Below, piece by piece: positions 1 to 64,000 of a DNA stretch of 64,000 nucleotides. The position numbers and the translations under genes were made by a program. The notes beneath the pieces are model-generated. The model saw nothing but the letters and a program-made list of their open reading frames with translations, made no database searches and was not told where the DNA came from. The stretch's first letter is position 1. Each line of letters opens with the position of its first letter. The DNA comes from Acidobacteriota bacterium (GTDB lineage Bacteria; Acidobacteriota; Terriglobia; Terriglobales; Acidobacteriaceae), in NCBI GenBank assembly GCA_013289795.1, contig JABCZH010000004.1, positions 62,001-126,000 of the forward strand, read 5' to 3'.

Positions 1-35
1 GGTCCCCCGACCAGGAATTGCGTTCAGGAGTTATG

Positions 36-434
36 ATGTCTTTACCGGGTTCCACCGGCTATGCATTTAATCGGACGCGGCAGGCGTATCTGGCCACTCG
101 TGTCACGCTCGCTGCAACCCATTGGTCGCGCTTCCGTGGCTTGATGTGCACTGCGGCAGCGGAGTTTAGTCCCGGGGATGGCTTGTGGATCGTGCCCTGC
201 CGCGGAGTCCATAGCTTCGCCATGAAGTTTCCCATTGATGTGATCTACCTCGACGCCCGCAAGTGCGTGGTTCACATCGAGGAGAATCTGCGGCCCTGGC
301 GCGTAGCCAAAGTAAGTCTGCGGGCAGCTTCAGTACTGGAATTACCCGCAGACACACTGCGTTCCAGTCGAACCGCAGTCGGAGATGAAATCGATATCGC
401 GATGGGCCAGGCACGGGGAGCAAGCACAGCGTGA
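36..434 (+). CDS. DUF192 family protein
   Basis: A protein of about 132 residues matching the DUF192 family, small beta-rich proteins of unknown biochemical role that are often exported. The RFRGLM segment near residue 35 corresponds to the family's R-G-L-M start motif, and SFAMKFPIDVIYLD corresponds to its M-W-M-K-N..DVIFLD core. An AGGAG box at 26-30 sits just before ATGs at 33 and 36, so I prefer one of these to a TTG at 18. The stop overlaps the GTG start of the next gene (GTGA at 431-434), so the two are translationally coupled. The family is clear; the function is not. Confidence 0.85.
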   Translation: MSLPGSTGYAFNRTRQAYLATRVTLAATHWSRFRGLMCTAAAEFSPGDGLWIVPCRGVHSFAMKFPIDVIYLDARKCVVHIEENLRPWRVAKVSLRAASVLELPADTLRSSRTAVGDEIDIAMGQARGASTA

Positions 435-2425
435 GCGTTGAACTCAAGAACGAGGAACTCAGGACCGACAAGGTCGAGAACGCGGACCTCAAGCTTCTGA
501 TCGAATGGTCGTCGCCATGGCGGGAGTTCGTCACCGCACTCGGGCCGGCCTTGGGCAAGTCTCCCAAGCGCCTGGCCGGCGAGGCCCGGACCGATTCTTT
601 CCCCTACCGCGGGATGCTGCTCTCCTGGATCGTCGAAGGACTCGTGCTGATTGCCGCAATCGTGCTGCCTGCGCGCCTCGCCAGTCTGCGCCCTTATCAG
701 CCGCCGAGCATGCCTAAGTACGACATCATTTATTTCTCCGGAGCCGAACTGCCGCAGACCGAAGACCGCGGGGGCGCCCGCGCCGGCCGATCCGGACGCG
801 CGGGAGGACACGAGGCTTACCACCCCACCCAGGTCATCCGCGTGGCCCGCGGCGATGTCGTGCGCGAAAAGATAGTGGACGCCCCCAAACTAAACTTGCC
901 GCAATCAAGCTCGGCGGTCGCCAACCTGATGGCGTACAAGCCAATTCCTGGCCCTGCTCCCGCCGAGGGTTTGAAGCCATCCCTGCGAGCGCCAAGACTG
1001 GATGAAACTCCAGTCGCCCCGGCGCCGCAAGTCGATCAGGACAAAATGCGGAAGGCGCCGGCGATGAATGCAACTGTCGTGCCGCCGCCTCCGAGTGCTG
1101 CGCAGCGCGACATCACTTCGCTCCGCATTCCGGGTTCGCAAACCATCAGCGTGGTTCCGCCACCGGTTTCTGCTCCCGAACGGGTCACCAATCTCAATCC
1201 GCGGCTCACGCTGCCGGCGCCCAGCGTAATCGCGCCACCTCCAACCCAAATTGCGCGTGACCTCAAGTCCACCGGCCCAGGATTCGGTTCCGGCGAGCTA
1301 CAAAAGCAAGTCGTGCCTCCGCCAGTACAGGTCGCAGGTGCCACCTCCGACCGCCGATCAGCCGGAGGACTGGGCACATCCAACGTAGTACCGCCTCCGG
1401 TACAGGTCGCAGGCGGTTCGCTTCATGCTCAGGGAGCCTCCGGTCTGGATGGAAGCTCGGCGGTCGTTCCTCCGCCGCCCACGGTGTCTGGGGCAGCCTC
1501 CGCCGGGGGGATGGGCCACGGCAACCGTGGTACTGGGCTAGGCGGGCCGCTCGATGGCGGTTCGGTCACTGTACCGCCCAGCAACACCGGCGGCAACACT
1601 GCCGGCAATGGAATTGTCATCTCCAGCCAGCCGGGATCGAAGGTCGGCGTCCCCGGCGGCGCTGGGGCCGGCTCCCTCGCGCTCTCGCCCGCCGGCGGCA
1701 ACAAGCTGGGCGTCGGGGAAGGTCAAGGCGGGCAAGGCATCGCCCGCGGTGAAGGCTCAGGCAGCGGCTTTTCTGGAGAAGGCCCCGGTGGAACCAAATC
1801 CGGCGAAGGCCCGGGCACTGACGCTGCCGCGCGCGGCGGTATTTCCGCCTACCCTGGCTCCGGCGGAGCCGGTACGGGAACCGTCGGCAAGCCTCCACTG
1901 CCGGGCGTTTCCGTGCATGGCGGAAATAACATCATCACCCTGCCCAGCTTTGGCGCGGACGGCGGTTCCGGCGCCGCCCCCGGACGGACCTCCGTCATGA
2001 AACCCAGCGAAGGCCCTGACATCACCATCGTCGGCACGTCGCGCTCCGGCGGCGCTTTTAATTACTACGGCACGCTCAAGGGCGACAAGGTGTACACCAT
2101 CTACCTGGACACTGCCCTGGGACCCGCAGTGCTCGAATATGCCGACCCCACATCGGCCACGCATCCTTACGGAGAAGACCTGACCGCTCCTCATCCCATG
2201 CGCACCGACCTCCCCGCAAACCTCAAGCGCTCGCGCCTCGTGATCTCGTGTGTTCTCGATCGCTCTGGACTGGTTCGCAATCCGCGAGTCCTCGAACCCG
2301 GCTCCCATGACCTGACCACCAAAGTCCTGGCCGCCCTGCCCGCCTGGAAGTTCCGCCCCGCCTTTCGTGGAGAGCAACCCGTCGAAGTCAACGCCATCCT
2401 GGGTTTCGACATCGATACCCGCTAG
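431..2425 (+). CDS. TonB-like protein with Pro/Gly-rich periplasmic spacer
   Basis: A 664-residue protein with a cytoplasmic N-terminus, one membrane segment at about residues 61-83, a very long Pro/Gly/Val-rich region (about 150-520) containing repeated VVPPPVQVAG-type units, and a C-terminal TonB-like domain (about 590-664: LVISCVLDRSGLVRNPRVLEPG..LPAWKFRPA). This is the layout of an energy-transducing or envelope-spanning TonB protein acting between the inner and outer membrane. The spacer is much longer than in classical TonB, and no ExbB/ExbD gene is nearby. It starts with GTG overlapping the DUF192 stop codon. An alternative is a periplasmic structural protein that only borrows the TonB fold. 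Confidence 0.8.
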   Translation: MSVELKNEELRTDKVENADLKLLIEWSSPWREFVTALGPALGKSPKRLAGEARTDSFPYRGMLLSWIVEGLVLIAAIVLPARLASLRPYQPPSMPKYDIIYFSGAELPQTEDRGGARAGRSGRAGGHEAYHPTQVIRVARGDVVREKIVDAPKLNLPQSSSAVANLMAYKPIPGPAPAEGLKPSLRAPRLDETPVAPAPQVDQDKMRKAPAMNATVVPPPPSAAQRDITSLRIPGSQTISVVPPPVSAPERVTNLNPRLTLPAPSVIAPPPTQIARDLKSTGPGFGSGELQKQVVPPPVQVAGATSDRRSAGGLGTSNVVPPPVQVAGGSLHAQGASGLDGSSAVVPPPPTVSGAASAGGMGHGNRGTGLGGPLDGGSVTVPPSNTGGNTAGNGIVISSQPGSKVGVPGGAGAGSLALSPAGGNKLGVGEGQGGQGIARGEGSGSGFSGEGPGGTKSGEGPGTDAAARGGISAYPGSGGAGTGTVGKPPLPGVSVHGGNNIITLPSFGADGGSGAAPGRTSVMKPSEGPDITIVGTSRSGGAFNYYGTLKGDKVYTIYLDTALGPAVLEYADPTSATHPYGEDLTAPHPMRTDLPANLKRSRLVISCVLDRSGLVRNPRVLEPGSHDLTTKVLAALPAWKFRPAFRGEQPVEVNAILGFDIDTR

Positions 2426-2437
2426 ACGGCGGTTGCC

Positions 2438-2515
2438 CTACATCACTGCGCTGGCGTATGAATTGATCTCGCAGTTCGGGCTGATCTCTTCAAATTGTGG
2501 TGTGGTCCATTCCAT
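2438..2515 (-). CDS. pqqA: PqqA-like peptide (coenzyme PQQ precursor), 25 aa
   Basis: A 25-codon gene begins at ATG 2515, behind an AGGAGG box at 2526-2521 with 5-nt spacing, and ends at TAG 2438. The peptide begins MEWTTPQFEEIS and ends CEINSYASAVM. It has Trp3, Pro6, Glu10-Ile11, Glu16 and Tyr20, and so carries the Glu-x3-Tyr pair at the spacing of PqqA, in which the radical SAM enzyme PqqE cross-links those two residues to build pyrroloquinoline quinone. As I recall it, the Methylobacterium PqqA aligns without gaps. It lies 21 nt after the stop of a PQQ-type propeller gene on the same strand. No pqqB-F genes are in the window, so it would have to be processed by enzymes encoded elsewhere. 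The motif and ribosome site are seen; the function is inferred. Confidence 0.82.
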   Translation of the reverse strand: MEWTTPQFEEISPNCEINSYASAVM

Positions 2516-2536
2516 GGTTGCCTCCTGAGTTAGCGT

Positions 2537-4530
2537 TTAACTGCAACTTCTCGCGGTGCTGAAGTGCCCAAAGATGTAGAAGCTACCGGCTCGCCAACAG
2601 CTGGCGGTAGGGTTAGGAACCCCTGCTATCTGACAGCTCGGGCTTGAAGGATCTTGGATCGGCCCCTGTGTTCCCACGTAAACGTAACCATTGGCGACTG
2701 TCGGAATGGAATACTTGGTCGCCGGGTTAATTTGGTCCACCGCAGTCAAGCTCACAATACAGTCGTCGCTGTTGTAGAGCTTCTTCATATTCGTGTCGGT
2801 GGAACTGGCTGCATCAAAAGCTTCAAGCGCACCGTGTGTGGCGGCATGGAAGGTCTTGGTGTTCCACGTAAATGTAGTGTTGCTTGGCACGACGGTGCCG
2901 TCCGCCCAGATCGCCCAGACAATTGCATCGTACGGATTGGAGGATGTTGTGGCCGAGATCGACGGCGTCGTGCCCCAGGGGAATAGGCGGGGAGAAGTTG
3001 CCACGGTCTCGTACGCCACGGCCCTAGTTTGGTTACACGGAGAGGTTGAGCTAATCGGGTTCCCGGTGCCGCAAATCTGGTATCTCATCAGTTCGCCCCC
3101 GCCAGGATTGCCGTCATTTGCTGGGCTAACGAAAAGGTAGTTCGTCGTAGAGCTTTCCCAGAAGGCAGGGTTGGTATGAATCAGCGGCCCGCCAGGAAAT
3201 GAACTGCTAATCTGGAATGTCTGCACGTTGTTCGTGCCGATCGCGCTGGTGCAGTTGGACACATGCCTGTATAACCTCCGGGGCTGGTCCAGTCCATAAA
3301 CCAGAGGCCGCCCTCCTTGTCCCCGCTGACAGCTAAATGTTGCCAGGTGCTATTCTCGCCATCGGGGATGAGCATGGGACTGCCGGAACCGAAGTCCACG
3401 TCGCCGCTGCACCCCGGATCCATACTTGAACGGTAGTACTGATCACCGGGAGTATAGGAATTAGCAGCAATCGACAATGCGCCAGTGTTTGCGCTAGACA
3501 TTTTAACGAAAGTGTCTCCCGCGTCAGTGCCGCCCGTGGTGTTCAGGTTGAAAAACCCATTTCCTGTGTTGAAAAAGATGTGATAGCTACTGCTCGGGTC
3601 CTGCGCATAGACCGGCCCTCCCCCGCCTCCCCAAATGCCGCCACCATCCTTACCTGTCGAATTCTCGGACATGGATAGGCAGAGCGGTGGGGTGCTCAGG
3701 GACGCGGTGTCGTACGCGAATATCAGCCCGTTCGGGTAGGGGTTCTTGAGTCCGTCCATCATCGACAACGGTATATACAGGAATCCATCGCCTCCCAAAA
3801 GTAATGCGGGACGCTGAATATGCCTCTGCGAGAAGTTCATATCAGTCGGGCACGTGCCATTCGGGGTTATGGAGATTGACGTTACGCCTGTGAGAGACAG
3901 GCTCGTTATGTCGAGCGCCCACAGTCGATGGTAGTAATTGCTTCCTGAGAGCGCCTCTGTCACTAGATAGATCGTACCGCCTGTGCTGCCGTCTACAAGC
4001 GTAGTTGTATTGATGACCGGAGTGCCTAAAATCCCAACGCTTGGAGCAATGGTTTTGCAGCCCCCGCCGCCTACGTTGTCGCATGTAGGTGCAGTCTCTC
4101 CAGAGAGCAGCAGCGATACCGGTGTACCGCTCAACAGGGTGCACGCGCCAGGAGCACCACTGGGAGCTGACGGTGTTCCGTCAAAGGCGTACAGGCTGCC
4201 ATTCATCGTGGCGACATAGACCACAGCCCGCCCCTGACCAACGCCGCCCCACTTAACGTTAGTAACCACGAGTGGTTGACCATAAACTTGGCCATCCAAA
4301 CTGGTGTAGTTGCAGAACTGGCCAAACGTGCCTGTTGTGATGTTGCCACGCGTAACCATGCTCTCCTGCAAGTTCTGCCCCGTGCGATATACGCAGCCGG
4401 TGCAGATTGCAGGAATGTCCTGATGTCCAGTAGTTACGTTAGTCGTTTGAGCAAATTGTTGAGGTGCGGCTCCCAGCACGAAAATCAGTAGCAGCAAACC
4501 TGAGAACGTAGTGGCGCTTCGTCTCCCCAT
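2537..4530 (-). pseudogene. Frameshifted secreted PQQ-like beta-propeller protein
   Basis: Two consecutive minus-strand frames together encode one protein of about 660 residues. Frame A runs from ATG 4530, with a signal peptide ending near AAPQQFAQ, to about 3255. Frame B runs from there to TAA 2537. Propeller-type motifs continue across the junction (VVYVATMNGSLYAFDG and GGLWFMDWTSPGG in A; YVYVGTQGP in B). Frame A degenerates after PGGYTGM into CPTAPARSARTTC, while frame B reads SNCTSAIGTNNVQTF from the same bases. Removing 2 bases or adding 1 at the ATGTGTCC stretch (about 3255-3264) restores one frame. The protein looks like an exported PQQ-type propeller of unknown substrate. It may be a true pseudogene, a sequencing error, or a phase-variable TG tract. 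Confidence 0.75.
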
Positions 4531-4579
4531 AGTTTCTCCTTTTCGACCTCTCTTCTCTGGATCGTCTCCTCAAGTCCAT

Positions 4580-5596
4580 CTAGAACTTGTGTAGACGATT
4601 GGTGTTTGTCTCCGCCGTCCAAACGTAGACGCCGTCAAAGGCGACGCCTGCCGAATTAAGCCGTCGCGACGCAACCTGGGCACCATCGCTCGCCCGCAGA
4701 ATCACCAGGTTGGAATCGCCCGAGATCCAAATGTAGGTGCCATCGAACGCAACCCCGTACGGCCCATTCGCGGGGACCGGGAAGGTACCGAGTACCACCC
4801 CATCGCTAGCCCGCAGTTCGGTCATGGTGTTACTGTTCCGGTTGGCTACCCAAATATTTGCACCGTCAAAAGCGATCCCCAATGGGTTAGTCCCGACACC
4901 GAATGTGCCTAGGACCGCGCCATCCAAGGCCCGCAGCTTGGTCACACTGCTAGATCCGTCGTTTGTCACCCACACGTTTACCCCATCAAATGCAATAGCA
5001 GTTGGAGAGCTGCCCACAGCGAAAGTGCCCAAGATCTGGCCGTCAGTGGTCCGCATTTTGCTAACCGTATTGTCCCGAGCGTTCGGCACCCACAAGTTCT
5101 GTCCGTCGAACGCCGTCCATGCGGGAAACATCCCGGTGCGAAATGTGCCTAAAGTCTTGCCATCGCTCGCTCGAAGTTTTGTGACAGTGTTGTCGATTTC
5201 GTTAGACGCCCAGATGTTGGCTCCATCGAAGGTGACCCCAAACGGCTGACTGCCTACGTCGAACGTGCCAAGAAGCTGCCCATCGCTGGCCCTGATCTTG
5301 GTTACATTGTTTCCCGCGAAGTTCGCTGTCCAAATGTTGGTGCCGTCGAAGCATAGGCCGTAGGGCTGGTTGCCCACAGGGAACACAGTCGAAGTGTCGG
5401 CTAGGTACCAATGCAGCAGCGCAATCTTGAGCGGGTTCAGACGCGCTCCCGCATCCAACTTGGGAGGCTGGATCTGCGATTCCTGCTGGGCCTGCGATGG
5501 TCGGATGACAGCTTGCTGCGCATGGCCCACGAACAAGTTCGCCATCGCCAGAATTACGACAATCACAGACGCGCAAGCCGCTATGAGGATTTTCAT
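4580..5596 (-). CDS. Secreted YVTN-type beta-propeller repeat protein
   Basis: A 338-residue protein with an N-terminal signal/membrane segment (about 1-27) followed by six to seven near-identical repeats of about 40 residues. The repeats follow the pattern TF.VG..P.G.AFDG.NIWV.N...N.VTKLRASDG..LG, predicting one seven-bladed propeller facing the periplasm or cell surface. The last blade ends NTNRLHKF. Such YVTN/NHL propellers usually serve in protein-protein interaction or adhesion; no catalytic residues can be assigned. A possible sigma-70 promoter lies about 125 bp upstream. The high repeat identity suggests recent duplication or gene conversion between blades. Confidence 0.85.
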   Translation of the reverse strand: MKILIAACASVIVVILAMANLFVGHAQQAVIRPSQAQQESQIQPPKLDAGARLNPLKIALLHWYLADTSTVFPVGNQPYGLCFDGTNIWTANFAGNNVTKIRASDGQLLGTFDVGSQPFGVTFDGANIWASNEIDNTVTKLRASDGKTLGTFRTGMFPAWTAFDGQNLWVPNARDNTVSKMRTTDGQILGTFAVGSSPTAIAFDGVNVWVTNDGSSSVTKLRALDGAVLGTFGVGTNPLGIAFDGANIWVANRNSNTMTELRASDGVVLGTFPVPANGPYGVAFDGTYIWISGDSNLVILRASDGAQVASRRLNSAGVAFDGVYVWTAETNTNRLHKF

Positions 5597-5723
5597 AATC
5601 TTCTACTCCCCCGGGGCGTGATGCAGTGAAACCTACAGTGACTTTGTTGCTATGAAATGAGACGATACTGCGGAGACCCACGTGCCACCCTGGCCCATGG
5701 CACCCGGACTACCGGGCAATTGC

Positions 5724-5753
5724 ACTGTACTTCCCTTCCCCAGGGAAGGTCAA
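5724..5753 (-). promoter_or_regulatory. Possible sigma-70 promoter for the YVTN propeller gene
   Basis: On the minus strand TTGACC (5753-5748) is followed after 18 bp by TACAGT (5729-5724). This predicts a transcript start near 5716 and a leader of about 120 nt before ATG 5596. The spacer holds the palindrome-like CTTCCCTTCCCCAGGGAAG, which could be an operator. The rest of the 5597-5855 gap shows no gene. Confidence 0.4.
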
Positions 5754-5855
5754 GTAACTTTTCAATAAAACGAAATAATCGAGCCAGTCGGGCTGAGTCA
5801 CAGCCGCCGCGAGTCTCGCTCGCCACGCAATTCACTCATAAGTAAGTGACACTAA

Positions 5856-7439
5856 CTACTTACGCCGAAACAACACTGCCGTCTTATCCTCGTAAACCGA
5901 TTCCCACCCGGCCTTTAGCCTGAGTATGTTCGCCAGCGGCGAGTCCGTCGGCATCAGCACCCAGTCCACGTGCAGCTTGTCCAAAACCTCATCCCATCCC
6001 AGTTGGACCAATACTGCCTTCAAATAATCCTTAAGGAATGCGTCGCCATACAAATCATGACGATCGTCGGCCACAACCTGCGTCTCAGGGTACAGTCGAT
6101 AAATCAAGTACCCGCCCCAATAGTCCAAACTAAGAATCGGGCCATGAATCCCCCGCCCTGCAATTACTTCCGCAGCTTCCACCGGAAATCTCTTGTCATC
6201 GAAATAGGAGTTGATGAACTGAGTCGAGCCAATCCGTCCCTGATGCGCGCACGCCCACAAGCAGAGAACGAACACCAGCACCAGCCAGAGATGGCCATAA
6301 AGACTCTTCTCGAGCGTCTCCATGCGCCCACCAAAAGAGCGCGTCCACGAAGCCAGCCTACTCAGCCAAGCCGCCGCGTCGCCGTTTTCTCTCAGTCCCG
6401 CTACGCTCTCCGATATCACCGGAGCGATGATCAACGTGATCAGGAGTGCTGATGTCGGCAGACTGCGCGTGGCATAGAATCCGCTGTAAACTGCAACCAG
6501 CAAAACCAGCACATGGGTTGTGCTCAGCCTCTTCCGCGCACTCGCCACAGTTACAATCGTGATCAGCACCAGCACCGCGAAGCACTGCTGAGCCGCCCCG
6601 TGAAAGTCGGGCGAGAGAAACTCACTGATGCGGTCCATCAAGAAACGGTCCGTCAGATAACGGTAAACGTGGAGGTGCAACTGATATGTATAAGGATTAA
6701 TGAAGCTAGCCGCCGTCACGAGCGCACTTACGCCACTTAGCCGCTTTAGCCAAGTTGCGGTTTCGTCCCGCCGCTCTCGGCTTGCCCAGTAGTCAATCAC
6801 GCCACCGGCGACATAGACCACCAGCAGAACAAAGCCAAGCACAAATCCGCCATGTACATTCACCCACAGCAGCATCACTATCGGCAGCCAGAGCAGGCGT
6901 TTCTTTTGCTCCGAAGCCGGTGCACCCGCCGCAGAATCTAGTAACTCGAACCAAACGACGGTCAGGAGCCAGCTCAACAAGTGCGGCCGAGCAAGAAAAT
7001 GCACCGCCGAGGACCCCAGCGTCAGGATCAAAAGGAATAACGTGATCAGCAAATTGCCGCCACGCCGTAATCCCAGATGAAGAGTCAAAACGAACGTCGC
7101 CGCGATGATCGCCGCTGAGTAGAAAACCACGCCGTTCAGCCCCATCGCGTGGTGGATGACGGCAAACACAATGTCGTAGAGCCATTCCCACGCGAACCAC
7201 GGCTTCCCATTCATGGTCGAAGAAAACGAATCTGTGCGAGTGATGGCGTGGGTCAGCAGCATTTGCTGCCCATTGCGAATGTGCCATCCGATGGTGGCAT
7301 CGCGCAGCAGCAGCCGTCCCAGCGCGCCGCAACTCAGCCCGAACAGCAATGCGGCGAACAACAAATCCGCAACCGAGGGAATCAGAAAGCCGACCCACGC
7401 TCCACGGTCCGGTTTGGTTGGCGCAGCTTTCGAGGCCAA
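5856..7439 (-). CDS. Polytopic membrane protein, GT-C glycosyltransferase-like
   Basis: About 527 residues with some ten or more hydrophobic segments, a first extracytoplasmic loop holding the acidic TRTDSF motif, and a C-terminal soluble tail (YRLYPETQVVADDRHDLYGD .. AGWESVYEDKTAVLFRRK). This topology resembles GT-C or ArnT-like transferases that use polyprenyl-phosphate sugars, but I cannot name a substrate. The open frame extends upstream to 7625, across the start of the divergent NADH dehydrogenase gene. A TTG near 7439 gives a sensible N-terminus just before the first membrane segment; the start is uncertain and has no clear ribosome site. Confidence 0.65.
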   Translation of the reverse strand: MASKAAPTKPDRGAWVGFLIPSVADLLFAALLFGLSCGALGRLLLRDATIGWHIRNGQQMLLTHAITRTDSFSSTMNGKPWFAWEWLYDIVFAVIHHAMGLNGVVFYSAAIIAATFVLTLHLGLRRGGNLLITLFLLILTLGSSAVHFLARPHLLSWLLTVVWFELLDSAAGAPASEQKKRLLWLPIVMLLWVNVHGGFVLGFVLLVVYVAGGVIDYWASRERRDETATWLKRLSGVSALVTAASFINPYTYQLHLHVYRYLTDRFLMDRISEFLSPDFHGAAQQCFAVLVLITIVTVASARKRLSTTHVLVLLVAVYSGFYATRSLPTSALLITLIIAPVISESVAGLRENGDAAAWLSRLASWTRSFGGRMETLEKSLYGHLWLVLVFVLCLWACAHQGRIGSTQFINSYFDDKRFPVEAAEVIAGRGIHGPILSLDYWGGYLIYRLYPETQVVADDRHDLYGDAFLKDYLKAVLVQLGWDEVLDKLHVDWVLMPTDSPLANILRLKAGWESVYEDKTAVLFRRK

Positions 7440-7521
7440 AGTGTTTGCTCGCGTCTGACTAACGCTGAAAATGCTACTCTTTTGTTTCAGAATATTAACA
7501 GTCTCTGACCGGGTGCATGCA

Positions 7522-8811
7522 TTGGCTACCGACTCCAAACCTCGAATCGCCATCATCGGCGCCGGCTTCGGCGGCTTGCAGGCGGCGCTGCATTTGGCCC
7601 GTCTGCCGGTCCAGATCACACTCATTGACCGCCGGAATCACCACACTTTTCAGCCGCTGCTTTATCAAGTCGCGACCGCCGGGCTCTCTCCCGCCGAAAT
7701 CGCCGCCCCCATCCGCTGGATCGTGCGCGGCCACCCCAATATAGATGTTCTGCTGGGCGAGGTGCAGGATTTCGACCTCGCGCAACGCCGGGTGAAGCTG
7801 CCCGATCTTGAAATTCCTTATGACTATCTCATCGTGGCAGCCGGCGCCAGCCACGCTTATTTCGGGCACGACGAGTGGGAACCGTTCGCTCCCGGCCTGA
7901 AGACCATCGAGGATGCGCTCGAAATCCGCCGTCGCGTCCTGCTCGCGTTTGAACTGGACGAACGCCAGGCTGCCAGCGGAGGCCCGCAGCAACCGCTGAA
8001 TTTCGTAATCGTCGGCGGTGGGCCGACGGGGGTAGAGCTGGCAGGAACTTTGGCCGAGATTTCACGCCGCGTGCTGGCCAATGAATTCACGTCCATCGAT
8101 CCCAAGAGCACTCGCATCATCCTGCTCGAAGGCGGCCCGCGCATTCTGCTAACCTATCCCGCGGATCTCTCCCGCAGCGCCGAGGAACAGCTTCGCCATC
8201 TGGGAGTGGATGTGCGCACTTCCACCATGGTCACCGACGTCGAAGCCGGCGCGGTGCGCATGGGAGAATCCCGTCTTTCCGCCGCCGTGATTCTGTGGGC
8301 CGCCGGAGTCGCCGCATCTCCTTTGGGCAAGAAACTGGGAGCGCCGATCGACCGCGCTGGGCGAGTGCTGGTGAACCCTGACTTGAGCATCCCCAGCCAT
8401 CCCGAGGTCTTCGTCATCGGCGACCTGGCGTCACTCAAAGATGAAGGCGGAAAGATAATTCCCGGCGTCGCACCCGTTGCCATGCAAGAGGGTCGCGCCG
8501 TCGCCGGCAACATCAAGCGCGAACTGCACGGCGAACCCCGCCGCAATTTTCATTACGTCAACAAGGGCAATCTTGCGACTATCGGCCGCGCCGCCGCCGT
8601 CGCGGAATTCGGCAAAGTCCACATCTCAGGCTTCCTCGCCTGGTTATCCTGGCTGTTCATTCACATTTTCTTCCTGATCGGGTTTCGTAACCGCATCATC
8701 GTGCTGATCCAATGGGCCTGGTCCTACTTAACCTACGAACGCGGCGCCCGCCTGATCACCGGAGATCAGACCCTCCCCGGCTGGACCGTGTCAAAGAACA
8801 AAGAACCTTAG
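7522..8811 (+). CDS. ndh: Type II NADH dehydrogenase (NDH-2)
   Basis: A single-subunit, non-proton-pumping flavoenzyme that passes electrons from NADH to quinone at the cytoplasmic face of the membrane. Seen are the N-terminal FAD-binding motif IAIIGAGFGGLQAA, HHTFQPLLYQVAT, the second dinucleotide-binding motif FVIVGGGPTGVELAG, and VFVIGDLASL before the C-terminal FAD contact. The C-terminus has a hydrophobic helix (FLAWLSWLFIHIFFLIGF) typical of the membrane-anchoring end of this family. TTG 7522 gives the usual short N-terminus; ATG 7471 and GTG 7513 are in-frame alternatives. It is divergent from the membrane protein gene and converges on the VWFA gene 26 bp away. Confidence 0.9.
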   Translation: MATDSKPRIAIIGAGFGGLQAALHLARLPVQITLIDRRNHHTFQPLLYQVATAGLSPAEIAAPIRWIVRGHPNIDVLLGEVQDFDLAQRRVKLPDLEIPYDYLIVAAGASHAYFGHDEWEPFAPGLKTIEDALEIRRRVLLAFELDERQAASGGPQQPLNFVIVGGGPTGVELAGTLAEISRRVLANEFTSIDPKSTRIILLEGGPRILLTYPADLSRSAEEQLRHLGVDVRTSTMVTDVEAGAVRMGESRLSAAVILWAAGVAASPLGKKLGAPIDRAGRVLVNPDLSIPSHPEVFVIGDLASLKDEGGKIIPGVAPVAMQEGRAVAGNIKRELHGEPRRNFHYVNKGNLATIGRAAAVAEFGKVHISGFLAWLSWLFIHIFFLIGFRNRIIVLIQWAWSYLTYERGARLITGDQTLPGWTVSKNKEP

Positions 8812-8837
8812 CTCCGCGCTCGGGAATGAAAGGGCAC

Positions 8838-9821
8838 TCATTGGCAGGGGAAGAGGTCTCGCGGATAAGTTGCCAATCTGTCCTCTGCCTTGACCTTCGG
8901 GTCCTTGAGCAATTCGATCTTCAGTTTCTCCGGTTTCGTGATCGGCGACGCCAGCCGCAACTCGAGAACAACATAGTTACGGACCAGGGCGGCCATCGAC
9001 TTCCCAGCCGCCGTGGCATTCCGCAATGACGCTGCCGGATCTTGACGACTCATGTCGAACCATGCCCACCGGCCACCCGAGGCTTTCGCCGCAGCTTCGA
9101 ACGGACTGTAATTTTCTACCGTCATGCCCGTACCGAACCGATCCGGCCCAACCCGTCTGGACTGATCGAATGACGCCCCAAAGAAGCGGATGCCGGCTAC
9201 TCTCTGCTGGCTCAGCGCTTGCTCGGTCTCTTTTTGAATCTGATCCCAGGTTGTAACTAGAAGCTCAGTATCGCCCTGGCGGTACGCGCCAAGACTAGCG
9301 CTTCCATTTTTCAGGGCTTCGTCCAGACCGGCCTCGGTCTCCCGTTTTCCGGAGGGAAACATTTCTCCCAAGGTGCCTTGCAGAGAAGCACGATCCGTTA
9401 CGTGGAAAGCTTGCTGAACCCTGTCGTCGAACGCCAGCAGGGTGAAATCACCTACCGCGGGAAACCCAGCCAGGAACTCATCGACGACCCTCTGCGTGGC
9501 CGCCCAGGTTGACTGATCGTGGTTGGCGCTGGCGTCGAGAAGGATGACCACTCGCGGTGGTCGATCGGCCGGCTTGGCCGATTGCACGGAAGCGGCCTTG
9601 CCGCCTACCGTCACTCTAAAATCCGTGGCTGTTAAGCCCTCAGATGCATCCGCGCCAGGCACTCCAATCAACGTTGTGCGTGACAAGCACGCATCACTTT
9701 CGCCATGAAGCACCGTCGCCAACAAACAGACAAACGCAAGCAGACAAATAAGATAGATCCGCGCGCTCGCGCACAAATACCACGTTTGTGCTGTTGCCCG
9801 GCAAGTATCGGCGATTTGCAT
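8838..9821 (-). CDS. VWFA-domain secreted protein
   Basis: A 327-residue protein with an N-terminal hydrophobic signal or anchor (about residues 20-40) and a von Willebrand factor A-like fold beginning at RVVILLDASANHDQST (about residue 88). The metal-site motif is D-A-S-A-N rather than the canonical DxSxS, so the metal site may be weakened. Large families of such VWFA-related exported proteins occur in Acidobacteriota and have no defined role. It is convergent with ndh and divergent from the TPR gene at 9880. Confidence 0.8.
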   Translation of the reverse strand: MQIADTCRATAQTWYLCASARIYLICLLAFVCLLATVLHGESDACLSRTTLIGVPGADASEGLTATDFRVTVGGKAASVQSAKPADRPPRVVILLDASANHDQSTWAATQRVVDEFLAGFPAVGDFTLLAFDDRVQQAFHVTDRASLQGTLGEMFPSGKRETEAGLDEALKNGSASLGAYRQGDTELLVTTWDQIQKETEQALSQQRVAGIRFFGASFDQSRRVGPDRFGTGMTVENYSPFEAAAKASGGRWAWFDMSRQDPAASLRNATAAGKSMAALVRNYVVLELRLASPITKPEKLKIELLKDPKVKAEDRLATYPRDLFPCQ

Positions 9822-9879
9822 CAGTTCGGAATATTAGTCCCCATGAACTCGCTTAACAAGGGGTAGAAAAGGGAGCGAC

Positions 9880-11499
9880 ATGAGCACGCGATATAATCTA
9901 AGTATCTTGAAATTCGCCCGGCTCATTGCGTTACTGTTGTGCTTCTCCGCTATTGCGGTTGGCCAGGAAGCGGCTAGCGTCGGCCAAACCGTCCTGGTCA
10001 CCCCTTTCGAAAACCAGTCCAAGGCGCCAGGACTCGAGTGGATCGGCGATTCCTTTCCCGAACTGCTGCAGGAACGCCTGAAGTCTCCAACGCTTTACGT
10101 CCGGCCTCGCGAAGATCGCCTGCGGGCCTATGACCGGCTGGGCATCCCGATTCACATTCGTCCCTCTCGCGCCACCCTCTACCGCATGGCCGAGCAGATG
10201 GACGTCGATTACGTAGTGCTCGGCGAGTATAACTTCGACGGGCAAACGTTTTCTGTCAAAGCGCAATTGCTGGACATGCGCCGTGAGCGCCTTTTGCCCG
10301 AGATCACCGAATCCGGCCTTCTGGTTCAACTCATCGATATTCAGACCGGACTGTCCTGGGACATTCTGCACTGTCTTTATCCTGATTTCGCTGTGACCCG
10401 GTCAGCCTTTCTGAGTGAGGCTCCAGCGGTGCGCCTGGATGCTTTCGAGAGTTATGTCAAGGGCATCACTGCTGCCAGCAATGAGCAGCAGATTCAGCGC
10501 TTTCACGAGGCCTTGCGTCTTAGCCCCGAATACCCCGCCGCCAGCCTTCATTTGGGCGAAGCATACTATCGTGAGGCGAAATACGAACAAGCCGCCTCAT
10601 GGCTGTCTCGCGTTCCCCCCGCAAATCCGTACTCCGGGGAAGCCAATTTCTATCTCGGACTCGCAGCTTACTACCAGGGAGACTATCCCCGCGCGGAATC
10701 AGCATTCAGTGCCATAGCTCAGCGCTTGCCCTTGCCGGAAATCTACAACAACCTCGGCGTAGTGCTCGATCACCGCGACCGTAAGCTCGCCGTGGAGGAC
10801 TTTCAGAAGGCCGTCGCCGACGATCCCAGCGACGCCGACTATCGGTTTAATCTCGGAGTAGAACTTTATCGCAACGGTGACCGCACCGGCGCTGCCCGGC
10901 AGCTTCGCGAGAGTTTGACGCTGAAACCGAGTGATCCCGAAGCCAAGTCTCTACTTAACACAATTGACGCCGGTCCCGATCAACGTGCAGTCGTACCTGC
11001 AAGCGTGAAGATTCCCATGGAACGGCTCCGTACCGACTACGACGAAAATTCCTTTCGCCAACTTGCCTTGAAGATTGGGGCTGCTGCAGAAGGACGCCTT
11101 TCCCACTCAGATGCCGCAACCCATGCCCAGTTTCACGTGGATCGTGGGCGTCAACTGCTGCTGCAAGGGTTCCTCACTGAGGCTGAACGTGACTTCCGCG
11201 AGGCCATCGCGTTGAATGCTTCGAACGCCGAAGCCCACGCCGGATTGGCCAAGGCCCTGGAAACTGGCGATCCTGCGGCTGCGCGCGCCGAGGCCGAGGC
11301 GGCGCTGCACTTGCGCGCGTCCGTGGAACCCTTTCTTGTGCTGGCGCGGCTCGATTTGAGAGACAATAAGGCAGCGACAGCCGGGCGGGAAGTCGATCAG
11401 GCGCTTCATCTGGAACCGGACAACCCGGCCGCGCTGGCTCTGAAAAACACCGTTGCAGCTAAACTGGCGCAGGAAGCGCCACAGCTGCCCAATCGATGA
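9880..11499 (+). CDS. Secreted FlgO/CsgG-like and TPR-repeat protein
   Basis: A 539-residue protein with a signal peptide ending near IAVGQEAAS. Residues about 30-180 resemble FlgO/CsgG-type domains (VLVTPFENQSKAPGLEWIGDSFPELLQERL ... VDYVVLGEYNF). The rest is tetratricopeptide repeats in two blocks (about 195-350 and 410-535), a scaffold for periplasmic protein contacts. The start has AAAAGGGAG 5 nt before the ATG. The stop overlaps the nfeD start (ATGA at 11496-11499), so it is the first gene of an operon with nfeD, slipin and probably the SPOR gene. Confidence 0.85.
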   Translation: MSTRYNLSILKFARLIALLLCFSAIAVGQEAASVGQTVLVTPFENQSKAPGLEWIGDSFPELLQERLKSPTLYVRPREDRLRAYDRLGIPIHIRPSRATLYRMAEQMDVDYVVLGEYNFDGQTFSVKAQLLDMRRERLLPEITESGLLVQLIDIQTGLSWDILHCLYPDFAVTRSAFLSEAPAVRLDAFESYVKGITAASNEQQIQRFHEALRLSPEYPAASLHLGEAYYREAKYEQAASWLSRVPPANPYSGEANFYLGLAAYYQGDYPRAESAFSAIAQRLPLPEIYNNLGVVLDHRDRKLAVEDFQKAVADDPSDADYRFNLGVELYRNGDRTGAARQLRESLTLKPSDPEAKSLLNTIDAGPDQRAVVPASVKIPMERLRTDYDENSFRQLALKIGAAAEGRLSHSDAATHAQFHVDRGRQLLLQGFLTEAERDFREAIALNASNAEAHAGLAKALETGDPAAARAEAEAALHLRASVEPFLVLARLDLRDNKAATAGREVDQALHLEPDNPAALALKNTVAAKLAQEAPQLPNR

Positions 11500-12788
11500 A
11501 GACGATGGTGTCGCGCCTTGCATCCGCGTTCATGACCGGCATCCTTCTGTGCACCTTCGCCGGGTTCTGTTCCGCCCAGGTCCTGAAGATCACCATCAGC
11601 GACGCCATCCATCCCATCACGGATGAATACATCGGCCGCGCCATCGCCGAAGCTCAGCTCAAGAAAGATCGGGCGCTGCTTATTGAGATCAACACTCCCG
11701 GCGGACTGCTGGAGTCCACCCGCGACATAATTGAAAAGATCGTCGCCTCGCCGGTGCCCGTCATCATCTACGTCACGCCCAGCGGCAGCCGTGCCGCCTC
11801 TGCCGGATTCTTCATCCTGGAGAGTGCTGACGTGGCCGCCATGGCCCCCGGAACCAACACCGGCGCCGCTCATCCCGTCGCCCTCGGCGGCGGCAAGATG
11901 GATGACATCATGAAAGAGAAATTGGAGAATGACTCCGCCGCCCTGATGCGGTCCGTTGCCTGCAAGCGCGGCCGTAACGTCGAAGTCTCCGAAAGCGCCG
12001 TCCGCCAGTCGAAGTCGTTCACCGAGCAGGAAGCTCTCTCTCAAAAGCTGATCGACTACGTGGCTCCCACCGAGGACGACCTCTTCAAGCAGATGCAAGG
12101 TAAGACGGTCAAACGATTCGACGGCAAGACGGTGACCTTGAACCTGGTAGGAGAACCCGTCCTCAATTTCGACCTCACACTGCGGCAGCGAATTCTGGCC
12201 TATCTCATGGATCCGAATATCGCCTTCATCCTGCTCGCCGTAGGCGCTCTTGCGCTCTATGCCGAGTTCAACCACCCCGGCGCAGTGGTCCCTGGCACAG
12301 TGGGGGTGATCTTCATCCTCCTGGCCGTGTTCGCGCTCAACCTTCTACCTACGCGCTTCGCCGCCGTCGTGCTGATTTTCGCCTCGTTCGCGTTGTTCGC
12401 TCTGGAAGCCAAGTTCGCCACTCATGGTGTGCTGGCGCTCGGCGGAGTTGTGACTCTGACTCTCGGTGGCCTGTTGCTGGTGGACGCTCCCATTCCCGAG
12501 ATGCGCGTTCATCTGGTGACTGCATTAGCGGTAAGCATTCCGGTGGGAATCATAACCGTATTTCTCATGAGCATCGCGATGAAAGCGCGCTCAAACAAGA
12601 TAACTACGGGCGCCCAAGGCCTGGTCGGCGAAATCGGTACGGCGGAGACCGCACTTTCGCCCCAAGGCAAAGTCTTCGTTCATGGCGAACTCTGGGACGC
12701 AACTGCTTCCTCTAACGTGGCCCCCGGACAAACCGTAGTGGTGCGCCAAGTCAACGGCCTGCAGTTGCGCGTGGATCTGGCCCGGTAA
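11496..12788 (+). CDS. nfeD: NfeD-family membrane serine protease
   Basis: A 430-residue protein with a signal segment, a ClpP-like serine protease domain (about 25-220; catalytic-region [11 protein letters not shown] with its serine near residue 100 and a lysine in [14 protein letters not shown]), four to five membrane helices (about 225-370) and a C-terminal OB-fold NfeD domain ([17 protein letters not shown]..). In archaeal homologues this Ser/Lys protease cleaves the C-terminus of the partner stomatin. The slipin gene follows 82 bp downstream, the classical pairing, implying a role in membrane protein quality control or lipid-domain organisation. It is coupled to the upstream TPR gene by a 4-nt overlap. 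Confidence 0.92.
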
Positions 12789-12870
12789 CCTCTCCAGTCA
12801 CCGCTTCCCTCCCGCCAACTGCGATACAATCCGCCATAGGAACATCCCTTACATAAGTTTGGAGGCCCTG

Positions 12871-13659
12871 ATGGATCTGGGCATTGGTTTCACGACAATC
12901 GTCATCGTCATCGTTGGGCTCTACATCTTGAGCTCGATCAAGATTCTGGCTGAATACGAACGCGGCGTCATCTTCCGCCTGGGGCGCCTGCTGACTACCG
13001 CAAAAGGTCCTGGTATCGCTCTGGTGTTCGCGCCCCTCGACCGCATCGTACGGGTTTCGCTCCGTCAGGAGGCCCTTGAAGTGCCGCCGCAAGACATCAT
13101 CACTCGCGACAACGTCACTCTAAAAGTAAACGCCGTCATCTTCCTGCGCGTCATCGATCCCAACAAAGCTGTGGTCGAAGTTTCGAACTACATCTATCAG
13201 ACGTCGCAGTTTGCCCAGACCACGCTTCGTTCAGTACTCGGCGAGCAGGAACTCGACGAACTGCTCTCCCATCGCGAAAAAATCAACCTGCGCTTGCAGA
13301 GCATTCTCGACACTCACACCGCGCCCTGGGGCGTCAAAGTAACCAATGTCGAAGTCAAGCAGGTGGATATGCCAGAGTCCATGCTGCGTGCTATGGCTAA
13401 ACAGGCGGAGGCGGAACGCGAGAAGCGGTCCAAGATCATCCACGCGGAAGGCGAGTTCTCCGCCGCCCAGCGTCTGGTGGACGCCGCCCATTTACTCGCC
13501 ACCGAACCGGTGAGCGTTCAGTTGCGCTACTTGCAGACGTTGACCGAGATCGGCGTGGAGAAAAATACCACCGTGATCTTCCCGGTTCCAGTGGACTTCT
13601 TCTCCGGCCTCCAAAACCTGTTAGCGCCGAAGCCCGACGGCGGAACGACCAAGAGTTAG
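12871..13659 (+). CDS. Slipin / stomatin-like band 7 protein
   Basis: A 262-residue SPFH protein: one N-terminal membrane hairpin ([17 protein letters not shown]), the band 7 domain beginning [14 protein letters not shown], then a coiled coil ([20 protein letters not shown]) and the conserved tail [27 protein letters not shown]. Slipins form oligomeric membrane microdomain scaffolds and are the substrate of NfeD proteases. GGAGG at 12861-12865 fixes the start at ATG 12871 rather than a TTG 12 bases earlier. A TACAAT (12825-12830) upstream could be a -10 element, but I see no matching -35. Confidence 0.93.
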
Positions 13660-13675
13660 CGGCGACGAGGTGGCA

Positions 13676-14278
13676 ATGACAAAAGCGGCATCCGAGGACA
13701 CCGAAATTACACTAGGCACGGGCAAGATGTTAGCCCTGTTTTTCGGGCTGGTGGCGTTGTGCGCGGTGTTCTTTTCGATGGGATTCTCGTTGGGCCGAAC
13801 TTCAGGCCTCAAGCCCTCCGCGGCAGAAGTTGCTTCGCCCGCGGTTACGACTGCCGGCAACGCCCGTCCCTCGGCGGTTAAACCGACGGCTCCGGCCGCC
13901 GACATGACCTTCTACAAAGCGGTCTCCGACAAGAATGCAGATAGCCAACTGACCGCAAAGAATGAAGCCGCTCCCGCGCCCGCAAATGATGCCGCCGCGA
14001 CTCCGGCCGCACCCTCCGCCACCCCTCCGCCGGCTGATCCCACGGTCGCGCTGCCCACCAACGGCTACTACGTTCAAGTTGCGGCCGTCAGCAAACAGGA
14101 AGACGCCGACTCATTAGTGGATGCCCTCAAGAAGAAGCAGTACCCGGCGTTCTCCGCCAACGCCCAGCCCGACAAGCTCTTCCACGTCCAGGTCGGCCCC
14201 TACGCCGATATCAAAGACGCCGAAGCCATGCGTGGCAAGCTGGTCAGCGACGGCTACAACCCGATTTTGAAGAAGTAG
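13676..14278 (+). CDS. SPOR-domain membrane protein
   Basis: About 200 residues: a short cytoplasmic tail, one membrane helix (MLALFFGLVALCAVFFSMGFSLG, about 18-40), an Ala/Pro-rich linker, and a C-terminal SPOR domain (about 125-200: YYVQVAAVSKQEDADSLVDALKKK .. HVQVGPYADIKDAEAMRGKL). SPOR domains bind denuded peptidoglycan at the division septum, so it probably acts at the cell wall. A GAGG box precedes ATG 13676, 16 bp after the slipin stop, consistent with the same operon. Confidence 0.9.
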   Translation: MTKAASEDTEITLGTGKMLALFFGLVALCAVFFSMGFSLGRTSGLKPSAAEVASPAVTTAGNARPSAVKPTAPAADMTFYKAVSDKNADSQLTAKNEAAPAPANDAAATPAAPSATPPPADPTVALPTNGYYVQVAAVSKQEDADSLVDALKKKQYPAFSANAQPDKLFHVQVGPYADIKDAEAMRGKLVSDGYNPILKK

Positions 14279-14647
14279 CGGATCGCTTAGAGGAGTGGCG
14301 CAAGACATCCGCGTCGGACGCCCATCCCGCCAAAACCGGCCGGCGACGGCTGCGATCAGGTATTGAAGAAGTGCTTGGGGAAACCCGCAGCTTATTTCAC
14401 TCGCTGCCTCTCCTCCACCCGGCCTCGATCCCAGGCCGGGTGATCAAACGCACCCTCAAAGTGTTCACTTTTGGGCAGTCCTCTGCTCGGGCCATCGCCT
14501 AAGATATCTGTATACGAGGAACTCCGGCATTGTGGCCGCGCTTCGGGAAATCCTGGCTGCGATGTCCATTTCCAGCATCAAAGTTTGACCTGCAAGTCCG
14601 CGAACGTCGGGGTTCGCGAGAAAACAACTTGGGAGAGGAACAGTTCC
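14279..14647 (+). other. Gene-free 369-bp interval with one strong hairpin
   Basis: This gap between the SPOR gene and the FecR protein gene holds no convincing coding frame. Its clear structure is the perfect hairpin at 14416-14442. The last 60 bp, with GGGAGAGGAAC, form the leader and ribosome site of the FecR gene. No promoter with both boxes is obvious. Confidence 0.6.
14416..14442 (+). terminator. Perfect 10-bp hairpin, possible terminator
   Basis: CACCCGGCCT (14416-14425), a 7-nt loop, then AGGCCGGGTG (14433-14442). It follows the nfeD-slipin-SPOR run by about 140 bp. There is no T-tract afterwards, so intrinsic termination is uncertain; it may instead be a regulatory or RNA-stabilising hairpin. 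Confidence 0.45.
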
Positions 14648-17059
14648 ATGACGCAATTGCTCAAGAAGCTAGGCTGGTGCAGTGGTGTGCTTGGGTTCGC
14701 GCTTTTCACCATGGTTGTACTTTCACCAGCAATCGCTCAGTGTCAGGGCGGGGATCAAGATCAGAATCAGCAGGGTCAGCAGGACGATCCGCCCAGCCGC
14801 GTGGCCCGCATCGGCTACCTGGAAGGTTCGGTTTCATTCCAACCAGCCGGCGAAACCGACTGGGTGCAAGCGGTACCCAACCGGCCCATGACGACCGGCG
14901 ACCGGCTTTGGTCGGATCGCGATTCGCGCGTCGAACTGCAACTGGGCTCGGCTGTGATTCGCCTGGATGCCAATACCGGTTTCTCATTCCTGAATTTGGA
15001 TGACAACACAGTTCAGATCCAACTTACGTCGGGTTCGGTGAACGTTCGGGTGCGCCGGCTCGACCAGAATGATGTTTTCGAGATCGACACCCCCAACCTG
15101 GCGTTCTCCATTTCGCAGCCCGGAACCTATCGTGTGGCGGCCAGCGAAGACGGTACAAACACGGTTGTCAGTGTCCGCGAAGGCGGAGGCCAATCGACCG
15201 GCAATGGCCAGACCTATACGCTGCACGCCGGGCAGTCGGGTACATTCAGCGGGAGCGACTCGCTGAACGCCGACGTCGTTGACATACGCGGACCCGATCG
15301 ATTCGATGATTGGGCATCCCAGCGCGATCGCAGCTATGAGCAGTCGCCCTCGGCGCAGTATGTGTCCCACGATGTCGTCGGGTACGAAGATCTTGATCGC
15401 TACGGTGACTGGCGCGATGACTCCAACTACGGCCACGTCTGGTATCCCAATCAGGTCGCCGCCGGCTGGGCGCCTTACCATGACGGCCATTGGGAGTGGA
15501 TTGCCCCTTGGGGGTATACCTGGGTCGATGACTCTCCCTGGGGCTACGCCCCATTCCACTACGGACGCTGGGTGACAGTCGACGGACGCTGGGGCTGGGT
15601 GGCCGGCCCGGTCGCGGTAAGGCCGGTGTATGCGCCCGCGCTCGTGGTCTTCATCGGTGGAGGAGGCGGATTCGGCGGCAACGTGGGATGGTTTCCGCTC
15701 GGTCCCCGGGAAGTCTATGTGCCGTCTTATCGCGTCAGCCGCGGATATGTGAACCGGGTGAATGTCAGCAACACGACCGTCAATACCACCACCATCACCA
15801 ACGTCTACAACACCACAATCATCAACAACCGCACCACCAACATCACCAACGTTACGTATGTGAATAGGAATGTTCGGGGTGCGGTGACAGCGGTTCCCCA
15901 ACGCTCCTTCGCAACTGCGCAGCCCGTTGCCCGCACGGCCGTTCGTGTAGATGCGCGGCAAATCGCTGCCGCGCCTGTGAGTGCGCGGATCGCAGTAGCT
16001 CCCACGCGCGAAAGCGTTCTTGGCGTACGGGCCGCAACCGCCAATCGTGTGACCACGCCGCCGCCTGCTGTGATGAACCGGCAGGTGATCGCAAAGGCGA
16101 CGCCACCTCCTCCGCCGGTGCCGTTCGCAAGACAGCAGCAGGCTCTGGCGGCGCATCCAGGACAGCCTTTGGCGAAGCAAGAAGTACAGGCCCTCCGTCC
16201 CGCAGCCGCTGCGGAAGCCCACCCGATGGTCCGCCAAGCCCCTCCGGGCAGGCCAGCAACTCCGACCATGGGCCGTCCGGCCAATCAACCCGGAACTCAG
16301 CCGAACGCCCCTAAGCCCGCAGAGCCCGCTGTCACTCCGCCATCCAACCAGCCTGCCAACCGTCAGCCGGTTCCGAACGAACGTCCGGGCGCAGCGAATC
16401 CTGCAATGCAGAATCGTCCACAGTCTGTGCAGCCGAATCAGCCAACTGCTAATCGGCCCGATGCGAACCCTCCAACTGCGCCGCTCCCGCGAAACGATCA
16501 ATCGCCGGTAGCACGGCCGAATCAGCCGAGCCCTAATGGTCGTCCGGAAGCGAATCGGCCCACGACGGCACCACCGGATGGTCGCGCCAACCAGCAAAAC
16601 CATCAGCCAGACGCGATTCAGAGGCCGAACCGGCCACCGTCTGCTCAGCCAGATCAACCTGCTCCCAACAACCAACCGGACTCAAATCGGCAGCCGACAG
16701 CTCCACCGGATAATCGGCCCAATCAGCAGAACCGTCGGCCGGAGCCGACTCCTCAGCCGAACCGGCCACCATCCGCTCAGCCGGTTCCGAACAGTCGGCC
16801 AGGAATGAATCAGCCGGCAACGCCGAATCAGCCGGACAATCGTCCTGCGCCTGATCACGCTCAGCCCAACCGGAACCAGACTGCTCCGGGGACTGTGGCC
16901 CCTTCTCCGAATAATCGCCCGCAGCAGGGCACGCCGCCACAGGCCACGCCCCTACCTCGGCCTCAGCGTCCACAACCGGGACCACTGACGCCTGAACAGA
17001 AAAGGCAGGAAGAGGAGCGGCAGAAGCGCGATCAGCAGCAGCCGCCTCCAGGCTCCTAA
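14648..17059 (+). CDS. FecR-domain surface protein with W/G/Y-rich repeats and Pro/Asn/Gln-rich tail
   Basis: About 803 residues. A signal peptide ends near SPAIAQCQG. A FecR-like beta domain follows (about 45-195: RIGYLEGSVSFQPAGETDWVQA). Next is a WxPY..G.W.W/GYTWV.. segment of the DUF6600 type (about 250-345: GWAPYHDGHWEWIAPWGYTWVDDSPWGYAPFHYGRW), then a Asn/Thr/Val stretch (about 375-415) and a Pro/Asn/Gln tail of almost 400 residues. This is probably an exported, perhaps wall-associated protein; its FecR domain is not next to a sigma factor. The chosen ATG 14648 follows GGGAGAGGAAC and gives a proper signal peptide. The minus strand is open for about 560 codons here only because of base composition. 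Confidence 0.85.
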   Translation: MTQLLKKLGWCSGVLGFALFTMVVLSPAIAQCQGGDQDQNQQGQQDDPPSRVARIGYLEGSVSFQPAGETDWVQAVPNRPMTTGDRLWSDRDSRVELQLGSAVIRLDANTGFSFLNLDDNTVQIQLTSGSVNVRVRRLDQNDVFEIDTPNLAFSISQPGTYRVAASEDGTNTVVSVREGGGQSTGNGQTYTLHAGQSGTFSGSDSLNADVVDIRGPDRFDDWASQRDRSYEQSPSAQYVSHDVVGYEDLDRYGDWRDDSNYGHVWYPNQVAAGWAPYHDGHWEWIAPWGYTWVDDSPWGYAPFHYGRWVTVDGRWGWVAGPVAVRPVYAPALVVFIGGGGGFGGNVGWFPLGPREVYVPSYRVSRGYVNRVNVSNTTVNTTTITNVYNTTIINNRTTNITNVTYVNRNVRGAVTAVPQRSFATAQPVARTAVRVDARQIAAAPVSARIAVAPTRESVLGVRAATANRVTTPPPAVMNRQVIAKATPPPPPVPFARQQQALAAHPGQPLAKQEVQALRPAAAAEAHPMVRQAPPGRPATPTMGRPANQPGTQPNAPKPAEPAVTPPSNQPANRQPVPNERPGAANPAMQNRPQSVQPNQPTANRPDANPPTAPLPRNDQSPVARPNQPSPNGRPEANRPTTAPPDGRANQQNHQPDAIQRPNRPPSAQPDQPAPNNQPDSNRQPTAPPDNRPNQQNRRPEPTPQPNRPPSAQPVPNSRPGMNQPATPNQPDNRPAPDHAQPNRNQTAPGTVAPSPNNRPQQGTPPQATPLPRPQRPQPGPLTPEQKRQEEERQKRDQQQPPPGS

Positions 17060-17163
17060 CCGCAGCTCCCAGAGTCGGGTGGTACCATCGCTCGCGGCTA
17101 CCCACCCGCTTAGGAAAGTAACCAAAAGCCACTGCGACCCGTATTAACTGTTGGAGGGCGCTT

Positions 17164-17703
17164 ATGGCGAACGGGCAAACGGAAACCGCGCGGCCATCCG
17201 ATGTCGGCGCGCAATGGCTAACGACGACTGCATCCTTGCTAGTGGGGACAGCGTTCTTTGCCCTGTGGTTCTGGCGCTTGCCGAACTGGCTGGGCTTTCG
17301 CGTGGACGCGGCAAGCACGGCATCGTGGCGGTGGCTTGCTGCCCTACCTTCGGTGCTGGGCTTCGCGGTAGCCATCCGCTGCATTTGGGACTTCGGCCAC
17401 ACCGGACACGGAACTCCCGCGCCCTTTGCTCCACCGCAGCGACTGGTTGCGGTGGGGTTCTATCGCTACGTGCGCAACCCCATGTATGTCGGCTTCTTCA
17501 CCGGATGGATCGGCCTGTGGATCGTGTTCGGGCGGACCAACTGGTCTGTGATCGCGGGTGCAGCCGTGGTAGTGTTCGGAGTCGCTCTGTTTGTGCGACT
17601 GTATGAAGAGCCACACCTGCGCAGGACGTTCGGCGCCGACTATGAGGAATATTGCCGCAATGTGCACAGGTGGGTGCCACGCACCCACCCATGGGCGCTC
17701 TAA
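17164..17703 (+). CDS. Isoprenylcysteine carboxyl methyltransferase family protein
   Basis: A 179-residue integral membrane protein with four hydrophobic segments and the family's C-terminal SAM-binding signature, RLVAVGFYRYVRNPMYVGFF and YEEPHLRRTFGADYEEYCRNVHRWVPR. Bacterial members methylate small or lipid substrates; the substrate here is unknown. A GGAGG box 6-8 nt before ATG 17164 supports the start. An inverted CGGGTGG/CCACCCG in the preceding 100 bp could end transcription of the FecR gene. Confidence 0.88.
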   Translation: MANGQTETARPSDVGAQWLTTTASLLVGTAFFALWFWRLPNWLGFRVDAASTASWRWLAALPSVLGFAVAIRCIWDFGHTGHGTPAPFAPPQRLVAVGFYRYVRNPMYVGFFTGWIGLWIVFGRTNWSVIAGAAVVVFGVALFVRLYEEPHLRRTFGADYEEYCRNVHRWVPRTHPWAL

Positions 17704-17800
17704 GAGGACTGGTAAGCTGCCCGACTCGGACGCGGATCCTGCCCATATTGACATCGGTCGATGCCAAGGTCTATTCCTATCTTGCCATGACTGAACTCTT

Positions 17801-18091
17801 ATGACCGAACCCCAGAGAGCCTTCGACCGTGCGTTGCACGCCATCAGCGACCCCACTCGTCGCCGGATTCTCCAAGTCTTAAAGAAAGACTCGTCCGGCA
17901 AGCACTCAGGACTCTGTGCTTCGGACATCGAAATCAAGATTCGCCTCTCCCAACCCACCATCTCGCATCACATGGCTGTTTTGCAAAAGGCGGGATTGGT
18001 GGACGCAAAGAAGAAAGGCTTGTGGAGATGGTATCGAAGGAACGAAGCCGCGTTAAGCGCGTTTACGCGCAAACTTGGGCGAACCTTGTAA
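17801..18091 (+). CDS. ArsR/SmtB-family transcriptional regulator
   Basis: A 96-residue winged-helix protein: AISDPTRRRILQVLKK (helix 1-2), LSQPTISHHMAVLQKAGLVDAKKKGLWRWYRRN (recognition helix and wing). It lacks an ArsR-type CxC metal site, so it probably senses something other than metal, or is constitutive. A five-codon ATG frame at 17787 ends in a TGA that overlaps its start (ATGA at 17801-17804), which could couple translation. The gene is convergent with the hybrid kinase 4 bp away. Confidence 0.88.
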   Translation: MTEPQRAFDRALHAISDPTRRRILQVLKKDSSGKHSGLCASDIEIKIRLSQPTISHHMAVLQKAGLVDAKKKGLWRWYRRNEAALSAFTRKLGRTL

Positions 18092-18095
18092 GCAC

Positions 18096-21000
18096 CTAGC
18101 CTGCTGCGGCCGCATTAACCTTTTGCAGCAGGCGCCGTGCATGTCCGATCAAATCGCCGACTTCAAACGGTTTCACCAGATGCGGCACTTGGTTGTTCTG
18201 TAGGAACTCGCGCACCTCAGGCTCGGCCGCACTGGCGAAAGTGACCAGCAAGTGCTTTTCCAGACCCGGCAGGTTCTCCGCGATCCAGCGGTGGACCTCG
18301 AGCACGCTGCCGTTGCCCGGCATCTTTCCGTCCATGATCACGGCATCGAACGCCTGCTTATTCAGCAGCGATCGCAATTCGTCGCCACCCATGCAGGCCA
18401 CGACTTCCGCGCCCGCGCCCGACAGCACGTCACGCTCAAACTCGAGGACGGCTTCTTCATTTTCCACCAGCAGAATCCGCCCTTCGACCGCCGACTCCCG
18501 TCGTGGAGTGGGGGATGCATTCTCTGCCGCCATCGTCCCGCTCGTCGAGGGTAATCGAACCTGGATCACCGCCCCGCCTTCTTCCCGGTTGTGAGCAGAA
18601 ATGCTTCCGCCGTGCTCCTGTATGATTCCGTAGCAAATGCTCAAGCCAAGCCCCGTGCCCTTGCCAACGCTCTTAGTCGTATAGAACGGCTCGAAGATGC
18701 GCTTCGGCTCTTTGATGCCAGGTCCCGAATCTTGGAATTCTGCATGCAGATGCCCGTCCTTGGCATACACGGACACGCGCAGATTGCCTCCTTGACCGCT
18801 TTCGAGCATGGCGTCCACGGCATTGTTGATGATGTTCAAGAACACCTGCTCCAGTTGATGGGGATCAGCCGTAACCCCAGGAACCGAGCAGTCGATCTCA
18901 CGCTCCACCTTGATGTTGTTGGTCTTCAGGTCGTAGTCGCGCAGCGATAAGGTTTCGTCCAACACTTTGCAGAGATCAACCTGCTGCTTCTGCGGCTTAC
19001 GTTGGCGCGCGAACGACAAGAGGTTCTGCACCACGCGGTGTGTACGCTGCGCCTGCTTGAACAGCTTGGCCACAAATTCCGAGGCGCGCTCGCTCAGGCC
19101 TTCGCTCTCCAGCAATTGCGCATAACCCAGAATCGCCGTCAGCGGATTGTTCAACTCGTGCGCTACTCCCGAGATCAGCTGGCCCACGGCTGACATCTTT
19201 TCGCTCTGCAGCAATTGTTCCTGGGTCTTGCGCAAATCTTCATAGGCCCGGCTGGTTTCCTCGTACAAGCGGACCTTTTCGATGGTGGTCGCCAGTTGCC
19301 GCCCAATCGCCACCAGTAGATTCTCGTCGTTGCTCGAGTACTCGCGGTTTTTCCGGCTGCTGATGCCCATAATTCCTATGGGTTTGTCTTTGCTCCACAG
19401 CAGCACCCAGATCCACGAACTGGCTCCATCTCCGCGAATGAAATCCACTGCCAACGCCGGAAGATGAGGCAGATATTCCTCGGTAATCACCTCCGCGCGT
19501 GAGCGAGTCACGAGGTCGCCAAAGCCTTCCGGCAAATGCACCTCAGCACATCGCATGCGCTCCGCGCTGTTCTGCCCCCAAGCTGCGCGCCGCCGAAATA
19601 TGGGTCCATCAATATCGGCCAGATAAATGGACCCTGTCTCGGCCCCCAAGAGCGAAATCACCTGCCGCAAGGTGAGGTTCAGGATCTCATCAAGATCGAA
19701 CGATTGCGTGGCGATGACAGCCATCGCGTTCAGCGCATTTAATTCGCGGTTCCGCCTGCGGACTTCGTCCTCCGCCCGTTTCTTTTCCGTGATATCGAGC
19801 AGGAATCCTTGATAACGGTCCACCTTGCCCTTCGAATCCCGCGTGGCGAAGCTGCTTTCGAGCGCCGTAATCAGCGCTCCATCCTTCCGCCGCAAGGTGA
19901 CTTCAAAATTCCGCACAAAGTTATGGATGTCAATCTCCCGCCGGAAGGAATCCCGTTGCTCCGGGGAAGCGTAGAGTTCCGTGTCCACATCCACCGCCAT
20001 CAATTCGTCGCGGGTGGGGTAGCCTAGCATTCGGACAAAGGCATCGTTGCAATCCAGCAGCTTGCCGCCCGGAGTGGCGACAAACACTCCCTCCTGCGCC
20101 TGCTCGAACAGCAGCCGATACTTCTCTTCCGCAGCGCGCCGATCGGAGGTATCGCGCACCACGTGAATCGTGCCTTTCTGGCCGCTGCCTTGCGCGCTTC
20201 CCTGGTCGGTATAGGTCGAAGTCGAAATCATGGAAAACCCGCCGAAACAAGGGTCGGGAATTTCATGGAACCCGTCGCCGCTGCGGTTGCAATAAGGACA
20301 TCCGCTCCAGGGAGAAACGTGCGGTAGCACCGCTTCGCAAGGCTGTCCGGCAACATCCGCCGGCGCTTGCGCCAGGTGCTGCAACAAGGCCTGATTGGCC
20401 TTCATGATGCGGAATTCGGAATCGTGGACCAGCACCAGATCCTGGATTGAGTCGAAGGTGTTCGCCCACTGCCGGTGCGAACGGAGAATCTGCTCCACCA
20501 GCCGAAGGTTCTCCACTGCCAGCCCCAACTGATGCGCGCTGGTAGCCAGAAACTCCAGATCGTCGGGGGTGTAGGAAAGCCGATGGCGGCTGCCCAGAGT
20601 CAACACGCCGATCACCGATTTCTTCCCCAACACCGGCACCAGTACGCAATGATCGAAGCCCTCTCTTTTCAGGAAGGGACGTACGTAGTCATCCGAAGCA
20701 GATGTGCGAACCACCAGCGCCGCTCCGCCGCTCAGCGTGCGCTCGAACTTGTCGTCCGTGGGCACCACACCCCGGTCGCGAAGAAAATCCTTGGAAAGAC
20801 CGATTTGCTGCACGATCACCATCTGGTCGCCTTCGAACAGCCTGAACCATGCCGCCTTGGCGTGCATCAGGCGTTTCAGCTCTTCGAGAGCCGTGGCCAT
20901 CATCGGTCCGTGCTGTTGCGCCCGGCTGATGCTATTAGTTAAGGCATTCACCACTCCCAAACGCCGCGTGCGCAGCCTGGAATCATCCAGCACCACCATC

Positions 21001-21596
21001 AGCAAACTCGCTCCGAACAATAGGTCCGTCACCAGCCCAAAGCCTGGCGGCAGATAGTCGCTCACCGGAGCCCAGTCAAGATGGACCATCAACAGGCTGA
21101 CGGTCAACAGCCAGGGACCAATTTCCCAGCGCGCCCAGCGAAAGCGCACCAACTGAATTGCTGCTGCGAAGGTGATGATGCGGTAACCCACTTCCAGACC
21201 AACTCGCAGGACGAACGAATCCGGCCACCAAAAGGCTCGGGCCACGGCGTAGCTAATAAGAAGAACGGAAAATACCAGCAACGGAACTAACAGCTTGCGG
21301 GCGTGTGAGTAGATGAACACCGCGCAAGCGAACAGCGAAACCGCCAGGACAAACTGTGCTTGCGAACTCGCGACCAGCACATCCAGGTTGGCGCCGCTCA
21401 GCGCGCTATGTAACGTCCAGCCGGAAACGAAGTAGGCTAGCCAGCCCACAATCCAAATCAGCAAATAACGCTCACGAAACGTGCGAAATACCAAAAGGCT
21501 GGCCGCCAGGACGACCAGGGTGGCCGATTCCACCGTCATCATCTTGGGGACAGCCAACTCCAGGGCGGACCAGCCGCCATCTACGTAGCTGTTCAT
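18096..21596 (-). CDS. Hybrid sensor histidine kinase / response regulator
   Basis: About 1166 residues. In order: seven to eight membrane helices (about 20-215), a GAF domain (about 230-370), a PAS domain with a cysteine cluster (SGCPYCNRSGDG .. PDPCFGG), a second PAS with PAC (about 500-630), a second GAF (about 640-790), HisKA with the phospho-acceptor motif SGVAHELNNPLTAILGY, a HATPase domain (NIINNAVDAML, DSGPGI, GTGLGLSICYGI) and a C-terminal receiver (ILLVENEEAV, phospho-Asp in AVIMDGKMPG). It is a membrane sensor with an internal phosphorelay. ATG 21596 is preferred to a TTG 9 bases upstream. It is divergent from the HD-GYP regulator, its likely partner. Confidence 0.93.
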   Translation of the reverse strand: MNSYVDGGWSALELAVPKMMTVESATLVVLAASLLVFRTFRERYLLIWIVGWLAYFVSGWTLHSALSGANLDVLVASSQAQFVLAVSLFACAVFIYSHARKLLVPLLVFSVLLISYAVARAFWWPDSFVLRVGLEVGYRIITFAAAIQLVRFRWARWEIGPWLLTVSLLMVHLDWAPVSDYLPPGFGLVTDLLFGASLLMVVLDDSRLRTRRLGVVNALTNSISRAQQHGPMMATALEELKRLMHAKAAWFRLFEGDQMVIVQQIGLSKDFLRDRGVVPTDDKFERTLSGGAALVVRTSASDDYVRPFLKREGFDHCVLVPVLGKKSVIGVLTLGSRHRLSYTPDDLEFLATSAHQLGLAVENLRLVEQILRSHRQWANTFDSIQDLVLVHDSEFRIMKANQALLQHLAQAPADVAGQPCEAVLPHVSPWSGCPYCNRSGDGFHEIPDPCFGGFSMISTSTYTDQGSAQGSGQKGTIHVVRDTSDRRAAEEKYRLLFEQAQEGVFVATPGGKLLDCNDAFVRMLGYPTRDELMAVDVDTELYASPEQRDSFRREIDIHNFVRNFEVTLRRKDGALITALESSFATRDSKGKVDRYQGFLLDITEKKRAEDEVRRRNRELNALNAMAVIATQSFDLDEILNLTLRQVISLLGAETGSIYLADIDGPIFRRRAAWGQNSAERMRCAEVHLPEGFGDLVTRSRAEVITEEYLPHLPALAVDFIRGDGASSWIWVLLWSKDKPIGIMGISSRKNREYSSNDENLLVAIGRQLATTIEKVRLYEETSRAYEDLRKTQEQLLQSEKMSAVGQLISGVAHELNNPLTAILGYAQLLESEGLSERASEFVAKLFKQAQRTHRVVQNLLSFARQRKPQKQQVDLCKVLDETLSLRDYDLKTNNIKVEREIDCSVPGVTADPHQLEQVFLNIINNAVDAMLESGQGGNLRVSVYAKDGHLHAEFQDSGPGIKEPKRIFEPFYTTKSVGKGTGLGLSICYGIIQEHGGSISAHNREEGGAVIQVRLPSTSGTMAAENASPTPRRESAVEGRILLVENEEAVLEFERDVLSGAGAEVVACMGGDELRSLLNKQAFDAVIMDGKMPGNGSVLEVHRWIAENLPGLEKHLLVTFASAAEPEVREFLQNNQVPHLVKPFEVGDLIGHARRLLQKVNAAAAG

Positions 21597-21620
21597 CGCA
21601 ATCAAGGGCGTTTAGGTGCT

Positions 21621-21699
21621 CCATTTTTGATACCATGCCCGGCATCGTTCCCAATCGGGTTTCCGACACCTATTAGTTACTTTAGGAACCCAAAAATGG
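21621..21699. promoter_or_regulatory. 9-bp inverted repeat between divergent kinase and regulator genes
   Basis: CCATTTTTG (21621-21629) and CAAAAATGG (21691-21699) are exact inverted copies 61 bp apart, filling the 132-bp space between the two divergent starts. Each copy is preceded by TTTAGG. The position near both transcript starts suggests a shared operator, but no regulator is known. Confidence 0.4.
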
Positions 21700-21728
21700 G
21701 ACGCATTTCGAGTTAGACTAGGGTGGTC

Positions 21729-22823
21729 ATGCCCTCCGAGCGCATTCTGGTCGTCGACGACGAGGAAGCAATCCGCGAGATTGTCTGCTCCATGTTGACC
21801 GCCGCCCACTACCGGTGCGGACAGGCTTCCTCCGGCATGACCGCCCTGGCCTTGCTAGAGTCCGGGGAAACCTTTGATCTGATGCTCTCCGACCTGATGA
21901 TGGCCGATCTCGACGGCATCGGTCTGCTGGAACGCACCAAAGAAAAGTTCCCCGACATGCCGGTGGTGATGGTTACTGCCGTACACGACATTTCGGTCGC
22001 TTTGGCCGCCATTCGCAACGGCGCCTATGATTATTTGCTCAAGCCCTTCGAGCGCGAACAACTGTTGGCCACGGTACGCCGGGCACTCGAGAATCGCCGC
22101 CTGAAGCTTGAGAACCGCGCTTACCAGACCGGCCTAGAAGCCCAGGTTGCAGCTCGCACCCAGCAACTGCAGCAGACCATGTACGATCTCGAACGCTCCT
22201 ATGACATCACGCTCGAGGCCCTGGGTGATGCCCTCGACCTTAAGGACGCCGAGACCGAGGGTCACTCCAAGCGCGTCACTGCGTTCACCATTGCCATTGC
22301 CCGCGCCATGGAAGTACCCAAGGAACAAATCACGGTGATTGCCCGCGGGGCGTTTCTGCACGACATTGGCAAAATGGCAATTCCCGACGCCATCCTGCGC
22401 AAGCCGGGTGCCCTCACCCCGGACGAAATCACCATTATGCGTGAGCATTGCTACCGCGGCTATCAATTGCTCAAAAGGATCACCTTCCTGGCGGAGGCCT
22501 CGGAAATCGTCTACTCCCATCAGGAACGCTATGACGGCACCGGCTACCCTCGTGGACTGAAAGGTGAGGAGATCCCTATCGGTTCACGCATATTTTCCGT
22601 GGCGGACACGCTCGATGCCATCACCTCCGATCGCCCCTACCGCGCGGCCCAGACTGTGACCGCCGCGCGCGAGGAGATCGAACGCTGGTCCGGACGTCAG
22701 TTTGATCCCAAAGTCGTCAAGGTTTTTCTCTCTATGCCCCCGCACATCTGGAGCGATCTGCGCAAGGAAATCGACGCACAGATCTACCGCTTCGCCTATT
22801 CCACCGCCAAAAGCGGCAACTAG
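21729..22823 (+). CDS. Response regulator with HD-GYP domain (c-di-GMP phosphodiesterase)
   Basis: About 364 residues: a receiver domain (about 1-120; RILVVDDEEAIREIV, phospho-Asp in LMLSDLMMADLDG, K in YLLKPFE), a short coiled linker, and an HD-GYP domain (about 180-310) with HSKRVTAF, the metal pair HDIGKMAIPD, and HQERYDGTGYPRGLKG. HD-GYP enzymes hydrolyse cyclic di-GMP, so phosphorylation probably changes the second-messenger level. It is the likely output of the divergent hybrid kinase. ATG 21729 follows AGGGTGG; a GTG 6 bases upstream is possible. Confidence 0.93.
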   Translation: MPSERILVVDDEEAIREIVCSMLTAAHYRCGQASSGMTALALLESGETFDLMLSDLMMADLDGIGLLERTKEKFPDMPVVMVTAVHDISVALAAIRNGAYDYLLKPFEREQLLATVRRALENRRLKLENRAYQTGLEAQVAARTQQLQQTMYDLERSYDITLEALGDALDLKDAETEGHSKRVTAFTIAIARAMEVPKEQITVIARGAFLHDIGKMAIPDAILRKPGALTPDEITIMREHCYRGYQLLKRITFLAEASEIVYSHQERYDGTGYPRGLKGEEIPIGSRIFSVADTLDAITSDRPYRAAQTVTAAREEIERWSGRQFDPKVVKVFLSMPPHIWSDLRKEIDAQIYRFAYSTAKSGN

Positions 22824-22858
22824 CAGGTAGCCTGCAACTTCTCGTGTCTGTGGCGTTC

Positions 22859-22887
22859 TTGCTCTGCAAGGTTTCCCGGCGTATACA
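22859..22887 (+). promoter_or_regulatory. Possible sigma-70 promoter for the SIMPL gene
   Basis: TTGCTC (22859-22864), a 17-bp spacer, and TATACA (22882-22887), 28 bp before the ATG and just before a strong AGGAGG ribosome site. Confidence 0.45.
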
Positions 22888-22914
22888 CTTTCCCTAGCAC
22901 TCACAGGAGGCTTC

Positions 22915-23637
22915 ATGAAACTGCTCTCAGCGTTCTTCGCAGCTCTTCTGGCAACTACATCACTGGCTTTCGGACAGGATCGTCCCACAGTCACCGCACA
23001 ACCCAATACCGTGTACGTCTCCGCCGATGGAAAATTCGAGGCCAACCCGGATACTGCCGTCGTGCAATTCAATATTTCCGCGCAGAAGAACAAGTCGCGA
23101 GAGGCCTATGACCGTGCCTCGCAAGCCGTAGAACAAGTGCGGGAAATTCTACGCTCGAACGGAATCGACCCCAAGACCGCGGAAGTCGGTGCCTTGTCCA
23201 TACAGCCGCTTTTCCAATACTCCAATGGAAAATCGAAAATCGGCTCCTATCAAGTGAACACGGAAGTGAGGCTCAGGCTGAAGGATTTTACTAAGGTCGC
23301 CCCCATCGTTGAACAGTTTTCCGGCATGGACATAACCGGCAACCAGTCCGTCAGTTACACGCTCGAAGAAATTGACCTAGCCAAAACCAAAGCCGTCGAA
23401 GACGCGTATCGGCACGCCCGACTATCTGCCGCTGCCATCGCTCAGGCCGGGGGACGTACCTTGGGCGACTTATCCTACGCCTCAGTGGATACTGTAGAGA
23501 ACATAAGGCATACGCAACCGCTTCCCATGGTGGCCATGGCTCGGAGCCAACTCGCCGTCCCCGCTCCGACCGAAGAATTTACGCCACAGACCGCAACCGT
23601 CACCGCCCACGTGAACGCGGTATTTAATCTGAAATAG
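22915..23637 (+). CDS. SIMPL-domain (DUF541) secreted protein
   Basis: A 240-residue protein with a signal peptide (MKLLSAFFAALLATTSLAFGQ) and the SIMPL/DUF541 fold (YVSADGKFEANPDTAVVQFNI .. ALSIQPLFQYSNGKSKIGSYQVNTEV), like E. coli YggE. Members are periplasmic or outer-membrane oligomers linked to oxidative stress, without an established activity. CACAGGAGGCTTC before ATG 22915 gives an excellent ribosome site. It converges on the next gene with 8 bp between. Confidence 0.9.
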   Translation: MKLLSAFFAALLATTSLAFGQDRPTVTAQPNTVYVSADGKFEANPDTAVVQFNISAQKNKSREAYDRASQAVEQVREILRSNGIDPKTAEVGALSIQPLFQYSNGKSKIGSYQVNTEVRLRLKDFTKVAPIVEQFSGMDITGNQSVSYTLEEIDLAKTKAVEDAYRHARLSAAAIAQAGGRTLGDLSYASVDTVENIRHTQPLPMVAMARSQLAVPAPTEEFTPQTATVTAHVNAVFNLK

Positions 23638-23645
23638 GAGCGAAA

Positions 23646-24365
23646 TCACTGCGCCGACCCCGGCGCCCGCGTCACATTCGGCACCCGCGACGCATCCAGC
23701 GGAATATCCCGCTGCACCACCAATTCAATCGTCGTCCCAGCGTCCATCTTCACGTCATCGCCGCGCGTCAACATGGCAATGACAGTGCCGACAGCGCCGC
23801 CCACTCCTGCTCCAATCAGAGCACCCTTGCCTCCCTGACTGAGCCCCCCAACCAGTGCTCCGGTCCCAGCGCTTGTCGCGACGGTCCCGACCTTCGAGCC
23901 AGTCTGGCGATCTTTCTGAAGTGTTCCTTCCTGATCTTTCACTCCAGTCTTGTCCAATCCCGGCGCATTTTCCACCGCACCGGGGAGAACCACCGTATAT
24001 CCACTGGGATAAATCAAACTCGTGAAGTGCATCAACACCTGCGCCCGCCCTTTGATTCGCCCGCCGCGCTGGATCTCGCTGATTCGTCCCTGCACATAGG
24101 TCCCGGCGGGAATCAGCACTCGATTGTTCGCAACCACGGGAAACGTTGTCTCCGCATACACCGCATCGCCCGTCCGCGTGCCTTTCGTCGAGATGGCATG
24201 CTTGAGCGCCACCGGCACTTTGGTTCCTGCAGGAATCATCAACGTCTCGGGAGCCGGCGCAGGGGCGCTGGTGGCCGGATTCGAGACTGGATTCGCAGCG
24301 GTGCTGGTAACACTCTGCGCCCAGGCCATCCCCACGAGACAACACGTGACTAGGACAATTCGCAT
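23646..24365 (-). CDS. Secreted protein with VirB10/TrbI-like barrel and glycine zipper
   Basis: About 239 residues. A signal peptide (MRIVLVTCCLVGMAWAQS) is followed by a segment resembling the TrbI/VirB10 barrel (IPAGTKVPVALKHAISTKGTRTGDAVYAETTFPV .. IPAGTYVQGRISEIQRGGR). A glycine-zipper stretch follows (GALVGGLSQGGKGALIGAGVGGAVG), of a kind that inserts in or crosses membranes. GGGAGGTG before ATG 24365 decides the start; the frame upstream to 24608 lacks a good site. No secretion or conjugation genes are adjacent, so the VirB10 likeness is structural only. Confidence 0.75.
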   Translation of the reverse strand: MRIVLVTCCLVGMAWAQSVTSTAANPVSNPATSAPAPAPETLMIPAGTKVPVALKHAISTKGTRTGDAVYAETTFPVVANNRVLIPAGTYVQGRISEIQRGGRIKGRAQVLMHFTSLIYPSGYTVVLPGAVENAPGLDKTGVKDQEGTLQKDRQTGSKVGTVATSAGTGALVGGLSQGGKGALIGAGVGGAVGTVIAMLTRGDDVKMDAGTTIELVVQRDIPLDASRVPNVTRAPGSAQ

Positions 24366-24466
24366 GGAACACCTCCCGCCAGAAAACACAATCGCCACAG
24401 TATAGAACGCGACCGTCCCATACACGGATGCAAACAGTCCAGGAAGCGCTGTACGGTGGAGTTTGG

Positions 24467-24500
24467 GGCTGAGGGCTGAGGGCTGAAAGCTGAGAGCTAG
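24467..24500. repeat. Degenerate heptamer array, type GCTGAGG/GCTGAAA
   Basis: About five consecutive 7-bp units (GGCTGAG, GGCTGAG, GGCTGAA, AGCTGAG, AGCTAG..) run into the 3' end of the ferredoxin gene. They are of the same sequence type as the larger inverted array at 24881-24982. Confidence 0.7.
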
Positions 24501-24868
24501 ATCGGCATTACCCCGACTTCCAACTCCACGTCGGTGGTTTCGACCATCGCAATCGCATCCCAAGGGCAGCCGTCGAGGAAGCATCCGTCCGGCCCTTTGC
24601 TGACGCATTTCTTACAGCCGATGCAAAGAATAGGATCCACCTGAATGCGGCCAAACGGCGGATGGTCTTCATCCGGAACCCAGAACATGCAGTCTTCAAT
24701 GGGGCAATATTCCACGCAGGCAGGAGAACCGGCACAGCCAGTGCAGCATTCGGTAATGACCGCCAACTCCTTTGGTTTCTTCTTGCGAGGAGTGTCAATC
24801 CCCTTCGACCGGGGTTCGAACTTGAACTCATCGGGAACCATCCCCACAGCCTTGGTATCGGCAGCCAT
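24497..24868 (-). CDS. Ferredoxin with two 4Fe-4S cluster motifs
   Basis: A 123-residue soluble protein with two ferredoxin-like cysteine sets: CTGCAGSPACVEYCPIEDC (about residues 43-61) and CIGCKKCVSKGPDGCFLDGCPWDAI (about 82-106). These predict an electron carrier with two [4Fe-4S] clusters; the extra cysteine spacing in the second set differs from clostridial ferredoxins. The first 35 residues are charged and lack a signal peptide. Its redox partner is not evident. The start lies 12 bp from a large inverted heptamer repeat, and the terminal codons run into another heptamer array. Confidence 0.88.
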   Translation of the reverse strand: MAADTKAVGMVPDEFKFEPRSKGIDTPRKKKPKELAVITECCTGCAGSPACVEYCPIEDCMFWVPDEDHPPFGRIQVDPILCIGCKKCVSKGPDGCFLDGCPWDAIAMVETTDVELEVGVMPI

Positions 24869-24880
24869 GGCGGAATTATA

Positions 24881-24982
24881 GCATTCAGCATTCAGCCTTC
24901 AGCACTCAGCCAATCGCAGCGGATTTGCCAGCTAGAGTACCGGGCGCTGGCAGCTGAATGCTGAAAGCTGAGTGCTGAATGC
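24881..24982. repeat. Inverted 30-bp arms of 7-bp-period repeats (ssb/ferredoxin gap)
   Basis: The left arm (24881-24910) is made of CATTCAG/CCTTCAG/CACTCAG units. The right arm (24953-24982) is its reverse complement with 3 mismatches in 30. A 42-bp centre separates them. The structure lies in the divergent gap between the ferredoxin and ssb genes and could form a cruciform or an RNA stem. Confidence 0.85.
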
Positions 24983-25071
24983 TAATGTTCACTCATCACA
25001 TCCTCCACCGCCACACTTCTGCTATAGTGGCGCTTTCAGACACCAAAGACGAGCGGAAGGAGTCCCCAGTC

Positions 25072-25545
25072 ATGGCAGGCAAGAGCGTCAACAAAGTCAT
25101 CCTCATCGGAAATCTCGGTAAAGATCCCGAAGTCAAATACACGCCGCAAGGCACCCCGGTGGCCAAGATTTCTATCGCCACCAACGAGCGCTACAAAGAC
25201 AAAGCCGGCGAATGGCAGGACCGCACCGAGTGGCACAACGTCGTTCTGTGGCAGCGGCTGGCTGAGATCGCCGGCGAATATCTCAAGAAGGGCGGCAAGG
25301 TGTACATCGAGGGCCGCCTGCAAACCCGTTCCTGGGACGACAAGCAAACCAACCAGAAAAAATACATGACCGAAGTCGTCGCCAGCGACCTGGTTCTGCT
25401 GGGCGGACGCGGTGAAGGCGCTGGGGGTGGAGAATCGGCGCGGGGCGCAGCCGCAGGTGGCAACAATTTCGACCAGCGCGCACCAGAACCGGAACCAGTG
25501 TCGGCCTCATCGTCACCCATTAGCGACGAAGATATACCGTTCTAG
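25072..25545 (+). CDS. ssb: Single-stranded DNA-binding protein
   Basis: A 157-residue SSB: OB-fold (about 1-110: [33 protein letters not shown] .. [35 protein letters not shown]), a Gly/Ala-rich disordered linker, and the acidic tip DEDIPF that docks replication and repair partners. AGCGGAAGGAG before ATG 25072 decides the start over an in-frame ATG at 24979 that lies in the heptamer repeat. A ParD-like gene begins 3 bp after its stop. Confidence 0.96.
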
Positions 25546-25548
25546 GCG

Positions 25549-25791
25549 ATGTTGCAGGTGGACATCTCGAAGGTGAAACAAAATATCGAAGGGAAGGTGG
25601 CTTCAGGTGATTGGAGCACGCCCAGCGAATATGTTGGCGAATTGATGCGCCAAGACAAAAAGCGGAGACTGCAGAACCTCGAACAAAACCTGATCGCTGC
25701 CACCAGAGGCCCCAAGATCAAATTGTCTGTGTCGGAGATCCGCAGAAAAGGGTTGGCTGCCGTCTTGCGCGACCGAAGCCAACGCCGCTAG
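25549..25791 (+). CDS. Orphan ParD-like antitoxin-type protein
   Basis: An 80-residue protein whose first half resembles ParD/CC2985-type antitoxins: an N-terminal strand (MLQVDISKVKQNIEGKV) followed by ASGDWSTPSEYVGELMRQDKKRR. ParD antitoxins are DNA-binding dimers that neutralise ParE. No ParE-like frame follows before the PAP2 gene at 25881, so it is solitary. It starts 3 bp after ssb and probably shares its transcript. Confidence 0.65.
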   Translation: MLQVDISKVKQNIEGKVASGDWSTPSEYVGELMRQDKKRRLQNLEQNLIAATRGPKIKLSVSEIRRKGLAAVLRDRSQRR

Positions 25792-25880
25792 AGCACTCCG
25801 TCCCCCCGTTACTAACGGCACACCGCCGCTCGCGCCACGCCTCCCGACCTTGCTTTCCTCGTGCATAATCACAACATCCT

Positions 25881-27140
25881 ATGGCGTGGGAAACGTGGAA
25901 GACATCGAGCGCCGGGCGCAAGCTGCTTTGGATCGCATTCAGCGCAGCATTGGTCGCAGTGTTCGTCCTCGCAGCTTGGGCACTAGACCTCACCGTCCCT
26001 TACCTCCCGTTAGCGATCGCCGGCGGTCTCGTGTTCTATCTGCGCAACTGGCCTGCCGTCGAGGAACTGATCGCATGGGTCGCCCTGGCTGTTGGCTTCG
26101 CACTGATCGTCCGCTTTCCTCACGATCACAACTGGATCAATACCGGTGCCGGCGTGATGTCACTATTCGGCCTCGGAGCTTTCCTGATGCTTGGGCTCCG
26201 CTGGCTGTGGTCAACCGGATCCGAGCGCCGAAAAACCTATGCCGTGCTGGCGCCGGGAGTGGCAATGGTGCTCTTTGTCCTCTCGGCCCAGCGGGCGCTG
26301 AGCCTGGCCAATGTGTTGTATGCGAAAACCTTTGACCTGTATTTATATGTCTTCGACGGCTCCTTCGGATTTCAGCCGAGTTTTCTCATGGGCAGAGCGA
26401 TGGCGGCGTCATCTTTGCTGCGGGTCGCTTGCCTGCTGACGTACATATCCCTGCCCTTCGTGATGGCATTGGTCTACGCGTTGCTCTTACCGAAAGGAAC
26501 GGAGCGGCCGTCGTGGGACATCATCACCTTGTTCCTGCTGGCGGGGCTGGGCGGCTGGGCGCTTTATAACATCGTTCCTGCCACCGGACCGGTGTACGTG
26601 TTTGCAGACAGCTTTCCCTGGCGGTCGCTCCCCTACAAATCTCTGCCCCGGCTACTCCTGGAATTGGTTCCGGTAAACTCCACCATACCTCGCAACGCCA
26701 TTCCCTCGCTACACATGGCCTGGGCAATGCTGCTCTACTGGAATACCAAAGGACTGTCACGCGGCCTGCGGGGCTTTCTAGCCGTTTATGTCGCCTTGAC
26801 CGTGGTATCAACGCTCGGAACCGGCGAGCATTATTTTGTGGATCTGGTCGCAGGTGTGCCGTTCGCGTTAGCGGTGCAGGCCGTGGTCTCGCCGGACCAC
26901 AAAGCGGAGTTTCCGCGTCGAACCGTCGTTGCTATGGCTGGATTGGCGTTGACGATGACATGGCTCCTCCTGGTTCGCTTCGGGGCCCGCTGGATGCTGG
27001 TTTCGCCGCTTCTGCCGTGGAGCCTGGTGGCAGGGAGCGGAGCCGCGATCTGGAAGATCAAGACCTGGTTTGACGAGCCCGGGATAGCGTCCGTGAAGGC
27101 GGTTCCGCTGGTGAATGCGTCGGCCGCGGGACACAATTAA
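25881..27140 (+). CDS. PAP2-superfamily membrane protein (paralogue 1)
   Basis: A 419-residue protein with about ten membrane helices and the PAP2/inositolphosphotransferase motifs NAIPSLHMAWAMLL (about 270) and GTGEHYFVDLVAG (about 310), the second and third parts of the phosphatase signature. Such enzymes dephosphorylate lipid phosphates or transfer head groups at the outer membrane leaflet. A second member with the same layout lies at 47390-48655 (shared FDGxxGFQPSF, PRNAxPSLHxxWA, TGEHYxxDL). The substrate is unknown. Confidence 0.82.
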   Translation: MAWETWKTSSAGRKLLWIAFSAALVAVFVLAAWALDLTVPYLPLAIAGGLVFYLRNWPAVEELIAWVALAVGFALIVRFPHDHNWINTGAGVMSLFGLGAFLMLGLRWLWSTGSERRKTYAVLAPGVAMVLFVLSAQRALSLANVLYAKTFDLYLYVFDGSFGFQPSFLMGRAMAASSLLRVACLLTYISLPFVMALVYALLLPKGTERPSWDIITLFLLAGLGGWALYNIVPATGPVYVFADSFPWRSLPYKSLPRLLLELVPVNSTIPRNAIPSLHMAWAMLLYWNTKGLSRGLRGFLAVYVALTVVSTLGTGEHYFVDLVAGVPFALAVQAVVSPDHKAEFPRRTVVAMAGLALTMTWLLLVRFGARWMLVSPLLPWSLVAGSGAAIWKIKTWFDEPGIASVKAVPLVNASAAGHN

Positions 27141-27252
27141 CCTGTCATCTCGATCCCGCCCTAGAGATCTGCTTTTCTCCACTGCACCTTCTGGTTGCCG
27201 CACCCTTGGCAGTCGTCGCACCATTCGACTAACCTAAAGCAGGGGTTCCGCC

Positions 27253-27585
27253 ATGTCCGATCTAGCCAGCAAGAATTGTGTTCCCTGCAAAGGAGGAGTG
27301 CCGCCGCTCAAAGGCGAACCGCTCCATGCCCTCAGCCATCAGCTCCCCAATTGGAAGGTGATCAACGAGCATCACATCACTCGCGAATTCAAGTTTCCTG
27401 ACTTCAAGGAGGCCTTGGATTTTGTGAACCGCGCAGGTGCCGTCGCCGAACAACAAGGCCATCATCCCGATATCTTGCTGAAATGGGGAAAAGCCGAGAT
27501 CACTATTTGGACCCACAAAATCGACGGCCTGACCGAGAGCGACTTCATCATGGCCGCCAAGATCGATTCGTTGTATCCCGGGTAG
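27253..27585 (+). CDS. Pterin-4a-carbinolamine dehydratase
   Basis: A 110-residue protein matching the PCD/DCoH family: NWKVINEHHITREFKFPDFKEALDFVNRAGAVAEQQGHHPDILLKWGKAEITIWTH. The conserved H-H-P with the following W..V/I.ITIWTH provides the active-site histidines. The enzyme dehydrates 4a-hydroxytetrahydropterin, as in recycling for aromatic amino acid hydroxylases or in molybdopterin metabolism. No hydroxylase gene is adjacent. The N-terminus has C-x2-C (NCVPCKGG), frequent in bacterial members. Confidence 0.9.
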   Translation: MSDLASKNCVPCKGGVPPLKGEPLHALSHQLPNWKVINEHHITREFKFPDFKEALDFVNRAGAVAEQQGHHPDILLKWGKAEITIWTHKIDGLTESDFIMAAKIDSLYPG

Positions 27586-27604
27586 AGCGGTTGCGTGCCG
27601 CGTG

Positions 27605-28918
27605 TCAGCCTGCAAACTCTCGCCCCCGCGCTGTCCACGGCCTTTGCGCCCACCCCCACAGCAGCGCCGGAACCACCATCACGAGGCCGGTAGCAATAGC
27701 AACCGCCTTCGCCGAATATCCCCAGTCGAGAAACAAGCCACACAGATAAGCCCCGATAGCGATGGTCAGCATACTCATGCCCAGATCTGCGGCAAAGACG
27801 CGTCCCCGAAAACGGTCTTCAGTGTTGAGTTGCAGAAGCGTGGTTGAAAATACCCAGATCGTGGAACCTCCGCAGTGGGCTAACACCACCCAGAAGCACG
27901 CCACCCAAACGGTGTTCGATGCTCCCAGCGCAGCGTAGCCAACTCCCACGACCAGGTAGCCGAACAGAACTCCCAGACGCAAACGCTCCTGCGAATGCCC
28001 GGCCCAACGCGCTGAAACCAACGGCCCGACTAATGCTCCCAGACCCCGTGCTCCAAGCAGCAGGCTCATCCCCAGCATGCCTCCACGTTGCGGGTCGATG
28101 CCTCGCCAATGCACCGGAAAGTAACGCTGCCCCATCACTGTGAAGAGTACCCAACTGGGGCCGATCATCAACTCTCCGGCCTTGCCGAAAATTGTGGCCA
28201 ACAGGCGCCGGTTGCCACGCACGTAGCGGACACCTTCGAGAATTGGAGAGTGGTCCCACAGATCGCGGGCACGGAGCGGTGCGGCCGACTCGGCATGAGG
28301 TTCCTCGAATCTCATCCCGCGAATGAGCACGGCCGACGCCAAGAACGACAACGCATTCAAAATGAATACGGCATCCCGCCCCAACAGCGCGGCCACAACA
28401 CCACCGACTGACGCGCCTACCAGCAGATTTACCGACCAGGTGGCGGAAGACAGTGTGTTCGCCAGGATCACATCTTCTCGCTCGGTGATGTTCGGGATCA
28501 CCGAACTGCGCGCTGGCTCGAAAAACGCCGCCATCAGCGTCTCGACAAACAACAGCGGATAGACCAGCCAGACCAACGCCCGCGAGCGCACGAACAACAT
28601 CAGAAAGACAATGACCATGCGGGCCAGATCGGCAGCGATCATGACGCGCTTGCGGCGAATGCGGTCGTTGACCACGCCCGCGACTGGCCCGATGAAGGTC
28701 TGCGGCAGCACTTGCAGCACCAATGCAAGCGCCACCGAACTCGCCTTACCCGTCAGTTGCAGCAACAGACTATAGATGGCAAGGGTATAAAACCAGTCGC
28801 CGAGCTCGCTTACGATCTGCGCCGACCATAAGCGCCGGAAATTGCGGTTGCGACGAACCAGACGCAGATACGCCGACAACGAAATCGACGTGATCGGGCG
28901 CTCCGGTTGCGGCTCCAT
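27605..28918 (-). CDS. MFS transporter, EntS/enterobactin-exporter type
   Basis: About 437 residues with twelve membrane helices. The N-terminus (YLRLVRRNRNFRRLWSAQIVSELGDWFYTLAIYSLLLQLTG) and loop 2-3 motif GVVNDRIRRKRVMIAADLARM mark the MFS_3/EntS-like group of drug or siderophore exporters. ATG 28918 gives a normal N-terminus; the open frame reaches 29041 but would add a non-homologous extension. The gene converges with the pterin dehydratase and is divergent from the S9 peptidase. Confidence 0.85.
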   Translation of the reverse strand: MEPQPERPITSISLSAYLRLVRRNRNFRRLWSAQIVSELGDWFYTLAIYSLLLQLTGKASSVALALVLQVLPQTFIGPVAGVVNDRIRRKRVMIAADLARMVIVFLMLFVRSRALVWLVYPLLFVETLMAAFFEPARSSVIPNITEREDVILANTLSSATWSVNLLVGASVGGVVAALLGRDAVFILNALSFLASAVLIRGMRFEEPHAESAAPLRARDLWDHSPILEGVRYVRGNRRLLATIFGKAGELMIGPSWVLFTVMGQRYFPVHWRGIDPQRGGMLGMSLLLGARGLGALVGPLVSARWAGHSQERLRLGVLFGYLVVGVGYAALGASNTVWVACFWVVLAHCGGSTIWVFSTTLLQLNTEDRFRGRVFAADLGMSMLTIAIGAYLCGLFLDWGYSAKAVAIATGLVMVVPALLWGWAQRPWTARGREFAG

Positions 28919-29091
28919 AACTGGGGAAATATAGCGAACAAATACTGTACCTGCCGCACCGCACATCGGCAAAGCCGGGTCTCGCATCCCGCAAGTTGAC
29001 TTCTCCGCACCGCTCAGCCTAACCTTGCCAACGCTGCACAATCGCTAACATTAACCTGACAGTCCCGTCTGTTACATACAGGAGCTAGCCC

Positions 29092-31032
29092 ATGAAAGCG
29101 TTTCTGCGTTTGGCCACCGTCCTGGTCCTCAGCGTCATTGCGTTTTCCCAGACTGACGAGGTCGCTCCCAATGAGAACTTGGTCGCTGAAGGAATCCCCA
29201 AGATTCCCGCCTCTCTCGCCGAGTCGGCACAACGCTATGGAGAAAGCCGTTTTGCCGCCTTTGCAGGCTGGCACCCAACCCGCCGCGAGATGCTGATCAC
29301 CACCCGGTTTGCGGATACTTCCCAGGTGCATCAGGTCAAGTTCCCCGGCGGCGCACGCACTCAGCTCACTTTTTTCCCCGATAACATCTTCAACGGAATC
29401 GACTACCAGCCGTTGAAAGGTGATTCCTTCACCTTCATGAAAGATGTAGGTGGAGGCGAGTTCTTCCAACTTTATCGTTACGACTTCGCTAGCGGCGACA
29501 TCACGCTGCTCACCGACGGCAAGTCTCGCAACACCGACCCACATTGGTCGTATCAGGGTGACCGCGTCGCGTTCAGTTCCACTCGCCGCAATGGTAAGGA
29601 CGTTGATGTCTGGGTGGTTAACGCCGCCGATCCCTCCAGCGCAGGCATGGTCGCGCAATTGGAGGGCGGAGGGTGGGGTGTCTCTGACTGGTCTCACGAT
29701 GGCAAGAAACTGCTGGTGATCAACTCAGTCTCGGCCGCGGAGAGCTATCTCTGGCTGGTCGACATCGCCTCCGGCGCCAAGGATTTGCTGACGCCGGCGA
29801 CTGGCTCAGAAACCGTGGCATACAGCAACGCCCGGTTCGCCAAAGACGACAAGGGCATTTACTTGACCAGCGACCGGGATTCCGAGTTTCAACGCTTGGT
29901 CTTTATGGATCTGGCGAACCGTAAGCCGGCCATTTTGACCCCCAACCTTAACTGGGACGTCGATGAGTTCGACCTTACCCGCGACGGGCGGTGGATTGCC
30001 TTCGAGTCAAACGAAGACGGTGCCAGTGGCTTGCACGTTCTCGATACCACGACCCGCAAGGAGATTGCCTTAGCCAAGCTGCCACTCTGCGTGATCTGGG
30101 GTCTGAAGTGGGATGAGAATGGAGATGAGTTGGGATTCAATCTGAGCACCGCCAGCCAGCCCTACGATGCGTATTCACTCGATATGGCTTCGGGCAAACT
30201 CGAGCGCTGGACCTTCAGCGAGACTGGCGGCCTGAACGCATCCAACTTTGCCCAGCCGCAATTGATTCATTGGAAGTCGTGGGACGCTCGTTCAATCTCC
30301 GGCTTCTTGTTCAAGCCACCCGCCAGATTCTCAGGCAAACGTCCCGTGATCATCGATATCCACGGAGGCCCCGAGGGTCAGTCCCGTCCCGATTACAACG
30401 GCCGGGGAAACTATTTCATCAGCGAACTGGGCATCGCCATCATTTATCCAAACGTGCGGGGTTCGACCGGTTACGGAAAGTCGTTCCAGAAACTCGACAA
30501 CGGCTTTCTCCGCGAAGGTTCCTATCAGGACATCAACACGCTCCTCGACTGGATCCAGACCCAACCCGACCTCGACTCCAGCCGCGTGATGATCACCGGC
30601 GGCAGCTATGGCGGCTTCATGACCCTGGCGGTCGCCACCAACTACGACAACCGCATCTGCTGCTCGGTGGATGTAGTCGGCCCGTCCAACCTGGTAACCT
30701 TTCTCGAGCACACTTCCGGGTACCGCCAGGACCTGCGGCGCGTCGAGTATGGCGACGAACGCGATCCCAAGATGCGTGAGTTCCTGGAGCGCATCGCGCC
30801 CGCAAACAAGGCGAAGAACATCGCCAAGCCGCTGTTCGTGATCGCAGGCTTGAACGACCCGCGCGTGCCTGTTAGTGAGTCACAGCAGATGGTGAACGTC
30901 GTCCGTCAGAACGGCACACCAGTCTGGTGGCTCATGGCCAAGGACGAAGGCCACGGCTTCAACAAGAAGAAAAATCAGGACTACCAGTTCGACGCGACCG
31001 TCATGTTCGTGAAGGAGTATCTGCTGAAATAG
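29092..31032 (+). CDS. S9-family prolyl oligopeptidase-like serine peptidase
   Basis: A 646-residue exported peptidase: signal peptide (to about residue 20), a WD/TolB-like beta-propeller (about 50-385) that gates the active site, and an alpha/beta-hydrolase domain (about 390-646). The triad is visible as Ser505 in GGSYGGFM, Asp589 in GLNDPRVP and His621 in DEGHGF. Such enzymes trim short peptides in the periplasm. CAGGAGCTAGCCC before ATG 29092 is the ribosome site. Confidence 0.93.
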   Translation: MKAFLRLATVLVLSVIAFSQTDEVAPNENLVAEGIPKIPASLAESAQRYGESRFAAFAGWHPTRREMLITTRFADTSQVHQVKFPGGARTQLTFFPDNIFNGIDYQPLKGDSFTFMKDVGGGEFFQLYRYDFASGDITLLTDGKSRNTDPHWSYQGDRVAFSSTRRNGKDVDVWVVNAADPSSAGMVAQLEGGGWGVSDWSHDGKKLLVINSVSAAESYLWLVDIASGAKDLLTPATGSETVAYSNARFAKDDKGIYLTSDRDSEFQRLVFMDLANRKPAILTPNLNWDVDEFDLTRDGRWIAFESNEDGASGLHVLDTTTRKEIALAKLPLCVIWGLKWDENGDELGFNLSTASQPYDAYSLDMASGKLERWTFSETGGLNASNFAQPQLIHWKSWDARSISGFLFKPPARFSGKRPVIIDIHGGPEGQSRPDYNGRGNYFISELGIAIIYPNVRGSTGYGKSFQKLDNGFLREGSYQDINTLLDWIQTQPDLDSSRVMITGGSYGGFMTLAVATNYDNRICCSVDVVGPSNLVTFLEHTSGYRQDLRRVEYGDERDPKMREFLERIAPANKAKNIAKPLFVIAGLNDPRVPVSESQQMVNVVRQNGTPVWWLMAKDEGHGFNKKKNQDYQFDATVMFVKEYLLK

Positions 31033-31034
31033 AG

Positions 31035-31116
31035 GTCGTTGGCTGTTGGTCGCAGGTCGTAGGCCTCATCGCGAACGGCCGGCTTGGCCAAGGACCAAGG
31101 ACCGATGGCCAACGAC
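31035..31116. repeat. Inverted heptamer repeat, type GGTCGTT/GACCAAG, upstream of cyaY
   Basis: The left arm (31035-31065) carries GGTC cores every 7 bp. The right arm (31086-31116) is built of GGACCAA/GGACCGA/GGCCAAC units and ends AACGAC. The two arms are inverted, matching fully at GTCGTTGGC and at each GGTC core. The array abuts TATAAT at 31117-31122, just before the cyaY start. Confidence 0.75.
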
Positions 31117-31128
31117 TATAATCCCTCC

Positions 31129-31458
31129 ATGCTCGATGAGATCGCGTTTCGCAATCATGCCGATGCGGCATTGGGTTCGCTGAAGCAGAGCTTGATCATC
31201 GCCGAAGAATCCGCCGACTTCGAGGTTGAAGACCAGGCCGGAGCTTTGCAGATTTCGTTTGAGGATGGCACTCGCTTCGTGATCTCCCCCAACGCGCCAG
31301 TCAAGCAGATATGGATTTCCGCTCTGGCCACCAGCTTCAAACTCGACTGGTCAGAAGCCAAGCAAGCCTTCGTGCTAGGGAAAACCGATGAAGACCTGAA
31401 GCCGCTAGTCGCGCGCCTGATCAATCAACAATTGGGAGAAGAAACGGTCAAAATGTAG
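31129..31458 (+). CDS. cyaY: Bacterial frataxin, iron donor protein
   Basis: A 109-residue frataxin homologue: FRNHADAALGSLKQSLIIAEESADFEVEDQAGALQISFEDGTRFVISPNAPVKQIWISALATSFKLDW, including the acidic first helix, the QIWISA strand (family QIWLAA) and the C-terminal helix. CyaY binds iron and modulates Fe-S assembly on IscS/IscU. ATG 31129 fits the family start; a longer frame from 31084 would translate heptamer repeat. A TATAAT lies only 6 bp before the start, so either the message is nearly leaderless or that box is fortuitous. Confidence 0.87.
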   Translation: MLDEIAFRNHADAALGSLKQSLIIAEESADFEVEDQAGALQISFEDGTRFVISPNAPVKQIWISALATSFKLDWSEAKQAFVLGKTDEDLKPLVARLINQQLGEETVKM

Positions 31459-31503
31459 GTGCGGGCAACCCGCGGTGCCTTGCAGCATTCCGGGTTACGC
31501 GAG

Positions 31504-32568
31504 CTAACCATCCGCTCCCAACTTCTTCTTCAAGTCCCGCGCAATTTGTTGCCCGTGGAAGCGTCCATTCTCGATGAATATCTCATTCGTCCGCGATCCC
31601 GCCACGATCACTCCCGCCACATAGATTCCCGGCACATTACTCTCCAGGGTTTCCGGGTCGCACACCGGACGGCACTGGTCCCCAGAAAGCTCAATCCCCA
31701 TGGAGCGCAGAAAGTCGTAATCAGGATGGTAGCCGGTCAGGGCAAAGACAAAATCGTTCTTCACCCGCACCATGCCTTCAGGAGTTCGCACCATTACGCA
31801 ATCCGCAGCAATCTCCTGCACCGTGGAGTTGAAGTAGGCCTTGATCTCGCCCGCCTTGATGCGGTTGTCAATATCAGGCAGAATCCAGTACTTCACGTGC
31901 GCGTGCAGCGACGGCCCGCGATGGACCAGAGTCACGCGCGCTCCGTGCCGCCAAAGATCCAGCGCGGAAATCGCGGCTGAATTCTTTCCCCCAATCACCA
32001 ACACGTCCAAATCAAAGAACGGGTGCGGCTCCTTGTAATAATGAAAGACCTTGGGCAACTCCTCGCCAGGAATGTTGAGCTGGTTGGCCATGTCGTAATA
32101 ACCGGTGGCGACGACTAGTTTTCGGGTTTGATAATCAAAGATCCGGCCCAGCCGGTCGCTCGTGGTGACGTGAAAGTCGCCATCACGCCCATTCACTGTC
32201 TTCACCCACTGATACTGCGCCACCGGCAGGTGATAATGCTCGGCCACCTTGCGGTAGTACTCCAGCGCTTCTTCCCGCGTGGGCTTCTGATGAGCCGTGG
32301 TAAAGGGAAGGTCGCCAATCTCCAACAACTCGGGCGTGGTAAAAAACGTCATGTTGGCGGGATAATTGAAAATGGAATTTACCAGGCAGCCTTTGTCGAT
32401 GACCACCGCCTTGAATCCAGCGCGCTGCGCCTCAATCCCGCAAGCTAGGCCGGTCGGCCCAGCTCCGATCACCAGCACATCCACCCGCGAACCCGAGTGC
32501 GCGTCAAACTGCGCCCGCGGCAAGGTATCGGGAATCTGAACCGCGTCGGAAATTTGCCTGGTCGGCAA
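31504..32568 (-). CDS. ypdA: YpdA-family bacillithiol disulfide reductase (Bdr)
   Basis: A 354-residue FAD/NAD(P)-binding oxidoreductase: VLVIGAGPTGLACGIEAQRAG (FAD), the YpdA-type segment MTFFTTPELLEIGDLPF, VLVIGGKNSAAISALDLWRHGA (NADPH) and GIYVAGVIVAG. YpdA reduces bacillithiol disulfide in organisms that make this thiol. The start is unsure: TTG 32568 adds 28 residues before the FAD motif, and a GTG near 32484 would give the usual short N-terminus. It is convergent with cyaY and divergent from fumC. Confidence 0.87.
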   Translation of the reverse strand: MPTRQISDAVQIPDTLPRAQFDAHSGSRVDVLVIGAGPTGLACGIEAQRAGFKAVVIDKGCLVNSIFNYPANMTFFTTPELLEIGDLPFTTAHQKPTREEALEYYRKVAEHYHLPVAQYQWVKTVNGRDGDFHVTTSDRLGRIFDYQTRKLVVATGYYDMANQLNIPGEELPKVFHYYKEPHPFFDLDVLVIGGKNSAAISALDLWRHGARVTLVHRGPSLHAHVKYWILPDIDNRIKAGEIKAYFNSTVQEIAADCVMVRTPEGMVRVKNDFVFALTGYHPDYDFLRSMGIELSGDQCRPVCDPETLESNVPGIYVAGVIVAGSRTNEIFIENGRFHGQQIARDLKKKLGADG

Positions 32569-32743
32569 GCTGTGAATCCTGAAGGCCGGGAAGACTCCGC
32601 TCCCAGCAGAAATCGCCCACCTTTTGGAGTTAACGATTCTAGCACGCGGGGAACGACAGGCTCTTCCCCGGACAGGTGCCCACGCGCGCTATAATTTTAG
32701 GTTACACGTGCCAATCTTGACGTACTGATCATCAGGGAGATTG

Positions 32744-34147
<1,404 letters not shown>

Positions 34148-34186
34148 ATGCTTTCGCTTTTTCGTCGCCTTTGATATGCTGGCAAT

Positions 34187-35027
34187 ATGAAGGCACTACA
34201 GTTCGTCTTGGCGCCCGTCCTTCTGCTCGGCTGTCTCTCCGGTACTGCTCTATCGCAGCGCCCGGATACCGTCGAAAAGAAGTTGATGCGAAGCGCCCAC
34301 GATGTGGAGTATGCGGTTATCCCGCTTATGTATTGGGGATCCCACGGTCATGAGCCTGAAAAGGCAGGGGTGGTGGGTACCGGCTTCCTCATCAATGAGG
34401 ATGGTTACTTCGTAACCGCGGCCCATGTGCTCGCTCTCTACGAATCTGACTCCGCACAGCTAACTGCGACCATCCGCCAAAAGGACGGGAACGGTGGTGG
34501 CCGATGGTTCGATGTAATTGACAAAGACGAGAGCAGAGACTTGGCTTTGTGCAAAATCAAGGGGTTCACTCCGCACTTTCCCAAAGCCATGGTCGCCGAC
34601 CATCCGGATTCACAAACGCCATTCGCAAGTCTGCAGGTCTCGGACGGGACGGTTCAGACAGGACAGTTTGTAGTCTTAGCTGGTTTTCCACTTGGCTCCT
34701 GGAATCCCACAATTCAGCTTGGTACGATTGCCGCTGTCAAGACTGTGAGTCCACTTGCCGGGCGGGTTCCTGCAGGTCAGCGAGAGCTTTTGCAGATAAG
34801 CGTCTCCGGAAACAAGGGAAACAGCGGATCACCCGTGATCTCTCTCGACAGCGGCAAAGTAGTCGGAGTCATCGTCCAAGCAGTACCCGCTCCCGCTGTA
34901 CTCCAGCGTCGACGCGCCCTTGCCATTCGGTCAGAGCTCAGGGATCATGCTCGCCGTTCCTGCGTCTTGGGTGTCGGAGCTTCTGAAGAAGCACACTGTA
35001 CGTAGCGTCGGTAAACCGCCCTCGTGA
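34187..35027 (+). CDS. Secreted trypsin-like serine protease, C-terminal frameshift
   Basis: A signal peptide (LLLGCLSGTALSQ) precedes a chymotrypsin-fold domain with the triad regions VTAAHV (His), DESRDLALCKI (Asp) and GNKGNSGSPVI (Ser). As sequenced, the frame from ATG 34187 ends at 35005 with a non-homologous tail. Skipping one base at about 34895, in the tandem CCCGCTCCCGCT, gives the natural ending LYSSVDAPLPFGQSSGIMLAVPASWVSELLKKH, with stop at 35027. The triad is upstream of the break, so some activity could remain. A sequencing indel is as likely as decay. Confidence 0.75.
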
Positions 35028-35055
35028 GTTTGTTTAGGTTGGAGGTCAAGCCCTA

Positions 35056-35297
35056 ATGATAAAAGCAAAGGTGATCAAATGGGGCGACGGTCTAAAGTCC
35101 GCATTCCCAAGACCGTGGCCAAAGAACTTCGCCTGAAGGCGGGTGACTCCGTGATGACAGATGCTTGCGATGGTCACATCGAGTTATGCCGCGCAGTCCC
35201 GACACTGGAGGAGTTAGTAGCTGGAATCACGCCCGAGAACCGTCACGGGGAAATTGATTGGGGGCCGGACGTTGGGAAGGAAATTATCGACCGGTAG
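35056..35297 (+). pseudogene. MazE/AbrB-type antitoxin gene with frameshift, no toxin
   Basis: ATG 35056, preceded by GGAGGT, encodes MIKAKVIKWGDGL before running out of frame. The next frame supplies KVRIPKTVAKELRLKAGDSVMT and the MazE-like tail ITPENRHGEIDWGPDVGKE. One missing A in the AAA at 35094-35096 explains the break. MazE proteins are AbrB-fold antitoxins that neutralise MazF and repress their operon. No MazF frame follows; the EamA gene on the other strand ends 11 bp away. A short product could begin at ATG 35079. It is either a remnant, a homopolymer error, or a site of -1 slippage at CTAAAG. Confidence 0.65.
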
Positions 35298-35308
35298 CCC
35301 TAGATCTC

Positions 35309-36250
35309 TTACTCCGCTCTGGCCTCCGCCAACTCCACAGCCGTCTTCGCTACCATCTTCGGCATAGTCGAAATCGTAATCACGCTTACCAGCACCAACA
35401 CGCTCCCAAACACTGTCCGTAGCCCGATCGTCTCGCCGCCTACGAAATATCCGACCAGAACCGCAACCACGGGATTCACATACGCATACGTTCCCACCTT
35501 CGTCGGCGATTCGTAGTGCAACAACCAAATGTAGGCAGTGAAGGCCACGATGGATCCCGCGACAATGAGATAGAGCAATGCAAACCACGCTGTCCACGAA
35601 ACCGCCTGGATGCGGAACCCCTTGAACTCGCCGGTTAGCGCCGCCAGAACCAGCAGTTGGATGCCTCCAGCCAGCATCTGTGCCGCAGCGCTCATGGGCT
35701 TGGACGCAGGCAGAGTGAGCCGCCGAGTCAGAATTGTGGCCACTGACCAACAAACCGCCGCCACCAGTAACGCCAGCGCGCCCGCGCGATCAATCGGAGC
35801 TTCCCCAAATGAAAAAGACCGGTTCATCAGTACCGCAACACCACACAGGCCAGCCAGCAGCGCCAGGCTCAAACGCACGGTCAGGCTCTGCGTCCGCAGT
35901 ATGGCAACTTCCAGCAGCGTAATGAATATCGCGATAGTGGCCAGCACCACCGCCGCAATCCCCGAAGGCACCCGCTGCTCCGCCCAGAACACGCAGCCAT
36001 AATCGATGAGAAAGATCAGCGTCCCTTGCAGACAAATTCCCGCCCATTCGCGCCGGCTGGGATGTGCGATACCCTTGATCCGCATCCAGCCGTAAAGGGC
36101 CAGCCCCGCCAACACAAAGCGCAGCCCTGCCAAGAGAAACGGTGGCACCTCGCGGACTCCCACCCGGATCGACAAATACGTCGATCCCCAGACAAAGTAA
36201 ATGATGGCGAAGGCCAGCAGGATTTTCCATGACGCCGGACGGATTTCCAT
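35309..36250 (-). CDS. EamA/DMT-family metabolite exporter
   Basis: A 313-residue protein with ten predicted membrane helices in two EamA repeats (about 10-140 and 150-295): IYFVWGSTYLSIRVGVREVPPFLLAGLRF opens the first, and SPTKVGTYAYVNPVVAVLVGYFVGGETIG closes the second. This drug/metabolite transporter family exports amino acids or other small compounds; the substrate is unknown. Confidence 0.9.
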   Translation of the reverse strand: MEIRPASWKILLAFAIIYFVWGSTYLSIRVGVREVPPFLLAGLRFVLAGLALYGWMRIKGIAHPSRREWAGICLQGTLIFLIDYGCVFWAEQRVPSGIAAVVLATIAIFITLLEVAILRTQSLTVRLSLALLAGLCGVAVLMNRSFSFGEAPIDRAGALALLVAAVCWSVATILTRRLTLPASKPMSAAAQMLAGGIQLLVLAALTGEFKGFRIQAVSWTAWFALLYLIVAGSIVAFTAYIWLLHYESPTKVGTYAYVNPVVAVLVGYFVGGETIGLRTVFGSVLVLVSVITISTMPKMVAKTAVELAEARAE

Positions 36251-36320
36251 GCGCTATAGATGACACTGCCACCGTGGCGGAACCATCTCTGGCTATGAAA
36301 GATTTCTATAGGGGAAAGAA

Positions 36321-37520
36321 CTATCTCTTATTCCGGCTCACAAAGGCCAGTCCGCTGAGCCTGGCCACCTGCTCAGCCGCAATTCCCTTACTCGCAACCA
36401 GCACGTGAAAGCTCTCACCCATACCGGCAGGCGTCACCAGATGCTTCAGTTGCAGCGCAACTTTGGCGCGCTCTTGCGGCAAGCGGCAGTCGTCGAAGGC
36501 ATCGGCGAATTGATTCCGTTCGCCGATCCCCATCAGGAATTGCGACTGGGTCAACAGCGGTTCTACCTCCATGCCCTGCTGCTCGGCAGCCGCGGCCAAC
36601 GCCGTAAAGTTCACATGTGTCGTGATGTCTTGTTCGCCGGGGGCTTCATAGGGGTTGGCAGAAACGGAATGCTTGCGATATGCCATGATGGTGCCGCGAT
36701 GGCGTCCGGCAAGTTGCTCGGCGCGGGTGTAACCGTAGTCGATGGCAATAAGAAACCCCTGTTGGATGCTGGCTGCCAGTTGAGTCATATAGCTCTGGGC
36801 GATGCAGGCAGTCTCGACACGCTCTCCATCTTCGGCGTGGACGCTGTAGCCACCAAGGTACGCAAGACTGTCAGTGGTAGCTGGAACCCAGGTCTCGACA
36901 AAGCGTCCGTCTTTCTCCGCGATGCGCAATTCGCCCCACGGACTGAGCACTTCAACCGGCAGCGCGTCGAAGAACTCATTAGCGAAGACGATGACAGGAA
37001 CGCTGGACGCCGCGGCTGCATCCGTGGCGCAAGCACGGGCGTGCACAGCCTCGGCCGCGCTGTGAAGCTCGTCAGGTAACGGCAGCTTTAGGCCCTGAGG
37101 AAACGACGCATTCCCCGCTACGAAATGCCGTTCCAAAGTGACCTGCAGTTGTGCCTGCAGCCCGGCCGACTGTTCCCACAACGAATAATGCAGCGCCCCA
37201 AAGAACTCCGGAAACTTCTTCTCCGACCAATCGAGCACATCGCGCGCGAACAACCCCCTCCCCGGCCCCAATTCCAGGATCTCAATCCTTTCCGGCGAGC
37301 CCAGTATCCTCCACATCTCTTCAAACTGACGCGCTAGCAGCCGCCCGAAAACGGCATGCACATCGCTTGATGTGTAAAAGTCTCCCGCTCTTCCAAACTG
37401 TTCCACCTTCCGCGAATAGTAACCATGCTGCGGATCGTACAGACACATCTCCATGTATCGCGAAAACGGAATCGGACCGCTCGCACGAATCTCCTGGATG
37501 ATCTTCTCGCGCAGGCTCAC
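36321..37520 (-). CDS. SAM-dependent methyltransferase, MidA/NDUFAF7 (DUF185) family
   Basis: A 399-residue protein of the family that includes mitochondrial NDUFAF7, which methylates an arginine of a complex I subunit. It opens with IIQEIRASGPIPFSRYMEMCLYDPQHGYYSRK and has the SAM-binding loop ILELGPGRGLFARDVL (about residue 80) and VIVFANEFFDALPVEV (about 180). The bacterial target is unproven. The start overlaps the stop of the next upstream small gene by 4 nt (ATGA), so they form an operon. Confidence 0.9.
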   Translation of the reverse strand: MSLREKIIQEIRASGPIPFSRYMEMCLYDPQHGYYSRKVEQFGRAGDFYTSSDVHAVFGRLLARQFEEMWRILGSPERIEILELGPGRGLFARDVLDWSEKKFPEFFGALHYSLWEQSAGLQAQLQVTLERHFVAGNASFPQGLKLPLPDELHSAAEAVHARACATDAAAASSVPVIVFANEFFDALPVEVLSPWGELRIAEKDGRFVETWVPATTDSLAYLGGYSVHAEDGERVETACIAQSYMTQLAASIQQGFLIAIDYGYTRAEQLAGRHRGTIMAYRKHSVSANPYEAPGEQDITTHVNFTALAAAAEQQGMEVEPLLTQSQFLMGIGERNQFADAFDDCRLPQERAKVALQLKHLVTPAGMGESFHVLVASKGIAAEQVARLSGLAFVSRNKR

Positions 37521-37819
37521 ATGCCTTCCCGTTGGCGCTCAACGCGATTTTGCGGCGTGCGAGTGAACATTTCGATCAGGTAGTCGTGCAGGCAGTCAAA
37601 GAGTTGGCGCTGAAACGTCCACTCAAACTGAGGATGGTCCAGGTCGCGGGGATGCAGCTCGAAGTAATAGGTATGCACTGGAATGTCAGGATTCTTGAAC
37701 TTGATGATGACCTCGACCGCCTCGCCCTTGCCGCGTGCAGAGAAGTCGAGCAAGGGGTGCTCGTATAGCCGCAACTGCTGGAACACGCGGTCAAGACGTG
37801 TTTCGGAAGATTCGGGCAC
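37517..37819 (-). CDS. Conserved small protein coupled to MidA-type methyltransferase
   Basis: A 100-residue soluble protein (AVEVIIKFKNPDIPVHTYYFELHPRDLDHPQFEWTFQRQLFDCLHDYLIEMF) with no family I recognise. It is predicted to be mixed alpha/beta without membrane segments. It overlaps the methyltransferase start by 4 nt, suggesting equal expression and a joint role. The coding case rests on this overlap and on a globular composition. Confidence 0.7.
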   Translation of the reverse strand: MPESSETRLDRVFQQLRLYEHPLLDFSARGKGEAVEVIIKFKNPDIPVHTYYFELHPRDLDHPQFEWTFQRQLFDCLHDYLIEMFTRTPQNRVERQREGM

Positions 37820-37926
37820 GAAATGATTCTAACGGAAGCAGTACCAACCGACGGACTATAGAAAACCCGACAGTACTGGAGATTTCGGTAGACTAGAGCT
37901 ATTCATTGGAGCCACCGATTTCACCC

Positions 37927-38622
37927 ATGAAAACCGTCGGCATCATCGGAGGCATCGGACCAGAGTCGACCATCGACTATTATCGCGCCATCCTCGCGGC
38001 CTATTGCGAGCAACGGACCGACCGCAGCAACCCGTCCATCATCATCAACAGTATCGACCTGGACAAGGCGCGGGAGATGTTCGAAAACAATCAACTCGAT
38101 GCAATCGTCACCTACCTGACCACCGAACTACGCCGGCTTTCGGCGGCGGGCGCACATTTCGGTGTTCTCTCCGCGAATACTCCTCATTTGGTTTTCGACG
38201 AACTGCGCAGACAGTCGCCAATTCCGCTGATCAGCATCGTAGAAGCAACCTGTGACGCCGCCAAAGACATGGGCTTCACCAAGCTGGGTCTATTGGGCAC
38301 CCGTTTCACCATGCAAGGGCGATTCTATCCCGACGTCTTTTCGCGGAAAGGTATCCAGTTGGTCGCACCCGGTCCCGACGAGCAAGCCTACATTCACAGC
38401 AAGTACTTTGCGGAGTTGGTCAAGGGCGTATTTCTACCGGAGACCCGGCAGCAGTTGCTGGACATCATCCATCGCATGAAAGAACGCGACAACATCGAAG
38501 GAGTCATTCTGGCCGGAACCGAACTGCCCTTGATCTTACGAGGCACGACCAAGCCAGTCGTCCCCTTCCTGGACACGACTCAGATTCATGTGCAGGCAAT
38601 CGTCAGAGAGTTGTTGGCTTAA
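37927..38622 (+). CDS. Aspartate/glutamate racemase family protein lacking canonical cysteines
   Basis: A 231-residue protein with the racemase fold in two halves: MKTVGIIGGIGPESTIDYY, then VLSANTPHLVFDEL (first active-site strand, near residue 80), and GVILAGTELPLIL (second, near 195). In proven racemases these carry C-N-T and G-C-T-E; here Ala and Gly replace the catalytic cysteines. It may be a subgroup with another mechanism or a non-catalytic member. The start is ATG 37927, or TTG 37906. A possible promoter, CCGACA-16 bp-TAGACT, lies at 37867-37894. Confidence 0.82.
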   Translation: MKTVGIIGGIGPESTIDYYRAILAAYCEQRTDRSNPSIIINSIDLDKAREMFENNQLDAIVTYLTTELRRLSAAGAHFGVLSANTPHLVFDELRRQSPIPLISIVEATCDAAKDMGFTKLGLLGTRFTMQGRFYPDVFSRKGIQLVAPGPDEQAYIHSKYFAELVKGVFLPETRQQLLDIIHRMKERDNIEGVILAGTELPLILRGTTKPVVPFLDTTQIHVQAIVRELLA

Positions 38623-38682
38623 CAGCGAGGCCCCGGCACGAAGGCATCCTTCAGACTAGATACGCTCTCTCGCCGTCCCCGA

Positions 38683-40755
38683 TCACCACACCCGGCAAAC
38701 GTTCTGCGGCATCATGGGCTGGCCAGTCTTGCAGCCGAAGGCCTCGCCGAACTCCGGCATGTTTTGCACTACGCCGTTCACGCGAAACTGCCGCGGCGAA
38801 TGCGGATCGGTCTGCACCTGCAATCTCAACTGCTCTGGCCGCGTGTCCCCACACCAGGTCTGTCCATGGCCGAGAAAGAACTGCTGAATCGCCGTATAGC
38901 CGTCCTGTTTCTGCTTCACATTGATGTTCTTTCTCTGGGCATCCTCCAGAAATGCCATAAAGGCAAGCCGCAACCCGCCGTTGTCAGCGGTGTTTTCCCC
39001 TAGAGTCAGTTTGCCATTCACTTTGACATCGTCCACCACAACAAAGCTGCCGTACTCCTTCACCGTGCAGTCGGCTTTCTCATCGAATTTCTTGCCGTCC
39101 TCGGGCGTCCACCAGTCCGACAAATTGCCATTGCCGTCGAACTGGCGCCCCTGGTCGTCGAAACCATGCGTCAATTCGTGACCGATGACGCCGCCGATGT
39201 GGCCGTAATTCTCCGCGTCGGTAGCCTTGGGGTCGAACAGAGGCGGCTGCAAAATCCCCGCCGGAAAGTTGATATCGTTCATGCTGGGGTTGTAGTACGC
39301 ATCAACCGTGGGCGGGCTCATGCCCCATTCTCCACGATCAACCGGCTTGCCTATCTTGGCTATTTGCCGGAGGTTCTCAAACACAATGCCTCGTTGCACA
39401 TTGCCGAACGCGTCGTCGCGCTTGACCGTCAATTTCGAATAATCACGCCACTGGTTGGGATACCCGATCTTGTCTGCGACGGCGTGAAGCTTCGCCTTGG
39501 CTCGAACCCTGGTCTCCGCACTCATCCAATCCAGCGTGTCGATGTCGCGGTCCATCGCCGACTCGATGTCTTTGACCATCTGCACCGTGGCATCCTTACT
39601 GGAAGAAGCAAACTCTTGCGCCACATAGACCTGCCCCAAAGCCTCTCCCAGTGCGCCGTCCGTCGTTTGCACGCAACGCTTCCAGCGCGCCCGTTGCTCC
39701 GGCTGTCCTCTCAGTTTGTGGCCAAAGAAATCGAAATACTCATCGTCGAAAGCCGTGGGCAAAACGATGCTCGGCACTCCATTGATCAACTGCCACCGCA
39801 GATACGCCTTGATCACGCTCATTTCGGTCGTATCCAGCAGCGCGCTCAGCCCTTTGAAAAACTCAGGATTGGTTACATTCACCTGCGCAACTCCCGGCGC
39901 TCCGCCTTCCGCAAGAAACTTGGGCCAGTCGAGGTTAGGTGTCAGCTTCTGCAGTTCAGAAACTTGCATCACGTGATAAACCTTATTGGGATCACGCTGC
40001 GTGGTGATGTCCATGGAGACTTTGGCTAGCGCCGTCTCCAGTTGCATGATGCTCTGAGCATCGCTCGTGGCCGCGCTTTCCGATTCCCCCATCAACTTGA
40101 GTGTATTGACGATGTGCTGCACATATTCTTTCCGGGTCTTTTCCGGGGCGTCACCAGTGCGGAAATAGTAGTCGCGCTCGGGCAGTCCAAGGCCGCCTTG
40201 GTCCACCAAAGCAATCTGTTTGGTGGCATCCTTAAAGTCTTGTTGCTCGCCGAACCCAAGAAATGCATTCGCATTGATCAACTGGAAATGTGCCAGCAGC
40301 GAGGTCAACTCACTCTTGTCCTTGAGTGCAGCAACCCGGTCCAGTTCCGGCTGCAACGGCCCCAGTCCTTTCTTGTTAATCGCATCCGCGTCCAGGCAAG
40401 AAGCATAGTAGTCACCGATCTTCTGCTCGTTCGGCGTACGGCTCGCGCCGCCCTCGCCCGCCTTCTCCAGCATGGTGTGCAAAATATATTCATTGCGCTC
40501 GGCGACCAGCGCGCCGGTTCCGTAGCCGGAGCGATCCTTGGGAATCGGATAGTATTTCGTGAAGTTTCCGCAGGCGTATTTGAAGAAGTCCACGCACGGA
40601 TCCGCTCCGCTATCGATGAAACGCTGATCGAGACCGCTCAGAAGCTCAGGCTTCTTTTCCGAACTGCTGCTCGTGGCTTGGGCCAGCAACATCGAACTCA
40701 CGCTGCAAATCGTTAGCAGCAAGATTGCCACACGAAGGGCTCCATGCCTGGTCAT
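38683..40755 (-). CDS. M13-family zinc metallopeptidase (neprilysin-like)
   Basis: About 690 residues, exported by an N-terminal signal (MTRHGALRVAILLLTICSVSSMLLAQ). The M13 N-terminal domain (PCVDFFKYACGNF) is followed by the catalytic domain with HELTHGFDDQG (His526, Glu527, His530), the third ligand in GENTADNGGLRLAF, and the family ending CRVW. It degrades oligopeptides in the periplasm or outside. AAGGA before ATG 40755 sets the start; the frame upstream is not homologous. Confidence 0.95.
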   Translation of the reverse strand: MTRHGALRVAILLLTICSVSSMLLAQATSSSSEKKPELLSGLDQRFIDSGADPCVDFFKYACGNFTKYYPIPKDRSGYGTGALVAERNEYILHTMLEKAGEGGASRTPNEQKIGDYYASCLDADAINKKGLGPLQPELDRVAALKDKSELTSLLAHFQLINANAFLGFGEQQDFKDATKQIALVDQGGLGLPERDYYFRTGDAPEKTRKEYVQHIVNTLKLMGESESAATSDAQSIMQLETALAKVSMDITTQRDPNKVYHVMQVSELQKLTPNLDWPKFLAEGGAPGVAQVNVTNPEFFKGLSALLDTTEMSVIKAYLRWQLINGVPSIVLPTAFDDEYFDFFGHKLRGQPEQRARWKRCVQTTDGALGEALGQVYVAQEFASSSKDATVQMVKDIESAMDRDIDTLDWMSAETRVRAKAKLHAVADKIGYPNQWRDYSKLTVKRDDAFGNVQRGIVFENLRQIAKIGKPVDRGEWGMSPPTVDAYYNPSMNDINFPAGILQPPLFDPKATDAENYGHIGGVIGHELTHGFDDQGRQFDGNGNLSDWWTPEDGKKFDEKADCTVKEYGSFVVVDDVKVNGKLTLGENTADNGGLRLAFMAFLEDAQRKNINVKQKQDGYTAIQQFFLGHGQTWCGDTRPEQLRLQVQTDPHSPRQFRVNGVVQNMPEFGEAFGCKTGQPMMPQNVCRVW

Positions 40756-40842
40756 AGTTGTCCTTTGAGGATAAATTGAGAATACCAACAGATTAGTTAA
40801 CCAGATCAAACTAACAATCGTACAGTGCCGCTGAGCCCGGTC

Positions 40843-42081
40843 TCACTCGTACCGCAACGCCTCAATCGGATCCAGCCTTGCCGCCTTCACCGCCGGCAGC
40901 ATTCCACTCACAATTCCCACCAGACTCAGAATCGCCGTGGACAAGATCAGCGTCGCCGAGTTGATGATCAAGTGAATGTCACCCTCGCTGGCGTTTTCTT
41001 CGAACGCGCTCCACAGCGTCAGTGAACCCACCGACCACGAGACCAAGTATGCAAACGCTACTCCCAGCAGACCGCCCAGTGCGGTGATCACCAGCGCTTC
41101 CGCAAGGAATTGAAACAGGATATGCCACTTCCGCGCGCCCAGGGCTTTCTCCACACCAATTTCACGCGTCCGCTGGGTCACTGCGACCAGCATGATATTC
41201 ATGAGCCCAACCCCACCGATCCCTAGTGTCAGCAAGCCGATGAAACCCAGCAAAACCTTGATGCCGGTAGTGATGACTTCCAGATCGGCCAAGTCGGAGA
41301 ACACATCGAACACGAAAACTGCTCGCTTGTCTTTGGGATCGAACTCGTGATGAAAGGCCATGGAATTACGAATGGCCTCGACGACCTTCATATGGTCGCC
41401 CTCGTACTCCATCACAATCGAGTTCAGGTAGTAGGTGTTCATCAGGTCGTTCATCGCACTGTACGGCACGTACACATGTTCATTCAGGTTGTCGTCGCTG
41501 TTGTTGATCACATGTTTGAGCACTCCGACAATTTGGTAGGAGATGCCATCTACGCGAATGCTTTCTCCAATCGCATTCTGGCCAGAAAACAGCTTCTTCT
41601 TTAAGTCCGCGCCGATGAATGCCACCCGAGTGTGGGTGTAGTCGTCAGCCTCACTGAATGCGCTGCCTTCGGCAAACTCCATGCGCCGCATGCGCGGGTA
41701 AATCGCATAGACGCCGCTCACCGCGTAGTTCGAGCTTCGCGTTCCGTACGCCACCGCACATTGCTTGAAAGCCTCAGGCGAAAGCCGTTTTAGAAGAGGT
41801 ACTTCTCCCCGGATGTACTCCAGATCATTGATCGTCAGTTTGACTTCACTACCCGCCTTGGTCCCGCCGGCCTGAAGCGACGTCCGTCCAGGAAACACAA
41901 ACACCAGATTGGTTCCAAAGGAGCGAAATGCAGCCATTAGTCCATTTTCAAACCCAGATCCGTAAGCCAGCAGCAAAACTACGGTAGCGATACCCCAAGC
42001 CATGCCCAGCATGGTGAGCACACTGCGGCGTTTGTTGAATCGTAAAGCGCCGTAAGCCTGCCTGCCCAGGTCACGAATCAT
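40843..42081 (-). CDS. ABC transporter permease, MacB type (second of pair)
   Basis: A 412-residue permease: N-terminal helix, a large MacB periplasmic core domain (about 40-240), then the FtsX domain with three helices (LGFIGLLTLGIGGVGLMNIMLVAVTQRTREIGVEKALGA). MacB-type transporters act mechanically on the periplasmic side in lipoprotein, peptide or drug extrusion. It starts 2 bp after the stop of a paralogous permease. No ATPase gene is in this cluster. Confidence 0.9.
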   Translation of the reverse strand: MIRDLGRQAYGALRFNKRRSVLTMLGMAWGIATVVLLLAYGSGFENGLMAAFRSFGTNLVFVFPGRTSLQAGGTKAGSEVKLTINDLEYIRGEVPLLKRLSPEAFKQCAVAYGTRSSNYAVSGVYAIYPRMRRMEFAEGSAFSEADDYTHTRVAFIGADLKKKLFSGQNAIGESIRVDGISYQIVGVLKHVINNSDDNLNEHVYVPYSAMNDLMNTYYLNSIVMEYEGDHMKVVEAIRNSMAFHHEFDPKDKRAVFVFDVFSDLADLEVITTGIKVLLGFIGLLTLGIGGVGLMNIMLVAVTQRTREIGVEKALGARKWHILFQFLAEALVITALGGLLGVAFAYLVSWSVGSLTLWSAFEENASEGDIHLIINSATLILSTAILSLVGIVSGMLPAVKAARLDPIEALRYE

Positions 42082-42083
42082 TA

Positions 42084-43331
42084 TTACTCCTGCCTCAAAG
42101 CTTCTACTGGGACCATATGAGCCGCCTTGCGTGCCGGATACAGCCCAGCCGTGATGCCCGCAATCGCCAGCGAAAGAATTGCCGACACTGCCGACATCGG
42201 CACGATCCGCGGCGTGTCGAATCCCTCGGGCGACGGCAGTTGTCCCAGCAAAGTCATGAATCCCCCCGCCAGCACCAGACCGATCCCGCCGCTGAACATC
42301 GTCAGAAACATACCTTCGACAAAGAACTGCGTCAGGATATTGCGATGAGTCGCGCCCAGCGCCTTTCGCAAACCAATCTCCCGCGTCCGCTCGGTAACCG
42401 AGACCAGCATGATGTTGATAATCCCGATCGCCCCCAGCCCCAGGGTTACGAAGCCTACAACGCCGAGGAAGTAATCCATGGCATTGAAAATCTTATCCAC
42501 GCGCTGAGAGTTCTCGATCGTGTCCCAATCTTCAAACGCATCTTCCAGCTTGGGATCGAAGCGGTGCCGCCGGGCGATGATCTGATGCACTTCCGCTTTC
42601 GACCGCAGGTGCTGGGCCTTGTCCAGCGGCCGGTAGTTAATGAACGAAACCGCGTTCTCTACGTTGTCGCCCTTGAGCGGGAACAGGTCCCGCATGGTTT
42701 CCAGCGGAACAAAGATGCGGGCGTTGGTGCCGTTGTTGCCGTCTTGTCCCACTTTCGCCAGCACCCCGATCACGTCGAAGCGGACCTGGTTCAGCAGCAG
42801 CGTAGCTCCCACCGCCGGCCGCCCTGGATACACATTCTTGAGCAGTTCCCAGCCCACCACCGCAACCCGGCGGTGCTGTGTATTGTCTTCATCGTTCAGC
42901 CAGCGGCCGGTTCCAATGGGGATATTCCGAATCTCGTTATAAACGGGCGCCACACCAAATACCTGTCCATTGGTGGATCCATAATCGCTGACCGCGCGAA
43001 TATCCTCGCGATTGATCACAGGCGACACCACGCGCAACGTGTGGGCCTCATCGCGAATCGCAAGGTAGTCGTCGTAGGTGAAATGATAAGTCTGGCCGGC
43101 TTGCAGGCTGCCCGCCACCGCGGGAATCCGCCCCGGAAAAATAAACATGATGTCCTGCCCCAGATTGGCCAATTGTTTCTCTTGGCCGCTGCGGAAACCC
43201 TCTCCAAGTCCGACCAGAAGCAGCAACGAACCCACGCCCCATGCGATCCCGAACATGGTCAGGAACGAGCGCAGCTTGTGCGCCCACAATGTGGCCAGCG
43301 ACTGACGAACGATATCGACCAGCGTTCTCAT
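42084..43331 (-). CDS. ABC transporter permease, MacB type (first of pair)
   Basis: A 415-residue paralogue of the following gene: helix 1 (LRSFLTMFGIAWGVGSLLLLVGLG), MacB-type core (about 45-260), then FtsX helices (GVVGFVTLGLGAIGIINIMLVSVTERTREIGLRKALGA) and the end PARKAAHMVPVEALRQE. Two different half-permeases in one operon suggest a heterodimer sharing an ATPase encoded elsewhere. Upstream is a 272-bp gap shared with the divergent DUF2911 gene. Confidence 0.9.
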   Translation of the reverse strand: MRTLVDIVRQSLATLWAHKLRSFLTMFGIAWGVGSLLLLVGLGEGFRSGQEKQLANLGQDIMFIFPGRIPAVAGSLQAGQTYHFTYDDYLAIRDEAHTLRVVSPVINREDIRAVSDYGSTNGQVFGVAPVYNEIRNIPIGTGRWLNDEDNTQHRRVAVVGWELLKNVYPGRPAVGATLLLNQVRFDVIGVLAKVGQDGNNGTNARIFVPLETMRDLFPLKGDNVENAVSFINYRPLDKAQHLRSKAEVHQIIARRHRFDPKLEDAFEDWDTIENSQRVDKIFNAMDYFLGVVGFVTLGLGAIGIINIMLVSVTERTREIGLRKALGATHRNILTQFFVEGMFLTMFSGGIGLVLAGGFMTLLGQLPSPEGFDTPRIVPMSAVSAILSLAIAGITAGLYPARKAAHMVPVEALRQE

Positions 43332-43475
43332 GAATCCTTGTGATGCAGGCGCGAGCGTCCTAGCTGTGCTTCCCTACCGTGTTTACGTAACCGCCTCGCA
43401 GAAAGTTCCCGCAGCTTATACGTTTCAATTACTTGGACGGAAATCCCACGGCAAAGATAGCGGCCCGCGGACCCA

Positions 43476-43504
43476 TTGACGTCCTCCCAACCTGTTTTTA
43501 CAAT
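43476..43504 (+). promoter_or_regulatory. Sigma-70-type promoter for the DUF2911 gene
   Basis: TTGACG (43476-43481), a 17-bp spacer, and TACAAT (43499-43504), giving a transcript start near 43511 and a leader of about 93 nt. It is the best -35/-10 match I found in the window. The remaining 43332-43603 gap holds no gene. Confidence 0.65.
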
Positions 43505-43603
43505 TCGCTATCCAGACATTTGTCTTCCCGTCTAAACCGTCGTTTCTTAGCCGAAATCCCAGGTTTTATCAGGAAAACAATTCAGAAGCGGAGGGTTCGT
43601 TCC

Positions 43604-44674
43604 ATGTTTAACAAGTCGGTTGCAGGATTCATCGTGATTTTCGTGCTGGCGTTTGGAGTCTCCTCCTCCCTCGCCCAGTCGGCCTTGCTGGATATACCCC
43701 GGCAGAGCCAGCACGCCGTCGTCATCCAGCGCGTCGGCATCACCGACATCACCATCAGTTACCACCGCCCCCTGGTCAACAAGCGCGAAATCTGGGGAAA
43801 GCTGGTTCCCTATGGTGAAGTGTGGCGCGCCGGGGCCAACGAGAATACAACCATCAAATTCACCGACAACGTGACCATCAACGGCAAGCCTCTGGCCAAG
43901 GGCGCTTATGGTCTCCACATGATCCCGGGAGCAAGCGAGTGGACGGTCATATTCTCGAACATCCACACCGCCTGGGGCAGCTTCACCTACAAGGAAGCGG
44001 ACGATGCGCTGCGCGTGACCGTGAAACCACAGCCCGCAGATTTCCGCGAAGCCCTGACCTATGACTTTGATGATGTGAAGGCGGATGCCGCCGTGGCCAC
44101 GCTGCGCTGGGAAAAGGTAGCCGTACCATTCAGCGTCGCGGTCGACGTGCACGACACCGTGAAAGCCAGCCTGCACAACCAACTCCAGGGCCTGGCGCAA
44201 TACACTTGGGAAGGCTGGGACGACGCCGCCACCTATCTGCTCGGCGAAAAGTACGATCTGGACGAGGCCTTGAAGTATGAAGAAACTTCCATCGGCACCG
44301 AACCGCGTTTTGATAACTTCCTGACCAAGTCGCAAATTCTGGAGGCAATGGGCCGAAAGGACGACGCTGAAGTGGCGAAAAAAGAAGCCCTCGCCCGCGC
44401 TACCGCCGGGCAGCTATATGCTTACGGTCGCCTGCTGCAAGGACAAAAGAAGCAGGACGAGGCCTTCACCTACTTCCGCCAAGCTGCCAAGAAAGATCCC
44501 AACGACTGGACGGTACACGACGGCACCGCCAGAATCTATTCCGCCCAGGGCGACTTCCCCAACGCTCTCAAGGAAATGAAGCTCTCCCTGGCAGGCGCGC
44601 CCGACAATCAGAAAATATTTGTCGAGCCGCTAGTCAAGAAGCTTGAGGCCAAGCAGGACATCAACAAGAATTAA
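43604..44674 (+). CDS. Secreted DUF2911-domain protein with TPR-like C-terminus
   Basis: About 356 residues: a signal peptide (MFNKSVAGFIVIFVLAFGVSSSLAQ), the DUF2911 domain (about 30-175: ITISYHRPLVNKREIWGKLVPYGEVWRAGANENTTIKF .. KGAYGLHMIPG), and helical TPR-like repeats (about 215-350). DUF2911 is an exported domain of unknown role, common in Bacteroidetes and Acidobacteriota. GCGGAGGG precedes ATG 43604. A strong hairpin terminator follows the stop. Confidence 0.9.
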   Translation: MFNKSVAGFIVIFVLAFGVSSSLAQSALLDIPRQSQHAVVIQRVGITDITISYHRPLVNKREIWGKLVPYGEVWRAGANENTTIKFTDNVTINGKPLAKGAYGLHMIPGASEWTVIFSNIHTAWGSFTYKEADDALRVTVKPQPADFREALTYDFDDVKADAAVATLRWEKVAVPFSVAVDVHDTVKASLHNQLQGLAQYTWEGWDDAATYLLGEKYDLDEALKYEETSIGTEPRFDNFLTKSQILEAMGRKDDAEVAKKEALARATAGQLYAYGRLLQGQKKQDEAFTYFRQAAKKDPNDWTVHDGTARIYSAQGDFPNALKEMKLSLAGAPDNQKIFVEPLVKKLEAKQDINKN

Positions 44675-44683
44675 CTCATGTGG

Positions 44684-44703
44684 GGCGGACACTTTTGTCC
44701 GCC
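44684..44703 (+). terminator. Hairpin terminator after the DUF2911 gene
   Basis: GGCGGACA (44684-44691), CTTT loop, TGTCCGCC (44696-44703): a perfect 8-bp stem beginning 10 bp after the stop, followed by a T-rich stretch. Confidence 0.7.
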
Positions 44704-44749
44704 GCCTTTGACTTTGCTTTTGAAGTTGCGAATCGGCAGCTCAGGTGGG

Positions 44750-44792
44750 CCCCGTCCTTGTCTCTCCGTCTTTGGACAGAGACAGGACGGGG
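44750..44792. terminator. Long hairpin between convergent genes
   Basis: A 15-bp stem with one bulged T pairs CCCCGTCCT-GTCTCT (44750-44765) with its complement at 44778-44792, followed by ATTTT on the plus strand. It lies just beyond the 3' end of the minus-strand small gene at 44805, so it may terminate both strands. Confidence 0.6.
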
Positions 44793-44804
44793 ATTTTCTC
44801 TTAA

Positions 44805-45041
44805 CTACGAAGCCTTGAACACGGCCTTAGGCGGAGAACACATGGATTCAAACCAGCGGCTGATATAAACCTGGGCGTGTGCCTCGCCACAGAAGTGCCG
44901 GGCGGTGGGACTGTTGGCCGCGTTCAGGTCCCATTTGACCACCGCGAGCTTCTGATCTCCGCACTCGATCACAAACCAATGGATCGGATTCCCACTGACA
45001 ATCCCGCAAATCTCGCATTGGAATTCCTTCAGACTCGACAT
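44805..45041 (-). CDS. Small cysteine-rich (zinc-ribbon-like) protein
   Basis: A 78-residue protein with FQCEICG near the start, an internal IECGDQK and RHFCGEAHAQVYISRWFESMC near the end; the Cys/His pattern could bind one zinc. TGAGGAGAAGG directly before ATG 45041 is one of the best ribosome sites in the window, so it is very probably real despite its size. It follows the hydroxyacyl-CoA dehydrogenase gene by 18 bp on the same strand. I recognise no named family. Confidence 0.75.
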   Translation of the reverse strand: MSSLKEFQCEICGIVSGNPIHWFVIECGDQKLAVVKWDLNAANSPTARHFCGEAHAQVYISRWFESMCSPPKAVFKAS

Positions 45042-45059
45042 GCCTTCTCCTCACGACCG

Positions 45060-45953
45060 CTAATCGCCAGCTTTGGCAACCGGCTTCTCAGCTTTCTGCT
45101 CCGGATATTCATACACCCCACGCCCGGTTTTTCGCCCCAAACGCCCCGCCTTCACATACTGCACCAAAAGTGGTGCAGGCCGATATTTCTCGCCCAACGA
45201 CTTGTGCAGGTACTCAAGAATCGACAGCCGCGTATCCAACCCCACCAAATCCACCAGCTCAAACGGCCCCATGGGATGGTTCAAGCCCAACTTTAAGGCG
45301 TTGTCGATATCTGCCGCAGACGCAATGCCTTCCGCCAGCATATAAAACGCCTCATTGCCGATCATGGCGTTAATGCGGCTGGTGATGAACCCCGGCGATT
45401 CCTTGATCACCACGACTTCTTTACCCATCCGCCGTCCGACCTCGGCCGCAGTGGCCACGGTGTCGTCGTCCGTCTCGAGCGCCCGCACCACTTCCAGCAA
45501 CTTCATCTTGTGTACCGGATTAAAGAAGTGCATCCCAATGCATTTCTTCGCACGATAGGTCACGCTGGCAATTTCGGTCACGCTGAGCGAAGACGTATTC
45601 GAAGCCAGAATCGTCCCCGGTCGGCAGATCTTGTCCAGCAGCGTAAAGATTTCAATCTTCGACTCCATCTCCTCCGGCACCGCTTCAATCACCAGATCAG
45701 CTTCACGCGCCGCTTCCTCCACACCACCTGCATACTCCAGTCGGGCAAATGCCGAATCAGCGTTGGCAGCAGAAACTTTCCCCAACCCAACTGCTTTATC
45801 GAGGTTGGCACGGATTTCCGTCTCCGCATTTCGCAGCGCATTGGGCAGCAAATCTTCCAGAATCGTGCGATAGCCGCCAAGCGCAGCCACGTGCGCAATA
45901 CCGCGGCCCATGGTCCCCGCCCCGATCACGGCAATGGTCTTGACCTGCCCCAC
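45060..45953 (-). CDS. 3-hydroxybutyryl/3-hydroxyacyl-CoA dehydrogenase
   Basis: A 297-residue NAD-dependent enzyme oxidising 3-hydroxyacyl-CoA in fatty acid or butyrate metabolism. Seen are the N-terminal nucleotide-binding motif IAVIGAGTMGRGIAHVAALGG, DLVIEAVPEEMESK, ASNTSSLSVTEIA, the catalytic region GMHFFNPVHKMKLLEVV (His of the His-Glu pair) and SPGFITSRI. The C-terminal domain carries NHPMGPFELVDLVGLDT. The GTG start overlaps the TAG of the upstream gene (TAGTG), showing translational coupling. Confidence 0.95.
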   Translation of the reverse strand: MGQVKTIAVIGAGTMGRGIAHVAALGGYRTILEDLLPNALRNAETEIRANLDKAVGLGKVSAANADSAFARLEYAGGVEEAAREADLVIEAVPEEMESKIEIFTLLDKICRPGTILASNTSSLSVTEIASVTYRAKKCIGMHFFNPVHKMKLLEVVRALETDDDTVATAAEVGRRMGKEVVVIKESPGFITSRINAMIGNEAFYMLAEGIASAADIDNALKLGLNHPMGPFELVDLVGLDTRLSILEYLHKSLGEKYRPAPLLVQYVKAGRLGRKTGRGVYEYPEQKAEKPVAKAGD

Positions 45954-46141
45954 TACTTCGCTCCTTTCTCCAACTGTGCGACGATGGCATTCAAGTTCGT
46001 GCCCGCGGCGCGCAGACTTTCCGCCAGGCGCTTCGACTCCTCCGCATCCATGCCGGCAACAAAAGCCTGGATGCGCCGCAGCGTAGTCACAATGTCATCC
46101 ACATAATTAATCAGGCGAATCAATTCTCCAGATGTTCCCAT
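45953..46141 (-). CDS. Small helical protein upstream of the hydroxyacyl-CoA dehydrogenase
   Basis: A 62-residue protein, almost wholly helical by composition (SGELIRLINYVDDIVTTLRRIQAFVAGMDAEESKRLAESLRAAGTNLNAIVAQLEKG), without cysteines or membrane segment. An AGGAG box 11 nt before ATG 46141 and the stop/start overlap with the dehydrogenase gene support it. No family is recognised; it may be a small binding partner of the enzyme. Confidence 0.65.
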   Translation of the reverse strand: MGTSGELIRLINYVDDIVTTLRRIQAFVAGMDAEESKRLAESLRAAGTNLNAIVAQLEKGAK

Positions 46142-46218
46142 ATCGACCTTTACTCCTCTTGTGCGGGATGGCAGTCAGTTCAGAACAGTGACAAGACCGT
46201 CAAGAATGTCTTGGGGCT

Positions 46219-46250
46219 TCCTCTGTGTACCTCTGTGTCCTCTGTGGTTA
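46219..46250. repeat. Dispersed CTCTGTGT-type repeat
   Basis: CCTCTGTGTAC, CTCTGTGTC and CTCTGTGGTTA follow each other between the nuoI stop and the 62-residue gene. A related copy lies inside metH at 50149-50182. Confidence 0.7.
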
Positions 46251-46256
46251 TCGCTT

Positions 46257-46718
46257 TTACCGTCGATACTGCGTAGGCTGCGGACCCTTCTCCAGCATCT
46301 CGCGGTTCCAGATCGCCCCTTCGCGAGTGTAACTGGCCAACTCGAAATCCTGGGTCAGTTCCAGCGCATCGGTGGGACAAGCGTCCTCGCACAATCCACA
46401 AAACATGCACCGGCTCAGGTCATACGTGAAAGTGGTCAACTCCTTGCGCCGGGTCTTCTCATTGCGCTCGCTGGTCACCATGATGAGATGCTCCGGGCAG
46501 GCCAGCGCGCACAAGTCGCACGAGATGCACATGGTCTCATTCGTGTCCGGATTCACGTTCAGCCGCGGCGCTCCGCGATACCGCTCCGCCACTTGCGGCC
46601 GCTCCAGCGGATACTGTTCGGTATAAATCTCCCGGGGATCCTGATAGCGAAACGTCACCCTCAGTCCCTTGAGCAGGTCGATGAAGAACACTTTGCGAAG
46701 CAGGTTGGCCAGTCCCAT
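46257..46718 (-). CDS. nuoI: NADH-quinone oxidoreductase subunit I-like ferredoxin (copy 1)
   Basis: A 153-residue protein with LLKGLRVTFRYQDPREIYTEQYPLERPQVAERYRGAPRL and two [4Fe-4S] motifs, CISCDLCALACP (about 64-75) and CMFCGLCEDACP (about 104-115), as in complex I subunit I, which carries clusters N6a/N6b to the quinone site. It is not in a nuo operon here but leads a group with a hydroxyacyl-CoA dehydrogenase. A second, diverged copy is at 53273-53791. Confidence 0.88.
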   Translation of the reverse strand: MGLANLLRKVFFIDLLKGLRVTFRYQDPREIYTEQYPLERPQVAERYRGAPRLNVNPDTNETMCISCDLCALACPEHLIMVTSERNEKTRRKELTTFTYDLSRCMFCGLCEDACPTDALELTQDFELASYTREGAIWNREMLEKGPQPTQYRR

Positions 46719-46762
46719 GACCCAGCAAGAATACCATTAGCCAGCTAAAATGCAGAAGACGC

Positions 46763-47242
46763 ATGTCTATCCCAGCCAACGACCGACGACCGACGACCAA
46801 CGACGAGATTTGGATGGAGGAAGCCCTCCGCGCCGCCCAGCGTGCGCTCGAAGCGGGCGAAGTTCCTGTTGGCGCCGTCGTGGTTCACAACGGCAAAATC
46901 GTCGGCCGCGGCTGGAACCAAAACCTCGCCGACACTGATCCCACCGCCCACGCCGAGATCATCGCCTTGCGCGACGCCGGCAAACACCTCGGTAACCATC
47001 GTCTGGGAGACTGCGAGCTGTTTGTTACAATTGAGCCGTGCGCGATGTGCGCCGGAGCGCTGGTGCATGCCCGGCTCAAGCGCCTGGTCTACGGGGCCGA
47101 CGACCCCAAAGCCGGCGCGGTGCGCTCGGTCATGCAAGTGCTGAACCACCCCAGCTTGAATCACCGCATGGAGGTGCAGTCAGGAGTTCTGGCAGGCCGC
47201 AGCGCCGAACTACTGCAAGAGTTCTTCCGAAGCCGTCGCTAG
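46763..47242 (+). CDS. tadA: tRNA-specific adenosine deaminase
   Basis: A 159-residue cytidine-deaminase-fold enzyme making inosine at the wobble position 34 of tRNA-Arg. The zinc and proton-shuttle motif THAEI (His63, Glu65) and PCAMC (Cys93, Cys96) are present, with GNHRLGDCELFVTIEPC. Its first 17 codons (ANDRRPTTND) are written in a 7-bp repeat, so the true start may be ATG 46814 (MEEALRAAQRALEAGEVPVGAVV), which fits the family well. Confidence 0.92.
   Translation: MSIPANDRRPTTNDEIWMEEALRAAQRALEAGEVPVGAVVVHNGKIVGRGWNQNLADTDPTAHAEIIALRDAGKHLGNHRLGDCELFVTIEPCAMCAGALVHARLKRLVYGADDPKAGAVRSVMQVLNHPSLNHRMEVQSGVLAGRSAELLQEFFRSRR
46776..46807 (+). repeat. Heptamer array GACCGAC/GACCAAC at the 5' end of tadA
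   Basis: Four 7-bp units (CCAACGA, CCGACGA, CCGACGA, CCAACGA) are in tandem, overlapping the first possible tadA codons. Confidence 0.8.
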
Positions 47243-47279
47243 TGGGCTTGTAGCTAAGAGCCAAGAGCTGTTTTGCCAC

Positions 47280-47369
47280 GGAGAGGTGCGTGAGTGGTTG
47301 AAACGATCCGCCTCGAAAGCGGACATACCTTAACGGGTATCGGGGGTTCGAATCCCTCCCTCTCCGCCA
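47280..47369 (+). tRNA. tRNA-Ser (anticodon CGA)
   Basis: A 90-nt class II tRNA: acceptor GGAGAGG pairing CCTCTCC, discriminator G, encoded CCA, anticodon loop CTCGAAA, a long variable arm, and T-loop GGTTCGAATCC. It reads UCG serine codons. It lies between tadA and the second PAP2 gene. Confidence 0.97.
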
Positions 47370-47389
47370 GTTATTTTCAACAGCAACAC

Positions 47390-48655
47390 CTACCTTACGA
47401 CCGCCGTCATCGCCTTCAGCTCGATCCCAGGCTTCGGCTGTGTGATCATCTCCGGGATCATCGCCGGCAGCTTCATCGCCCACACTAGCGACACCGCCGA
47501 CGAAACCACCGCCAGCGACCAGACCAAATAACGGCTGCTCACCATCCAGTGAAATCCGAATCTTCCGATCACCAACCATCCCAGAAACATGGCACACCCT
47601 GCCACCGCCGGGAGCCAGCGTTCGCGAGCGCTGAATTTCACCGTTCGCACCATGCATGCCTGCATCCACAGGGTGAACGGCAGCGACACGATCAAATCGA
47701 ACAAATAATGCTCGCCCGTGGCCAGCGTGTCAAACACGGTAGCAACAGCCAACACTGCAGCCACAACCCGTGCCCAGCGCGACAGTCCCCGAGTGTTCAA
47801 CCAGATCAGCAGCGCCCAAGTCAGATGCAGCGAAGGTACGGCGTTGCGCGGAAACGCCGGCAGCACCGGAATACTTTCCAGCGCCAATCGGTGCAGCATG
47901 GGATACGGTAAATAAGCGTTGGGGAAATCGACGGCGAAAGCATAGTGAGGACCGCACACCGGAAACACACTGAAGAACAAATATCCCACCATGGCGGGAG
48001 CGAACAGCAACTCAATCAACTCCCATAACGGTTTTTCCCGGCGCGCCATGAAACCCGCATACAGCGCCGCCATTGCCAGCACGATTCCTTCATAGCTGAC
48101 TTTCACCGCGGGAAATAGCCACGGGTTCGCGTTCAACATCTTTCCCAGCACAAAGCTGGGCTGGAAACCCAGGGCTCCGTCGAAAGCGTAAGCATACAGA
48201 TCGAGAGTCCTGGCGTGGATCAGCGACGCCATATTGAGTGAGTATTGCGCGCCCAGGGTCAGGAAAGTCAGTGCGGCTCCCGGCAGAAGCGCACGGTAAC
48301 TGGCCGATTCTACCTCGCGGCCTCGCCACAGGATCGCGCAACTCATTACCAAGAGACTGGCCAGGCCGAGTGGCCCCATCACCTGCACCAGCAGCGTGGC
48401 CACTCCCTCGTAGCGACCCCACACTGTCGCCGCCACTCCGATCGTCCCGAGTCCGCCCACCAAAGCAACGCGAGACCACCCCGGCCGCGCCGCCAGAAAA
48501 AGCAGAAACGCTCCGCCCAGCCCGTAGCCAATAAACGGCTGTTTGAAGTCGAGATTCAGTACGGCTTCAATCGCAATCGCCGCCAGCAGAGCGCAAACTA
48601 GAACTCCTGCGATGACCGGCAGGCCTTGCCGCGGAGCACTGTTTTCTTCCGGCAT
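47390..48655 (-). CDS. PAP2-superfamily membrane protein (paralogue 2)
   Basis: About 421 residues with some ten membrane helices and the same motifs as the 25881-27140 protein: YAFDGALGFQPSF, FPRNAVPSLHLTWALLIWLNTRGLSRW and ATGEHYLFDLIVSLPF. It probably acts as a lipid phosphatase or head-group transferase at the membrane surface. ATG 48655 gives the usual N-terminus; the upstream extension to 48691 is not convincing. Confidence 0.82.
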   Translation of the reverse strand: MPEENSAPRQGLPVIAGVLVCALLAAIAIEAVLNLDFKQPFIGYGLGGAFLLFLAARPGWSRVALVGGLGTIGVAATVWGRYEGVATLLVQVMGPLGLASLLVMSCAILWRGREVESASYRALLPGAALTFLTLGAQYSLNMASLIHARTLDLYAYAFDGALGFQPSFVLGKMLNANPWLFPAVKVSYEGIVLAMAALYAGFMARREKPLWELIELLFAPAMVGYLFFSVFPVCGPHYAFAVDFPNAYLPYPMLHRLALESIPVLPAFPRNAVPSLHLTWALLIWLNTRGLSRWARVVAAVLAVATVFDTLATGEHYLFDLIVSLPFTLWMQACMVRTVKFSARERWLPAVAGCAMFLGWLVIGRFGFHWMVSSRYLVWSLAVVSSAVSLVWAMKLPAMIPEMITQPKPGIELKAMTAVVR

Positions 48656-48742
48656 AGGATGGAAATTGCAAAGTAACACGCCGCTTCCCACGCCACAATA
48701 GACGCAGAGGTTCCGCCGGTCACGCGCGTAACGGCAAACGCT

Positions 48743-49027
48743 TCAAATGTCGATCTGCTTCTCTGTATGCCGGCTGACGTACCAACATGGGCTGTAGCCG
48801 AAGTGAGGAAACAGCGAGCGCACGCACACCTGGTCCTGCGGTGAGTTGTACTGGTATTCCGTCTTGCCATTCTTTTCGTGGATCACATAAACCGAGGTCA
48901 CGCTGACGCTGCCGAACACATCCTCATGCCGCCAGCTGCGATAGCGGAGGGAGATCCCGTCGCCGCCGTAAACCATCGCCGCCAGCACCAACGCGACACT
49001 CAGCAAACGCACCACCAGAGGCTTCAT
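48743..49027 (-). CDS. Small exported or membrane-anchored protein of unknown function
   Basis: A 94-residue protein with one N-terminal hydrophobic segment (MKPLVVRLLSVALVLAAMVYGG) and a short exported domain (VTSVYVIHEKNGKTEYQYNSPQDQVCVRSLFPHFGYSPCWYV) with two cysteines that could form a disulfide. I recognise no family. It is divergent from the acetyltransferase. Confidence 0.6.
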   Translation of the reverse strand: MKPLVVRLLSVALVLAAMVYGGDGISLRYRSWRHEDVFGSVSVTSVYVIHEKNGKTEYQYNSPQDQVCVRSLFPHFGYSPCWYVSRHTEKQIDI

Positions 49028-49096
49028 GGGATATCGTAAATAAAGTGACATACCATTAGGTTCCATACAAGTTGCGGTCGAGGCGCAAGAGGTCCA

Positions 49097-49630
49097 ATGG
49101 CAGAATCAGAGATTGAAGTCCGGAAACTGGGCGCAGAAGACGCGCAATCGTTTTGGCAGCTGCGCTTAGCAGGGCTGGAGCAGGAGCCGCGGGCATTCAC
49201 CGAGTCCGTCGAGGAACATCGAAAAATGGCAGTCGATGAGGTGGCCCGCCGCCTGAAGGGCACGGTTGCGCACGGCAACTTCGTGATGGGGGCCTTCACC
49301 AAGAATGAAGACCGCCTCGTGGGGATGGCAGGATTCTTCCAACGCCCAGGCCCAAAGATCCGCCATCGAGGCCTCATCTGGGGCGTCTATGTACAAAGCG
49401 AATGGCGCAAGCAGGGCGTCGGGCGGTTGCTGCTCGCCGAGGTTCTGCGCCTGGCTCGGACGATACCTGATCTTGAGCAGATCCACCTTGCGGTGGCTAC
49501 GGACCAGTCTGCCGCCCGTCGACTGTATGCGTCCTTGGGATTCGAAACCTACGGCCGCGACGTTCACGCCCTCAAGCTCGGTGACAGCTACGTCGATGAA
49601 GAGTTGATGCTGCTCCAGTTGAAGGGTTAG
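49097..49630 (+). CDS. GNAT-family N-acetyltransferase
   Basis: A 177-residue GCN5-related acetyltransferase with the acetyl-CoA motif WRKQGVGRLLLAEVLRLA (about 100-118) and the later ARRLYASLGFETYG (about 140-154). The substrate is unknown. An AGAGG box precedes ATG 49097. It converges on metH with 13 bp between. Confidence 0.92.
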   Translation: MAESEIEVRKLGAEDAQSFWQLRLAGLEQEPRAFTESVEEHRKMAVDEVARRLKGTVAHGNFVMGAFTKNEDRLVGMAGFFQRPGPKIRHRGLIWGVYVQSEWRKQGVGRLLLAEVLRLARTIPDLEQIHLAVATDQSAARRLYASLGFETYGRDVHALKLGDSYVDEELMLLQLKG

Positions 49631-49643
49631 AGGTCGCCAGCCC

Positions 49644-52600
49644 CTACACCACAAAATACTTCGCCCCCGGATGATGCACCACAATCGCCGACGTACTCTG
49701 CTCCGGCTCCAGCAAGAAACCAGTCGTCAGTCGCACCCCGACATTCTCTTCCGGCTTCAGCAAAGTAAACAACTTGGTCTGATCTTCCAAGTTCGGGCAC
49801 GCCGGATAGCCAAACGAATAGCGCGATCCGCGATACTTCTGATGGAACAAGTCCCGTATGTGCGGCGAGTCCTCCCCGGCAATCCCCAAATCTTCACGCA
49901 TCTTTTTATGCAAATACTCCGCCAGCGCCTCCGCAGTCTCCACACTCAGCCCGTGCAGATAAAGATATTTGGTGTACTCCCCACCCTCGAACAAGCGCTG
50001 CGTTTCCTCCGATGCTCTCGATCCAATCGTCACCAACGAAAGCCCAATCACATCCATCTTCCCGGCACTCTTCGGTGCAAAGAAATCCGAAACACTAAGC
50101 CGCCGCCCCTCCCGCTGCCGCGGAAAAGTAAAACGAAGAATCTCCGTCTCCCCCTGTGTTCCCCCGTGACCTCTGTGGTGAAGACTATCCTCAGGCTCAT
50201 ACACAATCACATCGTTCCCATCACTCTGAGCCGGGAAATATCCATACACAACTTTAGGATCAAACCAACCAGCCGCGATGACCTCTTCTTCCAGTTGCTT
50301 CTTGATCGGCCGGAACTTCTGTTCCACCAGCCGCACGTAATCTTCCTGTGAGGCGGTCTTCAGCTGCCACTGATTCTTGAACAGCGCGGTGTCGTTGATG
50401 TACTGAAACACTTCGCGCAGGTCCCAGTCCTTCTTGACTTTCACACCCCAGAACGGAGGCACCGGAATATTCGGCGCATCGCTTACCACCGGGCTGCGCT
50501 CGGCAAACACTGGGCCACTCTCTTCATCCACCGCAACGGCCTTGGCGTACTCCTTGACCGTGCGGCCTTCCTGCAATCGGCTTTCGCGATTGCCGTTAGG
50601 CGCAGAGATGTCCTGCATGATATGCAGGCCGGCGAAAGCGTCGTCGGCATAAAACACCGCATTCGAGTACTCGCGCCGTAGATCGTCTTCGACATACTTG
50701 CGCGTCAGCGCAGCCCCACCGCAAATCACCGGTATCCCCAGGTTCTGCCGCTGCAAGTCCTGAATCACATACTTCATCTCCAGCGTTGACTTCACCAGCA
50801 ACCCGCTCAAGCCGATGGCGTCCGCCTTATGTTCCAACGCCGACTTGATGATGGTGTCCCCCGGCTGCTTGATCCCGAGGTTCACCACGCGAAATCCGTT
50901 GTTGGTCAGAATAATGTCCACCAGGTTCTTCCCAATGTCGTGGACATCGCCCTTCACCGTGGCTAGGACGATGGTTCCCTTCTGCGAGCCTTCCACCTTC
51001 TCCATCTTTGGCTCGAGATACGCCACCGCCTGCTTCATCACTCCGGCGGAGTCCAGCACCGACGGCAACTGCATCTTGCGTGCGCCGAACAGCTCACCCA
51101 CTGTCCGCATTCCGTCGAGCAGCACGGTGTTAATCAGTTCCAGCGGCGTGTACTCGATCAGAGCATCTTCCAGCAACTGTTCCAGAGTCTTGCGCTGTGC
51201 GCCGTCGCCCACCGCCTTTTCGCCGTTGATAATGGCAAACTTCAACTTGTCATCGACCGAGAGAGTTTCGACATGTGCCGTGGTCGAGGCTTGCGCCTTC
51301 CCCTTGGTTCCGGCGAAGTGGCGCATGTACGCCTGTAGTGGATCACCATCGGCATAGTCGCGGTGAATCAGTTTACGGGCAAGTTCAACCTCTTCATGAG
51401 GGATCTTGTATAACGGATAGATCTTGGTGTAATTGACAATGGCCATGTCGAGACCATTGTCCACAGCTTCATGCATGAAAACCGAGTTCAACACCCTCCG
51501 GGGATATGCATCCAGCCCAAACGAAATATTGCTGACCCCGAGGATGGTCTTGACATCCGGCAGTTCTTTCTTGATCTGCCGGATCGCGTTCAGCGTCTCC
51601 ATTCCCGCGGTGCGATACTCCTCCTGCCCGGTCGAAATCGGTAGCGTGAGCGCATCAAAAATGATGTCCACGGGACGAATGCCATACTTCTTCGTCGCCA
51701 GTTCATAAATGCGCTTGGCGATGGCGGTCTTTTTCTCTGCGGTCAGCGCCATGCCGTCTTCGTCGATTGTCAGCGCGATTACAGCAGCCCCATAGCGCTT
51801 GGCCATAGGCAAAACCTTCGACGTACGCTTCTCGCCGTCTTCCAGATTGATGGAATTGATAATGGCCTTGCCCGGGATTCGCTTCAACGCCTCTTCCACC
51901 ACGTCGGCTTCGGTGGAGTCCACCAGAATTGGCGCGGGCACGCGGGTGGCCACCTTTTCTAAGATGGAGGTGATGTAACCTTTCTCGTCTTCACCCACAA
52001 TCGCACAGCACAAATCGAGCATGTGCGAGCCTTCGTTCACCAGCTTCTTGGCCAGCGCCAGAATGTCGTCGTACTTGCGAGCCCGCACCAGGTTGCGGAA
52101 ATGCTCCACTCGCGTGGTGGTGTTCATCTCCTCAGCAACGATCAGAGGTTTCGGTTCAAGATCGAGCGGAACCGAAGTGTACGCGCTCGACGCCGCGGCA
52201 GTCGGCTTGATATCGCGCTTCGCAGGTTCGACGCCCGAAACTGCATCGACCACTGCTTTTAAGTGTTCGGGCGTGGTTCCGCAGCAGCCGCCGACGATGC
52301 GTATGCCGTAGTCCTGTACAAAATGCTTATGATACTGGGCCAACTCCTGAGGAGTGAGCTTGTACACCGCATGCCCGCCCACATTCTGCGGAAGTCCAGC
52401 ATTAGGCAGTACCGATACATATTTGGTTGAGTTGGCGGCCAGAAAGCGCACGCCATCGTTCATCTCTGCTGGCCCCGTGGCACAGTTCAAACCGATGATG
52501 TCCACATCGAATGGTTCGAGCGCGGTTAGCGCCGCGCCAATTTCGGTTCCTAACAACATCGTCCCGGTGGCTTCAAGAGTGACCTGAACAGTGACCGGCA

Positions 52601-53147
52601 GCCGTTTGCCGGTTTTCTGCATGGCATCGAATACGCCGGCCAGCGCCGCTTTGGCTTGCAGCAAGTCCTGCGAAGTTTCCACCAGCAGAACATCCACTCC
52701 ACCTTCGATCAGCGCGCTCGCCTGCTCAACATAGCCCGCCACCATGTCGTCAAACTTGATGTGTCCCAGCGAAGGCAACTTGGTGGTGGGTCCAATCGAT
52801 CCGGCAACGAAGCGCGGTCGTTCCTTCGTAGAGAACTGCTGGGCCACTTCCTTCGCGATTTTCGCCGCCGCAATATTGAGTTCCGCGACCTTATCCTGGA
52901 GGTCATACTCGGCCAGCACCACGCGCGCCCCGCCGAACGTGTCGGTCTCCACCACGTCGCAGCCCATGTTGAAGAAGCTGGCGTGAATATCTTTAATAAT
53001 GTCGGGCCGGCTCAAGACCAGGAGTTCGTTGCATCCCTCCTTGCCCCAAAAATCGTCCACACTAGGATTGCGGGCTTGAATACTCGTGCCCATGGCGCCG
53101 TCATAAATGACCACGCGCTCCCTTACGGTTTGTAAGAAATCAGACAT
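49644..53147 (-). CDS. metH: Cobalamin-dependent methionine synthase
   Basis: About 1167 residues, a full four-module MetH: homocysteine domain (DGAMGTSIQARNPSVDDFWG .. VGGCCGTTPEH, zinc Cys pair), pterin domain (LAKKLVNEGSHMLDLC .. GVSNISFGL), B12 domains with the lower-axial His736 in KGDVHDIGKN, and the SAM-binding activation domain (AEALAEYLHKKMRED .. RYSFGYPACPNLEDQ). It methylates homocysteine from methyl-tetrahydrofolate. ATG 53147 is preferred to a GTG 15 bases upstream. No riboswitch fits in the short leader. An insertion of repeat sequence at about residues 989-1000 is unusual. Confidence 0.96.
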   Translation of the reverse strand: MSDFLQTVRERVVIYDGAMGTSIQARNPSVDDFWGKEGCNELLVLSRPDIIKDIHASFFNMGCDVVETDTFGGARVVLAEYDLQDKVAELNIAAAKIAKEVAQQFSTKERPRFVAGSIGPTTKLPSLGHIKFDDMVAGYVEQASALIEGGVDVLLVETSQDLLQAKAALAGVFDAMQKTGKRLPVTVQVTLEATGTMLLGTEIGAALTALEPFDVDIIGLNCATGPAEMNDGVRFLAANSTKYVSVLPNAGLPQNVGGHAVYKLTPQELAQYHKHFVQDYGIRIVGGCCGTTPEHLKAVVDAVSGVEPAKRDIKPTAAASSAYTSVPLDLEPKPLIVAEEMNTTTRVEHFRNLVRARKYDDILALAKKLVNEGSHMLDLCCAIVGEDEKGYITSILEKVATRVPAPILVDSTEADVVEEALKRIPGKAIINSINLEDGEKRTSKVLPMAKRYGAAVIALTIDEDGMALTAEKKTAIAKRIYELATKKYGIRPVDIIFDALTLPISTGQEEYRTAGMETLNAIRQIKKELPDVKTILGVSNISFGLDAYPRRVLNSVFMHEAVDNGLDMAIVNYTKIYPLYKIPHEEVELARKLIHRDYADGDPLQAYMRHFAGTKGKAQASTTAHVETLSVDDKLKFAIINGEKAVGDGAQRKTLEQLLEDALIEYTPLELINTVLLDGMRTVGELFGARKMQLPSVLDSAGVMKQAVAYLEPKMEKVEGSQKGTIVLATVKGDVHDIGKNLVDIILTNNGFRVVNLGIKQPGDTIIKSALEHKADAIGLSGLLVKSTLEMKYVIQDLQRQNLGIPVICGGAALTRKYVEDDLRREYSNAVFYADDAFAGLHIMQDISAPNGNRESRLQEGRTVKEYAKAVAVDEESGPVFAERSPVVSDAPNIPVPPFWGVKVKKDWDLREVFQYINDTALFKNQWQLKTASQEDYVRLVEQKFRPIKKQLEEEVIAAGWFDPKVVYGYFPAQSDGNDVIVYEPEDSLHHRGHGGTQGETEILRFTFPRQREGRRLSVSDFFAPKSAGKMDVIGLSLVTIGSRASEETQRLFEGGEYTKYLYLHGLSVETAEALAEYLHKKMREDLGIAGEDSPHIRDLFHQKYRGSRYSFGYPACPNLEDQTKLFTLLKPEENVGVRLTTGFLLEPEQSTSAIVVHHPGAKYFVV
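50149..50182. repeat. Copy of the dispersed CTCTGTGT-type repeat inside metH
   Basis: On the plus strand the sequence reads CTCCCCCTGTGTTCCCCCGTG then ACCTCTGTGGTG. Read on the gene strand it encodes LHHRGHGGTQGE. It resembles the intergenic copy at 46219-46250. Confidence 0.7.
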
Positions 53148-53188
53148 CAGTGCTATTCTCACTCGTTGCTAGTCCGCTCATCGACGTG

Positions 53189-53216
53189 GCCGACGACCAA
53201 TGACCAACGACGGTCC
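53189..53216. repeat. Short heptamer array of the GACCAAC type upstream of metH
   Basis: Units CCGACGA, CCAATGA, CCAACGA repeat every 7 bp between the metH start and the terminator of the second nuoI gene. Confidence 0.65.
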
Positions 53217-53227
53217 TTATGCACAAA

Positions 53228-53252
53228 CGCCGGCCCGCTTAGAGGGCCGGCG
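53228..53252 (-). terminator. GC-rich hairpin terminator after the second nuoI gene
   Basis: CGCCGGCCC (53228-53236), a 7-nt loop, GGGCCGGCG (53244-53252): a perfect 9-bp stem 20 bp beyond the nuoI stop, followed on the minus strand by TTTG. It separates nuoI from metH. Confidence 0.6.
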
Positions 53253-53272
53253 CGTCATCAAGATAATCCGTT

Positions 53273-53791
53273 TTATCGAACTCCCAATTCCCCGCTGGCC
53301 ACTTCGGCATGATTGAACACCGCGTTGGCTCCCATATGTGCTGGCTGGGGGGCCAGCATCTGCTCTTTGCGATAGACCAACCCGCTGGCATTGAAGCTGG
53401 CAATTTCAAAACCGTGCCCATGCGTAATCGCGTCCGTAGGGCAAGCCTCCACACAGTACCCGCAAAAGATACATCGGTTGTAATCAATGTTATAGACGCG
53501 GGCGTAGCGTTCGGCGCCGCTCACGCGGTGTTCGGCAGTGTTTTCGGCGGCTTCTATGTAGATGCAATTCGAAGGGCAGGAGGCGGCGCACAAGAAACAG
53601 GCTACACATTTCTCCAGACCGTTTTCGTCGCGCTGCAAGACATGCACTCCGCGAAAGCGGTCCTGGAACTTCGCGCCCTTCAACGGACCCGGGCCGTCGG
53701 GATAGTTCTCCACCTGAGTAGGCTGGAACATCTCCATGAAGGTGATGCTCATGCCCTTGGCGATGGCCGCAATGTTCTTCAACACCGTCAT
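53273..53791 (-). CDS. nuoI: NADH-quinone oxidoreductase subunit I-like ferredoxin (copy 2)
   Basis: A 172-residue protein with the subunit I features: ITFMEMFQPTQVENYPDGPGPLKGAKFQDRFRGVHVLQRDENGLEKCVACFLCAASCPSNCIYIEAA and CIFCGYCVEACPTDAITHGHGFEIA, giving two [4Fe-4S] sites. It is clearly different from the 46257-46718 copy. No other complex I subunit is adjacent, and a terminator follows. Confidence 0.88.
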   Translation of the reverse strand: MTVLKNIAAIAKGMSITFMEMFQPTQVENYPDGPGPLKGAKFQDRFRGVHVLQRDENGLEKCVACFLCAASCPSNCIYIEAAENTAEHRVSGAERYARVYNIDYNRCIFCGYCVEACPTDAITHGHGFEIASFNASGLVYRKEQMLAPQPAHMGANAVFNHAEVASGELGVR

Positions 53792-53830
53792 ACCGTACTA
53801 GTATACCGAAAGCGCCCACCTACCGGCAGT

Positions 53831-54277
53831 TCAGGCGATGCCCAGCATCTGATTGAAGAAGCCCACCAGGTATTTCCAGACCAGGTAGTACACGATCAAG
53901 GCAATGGCAAAACCGAACGCAATATAGTGATACGGAACTACCAACTGCTCGAACCACACCACACCGTTGCTCCCTAGGGTCAGGAAGCCCAGGCCGGTAG
54001 CAAGCATGAATCCTAGGGGCGCCAGCACAAAAGGCAGCAGCGCTCCATGCAGTCCGATAGGCAGATGGCGTCGCGGCCGCAACCACAGATAAAACATGTT
54101 CCAAAGTCCAAACAGGCTGGGCACCAGCGCCATGGGAAATACAATGACCCGCTCAATCGGGATCGGCACCTGGAAGACAAAACGCGCCGTGCAGAATGCA
54201 GTCAGCACCAGCAACAGAAAAACTGTGGGGGCAACAATGCCTCCCATGTAAGCGCGTAGGTACGGATGCGTATTCAT
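53831..54277 (-). CDS. Four-helix membrane protein in the ECF sigma operon
   Basis: A 148-residue protein with four membrane helices (IVAPTVFLLLVLTAFCTARF, VIVFPMALVPSLFGLWNMFYLWL, GALLPFVLAPLGFMLATGLGFLTL, YIAFGFAIALIVYYLVWKYL). It follows the 71-residue gene by 15 bp on the same strand and so belongs to the sigma operon. No family is recognised. Confidence 0.7.
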   Translation of the reverse strand: MNTHPYLRAYMGGIVAPTVFLLLVLTAFCTARFVFQVPIPIERVIVFPMALVPSLFGLWNMFYLWLRPRRHLPIGLHGALLPFVLAPLGFMLATGLGFLTLGSNGVVWFEQLVVPYHYIAFGFAIALIVYYLVWKYLVGFFNQMLGIA

Positions 54278-54292
54278 AGTGACCTCCCTTGC

Positions 54293-54508
54293 TCACAAGT
54301 GATAAAGCAGCAGCGGAATCGTGTTTGGCGCCAAAACCAGGCACAGTGTCACCAGCGCCAGCAGCGTCCAGTCGAACCACGGAACCGCGGCGGATCGCTC
54401 TTCCAACCGTCGCAGCAGCTGCGGCCACAAATCGCGTACAAGTTCTGCATTCGCCGGACGAAGACTTTGCTTCAACAGTTCACGAATCTTTTCTTCGTGT
54501 TCATTCAT
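54293..54508 (-). CDS. Small membrane protein, possible anti-sigma factor
   Basis: A 71-residue protein: a charged cytoplasmic helix (NEHEEKIRELLKQSLRPANAELVRDLWPQLLRRLEERS) and one membrane segment (WTLLALVTLCLVLAPNTIPLLLY). The ATG overlaps the stop of the sigma gene (ATGA at 54508-54505 on the minus strand). The position and topology are those of an anti-sigma factor, but it is smaller than usual and has no zinc-binding motif. Confidence 0.7.
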   Translation of the reverse strand: MNEHEEKIRELLKQSLRPANAELVRDLWPQLLRRLEERSAAVPWFDWTLLALVTLCLVLAPNTIPLLLYHL

Positions 54509-55047
54509 GGTTCTACTCCCAGCTGTTTGAGTTGTTTTCGCAAGAGTCGTACTGCCCGAAACACTCGCAGTTTGACTGCTCCCACCGAGATTCCCAACGC
54601 CTCGGCAATCTCCTGGTACGGCTCTTCTTCGATCAACGCCAGCGTGGTTGCGATTCGCAGCTTCGCGGGCAATCGGCGAAACGCTTTACCCACCCGCTCA
54701 CGGACATCTTGTTGAATACCGGGATCGGGCAAGGCGGTTGCCGCCATATCTTCTGGAAGCTCTGTCTCCCGGCGCGATCTCTTCAAATAGTCGAGCGCCG
54801 TATTAGTCGCGATCCGCCGCGCCCATGCGCCGAAACTGCGTTTGGGATCGAAGCGCGCGTGCGCTCGATGAATCCGCCAGAAAGTCTCAACGGTCAGATC
54901 CTCGGCAATGCCGTGATCGCGCACGATGCGCACCGTCCAGCGATACACTTCGCCTTGAAACTGCCGGAACAGGCTCTCGAAGGCGTCAAGGTCTCCGTGA
55001 GCGAACTGCTCGAATACTGTCGTGGGCAGCTCCGCAGACTGTTCCAT
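54505..55047 (-). CDS. ECF-type RNA polymerase sigma factor
   Basis: A 180-residue sigma-70 family protein with region 2 (LFRQFQGEVYRWTVRIVRDHGIAEDLTVETFWRIHRAHARF, AWARRIATNTALDYLKR) and region 4 (LRIATTLALIEEEPYQEIAEALGISVGAVKLRVFRAVRLLRK). It directs RNA polymerase to a small stress or envelope regulon. It heads an operon with two small membrane proteins and may transcribe itself from the candidate promoter just upstream. Confidence 0.93.
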   Translation of the reverse strand: MEQSAELPTTVFEQFAHGDLDAFESLFRQFQGEVYRWTVRIVRDHGIAEDLTVETFWRIHRAHARFDPKRSFGAWARRIATNTALDYLKRSRRETELPEDMAATALPDPGIQQDVRERVGKAFRRLPAKLRIATTLALIEEEPYQEIAEALGISVGAVKLRVFRAVRLLRKQLKQLGVEP

Positions 55048-55057
55048 TTGTCTTCCT

Positions 55058-55092
55058 ATATACGCTTACGGGCGGGAGCGTGGAAAGGTTAC
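55058..55092 (-). promoter_or_regulatory. Candidate ECF-type (autoregulatory) promoter
   Basis: On the minus strand GTAACC (55092-55087) with its AAC core, followed about 16 bp later by CGTAAG (55070-55065) and GCGTATATA, resembles an ECF -35/-10 pair and sits 11-45 bp before the sigma gene. Confidence 0.4.
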
Positions 55093-55126
55093 AGAGAAAG
55101 GCGTCGCCACGGCTATTATTTGAAAT

Positions 55127-55834
55127 GTGACTGTAGTGCTGAACACCCAGACCAAGGCCCCGCTTCGGACGGGATTCCTCCGATTGTTCATTCGATGGCT
55201 CGCCATCAGCGTTGTGCTTCTTTGGTCGCTTGCCGTGCTGATCCTTGTGGCCGCCCGCTGGATCGACCCTCCGACAACCGCAGTCCACATCCAGCGCCGC
55301 GTGCAGGCTTGGATTCACCACACGCCCTATCGCGACCGCTATAAATTCATTCCCCTCAGCCAAATCTCGCCCGATCTCCAGCACGCCGTAGTCGCCGCCG
55401 AAGACGCAAACTTCTACCACCACCATGGATTCGATTGGCACCAGATAGAAATCGCCGCTCAAGAGGATATGGAAGGCGAGCGCACTCGCGGAGCTTCCAC
55501 CATTACCCAGCAACTCGTAAAAAACCTGTTCTTCGGGACCGGCCGCTCGTTCCTCCGCAAGGGCGCAGAGGCCTCATTGGTACCGGTGGCCGAACTCGTC
55601 CTCGGCAAACGGCGCATTCTGGAGATATACCTCAACGTGGTCGAATGGGGCCCGGGTATTTACGGTGCAGAGGCGGCGTGTCCTTATTACTATCGGACCC
55701 CAGCCCGCAATATCGGCCTTGAACAGGCGGTACGGCTCGCCGCAATTCTACCCGCTCCCCTGAAGCGACGGCCCGAGCGCATGAATAATTACGGCGCGAT
55801 TATCCTCAACCGGATGCGCCAAATGGGTTGGTAA
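55127..55834 (+). CDS. mtgA: Monofunctional peptidoglycan glycosyltransferase
   Basis: A 235-residue GT51 enzyme with one N-terminal membrane helix (LAISVVLLWSLAVLILVAARWI) and the transglycosylase motifs AAEDANFYHHHGFDW (catalytic Glu), RGASTITQQLVKNLF, RKGAEASLVPVAELVLGKRRILEIYLN and YGAEAACPYYY. It polymerises lipid II into glycan strands. The start is GTG 55127, divergent from the ECF sigma gene with a 79-bp gap. Confidence 0.94.
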   Translation: MTVVLNTQTKAPLRTGFLRLFIRWLAISVVLLWSLAVLILVAARWIDPPTTAVHIQRRVQAWIHHTPYRDRYKFIPLSQISPDLQHAVVAAEDANFYHHHGFDWHQIEIAAQEDMEGERTRGASTITQQLVKNLFFGTGRSFLRKGAEASLVPVAELVLGKRRILEIYLNVVEWGPGIYGAEAACPYYYRTPARNIGLEQAVRLAAILPAPLKRRPERMNNYGAIILNRMRQMGW

Positions 55835-55907
55835 TCGTGGCCGACATTTACCAATGCGAGCGAACATTAATCAGAGATTCCCCAATCCCAACGGATAGAA
55901 TACCGAC

Positions 55908-56438
55908 ATGAAACCGATCCCTTTGCGGACACAGCTGCGTCTGGTGGCAGCGGGCTACGCTGTAGTGCTGGCGATCGCGGCACTGCTCGTCTATCAGCGC
56001 CACCTGCTGTACCTCAATCACCCCGAAGACGTCGCGGCGGCGGGCGGGATGTACGCCGCCGGCGACTGGATGCTGGAGATCTTCATTGCCTGCATGTTGC
56101 TGGTCCCGACTTTTGTTCTGGTGCTGGTGATCCGCAAGTCCGAAAACCTCTACACTGCCTATTCCAAGATATTGCTGGGCCTGAGCCTCACTGCTCCAAT
56201 TTCCCTCGGACTGCTCAGTATTCCGGCCGTGGGCCAGGGGACGATGCTCCTGGGCTGGATTTGCATGGATCGGCTGCTATGCTCGCCGGTCGTGATTGTG
56301 GGACTGGTGGTCAGCCGCTTGCTGGCGCGGTTTGACCGTGCGAAACGCTTGACTTTGTATGCGGTACTGATCGAGGTCTTGACGTTGGCTCTCACGGCAG
56401 CACTGTTTCTATTCGCAGCGACAACCCACAGAGGCTAG
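55908..56438 (+). CDS. Four-helix membrane protein of unknown function
   Basis: A 176-residue protein with four membrane helices (LVAAGYAVVLAIAALLVYQR, WMLEIFIACMLLVPTFVLVLVI, ILLGLSLTAPISLGLLSI, LYAVLIEVLTLALTAALFLFAA). No family is recognised. A weak AGTGC/GCACT hairpin lies about 65 bp after the stop, in the 225-bp gap before the GloVer-repeat gene; that gap shows no other gene. Confidence 0.65.
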   Translation: MKPIPLRTQLRLVAAGYAVVLAIAALLVYQRHLLYLNHPEDVAAAGGMYAAGDWMLEIFIACMLLVPTFVLVLVIRKSENLYTAYSKILLGLSLTAPISLGLLSIPAVGQGTMLLGWICMDRLLCSPVVIVGLVVSRLLARFDRAKRLTLYAVLIEVLTLALTAALFLFAATTHRG

Positions 56439-56663
56439 TGCCCATCATTCGGATTTGTCCACATATCGCAGAATAAGCGGTGTGCCGGTCAGGCTGCGCC
56501 CCTCAGTGCGCTTTTTGCACTTGTAACTCTCCCCGCGACTTGCTTGCAACGACCTTGACTGCCAGGCCAACCCCATGGATAATTGTGGCCCTTGGTACGC
56601 GGCCCCCGCGCGCATCGAAATAGCCCTGGTTAGCGGATCCGCCCCTTTAGGAGGAAACCCTCG

Positions 56664-58022
56664 ATGAAAATGCGACTCTACACGTTCGCGCTGGTTCTGC
56701 TGGGAGTCGCGGTGTCTGCAAATGCCCAGACCCTGACGGTGCTCTACAACTTCGGCTCCAACAGCGGCGATCCGCTATTCCCGTTATATTCTGGGGTCAT
56801 AGCCCAAGGTCCGGACGGGAGCCTATATGGCACCACACCATTAGGCGGTACACTCAACAATGGAGCCGTGTTCAGGGTGACACCTGCGGGCACGATGACT
56901 GTGCTGCACAGTTTCATGGGAGGCGACGGCCAGGCTCCGTTCGGCGGCCTGACCTTAGGCACGGACGGAAATTTCTATGGCACTACATTTTTCACCATCT
57001 TCAAGATAACCTCCAGCGGCCAGTTGACCACCCTCTACACCTTCAGCGGTGATTCAGACCCCAACGGATGGGAACCCTACGCGCCACCGGTCGAAGGCGC
57101 CGATGGAAATTTTTATGGCACCACGTCTGCGGGCGGTCCCGACGGAGGCGGAGGCGTGTACAAGATCACACCCTCCGGAACCATTACGAGGCTGCACAGT
57201 TTCTTAGCCAGTGACGGCTACACCGCCTATGACGCCCTGATTCAAGGCACCGACGGCAACTTCTATGGGACCACGTCACAGGGTGGGAGCGGCACTGTTG
57301 GAACCATATTTCGTATTACGCCCACAGGCACTTTTACAGTGCTGTACAACTTCGACACTACCCATGGCACCACGCCTTATTCCTCTTTGGTTCAAGCCGG
57401 CGATGGCAATTTCTATGGAACCACCGAGGCCGGCGGCGCCTCCGGCTTCGGAGTCATATTCAGAATGACCCGAGCCGGCCAGCTCACGGTTCTCCACAAC
57501 TTCACCGGCGCCGGCGATGGGGGAAATCCGCTCGCCGGTTTGACGCTGGCGACCGACGGCAACGCTTACGGGACCACAGACGTGGGTGGAACCCTCAACT
57601 TCGGCGTTGTTTTCAAGCTGACTCCGCAGGGTACGTTCTCCGTGGTCAATAATTTCGACAGTATCCACGGTGCCTATCCCACCACACCCCTGATTCAGAA
57701 CACAAATGGGGAATTTTATGGAGACACTTACGAGGGCGGCACCGCCGATGAGGGAACTTTCTTCAGCTTGGATACCGGCCTGGGACCATTTGTTAGTTTG
57801 GTCCGCCGATCTGGCAAGGTTGGCAGGGTGATTGGCATTCTCGGTCAGGGTCTCACCGGAACCACGAGCGTTTCTTTCAACGGAGTCGCTGCCAAGTTTA
57901 AGGTGTTGTCGGACACCTCCCTCACCGCAACGGTCCCGAAGAGTGCTACCACGGGACTCGTAACCGTTGTGACGCCAGCTCGAACTCTTAAGAGCAATCA
58001 GAAGTTCATCGTCGTGCCTTGA
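56664..58022 (+). CDS. Secreted GloVer-type repeat protein with IPT/TIG-like C-terminus
   Basis: A 452-residue protein with a signal peptide (MKMRLYTFALVLLGVAVSANAQ), about eight tandem repeats of the form LYNF.G..DG..P...L..GTDGNFYGTT..GG....G..FRITP.G (about 25-370), and a C-terminal IPT/TIG-like domain (VIGILGQGLTGTTSVSFNGVAAKFKV .. FIVV). The repeats predict an exported beta-propeller or solenoid of unknown binding partner. TAGGAGGAAACCCTCG precedes ATG 56664. The 198-bp gap that follows shows no gene. Confidence 0.88.
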   Translation: MKMRLYTFALVLLGVAVSANAQTLTVLYNFGSNSGDPLFPLYSGVIAQGPDGSLYGTTPLGGTLNNGAVFRVTPAGTMTVLHSFMGGDGQAPFGGLTLGTDGNFYGTTFFTIFKITSSGQLTTLYTFSGDSDPNGWEPYAPPVEGADGNFYGTTSAGGPDGGGGVYKITPSGTITRLHSFLASDGYTAYDALIQGTDGNFYGTTSQGGSGTVGTIFRITPTGTFTVLYNFDTTHGTTPYSSLVQAGDGNFYGTTEAGGASGFGVIFRMTRAGQLTVLHNFTGAGDGGNPLAGLTLATDGNAYGTTDVGGTLNFGVVFKLTPQGTFSVVNNFDSIHGAYPTTPLIQNTNGEFYGDTYEGGTADEGTFFSLDTGLGPFVSLVRRSGKVGRVIGILGQGLTGTTSVSFNGVAAKFKVLSDTSLTATVPKSATTGLVTVVTPARTLKSNQKFIVVP

Positions 58023-58220
58023 AGTCCGGCTGTGCACAGCGTTTTAAGAGCTAATGATCACGCAGGCGCATCATTCTCGAACCGACGCCACTTCTTGTTG
58101 ATAAAGGGATTGCAAGTGACCGGCCAAGATGATCTACCTTGCACTTGCTCCAGATGCCTCTTTGGTGTCATTGCAACCGCTCCGAACCTGTGGTAGCGTC
58201 AACAAACAGAAGAGGTTAGC

Positions 58221-59036
58221 TTGCAACGAACAGTTCCCGCCGGGCTTGACCGTAAAGAAGCGGAGATTTATCAGCATTTGGACACCGCCCGGCTCCCGAG
58301 ACACATCGCCATCATCATGGACGGCAACGGCCGCTGGGCCAAGCGCCGCCACCTGCCGCGCATTGCGGGGCATCGCGCGGGTGTGACTGCGGTGCGTTCG
58401 ACGGTCGAAACCGCGGCCCGCATCGGCATTCCCGCGCTCACGCTGTACGCCTTTTCCGAGGAGAACTGGAAGAAGCGCCCCAGGAGTGAAGTCGATTTTC
58501 TGATGGGCCTGTTGTGCCGTTATCTGAAAGCGGAAGTGCCCACGCTGAACAAGAACAATATTCGGCTGGAATACATTGGGCGGCAGCATGAGTTGCCGGA
58601 CTCGGTGCAGGAGAAGATGCAGTGGGCGCGGGGAGCGACGTCGCACAACACAGGAATGACACTGACCCTGGCGCTCAACTACAGCGCGCGCAGCGAATTG
58701 GTGGACGCATTTGCCTCGCTGGTGGACGCCGCCGCTCGTAATGGTGGCTTGAATCATTTGAAGATTGATGAGGATGCGGTGTCCCGGCATCTTTATACGC
58801 GGGATTTGCCGGATCCAGATCTGGTGGTGCGCACCAGCGGCGAGATGCGGCTCAGCAATTTTCTGTTGTGGCAACTGGCTTACGCTGAGATTTATGTGAC
58901 GCCGACGTTGTGGCCTGAGTTCCGCGGGGTTCACCTGCTCGAAGGCATCGCCGAATATCAGAAGCGCGAGCGGCGCTATGGCGGGTTGGCCGAAGAGGCC
59001 GCGCACGCGCATCACTCGAAGACAGTACGGAGCTAA
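58221..59036 (+). CDS. uppS: Undecaprenyl diphosphate synthase (isoprenyl transferase)
   Basis: A 271-residue cis-prenyltransferase making the C55 carrier lipid for cell-wall synthesis: HIAIIMDGNGRWAKRR (catalytic Asp), GHRAGVTAVR, YAFSEENWKRP-like YAFSEENWKKRP, and PDPDLVVRTSGEMRLSNFLLWQLAYAEIYV (C-terminal diphosphate-binding region). It starts with TTG 58221 after AGAAGAGG. It is the first gene of uppS-cdsA-dxr-rseP. Confidence 0.96.
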   Translation: MQRTVPAGLDRKEAEIYQHLDTARLPRHIAIIMDGNGRWAKRRHLPRIAGHRAGVTAVRSTVETAARIGIPALTLYAFSEENWKKRPRSEVDFLMGLLCRYLKAEVPTLNKNNIRLEYIGRQHELPDSVQEKMQWARGATSHNTGMTLTLALNYSARSELVDAFASLVDAAARNGGLNHLKIDEDAVSRHLYTRDLPDPDLVVRTSGEMRLSNFLLWQLAYAEIYVTPTLWPEFRGVHLLEGIAEYQKRERRYGGLAEEAAHAHHSKTVRS

Positions 59037-59041
59037 GGCTC

Positions 59042-59944
59042 TTGCAACTGCTCAAACGCATCCTCACCGCGGTGGTATTGATCCCCGTAGTTCTGCTGTT
59101 GGTGCTGAGTGCGCCGGTGCCGGTAGTCGCGCTGGTTGCGGCGCTGGTGGCGCTGCTGGCGGTACAGGAATTCCTTAAGCTGGCTGAGGCTTACGGCATT
59201 CGACCATTCCGCTGGCCCACCTATCTTTTCGTCGGCGCGTTCTTTTTGTTTCTGGCGCTCAGTCCGGCGAACGCCAAGCCCCTGCTCTCCACTGCGATAT
59301 TTGTGTACACCGTGGGGTTCGCGGCGGCGATTGCGCCGTTTGTTTTTCTTACCGTCGGATTGCGGCAGGTCAACCTGAGCGCCGCGTTGCCCGCTGCGAT
59401 GGTTTCCGTGTTTGCGTTTGCCTATGTCGCCCTGCCCCTGGGATTGCTGGTGCAACTGCGCGAGCAGTGGTCGGGAGCGTTCTTGCTTTTATATCTGCTG
59501 CTGCTGGTTTGGGCGGGCGACATCTTTGCATATTTCGTGGGGAAGTCGCTGGGCCGCCATTTAATGGCGCCGCGCATCAGCCCTAAGAAGACGTGGGAGG
59601 GTGCGCTGGCATCGATGCTGGCGAGCCTGGTGGTGGGGATGCTGCTCTACAACTACGCCCTGCCCATCAGCACGGCACTGTTGAATGCGCATCTGATCCA
59701 GGTGCGGGACGGATTCTTCGCTCTGCAAAAGCCGCCGCTGTGGCCGACTCTGTTGCTCTCGGCGGCCATCAACGTCGCCGCCCAGTTGGGCGATCTGGTG
59801 GAGTCATTGATCAAACGGGGCGCTGACGTTAAGGATTCGGGAACCATTTTGCCGGGACACGGAGGCATGCTCGACCGCATCGACGCCCTGCTCTTTGCCG
59901 CTCCAGTGCTGTGGTACTATGCGGCTTGGCGCGTGATGCAGTAG
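59042..59944 (+). CDS. cdsA: Phosphatidate cytidylyltransferase
   Basis: A 300-residue membrane enzyme making CDP-diacylglycerol from phosphatidate and CTP. Eight or so helices precede the CdsA signature SLIKRGADVKDSGTILPGHGGMLDRID (about 257-283) and the earlier GDIFAYFVGKSLGRH and SPKKTWEGALAS. The TTG start lies 5 bp after the uppS stop, so the two are coupled. Confidence 0.95.
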   Translation: MQLLKRILTAVVLIPVVLLLVLSAPVPVVALVAALVALLAVQEFLKLAEAYGIRPFRWPTYLFVGAFFLFLALSPANAKPLLSTAIFVYTVGFAAAIAPFVFLTVGLRQVNLSAALPAAMVSVFAFAYVALPLGLLVQLREQWSGAFLLLYLLLLVWAGDIFAYFVGKSLGRHLMAPRISPKKTWEGALASMLASLVVGMLLYNYALPISTALLNAHLIQVRDGFFALQKPPLWPTLLLSAAINVAAQLGDLVESLIKRGADVKDSGTILPGHGGMLDRIDALLFAAPVLWYYAAWRVMQ

Positions 59945-59953
59945 CACAACCCC

Positions 59954-60016
59954 GTCGTTGGTCGGTGGCTCCGATTCAACGTACTGACCGACGACTAACG
60001 ACCAAGGATCAACGAC
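59954..60016. repeat. Inverted heptamer repeat upstream of dxr
   Basis: GTCGTTGGTCGG (59954 onward) is followed, 15 bp later, by ACCGACGACTAACGACCAAGGATCAACGAC (59987-60016) in the inverse sense, with GAC cores every 7 bp. It fills the cdsA-dxr gap. Confidence 0.75.
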
Positions 60017-60028
60017 CCGGTTTTCCCC

Positions 60029-61228
60029 ATGAAACGTATTGCCATCCTGGGCTCGACCGGTTCCATCGGCCAAAGCACCCTCAGCGTGGTGGAGTCGCAT
60101 CCCGAGCGCTTTCAGGCGATCTCGCTGGCTGCCGGGCGAAATGTGGACGCTGCGTTCGAGCAGGCACGCCGCTGGAAGCCACGTCTGGTATCGATGGCGA
60201 CGGCAGCCGATGCGGAAGTCCTCGAGGCTCGCCTTAAGAAAGCAGGCGTCGAGGGAGTCGAAGTCACCCATGGATCAGCCGGAAGCGTGCGCGTCGCTAC
60301 CCATCCAGAGGCTGATTTCGTGGTTAGCGCCATTGTCGGGGTCGCCGGGCTCGAAGCCACCTATGAAGCCGTGCGCGCCGGAAAAACCGTGGGCCTCGCC
60401 AACAAAGAATGTCTGGTAGCGGCGGGAGAGTTGATCACAACCGAGGCACGTCGCCAGGGCAAACCGCTGCTACCTATCGACAGCGAACACAATGCAGTGC
60501 ATCAGTGTCTCCGCGGCGGGCGCATGGAGGAAGTCGAGCGCATCTGGCTGACTGCTTCCGGCGGACCTTTCTTGAACACGCCCCAGGCAAAGTTTGCCTC
60601 CATTACCGTCGAGCAAGCACTGAATCATCCCACGTGGAAAATGGGGCGCCGTATCACCATCGATTCCGCGACTTTGATGAACAAGGGATTTGAGGTGATT
60701 GAGGCCTGTCGGCTGTTTAACCTGCCGGTGGAGCGGATCAAGGTGATGGTGCATCCGCAATCCACCATTCACTCCATGGTGGAGTTCGTGGATGGCAGCA
60801 TACTTGCTCAGTTTTCGGTGACCGACATGCGCCTGCCGATCCTGTATGCGCTGACCTGTCCAGAGCGGATTCAGTCGGATATGCGCTTCCCGGTCATGGA
60901 CTTACGGCACCTCGAATTCGTCCCCCCAGACATGACAAAATTCCCTTGTCTGGGTTTGGCGTATGAAGCGGCGGAGGCTGGAGGTGCGAAAACTGTTGCA
61001 CTTAACGCCGCTGACGAGGTCGCGGTGGCGGCTTTTTTGGAGGGCAGCATCCGCTTCGACCAAATCCCGGAGATAATAAAGATGGTCCTGGCTGAAACGG
61101 GAAGCCAGAAATTGGAATCTATAGAGAAGGTGCTGGAAGCGGACAGCAAGGCCCGCAGTATCGCACAGGAAAAGGTCGGGTTGCGGGGCGATTCGGCGGT
61201 TCAACAGCAAGCATCATCCATTCTTTAA
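60029..61228 (+). CDS. dxr: 1-deoxy-D-xylulose 5-phosphate reductoisomerase
   Basis: A 399-residue NADPH enzyme of the methylerythritol phosphate isoprenoid pathway: IAILGSTGSIGQSTL (NADPH), LANKECLVAAGE, PIDSEHNAVHQCL (metal/substrate), TASGGPF, and HPQSTIHSMVEFVDGS. It supplies precursors to uppS upstream. ATG 60029 follows a heptamer repeat; no strong Shine-Dalgarno sequence is seen. Confidence 0.97.
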   Translation: MKRIAILGSTGSIGQSTLSVVESHPERFQAISLAAGRNVDAAFEQARRWKPRLVSMATAADAEVLEARLKKAGVEGVEVTHGSAGSVRVATHPEADFVVSAIVGVAGLEATYEAVRAGKTVGLANKECLVAAGELITTEARRQGKPLLPIDSEHNAVHQCLRGGRMEEVERIWLTASGGPFLNTPQAKFASITVEQALNHPTWKMGRRITIDSATLMNKGFEVIEACRLFNLPVERIKVMVHPQSTIHSMVEFVDGSILAQFSVTDMRLPILYALTCPERIQSDMRFPVMDLRHLEFVPPDMTKFPCLGLAYEAAEAGGAKTVALNAADEVAVAAFLEGSIRFDQIPEIIKMVLAETGSQKLESIEKVLEADSKARSIAQEKVGLRGDSAVQQQASSIL

Positions 61229-61247
61229 GGGGACTCGTACAACTTAT

Positions 61248-62591
61248 ATGCAGGAATTTATTACCGCAGTGCTAGCCGTCGGTGTGGTTCTCGGATTCAT
61301 GATTCTGATCCATGAATTTGGCCATTACGCGGCAGCCAAACTGCTGGGAGTACGGGTCGAAGTGTTCTCCATCGGCTTCGGCAAGCGCCTGCTGGGTTTC
61401 AAGCGCGAGGACACCGACTACCGCATTAGCGCCATTCCCCTGGGCGGCTACGTCAAGATGAGCGGCGAGAACCCGATGGATGAGCGCACCGGCGATCCCG
61501 GGGAGTTTCTCTCTCACCCGCGCTGGCACCGCTTCATTATTGCCATCGCCGGACCGGCCATGAATATCATGCTCGCCATCGGCCTGTTAGCAGGCGTTTA
61601 CATGGTGCACTTCGAGTACCCGGCTTATCTGGAACAGCCCGCAGTAATCGGTTGGGTGGAGCAGGATTCGCCCGCGGCCAAAGTTGGACTTAAACCCGGA
61701 GACCGCATTACCCGTATCGAGAACATCGAGAATCCCACCTGGGAGCAGGTCGAGCCCAAGGTGGAGATGAATCCCAACCAGCCGGTGAACGTCTCCGTCC
61801 AGCGCGGAGATCAAACTCTGAATCTGACTCTTACTCCACAAGCCTATGGCATCTCGCAAATGGGTTTTGCAGGTTGGGACCCGAAGCGTGCCATGGAAGT
61901 GACCGAACTCGAGCCCGGCATGCCAGCCGAGAAAGCTGGCGTCAAGGTTGGCGACCTGATCGTCTCTCTCGACGGACAGCCGGTGCCCGCTCTGGGCTGG
62001 ATGATTGAGTATCTTCAACAGAAAAAAGATAAGCCGATTGCGCTGACCGTGCTGCGCAACGGCCAACCCATCACCTTCAACATTCAGTCGGTGCTGGCGG
62101 ACGTGCAAACCTTGCAGACCAAGGCATACCGCATCGGCGTAGGCAGCTTGCAGTTGAAAGTCGGGAGCCTCTCGTTTGGAGCGGCGCTGCGTCGCTCGGT
62201 CGACGAGAACCGCAAGACTTCGCTTTTGATTCTCGAGTTGATGCAGAAACTGGTGCAGCGCAAGATGTCGATGCGCACCATCGAAGGCCCCATCGGCATC
62301 GGACGCGCCGCCGGAGCCGCCGCCAGCGAAAAAGGCTGGACGCCGCTGCTTTTGCTCACAGGCGCCATCAGCCTGAACCTTGGCATCTTTAATCTTCTGC
62401 CCATCCCCATCCTTGACGGCGGCGTCATCATGCTGCTGCTCATCGAGACTCTGATACGCCGCGACATCAGCCTCCGCATCAAAGAGCGCGTCTATCAAGC
62501 TGCATTTGTTTTCCTGGTGTTGTTCGCGGTCATGGTCATCTACAACGACCTGGCCAAAACTCTGCCCGGCTTGGCGGGAAGACTGCCTTAA
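61248..62591 (+). CDS. rseP: Site-2 (RIP) zinc metalloprotease
   Basis: A 447-residue inner-membrane protease: HEFGH zinc motif in the first helix (residues about 22-26), GFGKRLLGF.. ISAIPLGGYVKMSGE, two PDZ domains (about 125-200 and 215-290), and the second active-site motif NLLPIPILDGG (about 382-392). It performs regulated intramembrane cleavage, typically of anti-sigma factors. AAGGGGAC precedes ATG 61248, 19 bp after dxr. Confidence 0.96.
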   Translation: MQEFITAVLAVGVVLGFMILIHEFGHYAAAKLLGVRVEVFSIGFGKRLLGFKREDTDYRISAIPLGGYVKMSGENPMDERTGDPGEFLSHPRWHRFIIAIAGPAMNIMLAIGLLAGVYMVHFEYPAYLEQPAVIGWVEQDSPAAKVGLKPGDRITRIENIENPTWEQVEPKVEMNPNQPVNVSVQRGDQTLNLTLTPQAYGISQMGFAGWDPKRAMEVTELEPGMPAEKAGVKVGDLIVSLDGQPVPALGWMIEYLQQKKDKPIALTVLRNGQPITFNIQSVLADVQTLQTKAYRIGVGSLQLKVGSLSFGAALRRSVDENRKTSLLILELMQKLVQRKMSMRTIEGPIGIGRAAGAAASEKGWTPLLLLTGAISLNLGIFNLLPIPILDGGVIMLLLIETLIRRDISLRIKERVYQAAFVFLVLFAVMVIYNDLAKTLPGLAGRLP

Positions 62592-62631
62592 GACAGTTCC
62601 CGCTTTCTAGAACTGATCTCCGTCCCGAATC

Positions 62632-64000
62632 CTAGGTGGCTTTGTGCGCGAAGATTGCAGCCAGGTCGCTGCGGCTCGCGATACGGTCGGTCTTGGCTTC
62701 TGCTTGAATGCTCTCCGCAATTTGTCGCGCTTGAGAGTAGTGGGGCGCCGCGTCAGCTGCGTCGCCCGCCAGGTCGAACGCGCTCGCAAGCAGGAAATGG
62801 CTCCGCGCCAGCAGCGCGCGTAGCCCAAGTTTCTCGCTGCGAGTAACCGCGCCTTCGAGCTCCCGCTGCGCCGCCGTAAATTGTTTCTGATTGGTCAGCG
62901 CTTCTCCCAGCAACATCGAACACTGAATGGATAGATATTTCAGGCCCAGGCTGTCTGCTTTTTCCGAGAGGGCACGCAACTGGTTTACGGCCGCACCGGA
63001 GCGCCCTTGCTGGACGGCTAGCCTCGCCAGATTGATCTTCGCCAGCAGAGTGAGCCGCGCGTCCGTGGTGCGCGCCGCCGCCTGCAGAGCCTGATCATAG
63101 AAAGGTGCGGCCGATTTGTAGTCGCCGCGGTAAAAGAAATTATCGCCTTCATAGCCAAGCACGACCGCCACCTGGGCCTGGTTCTTCAGTCCGGCCGCAA
63201 CGGTCAAGGCCTCATCCAGACTCTTTTGCGCGTCGTCGTTACGTCCAGCCTGGGCAAGAGCGTTGCCGTAGCCGCCAAGAATCTCCGCCAGCCAGAAGCC
63301 GGTCTCCTTGGTTTCGCGGAATGTCTTAATGGCATCTTCCTCGGAACTCAGCGCCGCGCCATAGCGTCCTTCGTACCCGAACAGCGTTCCCATGCCGGCC
63401 GACTCGAGGGCGGCCCCGCGAGTGTCGCCGACGCTCCGCCGCAGATCCAAGGCACGCAAATACCACTGCAGCGCCTGATCGTACTGCCCCAGTTTGGCCG
63501 AAGTCTCCGCCAGGTTGTGCACCGTATCCGCGATGTCGCCGGGCACATTCAGTTTTTCGCGGAGTGCCAGGGCTTGCTCAAAGTAAGTCCGCGCATCCTC
63601 GTAATGCGCCATCGACAAATAAGTGTTGCCAATACTATTGAGCACAAGCCCCTGGTCGCTCACGTTGCCCAAGTCAACCTGGATTTGCAGCGACTCTTTG
63701 TACAGCCCGAGCGCTTTATCGTACTGGCTGCGATTGTTGTAGAAGTCCGCCAGATCGTTCAGCACTCTCGCTGCGTCCGCCTTATCCCCCATCTCGCGGT
63801 ATGAGTCCAGCGCGCCGCCGTAATCTTTCAGCGCCTGGTCCGGTTTTCCCAGAGGCTCCTCCGTTTGGGCAATGGATTCAAGACTGTCAGCAATTCCCTT
63901 CTTCAAACCCAGACGGCGCTTGATCGCAAGCGAATCCTGAAAGCTGCGAAAAGCATCTTCCCACTTGGTCAGATCGGAGTAAGCGATCCCCATGGCTTGA
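62632..64000 (-). CDS. TPR-repeat protein, N-terminus beyond the window
   Basis: The visible 456 residues are tandem tetratricopeptide repeats (units such as QALKDYGGALDSYREMGDKADAARVLNDLADFYNN), probably a scaffold protein. The open frame continues past the right edge (Gln-Ala before the ATG at 63993), so the 5' end is missing. The C-terminus ends SDLAAIFAHKAT. It converges on rseP with 40 bp between. Confidence 0.8.
   Translation of the reverse strand, partial: QAMGIAYSDLTKWEDAFRSFQDSLAIKRRLGLKKGIADSLESIAQTEEPLGKPDQALKDYGGALDSYREMGDKADAARVLNDLADFYNNRSQYDKALGLYKESLQIQVDLGNVSDQGLVLNSIGNTYLSMAHYEDARTYFEQALALREKLNVPGDIADTVHNLAETSAKLGQYDQALQWYLRALDLRRSVGDTRGAALESAGMGTLFGYEGRYGAALSSEEDAIKTFRETKETGFWLAEILGGYGNALAQAGRNDDAQKSLDEALTVAAGLKNQAQVAVVLGYEGDNFFYRGDYKSAAPFYDQALQAAARTTDARLTLLAKINLARLAVQQGRSGAAVNQLRALSEKADSLGLKYLSIQCSMLLGEALTNQKQFTAAQRELEGAVTRSEKLGLRALLARSHFLLASAFDLAGDAADAAPHYSQARQIAESIQAEAKTDRIASRSDLAAIFAHKAT

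Follow-up and report, generated by a model that had tools for sequence, protein, structure and literature searches.

A 25-codon reading frame resembling pqqA, the gene for the precursor peptide of the cofactor PQQ, stands directly behind a propeller gene in the genome of an Acidobacteriaceae bacterium, which raises the question of whether it is a true precursor gene and what part it might play at such a place. The stretch of DNA that was analysed, hereafter the window, is 64,000 nucleotides long and belongs to contig C4 of this genome, which comprises 4.67 Mb in 33 contigs. On the minus strand, an NHL-like propeller gene, a large propeller gene and pqqA follow one another head to tail, and the cassette is bounded by a convergent gene that stops 12 nt short of pqqA.

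431..2425, plus strand: convergent gene, end of the cassette (ORF list)
2438..2515, minus strand: pqqA, solitary extra copy, 25 aa (TIGR02107 and PF08042 models)
2516..2536, minus strand: spacer of 21 nt with AGGAGG (sequence)
2537..3262, minus strand: large propeller, C-terminal part, second frame, 241 aa (54% identity over 243 aa to the homologue on contig C8)
3181..4530, minus strand: large propeller, N-terminal part, first frame, 449 aa (56% identity over 457 aa to the C8 homologue)
4580..5596, minus strand: first gene of the cassette, NHL/YncE-like propeller, 338 aa (TIGR03866 56.3 bits, below the cut-off of 287.3)

The window peptide as a PqqA

The window peptide, MEWTTPQFEEISPNCEINSYASAVM, starts with ATG, which is preceded by CTCAGGAGGCAACC with its AGGAGG ribosome-binding site. 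The original prediction described a 25-codon frame with AGGAGG, Trp3, Pro6, Glu16 and Tyr20, 21 nt behind a same-strand gene, and the sequence and the ORF list agree with it in all of these points, the preceding ORF ending at 2537. According to the available part of a previous study, PqqE joins Glu16 to Tyr20 in the numbering of Methylorubrum extorquens (PMC10906245); both residues, with three residues between them, are present in the window peptide and are predicted to be cross-linked in the same way.

Against TIGR02107, the peptide scored 23.3 bits (cut-off 20, E 4.2e-5), and against PF08042 its 21.1 bits equalled the gathering score of 21.1 (E 3.4e-4). When the whole genome was searched, TIGR02107 gave the window copy 19.9 bits and E 0.006, or 21.4 bits together with its frame neighbours, and PF08042 at E 0.001 listed four other copies and left the window copy out, so that the genome-wide support lent by these two models by themselves is modest. 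A profile of 21 acidobacterial PqqA sequences, of which the window copy is one row, found the window site with E 6.2e-17, and TIGR02107 gave zero matches over the cut-off in 14 control genomes, with three below it. Met1, Trp3, Pro6, Glu10, Cys15, Glu16, Ile17, Asn18, Ser19, Tyr20 and Ala23 are invariant in the alignment of these 21 sequences. As well, the invariant Cys15 stands immediately before the reactive Glu16 in all 21 acidobacterial peptides, the pqqB-linked ones included.

The pooled pN/pS of the seven copies in this genome was 0.12 (pS 0.456, pN 0.057; 21 pairs, which are not independent), and the pqqA copies are under purifying selection. A chance ORF, as might be suspected from the shortness of the peptide and from the E of 0.006 with TIGR02107 alone, is contradicted by seven near-identical copies, by this selection, by the strong ribosome-binding site and by relatives in 118 of the 398 family genomes matched with the 21-peptide profile, and we regard the idea as already refuted, with a negligible chance of being right. 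By these sequence comparisons, the minus strand at 2438-2515 encodes a genuine PqqA.

pqqA copies and PQQ pathway genes in the genome

Seven intact pqqA copies were identified with TIGR02107, all over the cut-off (the window copy only with its frame neighbours), plus one remnant. The window copy is not part of a pqqABCDE operon; instead, pqqB (361.7 bits, over the cut-off) directly follows the copy on C2, and pqqE (524.5 bits) and pqqC (334.3 bits), both over the cut-off, are on C3, where an ORF in the expected place of the pqqC/pqqE cluster was recognised, by position and look, as a pqqD candidate. The matches to pqqC and pqqE are thus on other contigs and none is in the window, just as the first reading of the sequence had it. 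That reading had offered, as separate possibilities, a true PQQ precursor with its maturation genes elsewhere and one of several orphan copies; the pathway genes on C2 and C3 and the seven intact copies show both to be right. It had also named a genome without pqqE and pqqD, and relatives without the peptide, as a ground for giving up the idea: pqqE is present and the peptide is conserved, and pqqD is recognised by position and look only.

The peptide resembles known PqqA (TIGR02107/PF08042) in its length, in Trp3, Pro6 and Glu16-x3-Tyr20, in passing the family models and in having pqqB, pqqC and pqqE in the same genome. It differs from the usual case in its acidobacterial-type Cys15 and in that six of the seven copies are away from pqqB-E and behind propeller-type genes. 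Only the C2 copy precedes pqqB, whereas the six others are solitary, each separated by 19-25 nt from a same-strand propeller-type gene upstream, which is of the large-propeller type in two cases (C4, C8) and BNR-type, of 481-522 aa, in four (C11, C12, C15, C17).

C4 (window), spacer 21 nt: NHL-like gene, large propeller, pqqA
C8, spacer 25 nt: NHL-like gene, large propeller of 688 aa, pqqA
C12, spacer 19 nt: large propeller of 627 aa, BNR-repeat protein of 481 aa, pqqA
C17, spacer 19 nt: large propeller of 621 aa, BNR-repeat protein of 485 aa, pqqA
C15, spacer 19 nt: large-propeller fragment, BNR-type protein, pqqA
C11, spacer 19 nt: two BNR-type proteins, pqqA; no large propeller on this contig
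C6:78771 (L074, about 7771): pqqA remnant, the eighth, behind an NHL-like gene

In the last of these, the layout is that of C4 and C8, with the large propeller shrunk to a short start-like stretch. The large-propeller profile gave 15 matches in the genome, or roughly a dozen genes, and seven large propellers (on C5, C7, C10, C18 and C25) have no pqqA directly behind them; the BNR-type family gave 17 matches, one of which runs off its contig, and pqqA stands behind 4 of the 17. The BNR-repeat family (L154-L170; C1, C2, C3, C5, C11, C12, C15, C17, C18 and C21) is expanded, partly in tandem, and 11 of its 17 matches end in GGIRLH. On C21, a BNR-type gene without pqqA behind it has a radical SAM match (21302-24732; TIGR02109 37.6 bits, far below the cut-off) about 1.6 kb away. 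Moreover, an integrase-like ORF, recognised by eye, is found on C17 (L021, 7288-8001) about 6.8 kb from the pqqA copy of that contig, and could bear on the spread of the cassettes.

The original prediction also considered a peptide with some other ribosomally made modification, that is, the precursor of a different product handled by a different modifying enzyme. Such a product might be suspected from the Cys15 beside Glu16 in 21 of 21 sequences and from the propeller-type genes that the copies adjoin. However, the copy that precedes pqqB shares the Cys and differs little in the rest of its sequence, only one of the genome's seven TIGR02109 matches passed the PqqE cut-off, and the intact solitary pqqA copies have none of the seven within 30 kb, so that we think this origin very improbable.

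Layout and possible decay of the window cassette

The NHL-like gene stands 49 nt upstream of the large propeller, and its 338-aa product is 70% identical to the C8 counterpart and has a start that looks secreted by eye. A propeller beside pqqA had been predicted as a single gene, and a propeller is indeed there, but its coding sequence is split between frames of 449 and 241 aa that overlap at 3181-3262, as against the single 688-aa ORF on C8. Its 449-aa part has a signal-peptide-like start, again by eye, and holds an Asp-x-Asp...Lys motif, DVDFGSG...K, with a spacing of 28. An Rfam search of positions 1-8000 of the window gave no match, and promoter and terminator scans found no more signals than in shuffled sequence.

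Because the propeller is in two frames and Pro13 of the peptide is unusual, the window cassette may be on its way out, in which case a frameshifted propeller and a PqqA with Pro13 would yield little or no usable product and the sibling cassettes would be the productive ones. Position 13 is Leu in the six other copies and in at least 90% of the 21 aligned sequences, the window copy has the lowest TIGR02107 score among the seven, and the remnant on C6 represents a more advanced stage. Against decay, the window peptide retains its start, its ribosome-binding site, Trp3, Pro6, Glu16 and Tyr20, and an error of sequencing or assembly could explain the break in frame; we consider it improbable that the cassette is failing.

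Distribution of solitary pqqA and its linkage to propellers

In the family, one pqqA match was found in 105 genomes, two in 11, four in G029 and eight, including the remnant, in the present genome, which also has the most in a search of the class (82 of 399 genomes with a match). Outside this genome, 139 loci were inspected (85 of the 131 family matches and 54 of the 56 other-family matches; totals counted by hand), and four of them, where the motif missed the peptide, were dropped to leave 135. In 90 of these, pqqA is followed by pqqB, pqqC, pqqD or pqqE within 400 nt; 43 are solitary, and two have pqq genes nearby that are otherwise placed.

For five of the 43 solitary pqqA, the gene upstream is of the large-propeller or BNR type, on the same strand and at most 300 nt away; of 1224 ORFs of at least 150 aa from the same loci, 4 are placed in this way (Fisher p 4e-6). 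The count used a propeller profile that includes four rows from the counted loci themselves (L086, L089, L099 and L108, the propellers of which were first recognised by BLAST to those of this genome) and a BNR profile built from 13 proteins of this genome. Where pqqA precedes other pqq genes, a propeller-type gene is upstream in 1 of 90 loci, and this is a weak match (37.9 bits). The five linked cases are as follows.

G029: spacer 169 nt; the neighbour is a distant family member (68.8 bits)
G117, same genus as G029: spacer 102 nt
G100: spacer 24 nt
G133: spacer 88 nt
G061: spacer 50 nt

The arrangement of a solitary pqqA right behind a large-propeller or BNR-type gene thus recurs in four further genera, and the remaining 38 of the 43 solitary pqqA elsewhere are without such a gene directly upstream. 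Genus g7 alone supplies 22 of the 43 (e.g., L079-L080, L104, L109-L110 and L114-L127), with no propeller directly upstream. The reverse order is seen as well, with large-propeller-type genes 257 nt (L077, G029) and 139 nt (L099, G374) downstream of a solitary pqqA. At L148 (G082), a PQQ-dehydrogenase-like ORF, recognised by eye, ends 93 nt before pqqA-pqqB, which is another possible linkage of user and precursor.

The copies could also have been amplified for dosage without any functional tie, pqqA being a passenger of expanding and recombining propeller genes, its copies doing no more than raising the supply of PqqA, and an ordinary alcohol dehydrogenase using the PQQ. The solitary copies are closer to each other than to the pqqB-linked copy (6-12 against 14-16 nt differences of 78), and this, together with the tandem growth of the BNR-type family, the C6 remnant and a propeller fragment, speaks for such an amplification. 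Scattered multi-copy pqqA is known, moreover, from methylotrophs, as far as the available text of two reports goes (PMC4109929; PMC9851590). On the other hand, two different gene types precede pqqA in this genome and the linkage recurs in four other genera, and the properties of the large propellers and the distribution of ordinary dehydrogenases, given below, tell against it as well; we hold a mere passenger role to be possible and rather doubtful.

Homology and predicted fold of the large propellers

A Pfam and NCBIfam scan of the C8 and C12 large propellers and the two window pieces gave no match over the cut-off (the C12 protein has a sub-threshold match to PQQ_2), and TIGR03075, searched against this genome at E 1e-5, matched no large propeller. 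When profiles were compared with hhalign, 19 propeller sequences aligned over 498 columns with 13 PQQ alcohol dehydrogenases from this genome and its relatives (probability 99.5%, E 3.7e-21), and an alignment of 20 propeller sequences gave 97.9% and E 3.4e-13 against PQQ alcohol dehydrogenases.

An AlphaFold2 model of the C12 propeller, made from 20 sequences, is eight-bladed (pLDDT 75.7, pTM 0.83). Its top four Foldseek matches were a membrane-bound quinone alcohol dehydrogenase and three quinohaemoprotein alcohol dehydrogenases, followed by BamB and XoxF. PQQ dehydrogenases also led the Foldseek list of an earlier C8 model, which was made from 12 sequences and, with a pLDDT of 57, is too weak to stand alone. 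In VIA-align, designed eight-bladed propellers and YxaL reached Z 27, BamB up to 26.1 and XoxF (6dam) 25.2 over 416 residues at 3.0 A. The fold is not decisive for PQQ use, because BamB and designed propellers have it too and reach equal or higher scores in this aligner.

From these alignments and models, the large propellers appear to be a divergent quinoprotein-like family with eight blades and full-length homology to PQQ alcohol dehydrogenases. They share with the PQQ alcohol and methanol dehydrogenases (TIGR03075; MxaF, XoxF, PedH) the eight-bladed propeller, the full-length profile homology and, as candidate active-site residues, an Asn, Asp-x-Asp and Lys/Arg in comparable places, and differ from them in having no TIGR03075 match, Lys for Arg and no conserved Glu ligand. 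Such an exchange has a precedent in membrane glucose dehydrogenase, where Lys replaces Arg. BamB and other PQQ-like propellers without PQQ have the same eight-bladed fold and align as well in structure; unlike them, the large propellers have a near-invariant Asp-x-Asp...Lys and are linked to and co-occur with pqqA.

Candidate active-site residues

Among 19 large propellers (C8 numbering), Asp395, Lys421 and Trp311 are present in 19 of 19 and Asp393 in 18 of 19. The Asp-to-Lys spacing is 28 in ten sequences and 27 in three, and 22, 25, 29 or 30 in the other six, and the column of the candidate Asn holds 15 Asn, 3 Asp and 1 Glu. Two divergent pqqA-adjoining propellers in G029 have the same motif with a spacing of 28. 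According to the available part of a previous study, the metal shell consists of Glu177, Asn261 and Asp303 in MxaF, with Arg331 in the second shell, and of Glu197, Asn285, Asp327 and Asp329 in XoxF, with Arg354 (PMC8028316). By comparison, the Asp-x-Asp...Lys spacing of the large propellers is, as read from their alignment, methanol-dehydrogenase-like.

In the profile alignment (C12 numbering), Asn329 pairs with the metal-ligand Asn and Lys409 with the conserved Arg, and the Asp-x-Asp is left in or beside an insertion; from its spacing and sequence context, we infer that it may be the equivalent of the catalytic Asp pair. By eye, the alignments of the large propellers show no conserved Glu at the place of the Glu metal ligand. 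The pattern of D-x-D, 24-26 residues and K is not specific, as it occurs in 25 of 36 profile hits (26 family members, including three partial repeats, and ten weak hits, eight of them dehydrogenases) and in 60 of 518 other ORFs. The invariant Trp of the family was considered as the PQQ-stacking Trp and dropped, since the profile alignment pairs it with a different dehydrogenase Trp. The retention of quinoprotein-like residues argues against a mere passenger role of pqqA beside these genes.

Co-occurrence with pqqA and possible PQQ users

A large propeller (E 1e-90) was found in 30 of 31 pqqA-positive and 35 of 79 pqqA-negative family genomes (Fisher p 7e-8), in a test that scored at most 12 candidates per genome, treated the 110 genomes as independent and is biased because the propeller profile was built solely from proteins of pqqA-positive genomes. 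Among the 65 of 110 genomes that bear large propellers, the mean copy number was 4.9 with pqqA and 2.3 without, with at most 12 candidates scored per genome, and genome size was alike (4.55 and 4.63 Mb). Ordinary PQQ dehydrogenases showed no clear difference in a set of 37 genomes (7 of 11 pqqA-positive against 10 of 26 pqqA-negative, p 0.28), in which the large propeller was present in 11 of 11 against 11 of 26 (p 0.0009).

In the present genome, TIGR03075 matched one C9 protein over the cut-off and, weakly, one on C20, and the ordinary PQQ alcohol dehydrogenase on C9, the kind of enzyme that a passenger role of pqqA would call for, could be a PQQ user. Nevertheless, four of the 11 pqqA-positive relatives, G029 among them, have no TIGR03075 match at E 1e-60, which speaks against the passenger role. 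G029 itself (L075-L078) holds four pqqA and 11 large propellers.

Comparison with known systems

According to the available parts of previous reports, Methylophilaceae have 3-12 pqqA copies (PMC4109929), a methanol-grown PQQ producer has five, three of them apart from operons (PMC9851590), and strain RH AL1 has three (PMC10848612); the pqqABCDE operon is usual and not obligatory, solitary pqqA being known (PMC9851590). Methylophilaceae and Methylovorus thus likewise combine many pqqA, some of them apart, with other pqq genes that are usually present in one set; they are methylotrophs, however, and in the portions at hand their extra copies are not tied to propeller operons (PMC4109929, PMC9851590). 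Acidobacterial xoxF3 regions include a YncE-type propeller, by the available text of PMC10875860. The accessible portions of PMC6688271 and PMC12124388 hold nothing bearing on a linkage of pqqA and propellers, and in the open-access literature, as far as its available text goes, multi-copy pqqA is already known, but no account of a tie between such copies and propeller genes or operons, in acidobacteria or elsewhere, came to light.

Proposed role of the solitary copies

We lean, by a modest degree of confidence, towards the window gene being a supplementary pqqA, which is matured in trans and co-expressed with an apo-quinoprotein. As the last cistron of a three-gene cassette of NHL-like propeller, large, presumably secreted propeller and pqqA, it would be translated from the propeller transcript; a promoter would not fit into the 21-nt spacer, so synthesis of the precursor should always accompany that of the propeller. 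PqqD would then bind the peptide and PqqE, whose gene is on another contig, would join Glu16 to Tyr20, after which PqqB and PqqC would complete PQQ. PqqA is a substrate that is consumed as PQQ is made. The new PQQ would fill the apo-propeller after its presumed export, the large propeller, as a divergent relative of PQQ alcohol dehydrogenases, being the probable consumer of the cofactor. The six solitary copies here, and the like arrangements in four other genera, may serve to match the supply of PQQ to the synthesis of apo-enzyme.

That the precursor gene stands beside its likely user, as was originally proposed, gains from the recurrence in other genera and from the quinoprotein-like character of the propeller; that the large propeller binds PQQ we infer from its sequence. 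More tentatively, and with less confidence than we place in the supplementary pqqA itself, Acidobacteriaceae might possess a large undescribed family of secreted PQQ-dependent quinoproteins, some operons of which carry their own precursor gene and so keep supply in step with the apo-enzyme. Such quinoproteins would perhaps be lanthanide-using, as the Asp-x-Asp suggests. If the proposal is true, a pqqA in the operon of a PQQ-needing enzyme would keep cofactor and apo-enzyme in balance by simple means, and it would provide a genomic handle for new PQQ users, in that a solitary pqqA beside an unannotated propeller would predict a quinoprotein.
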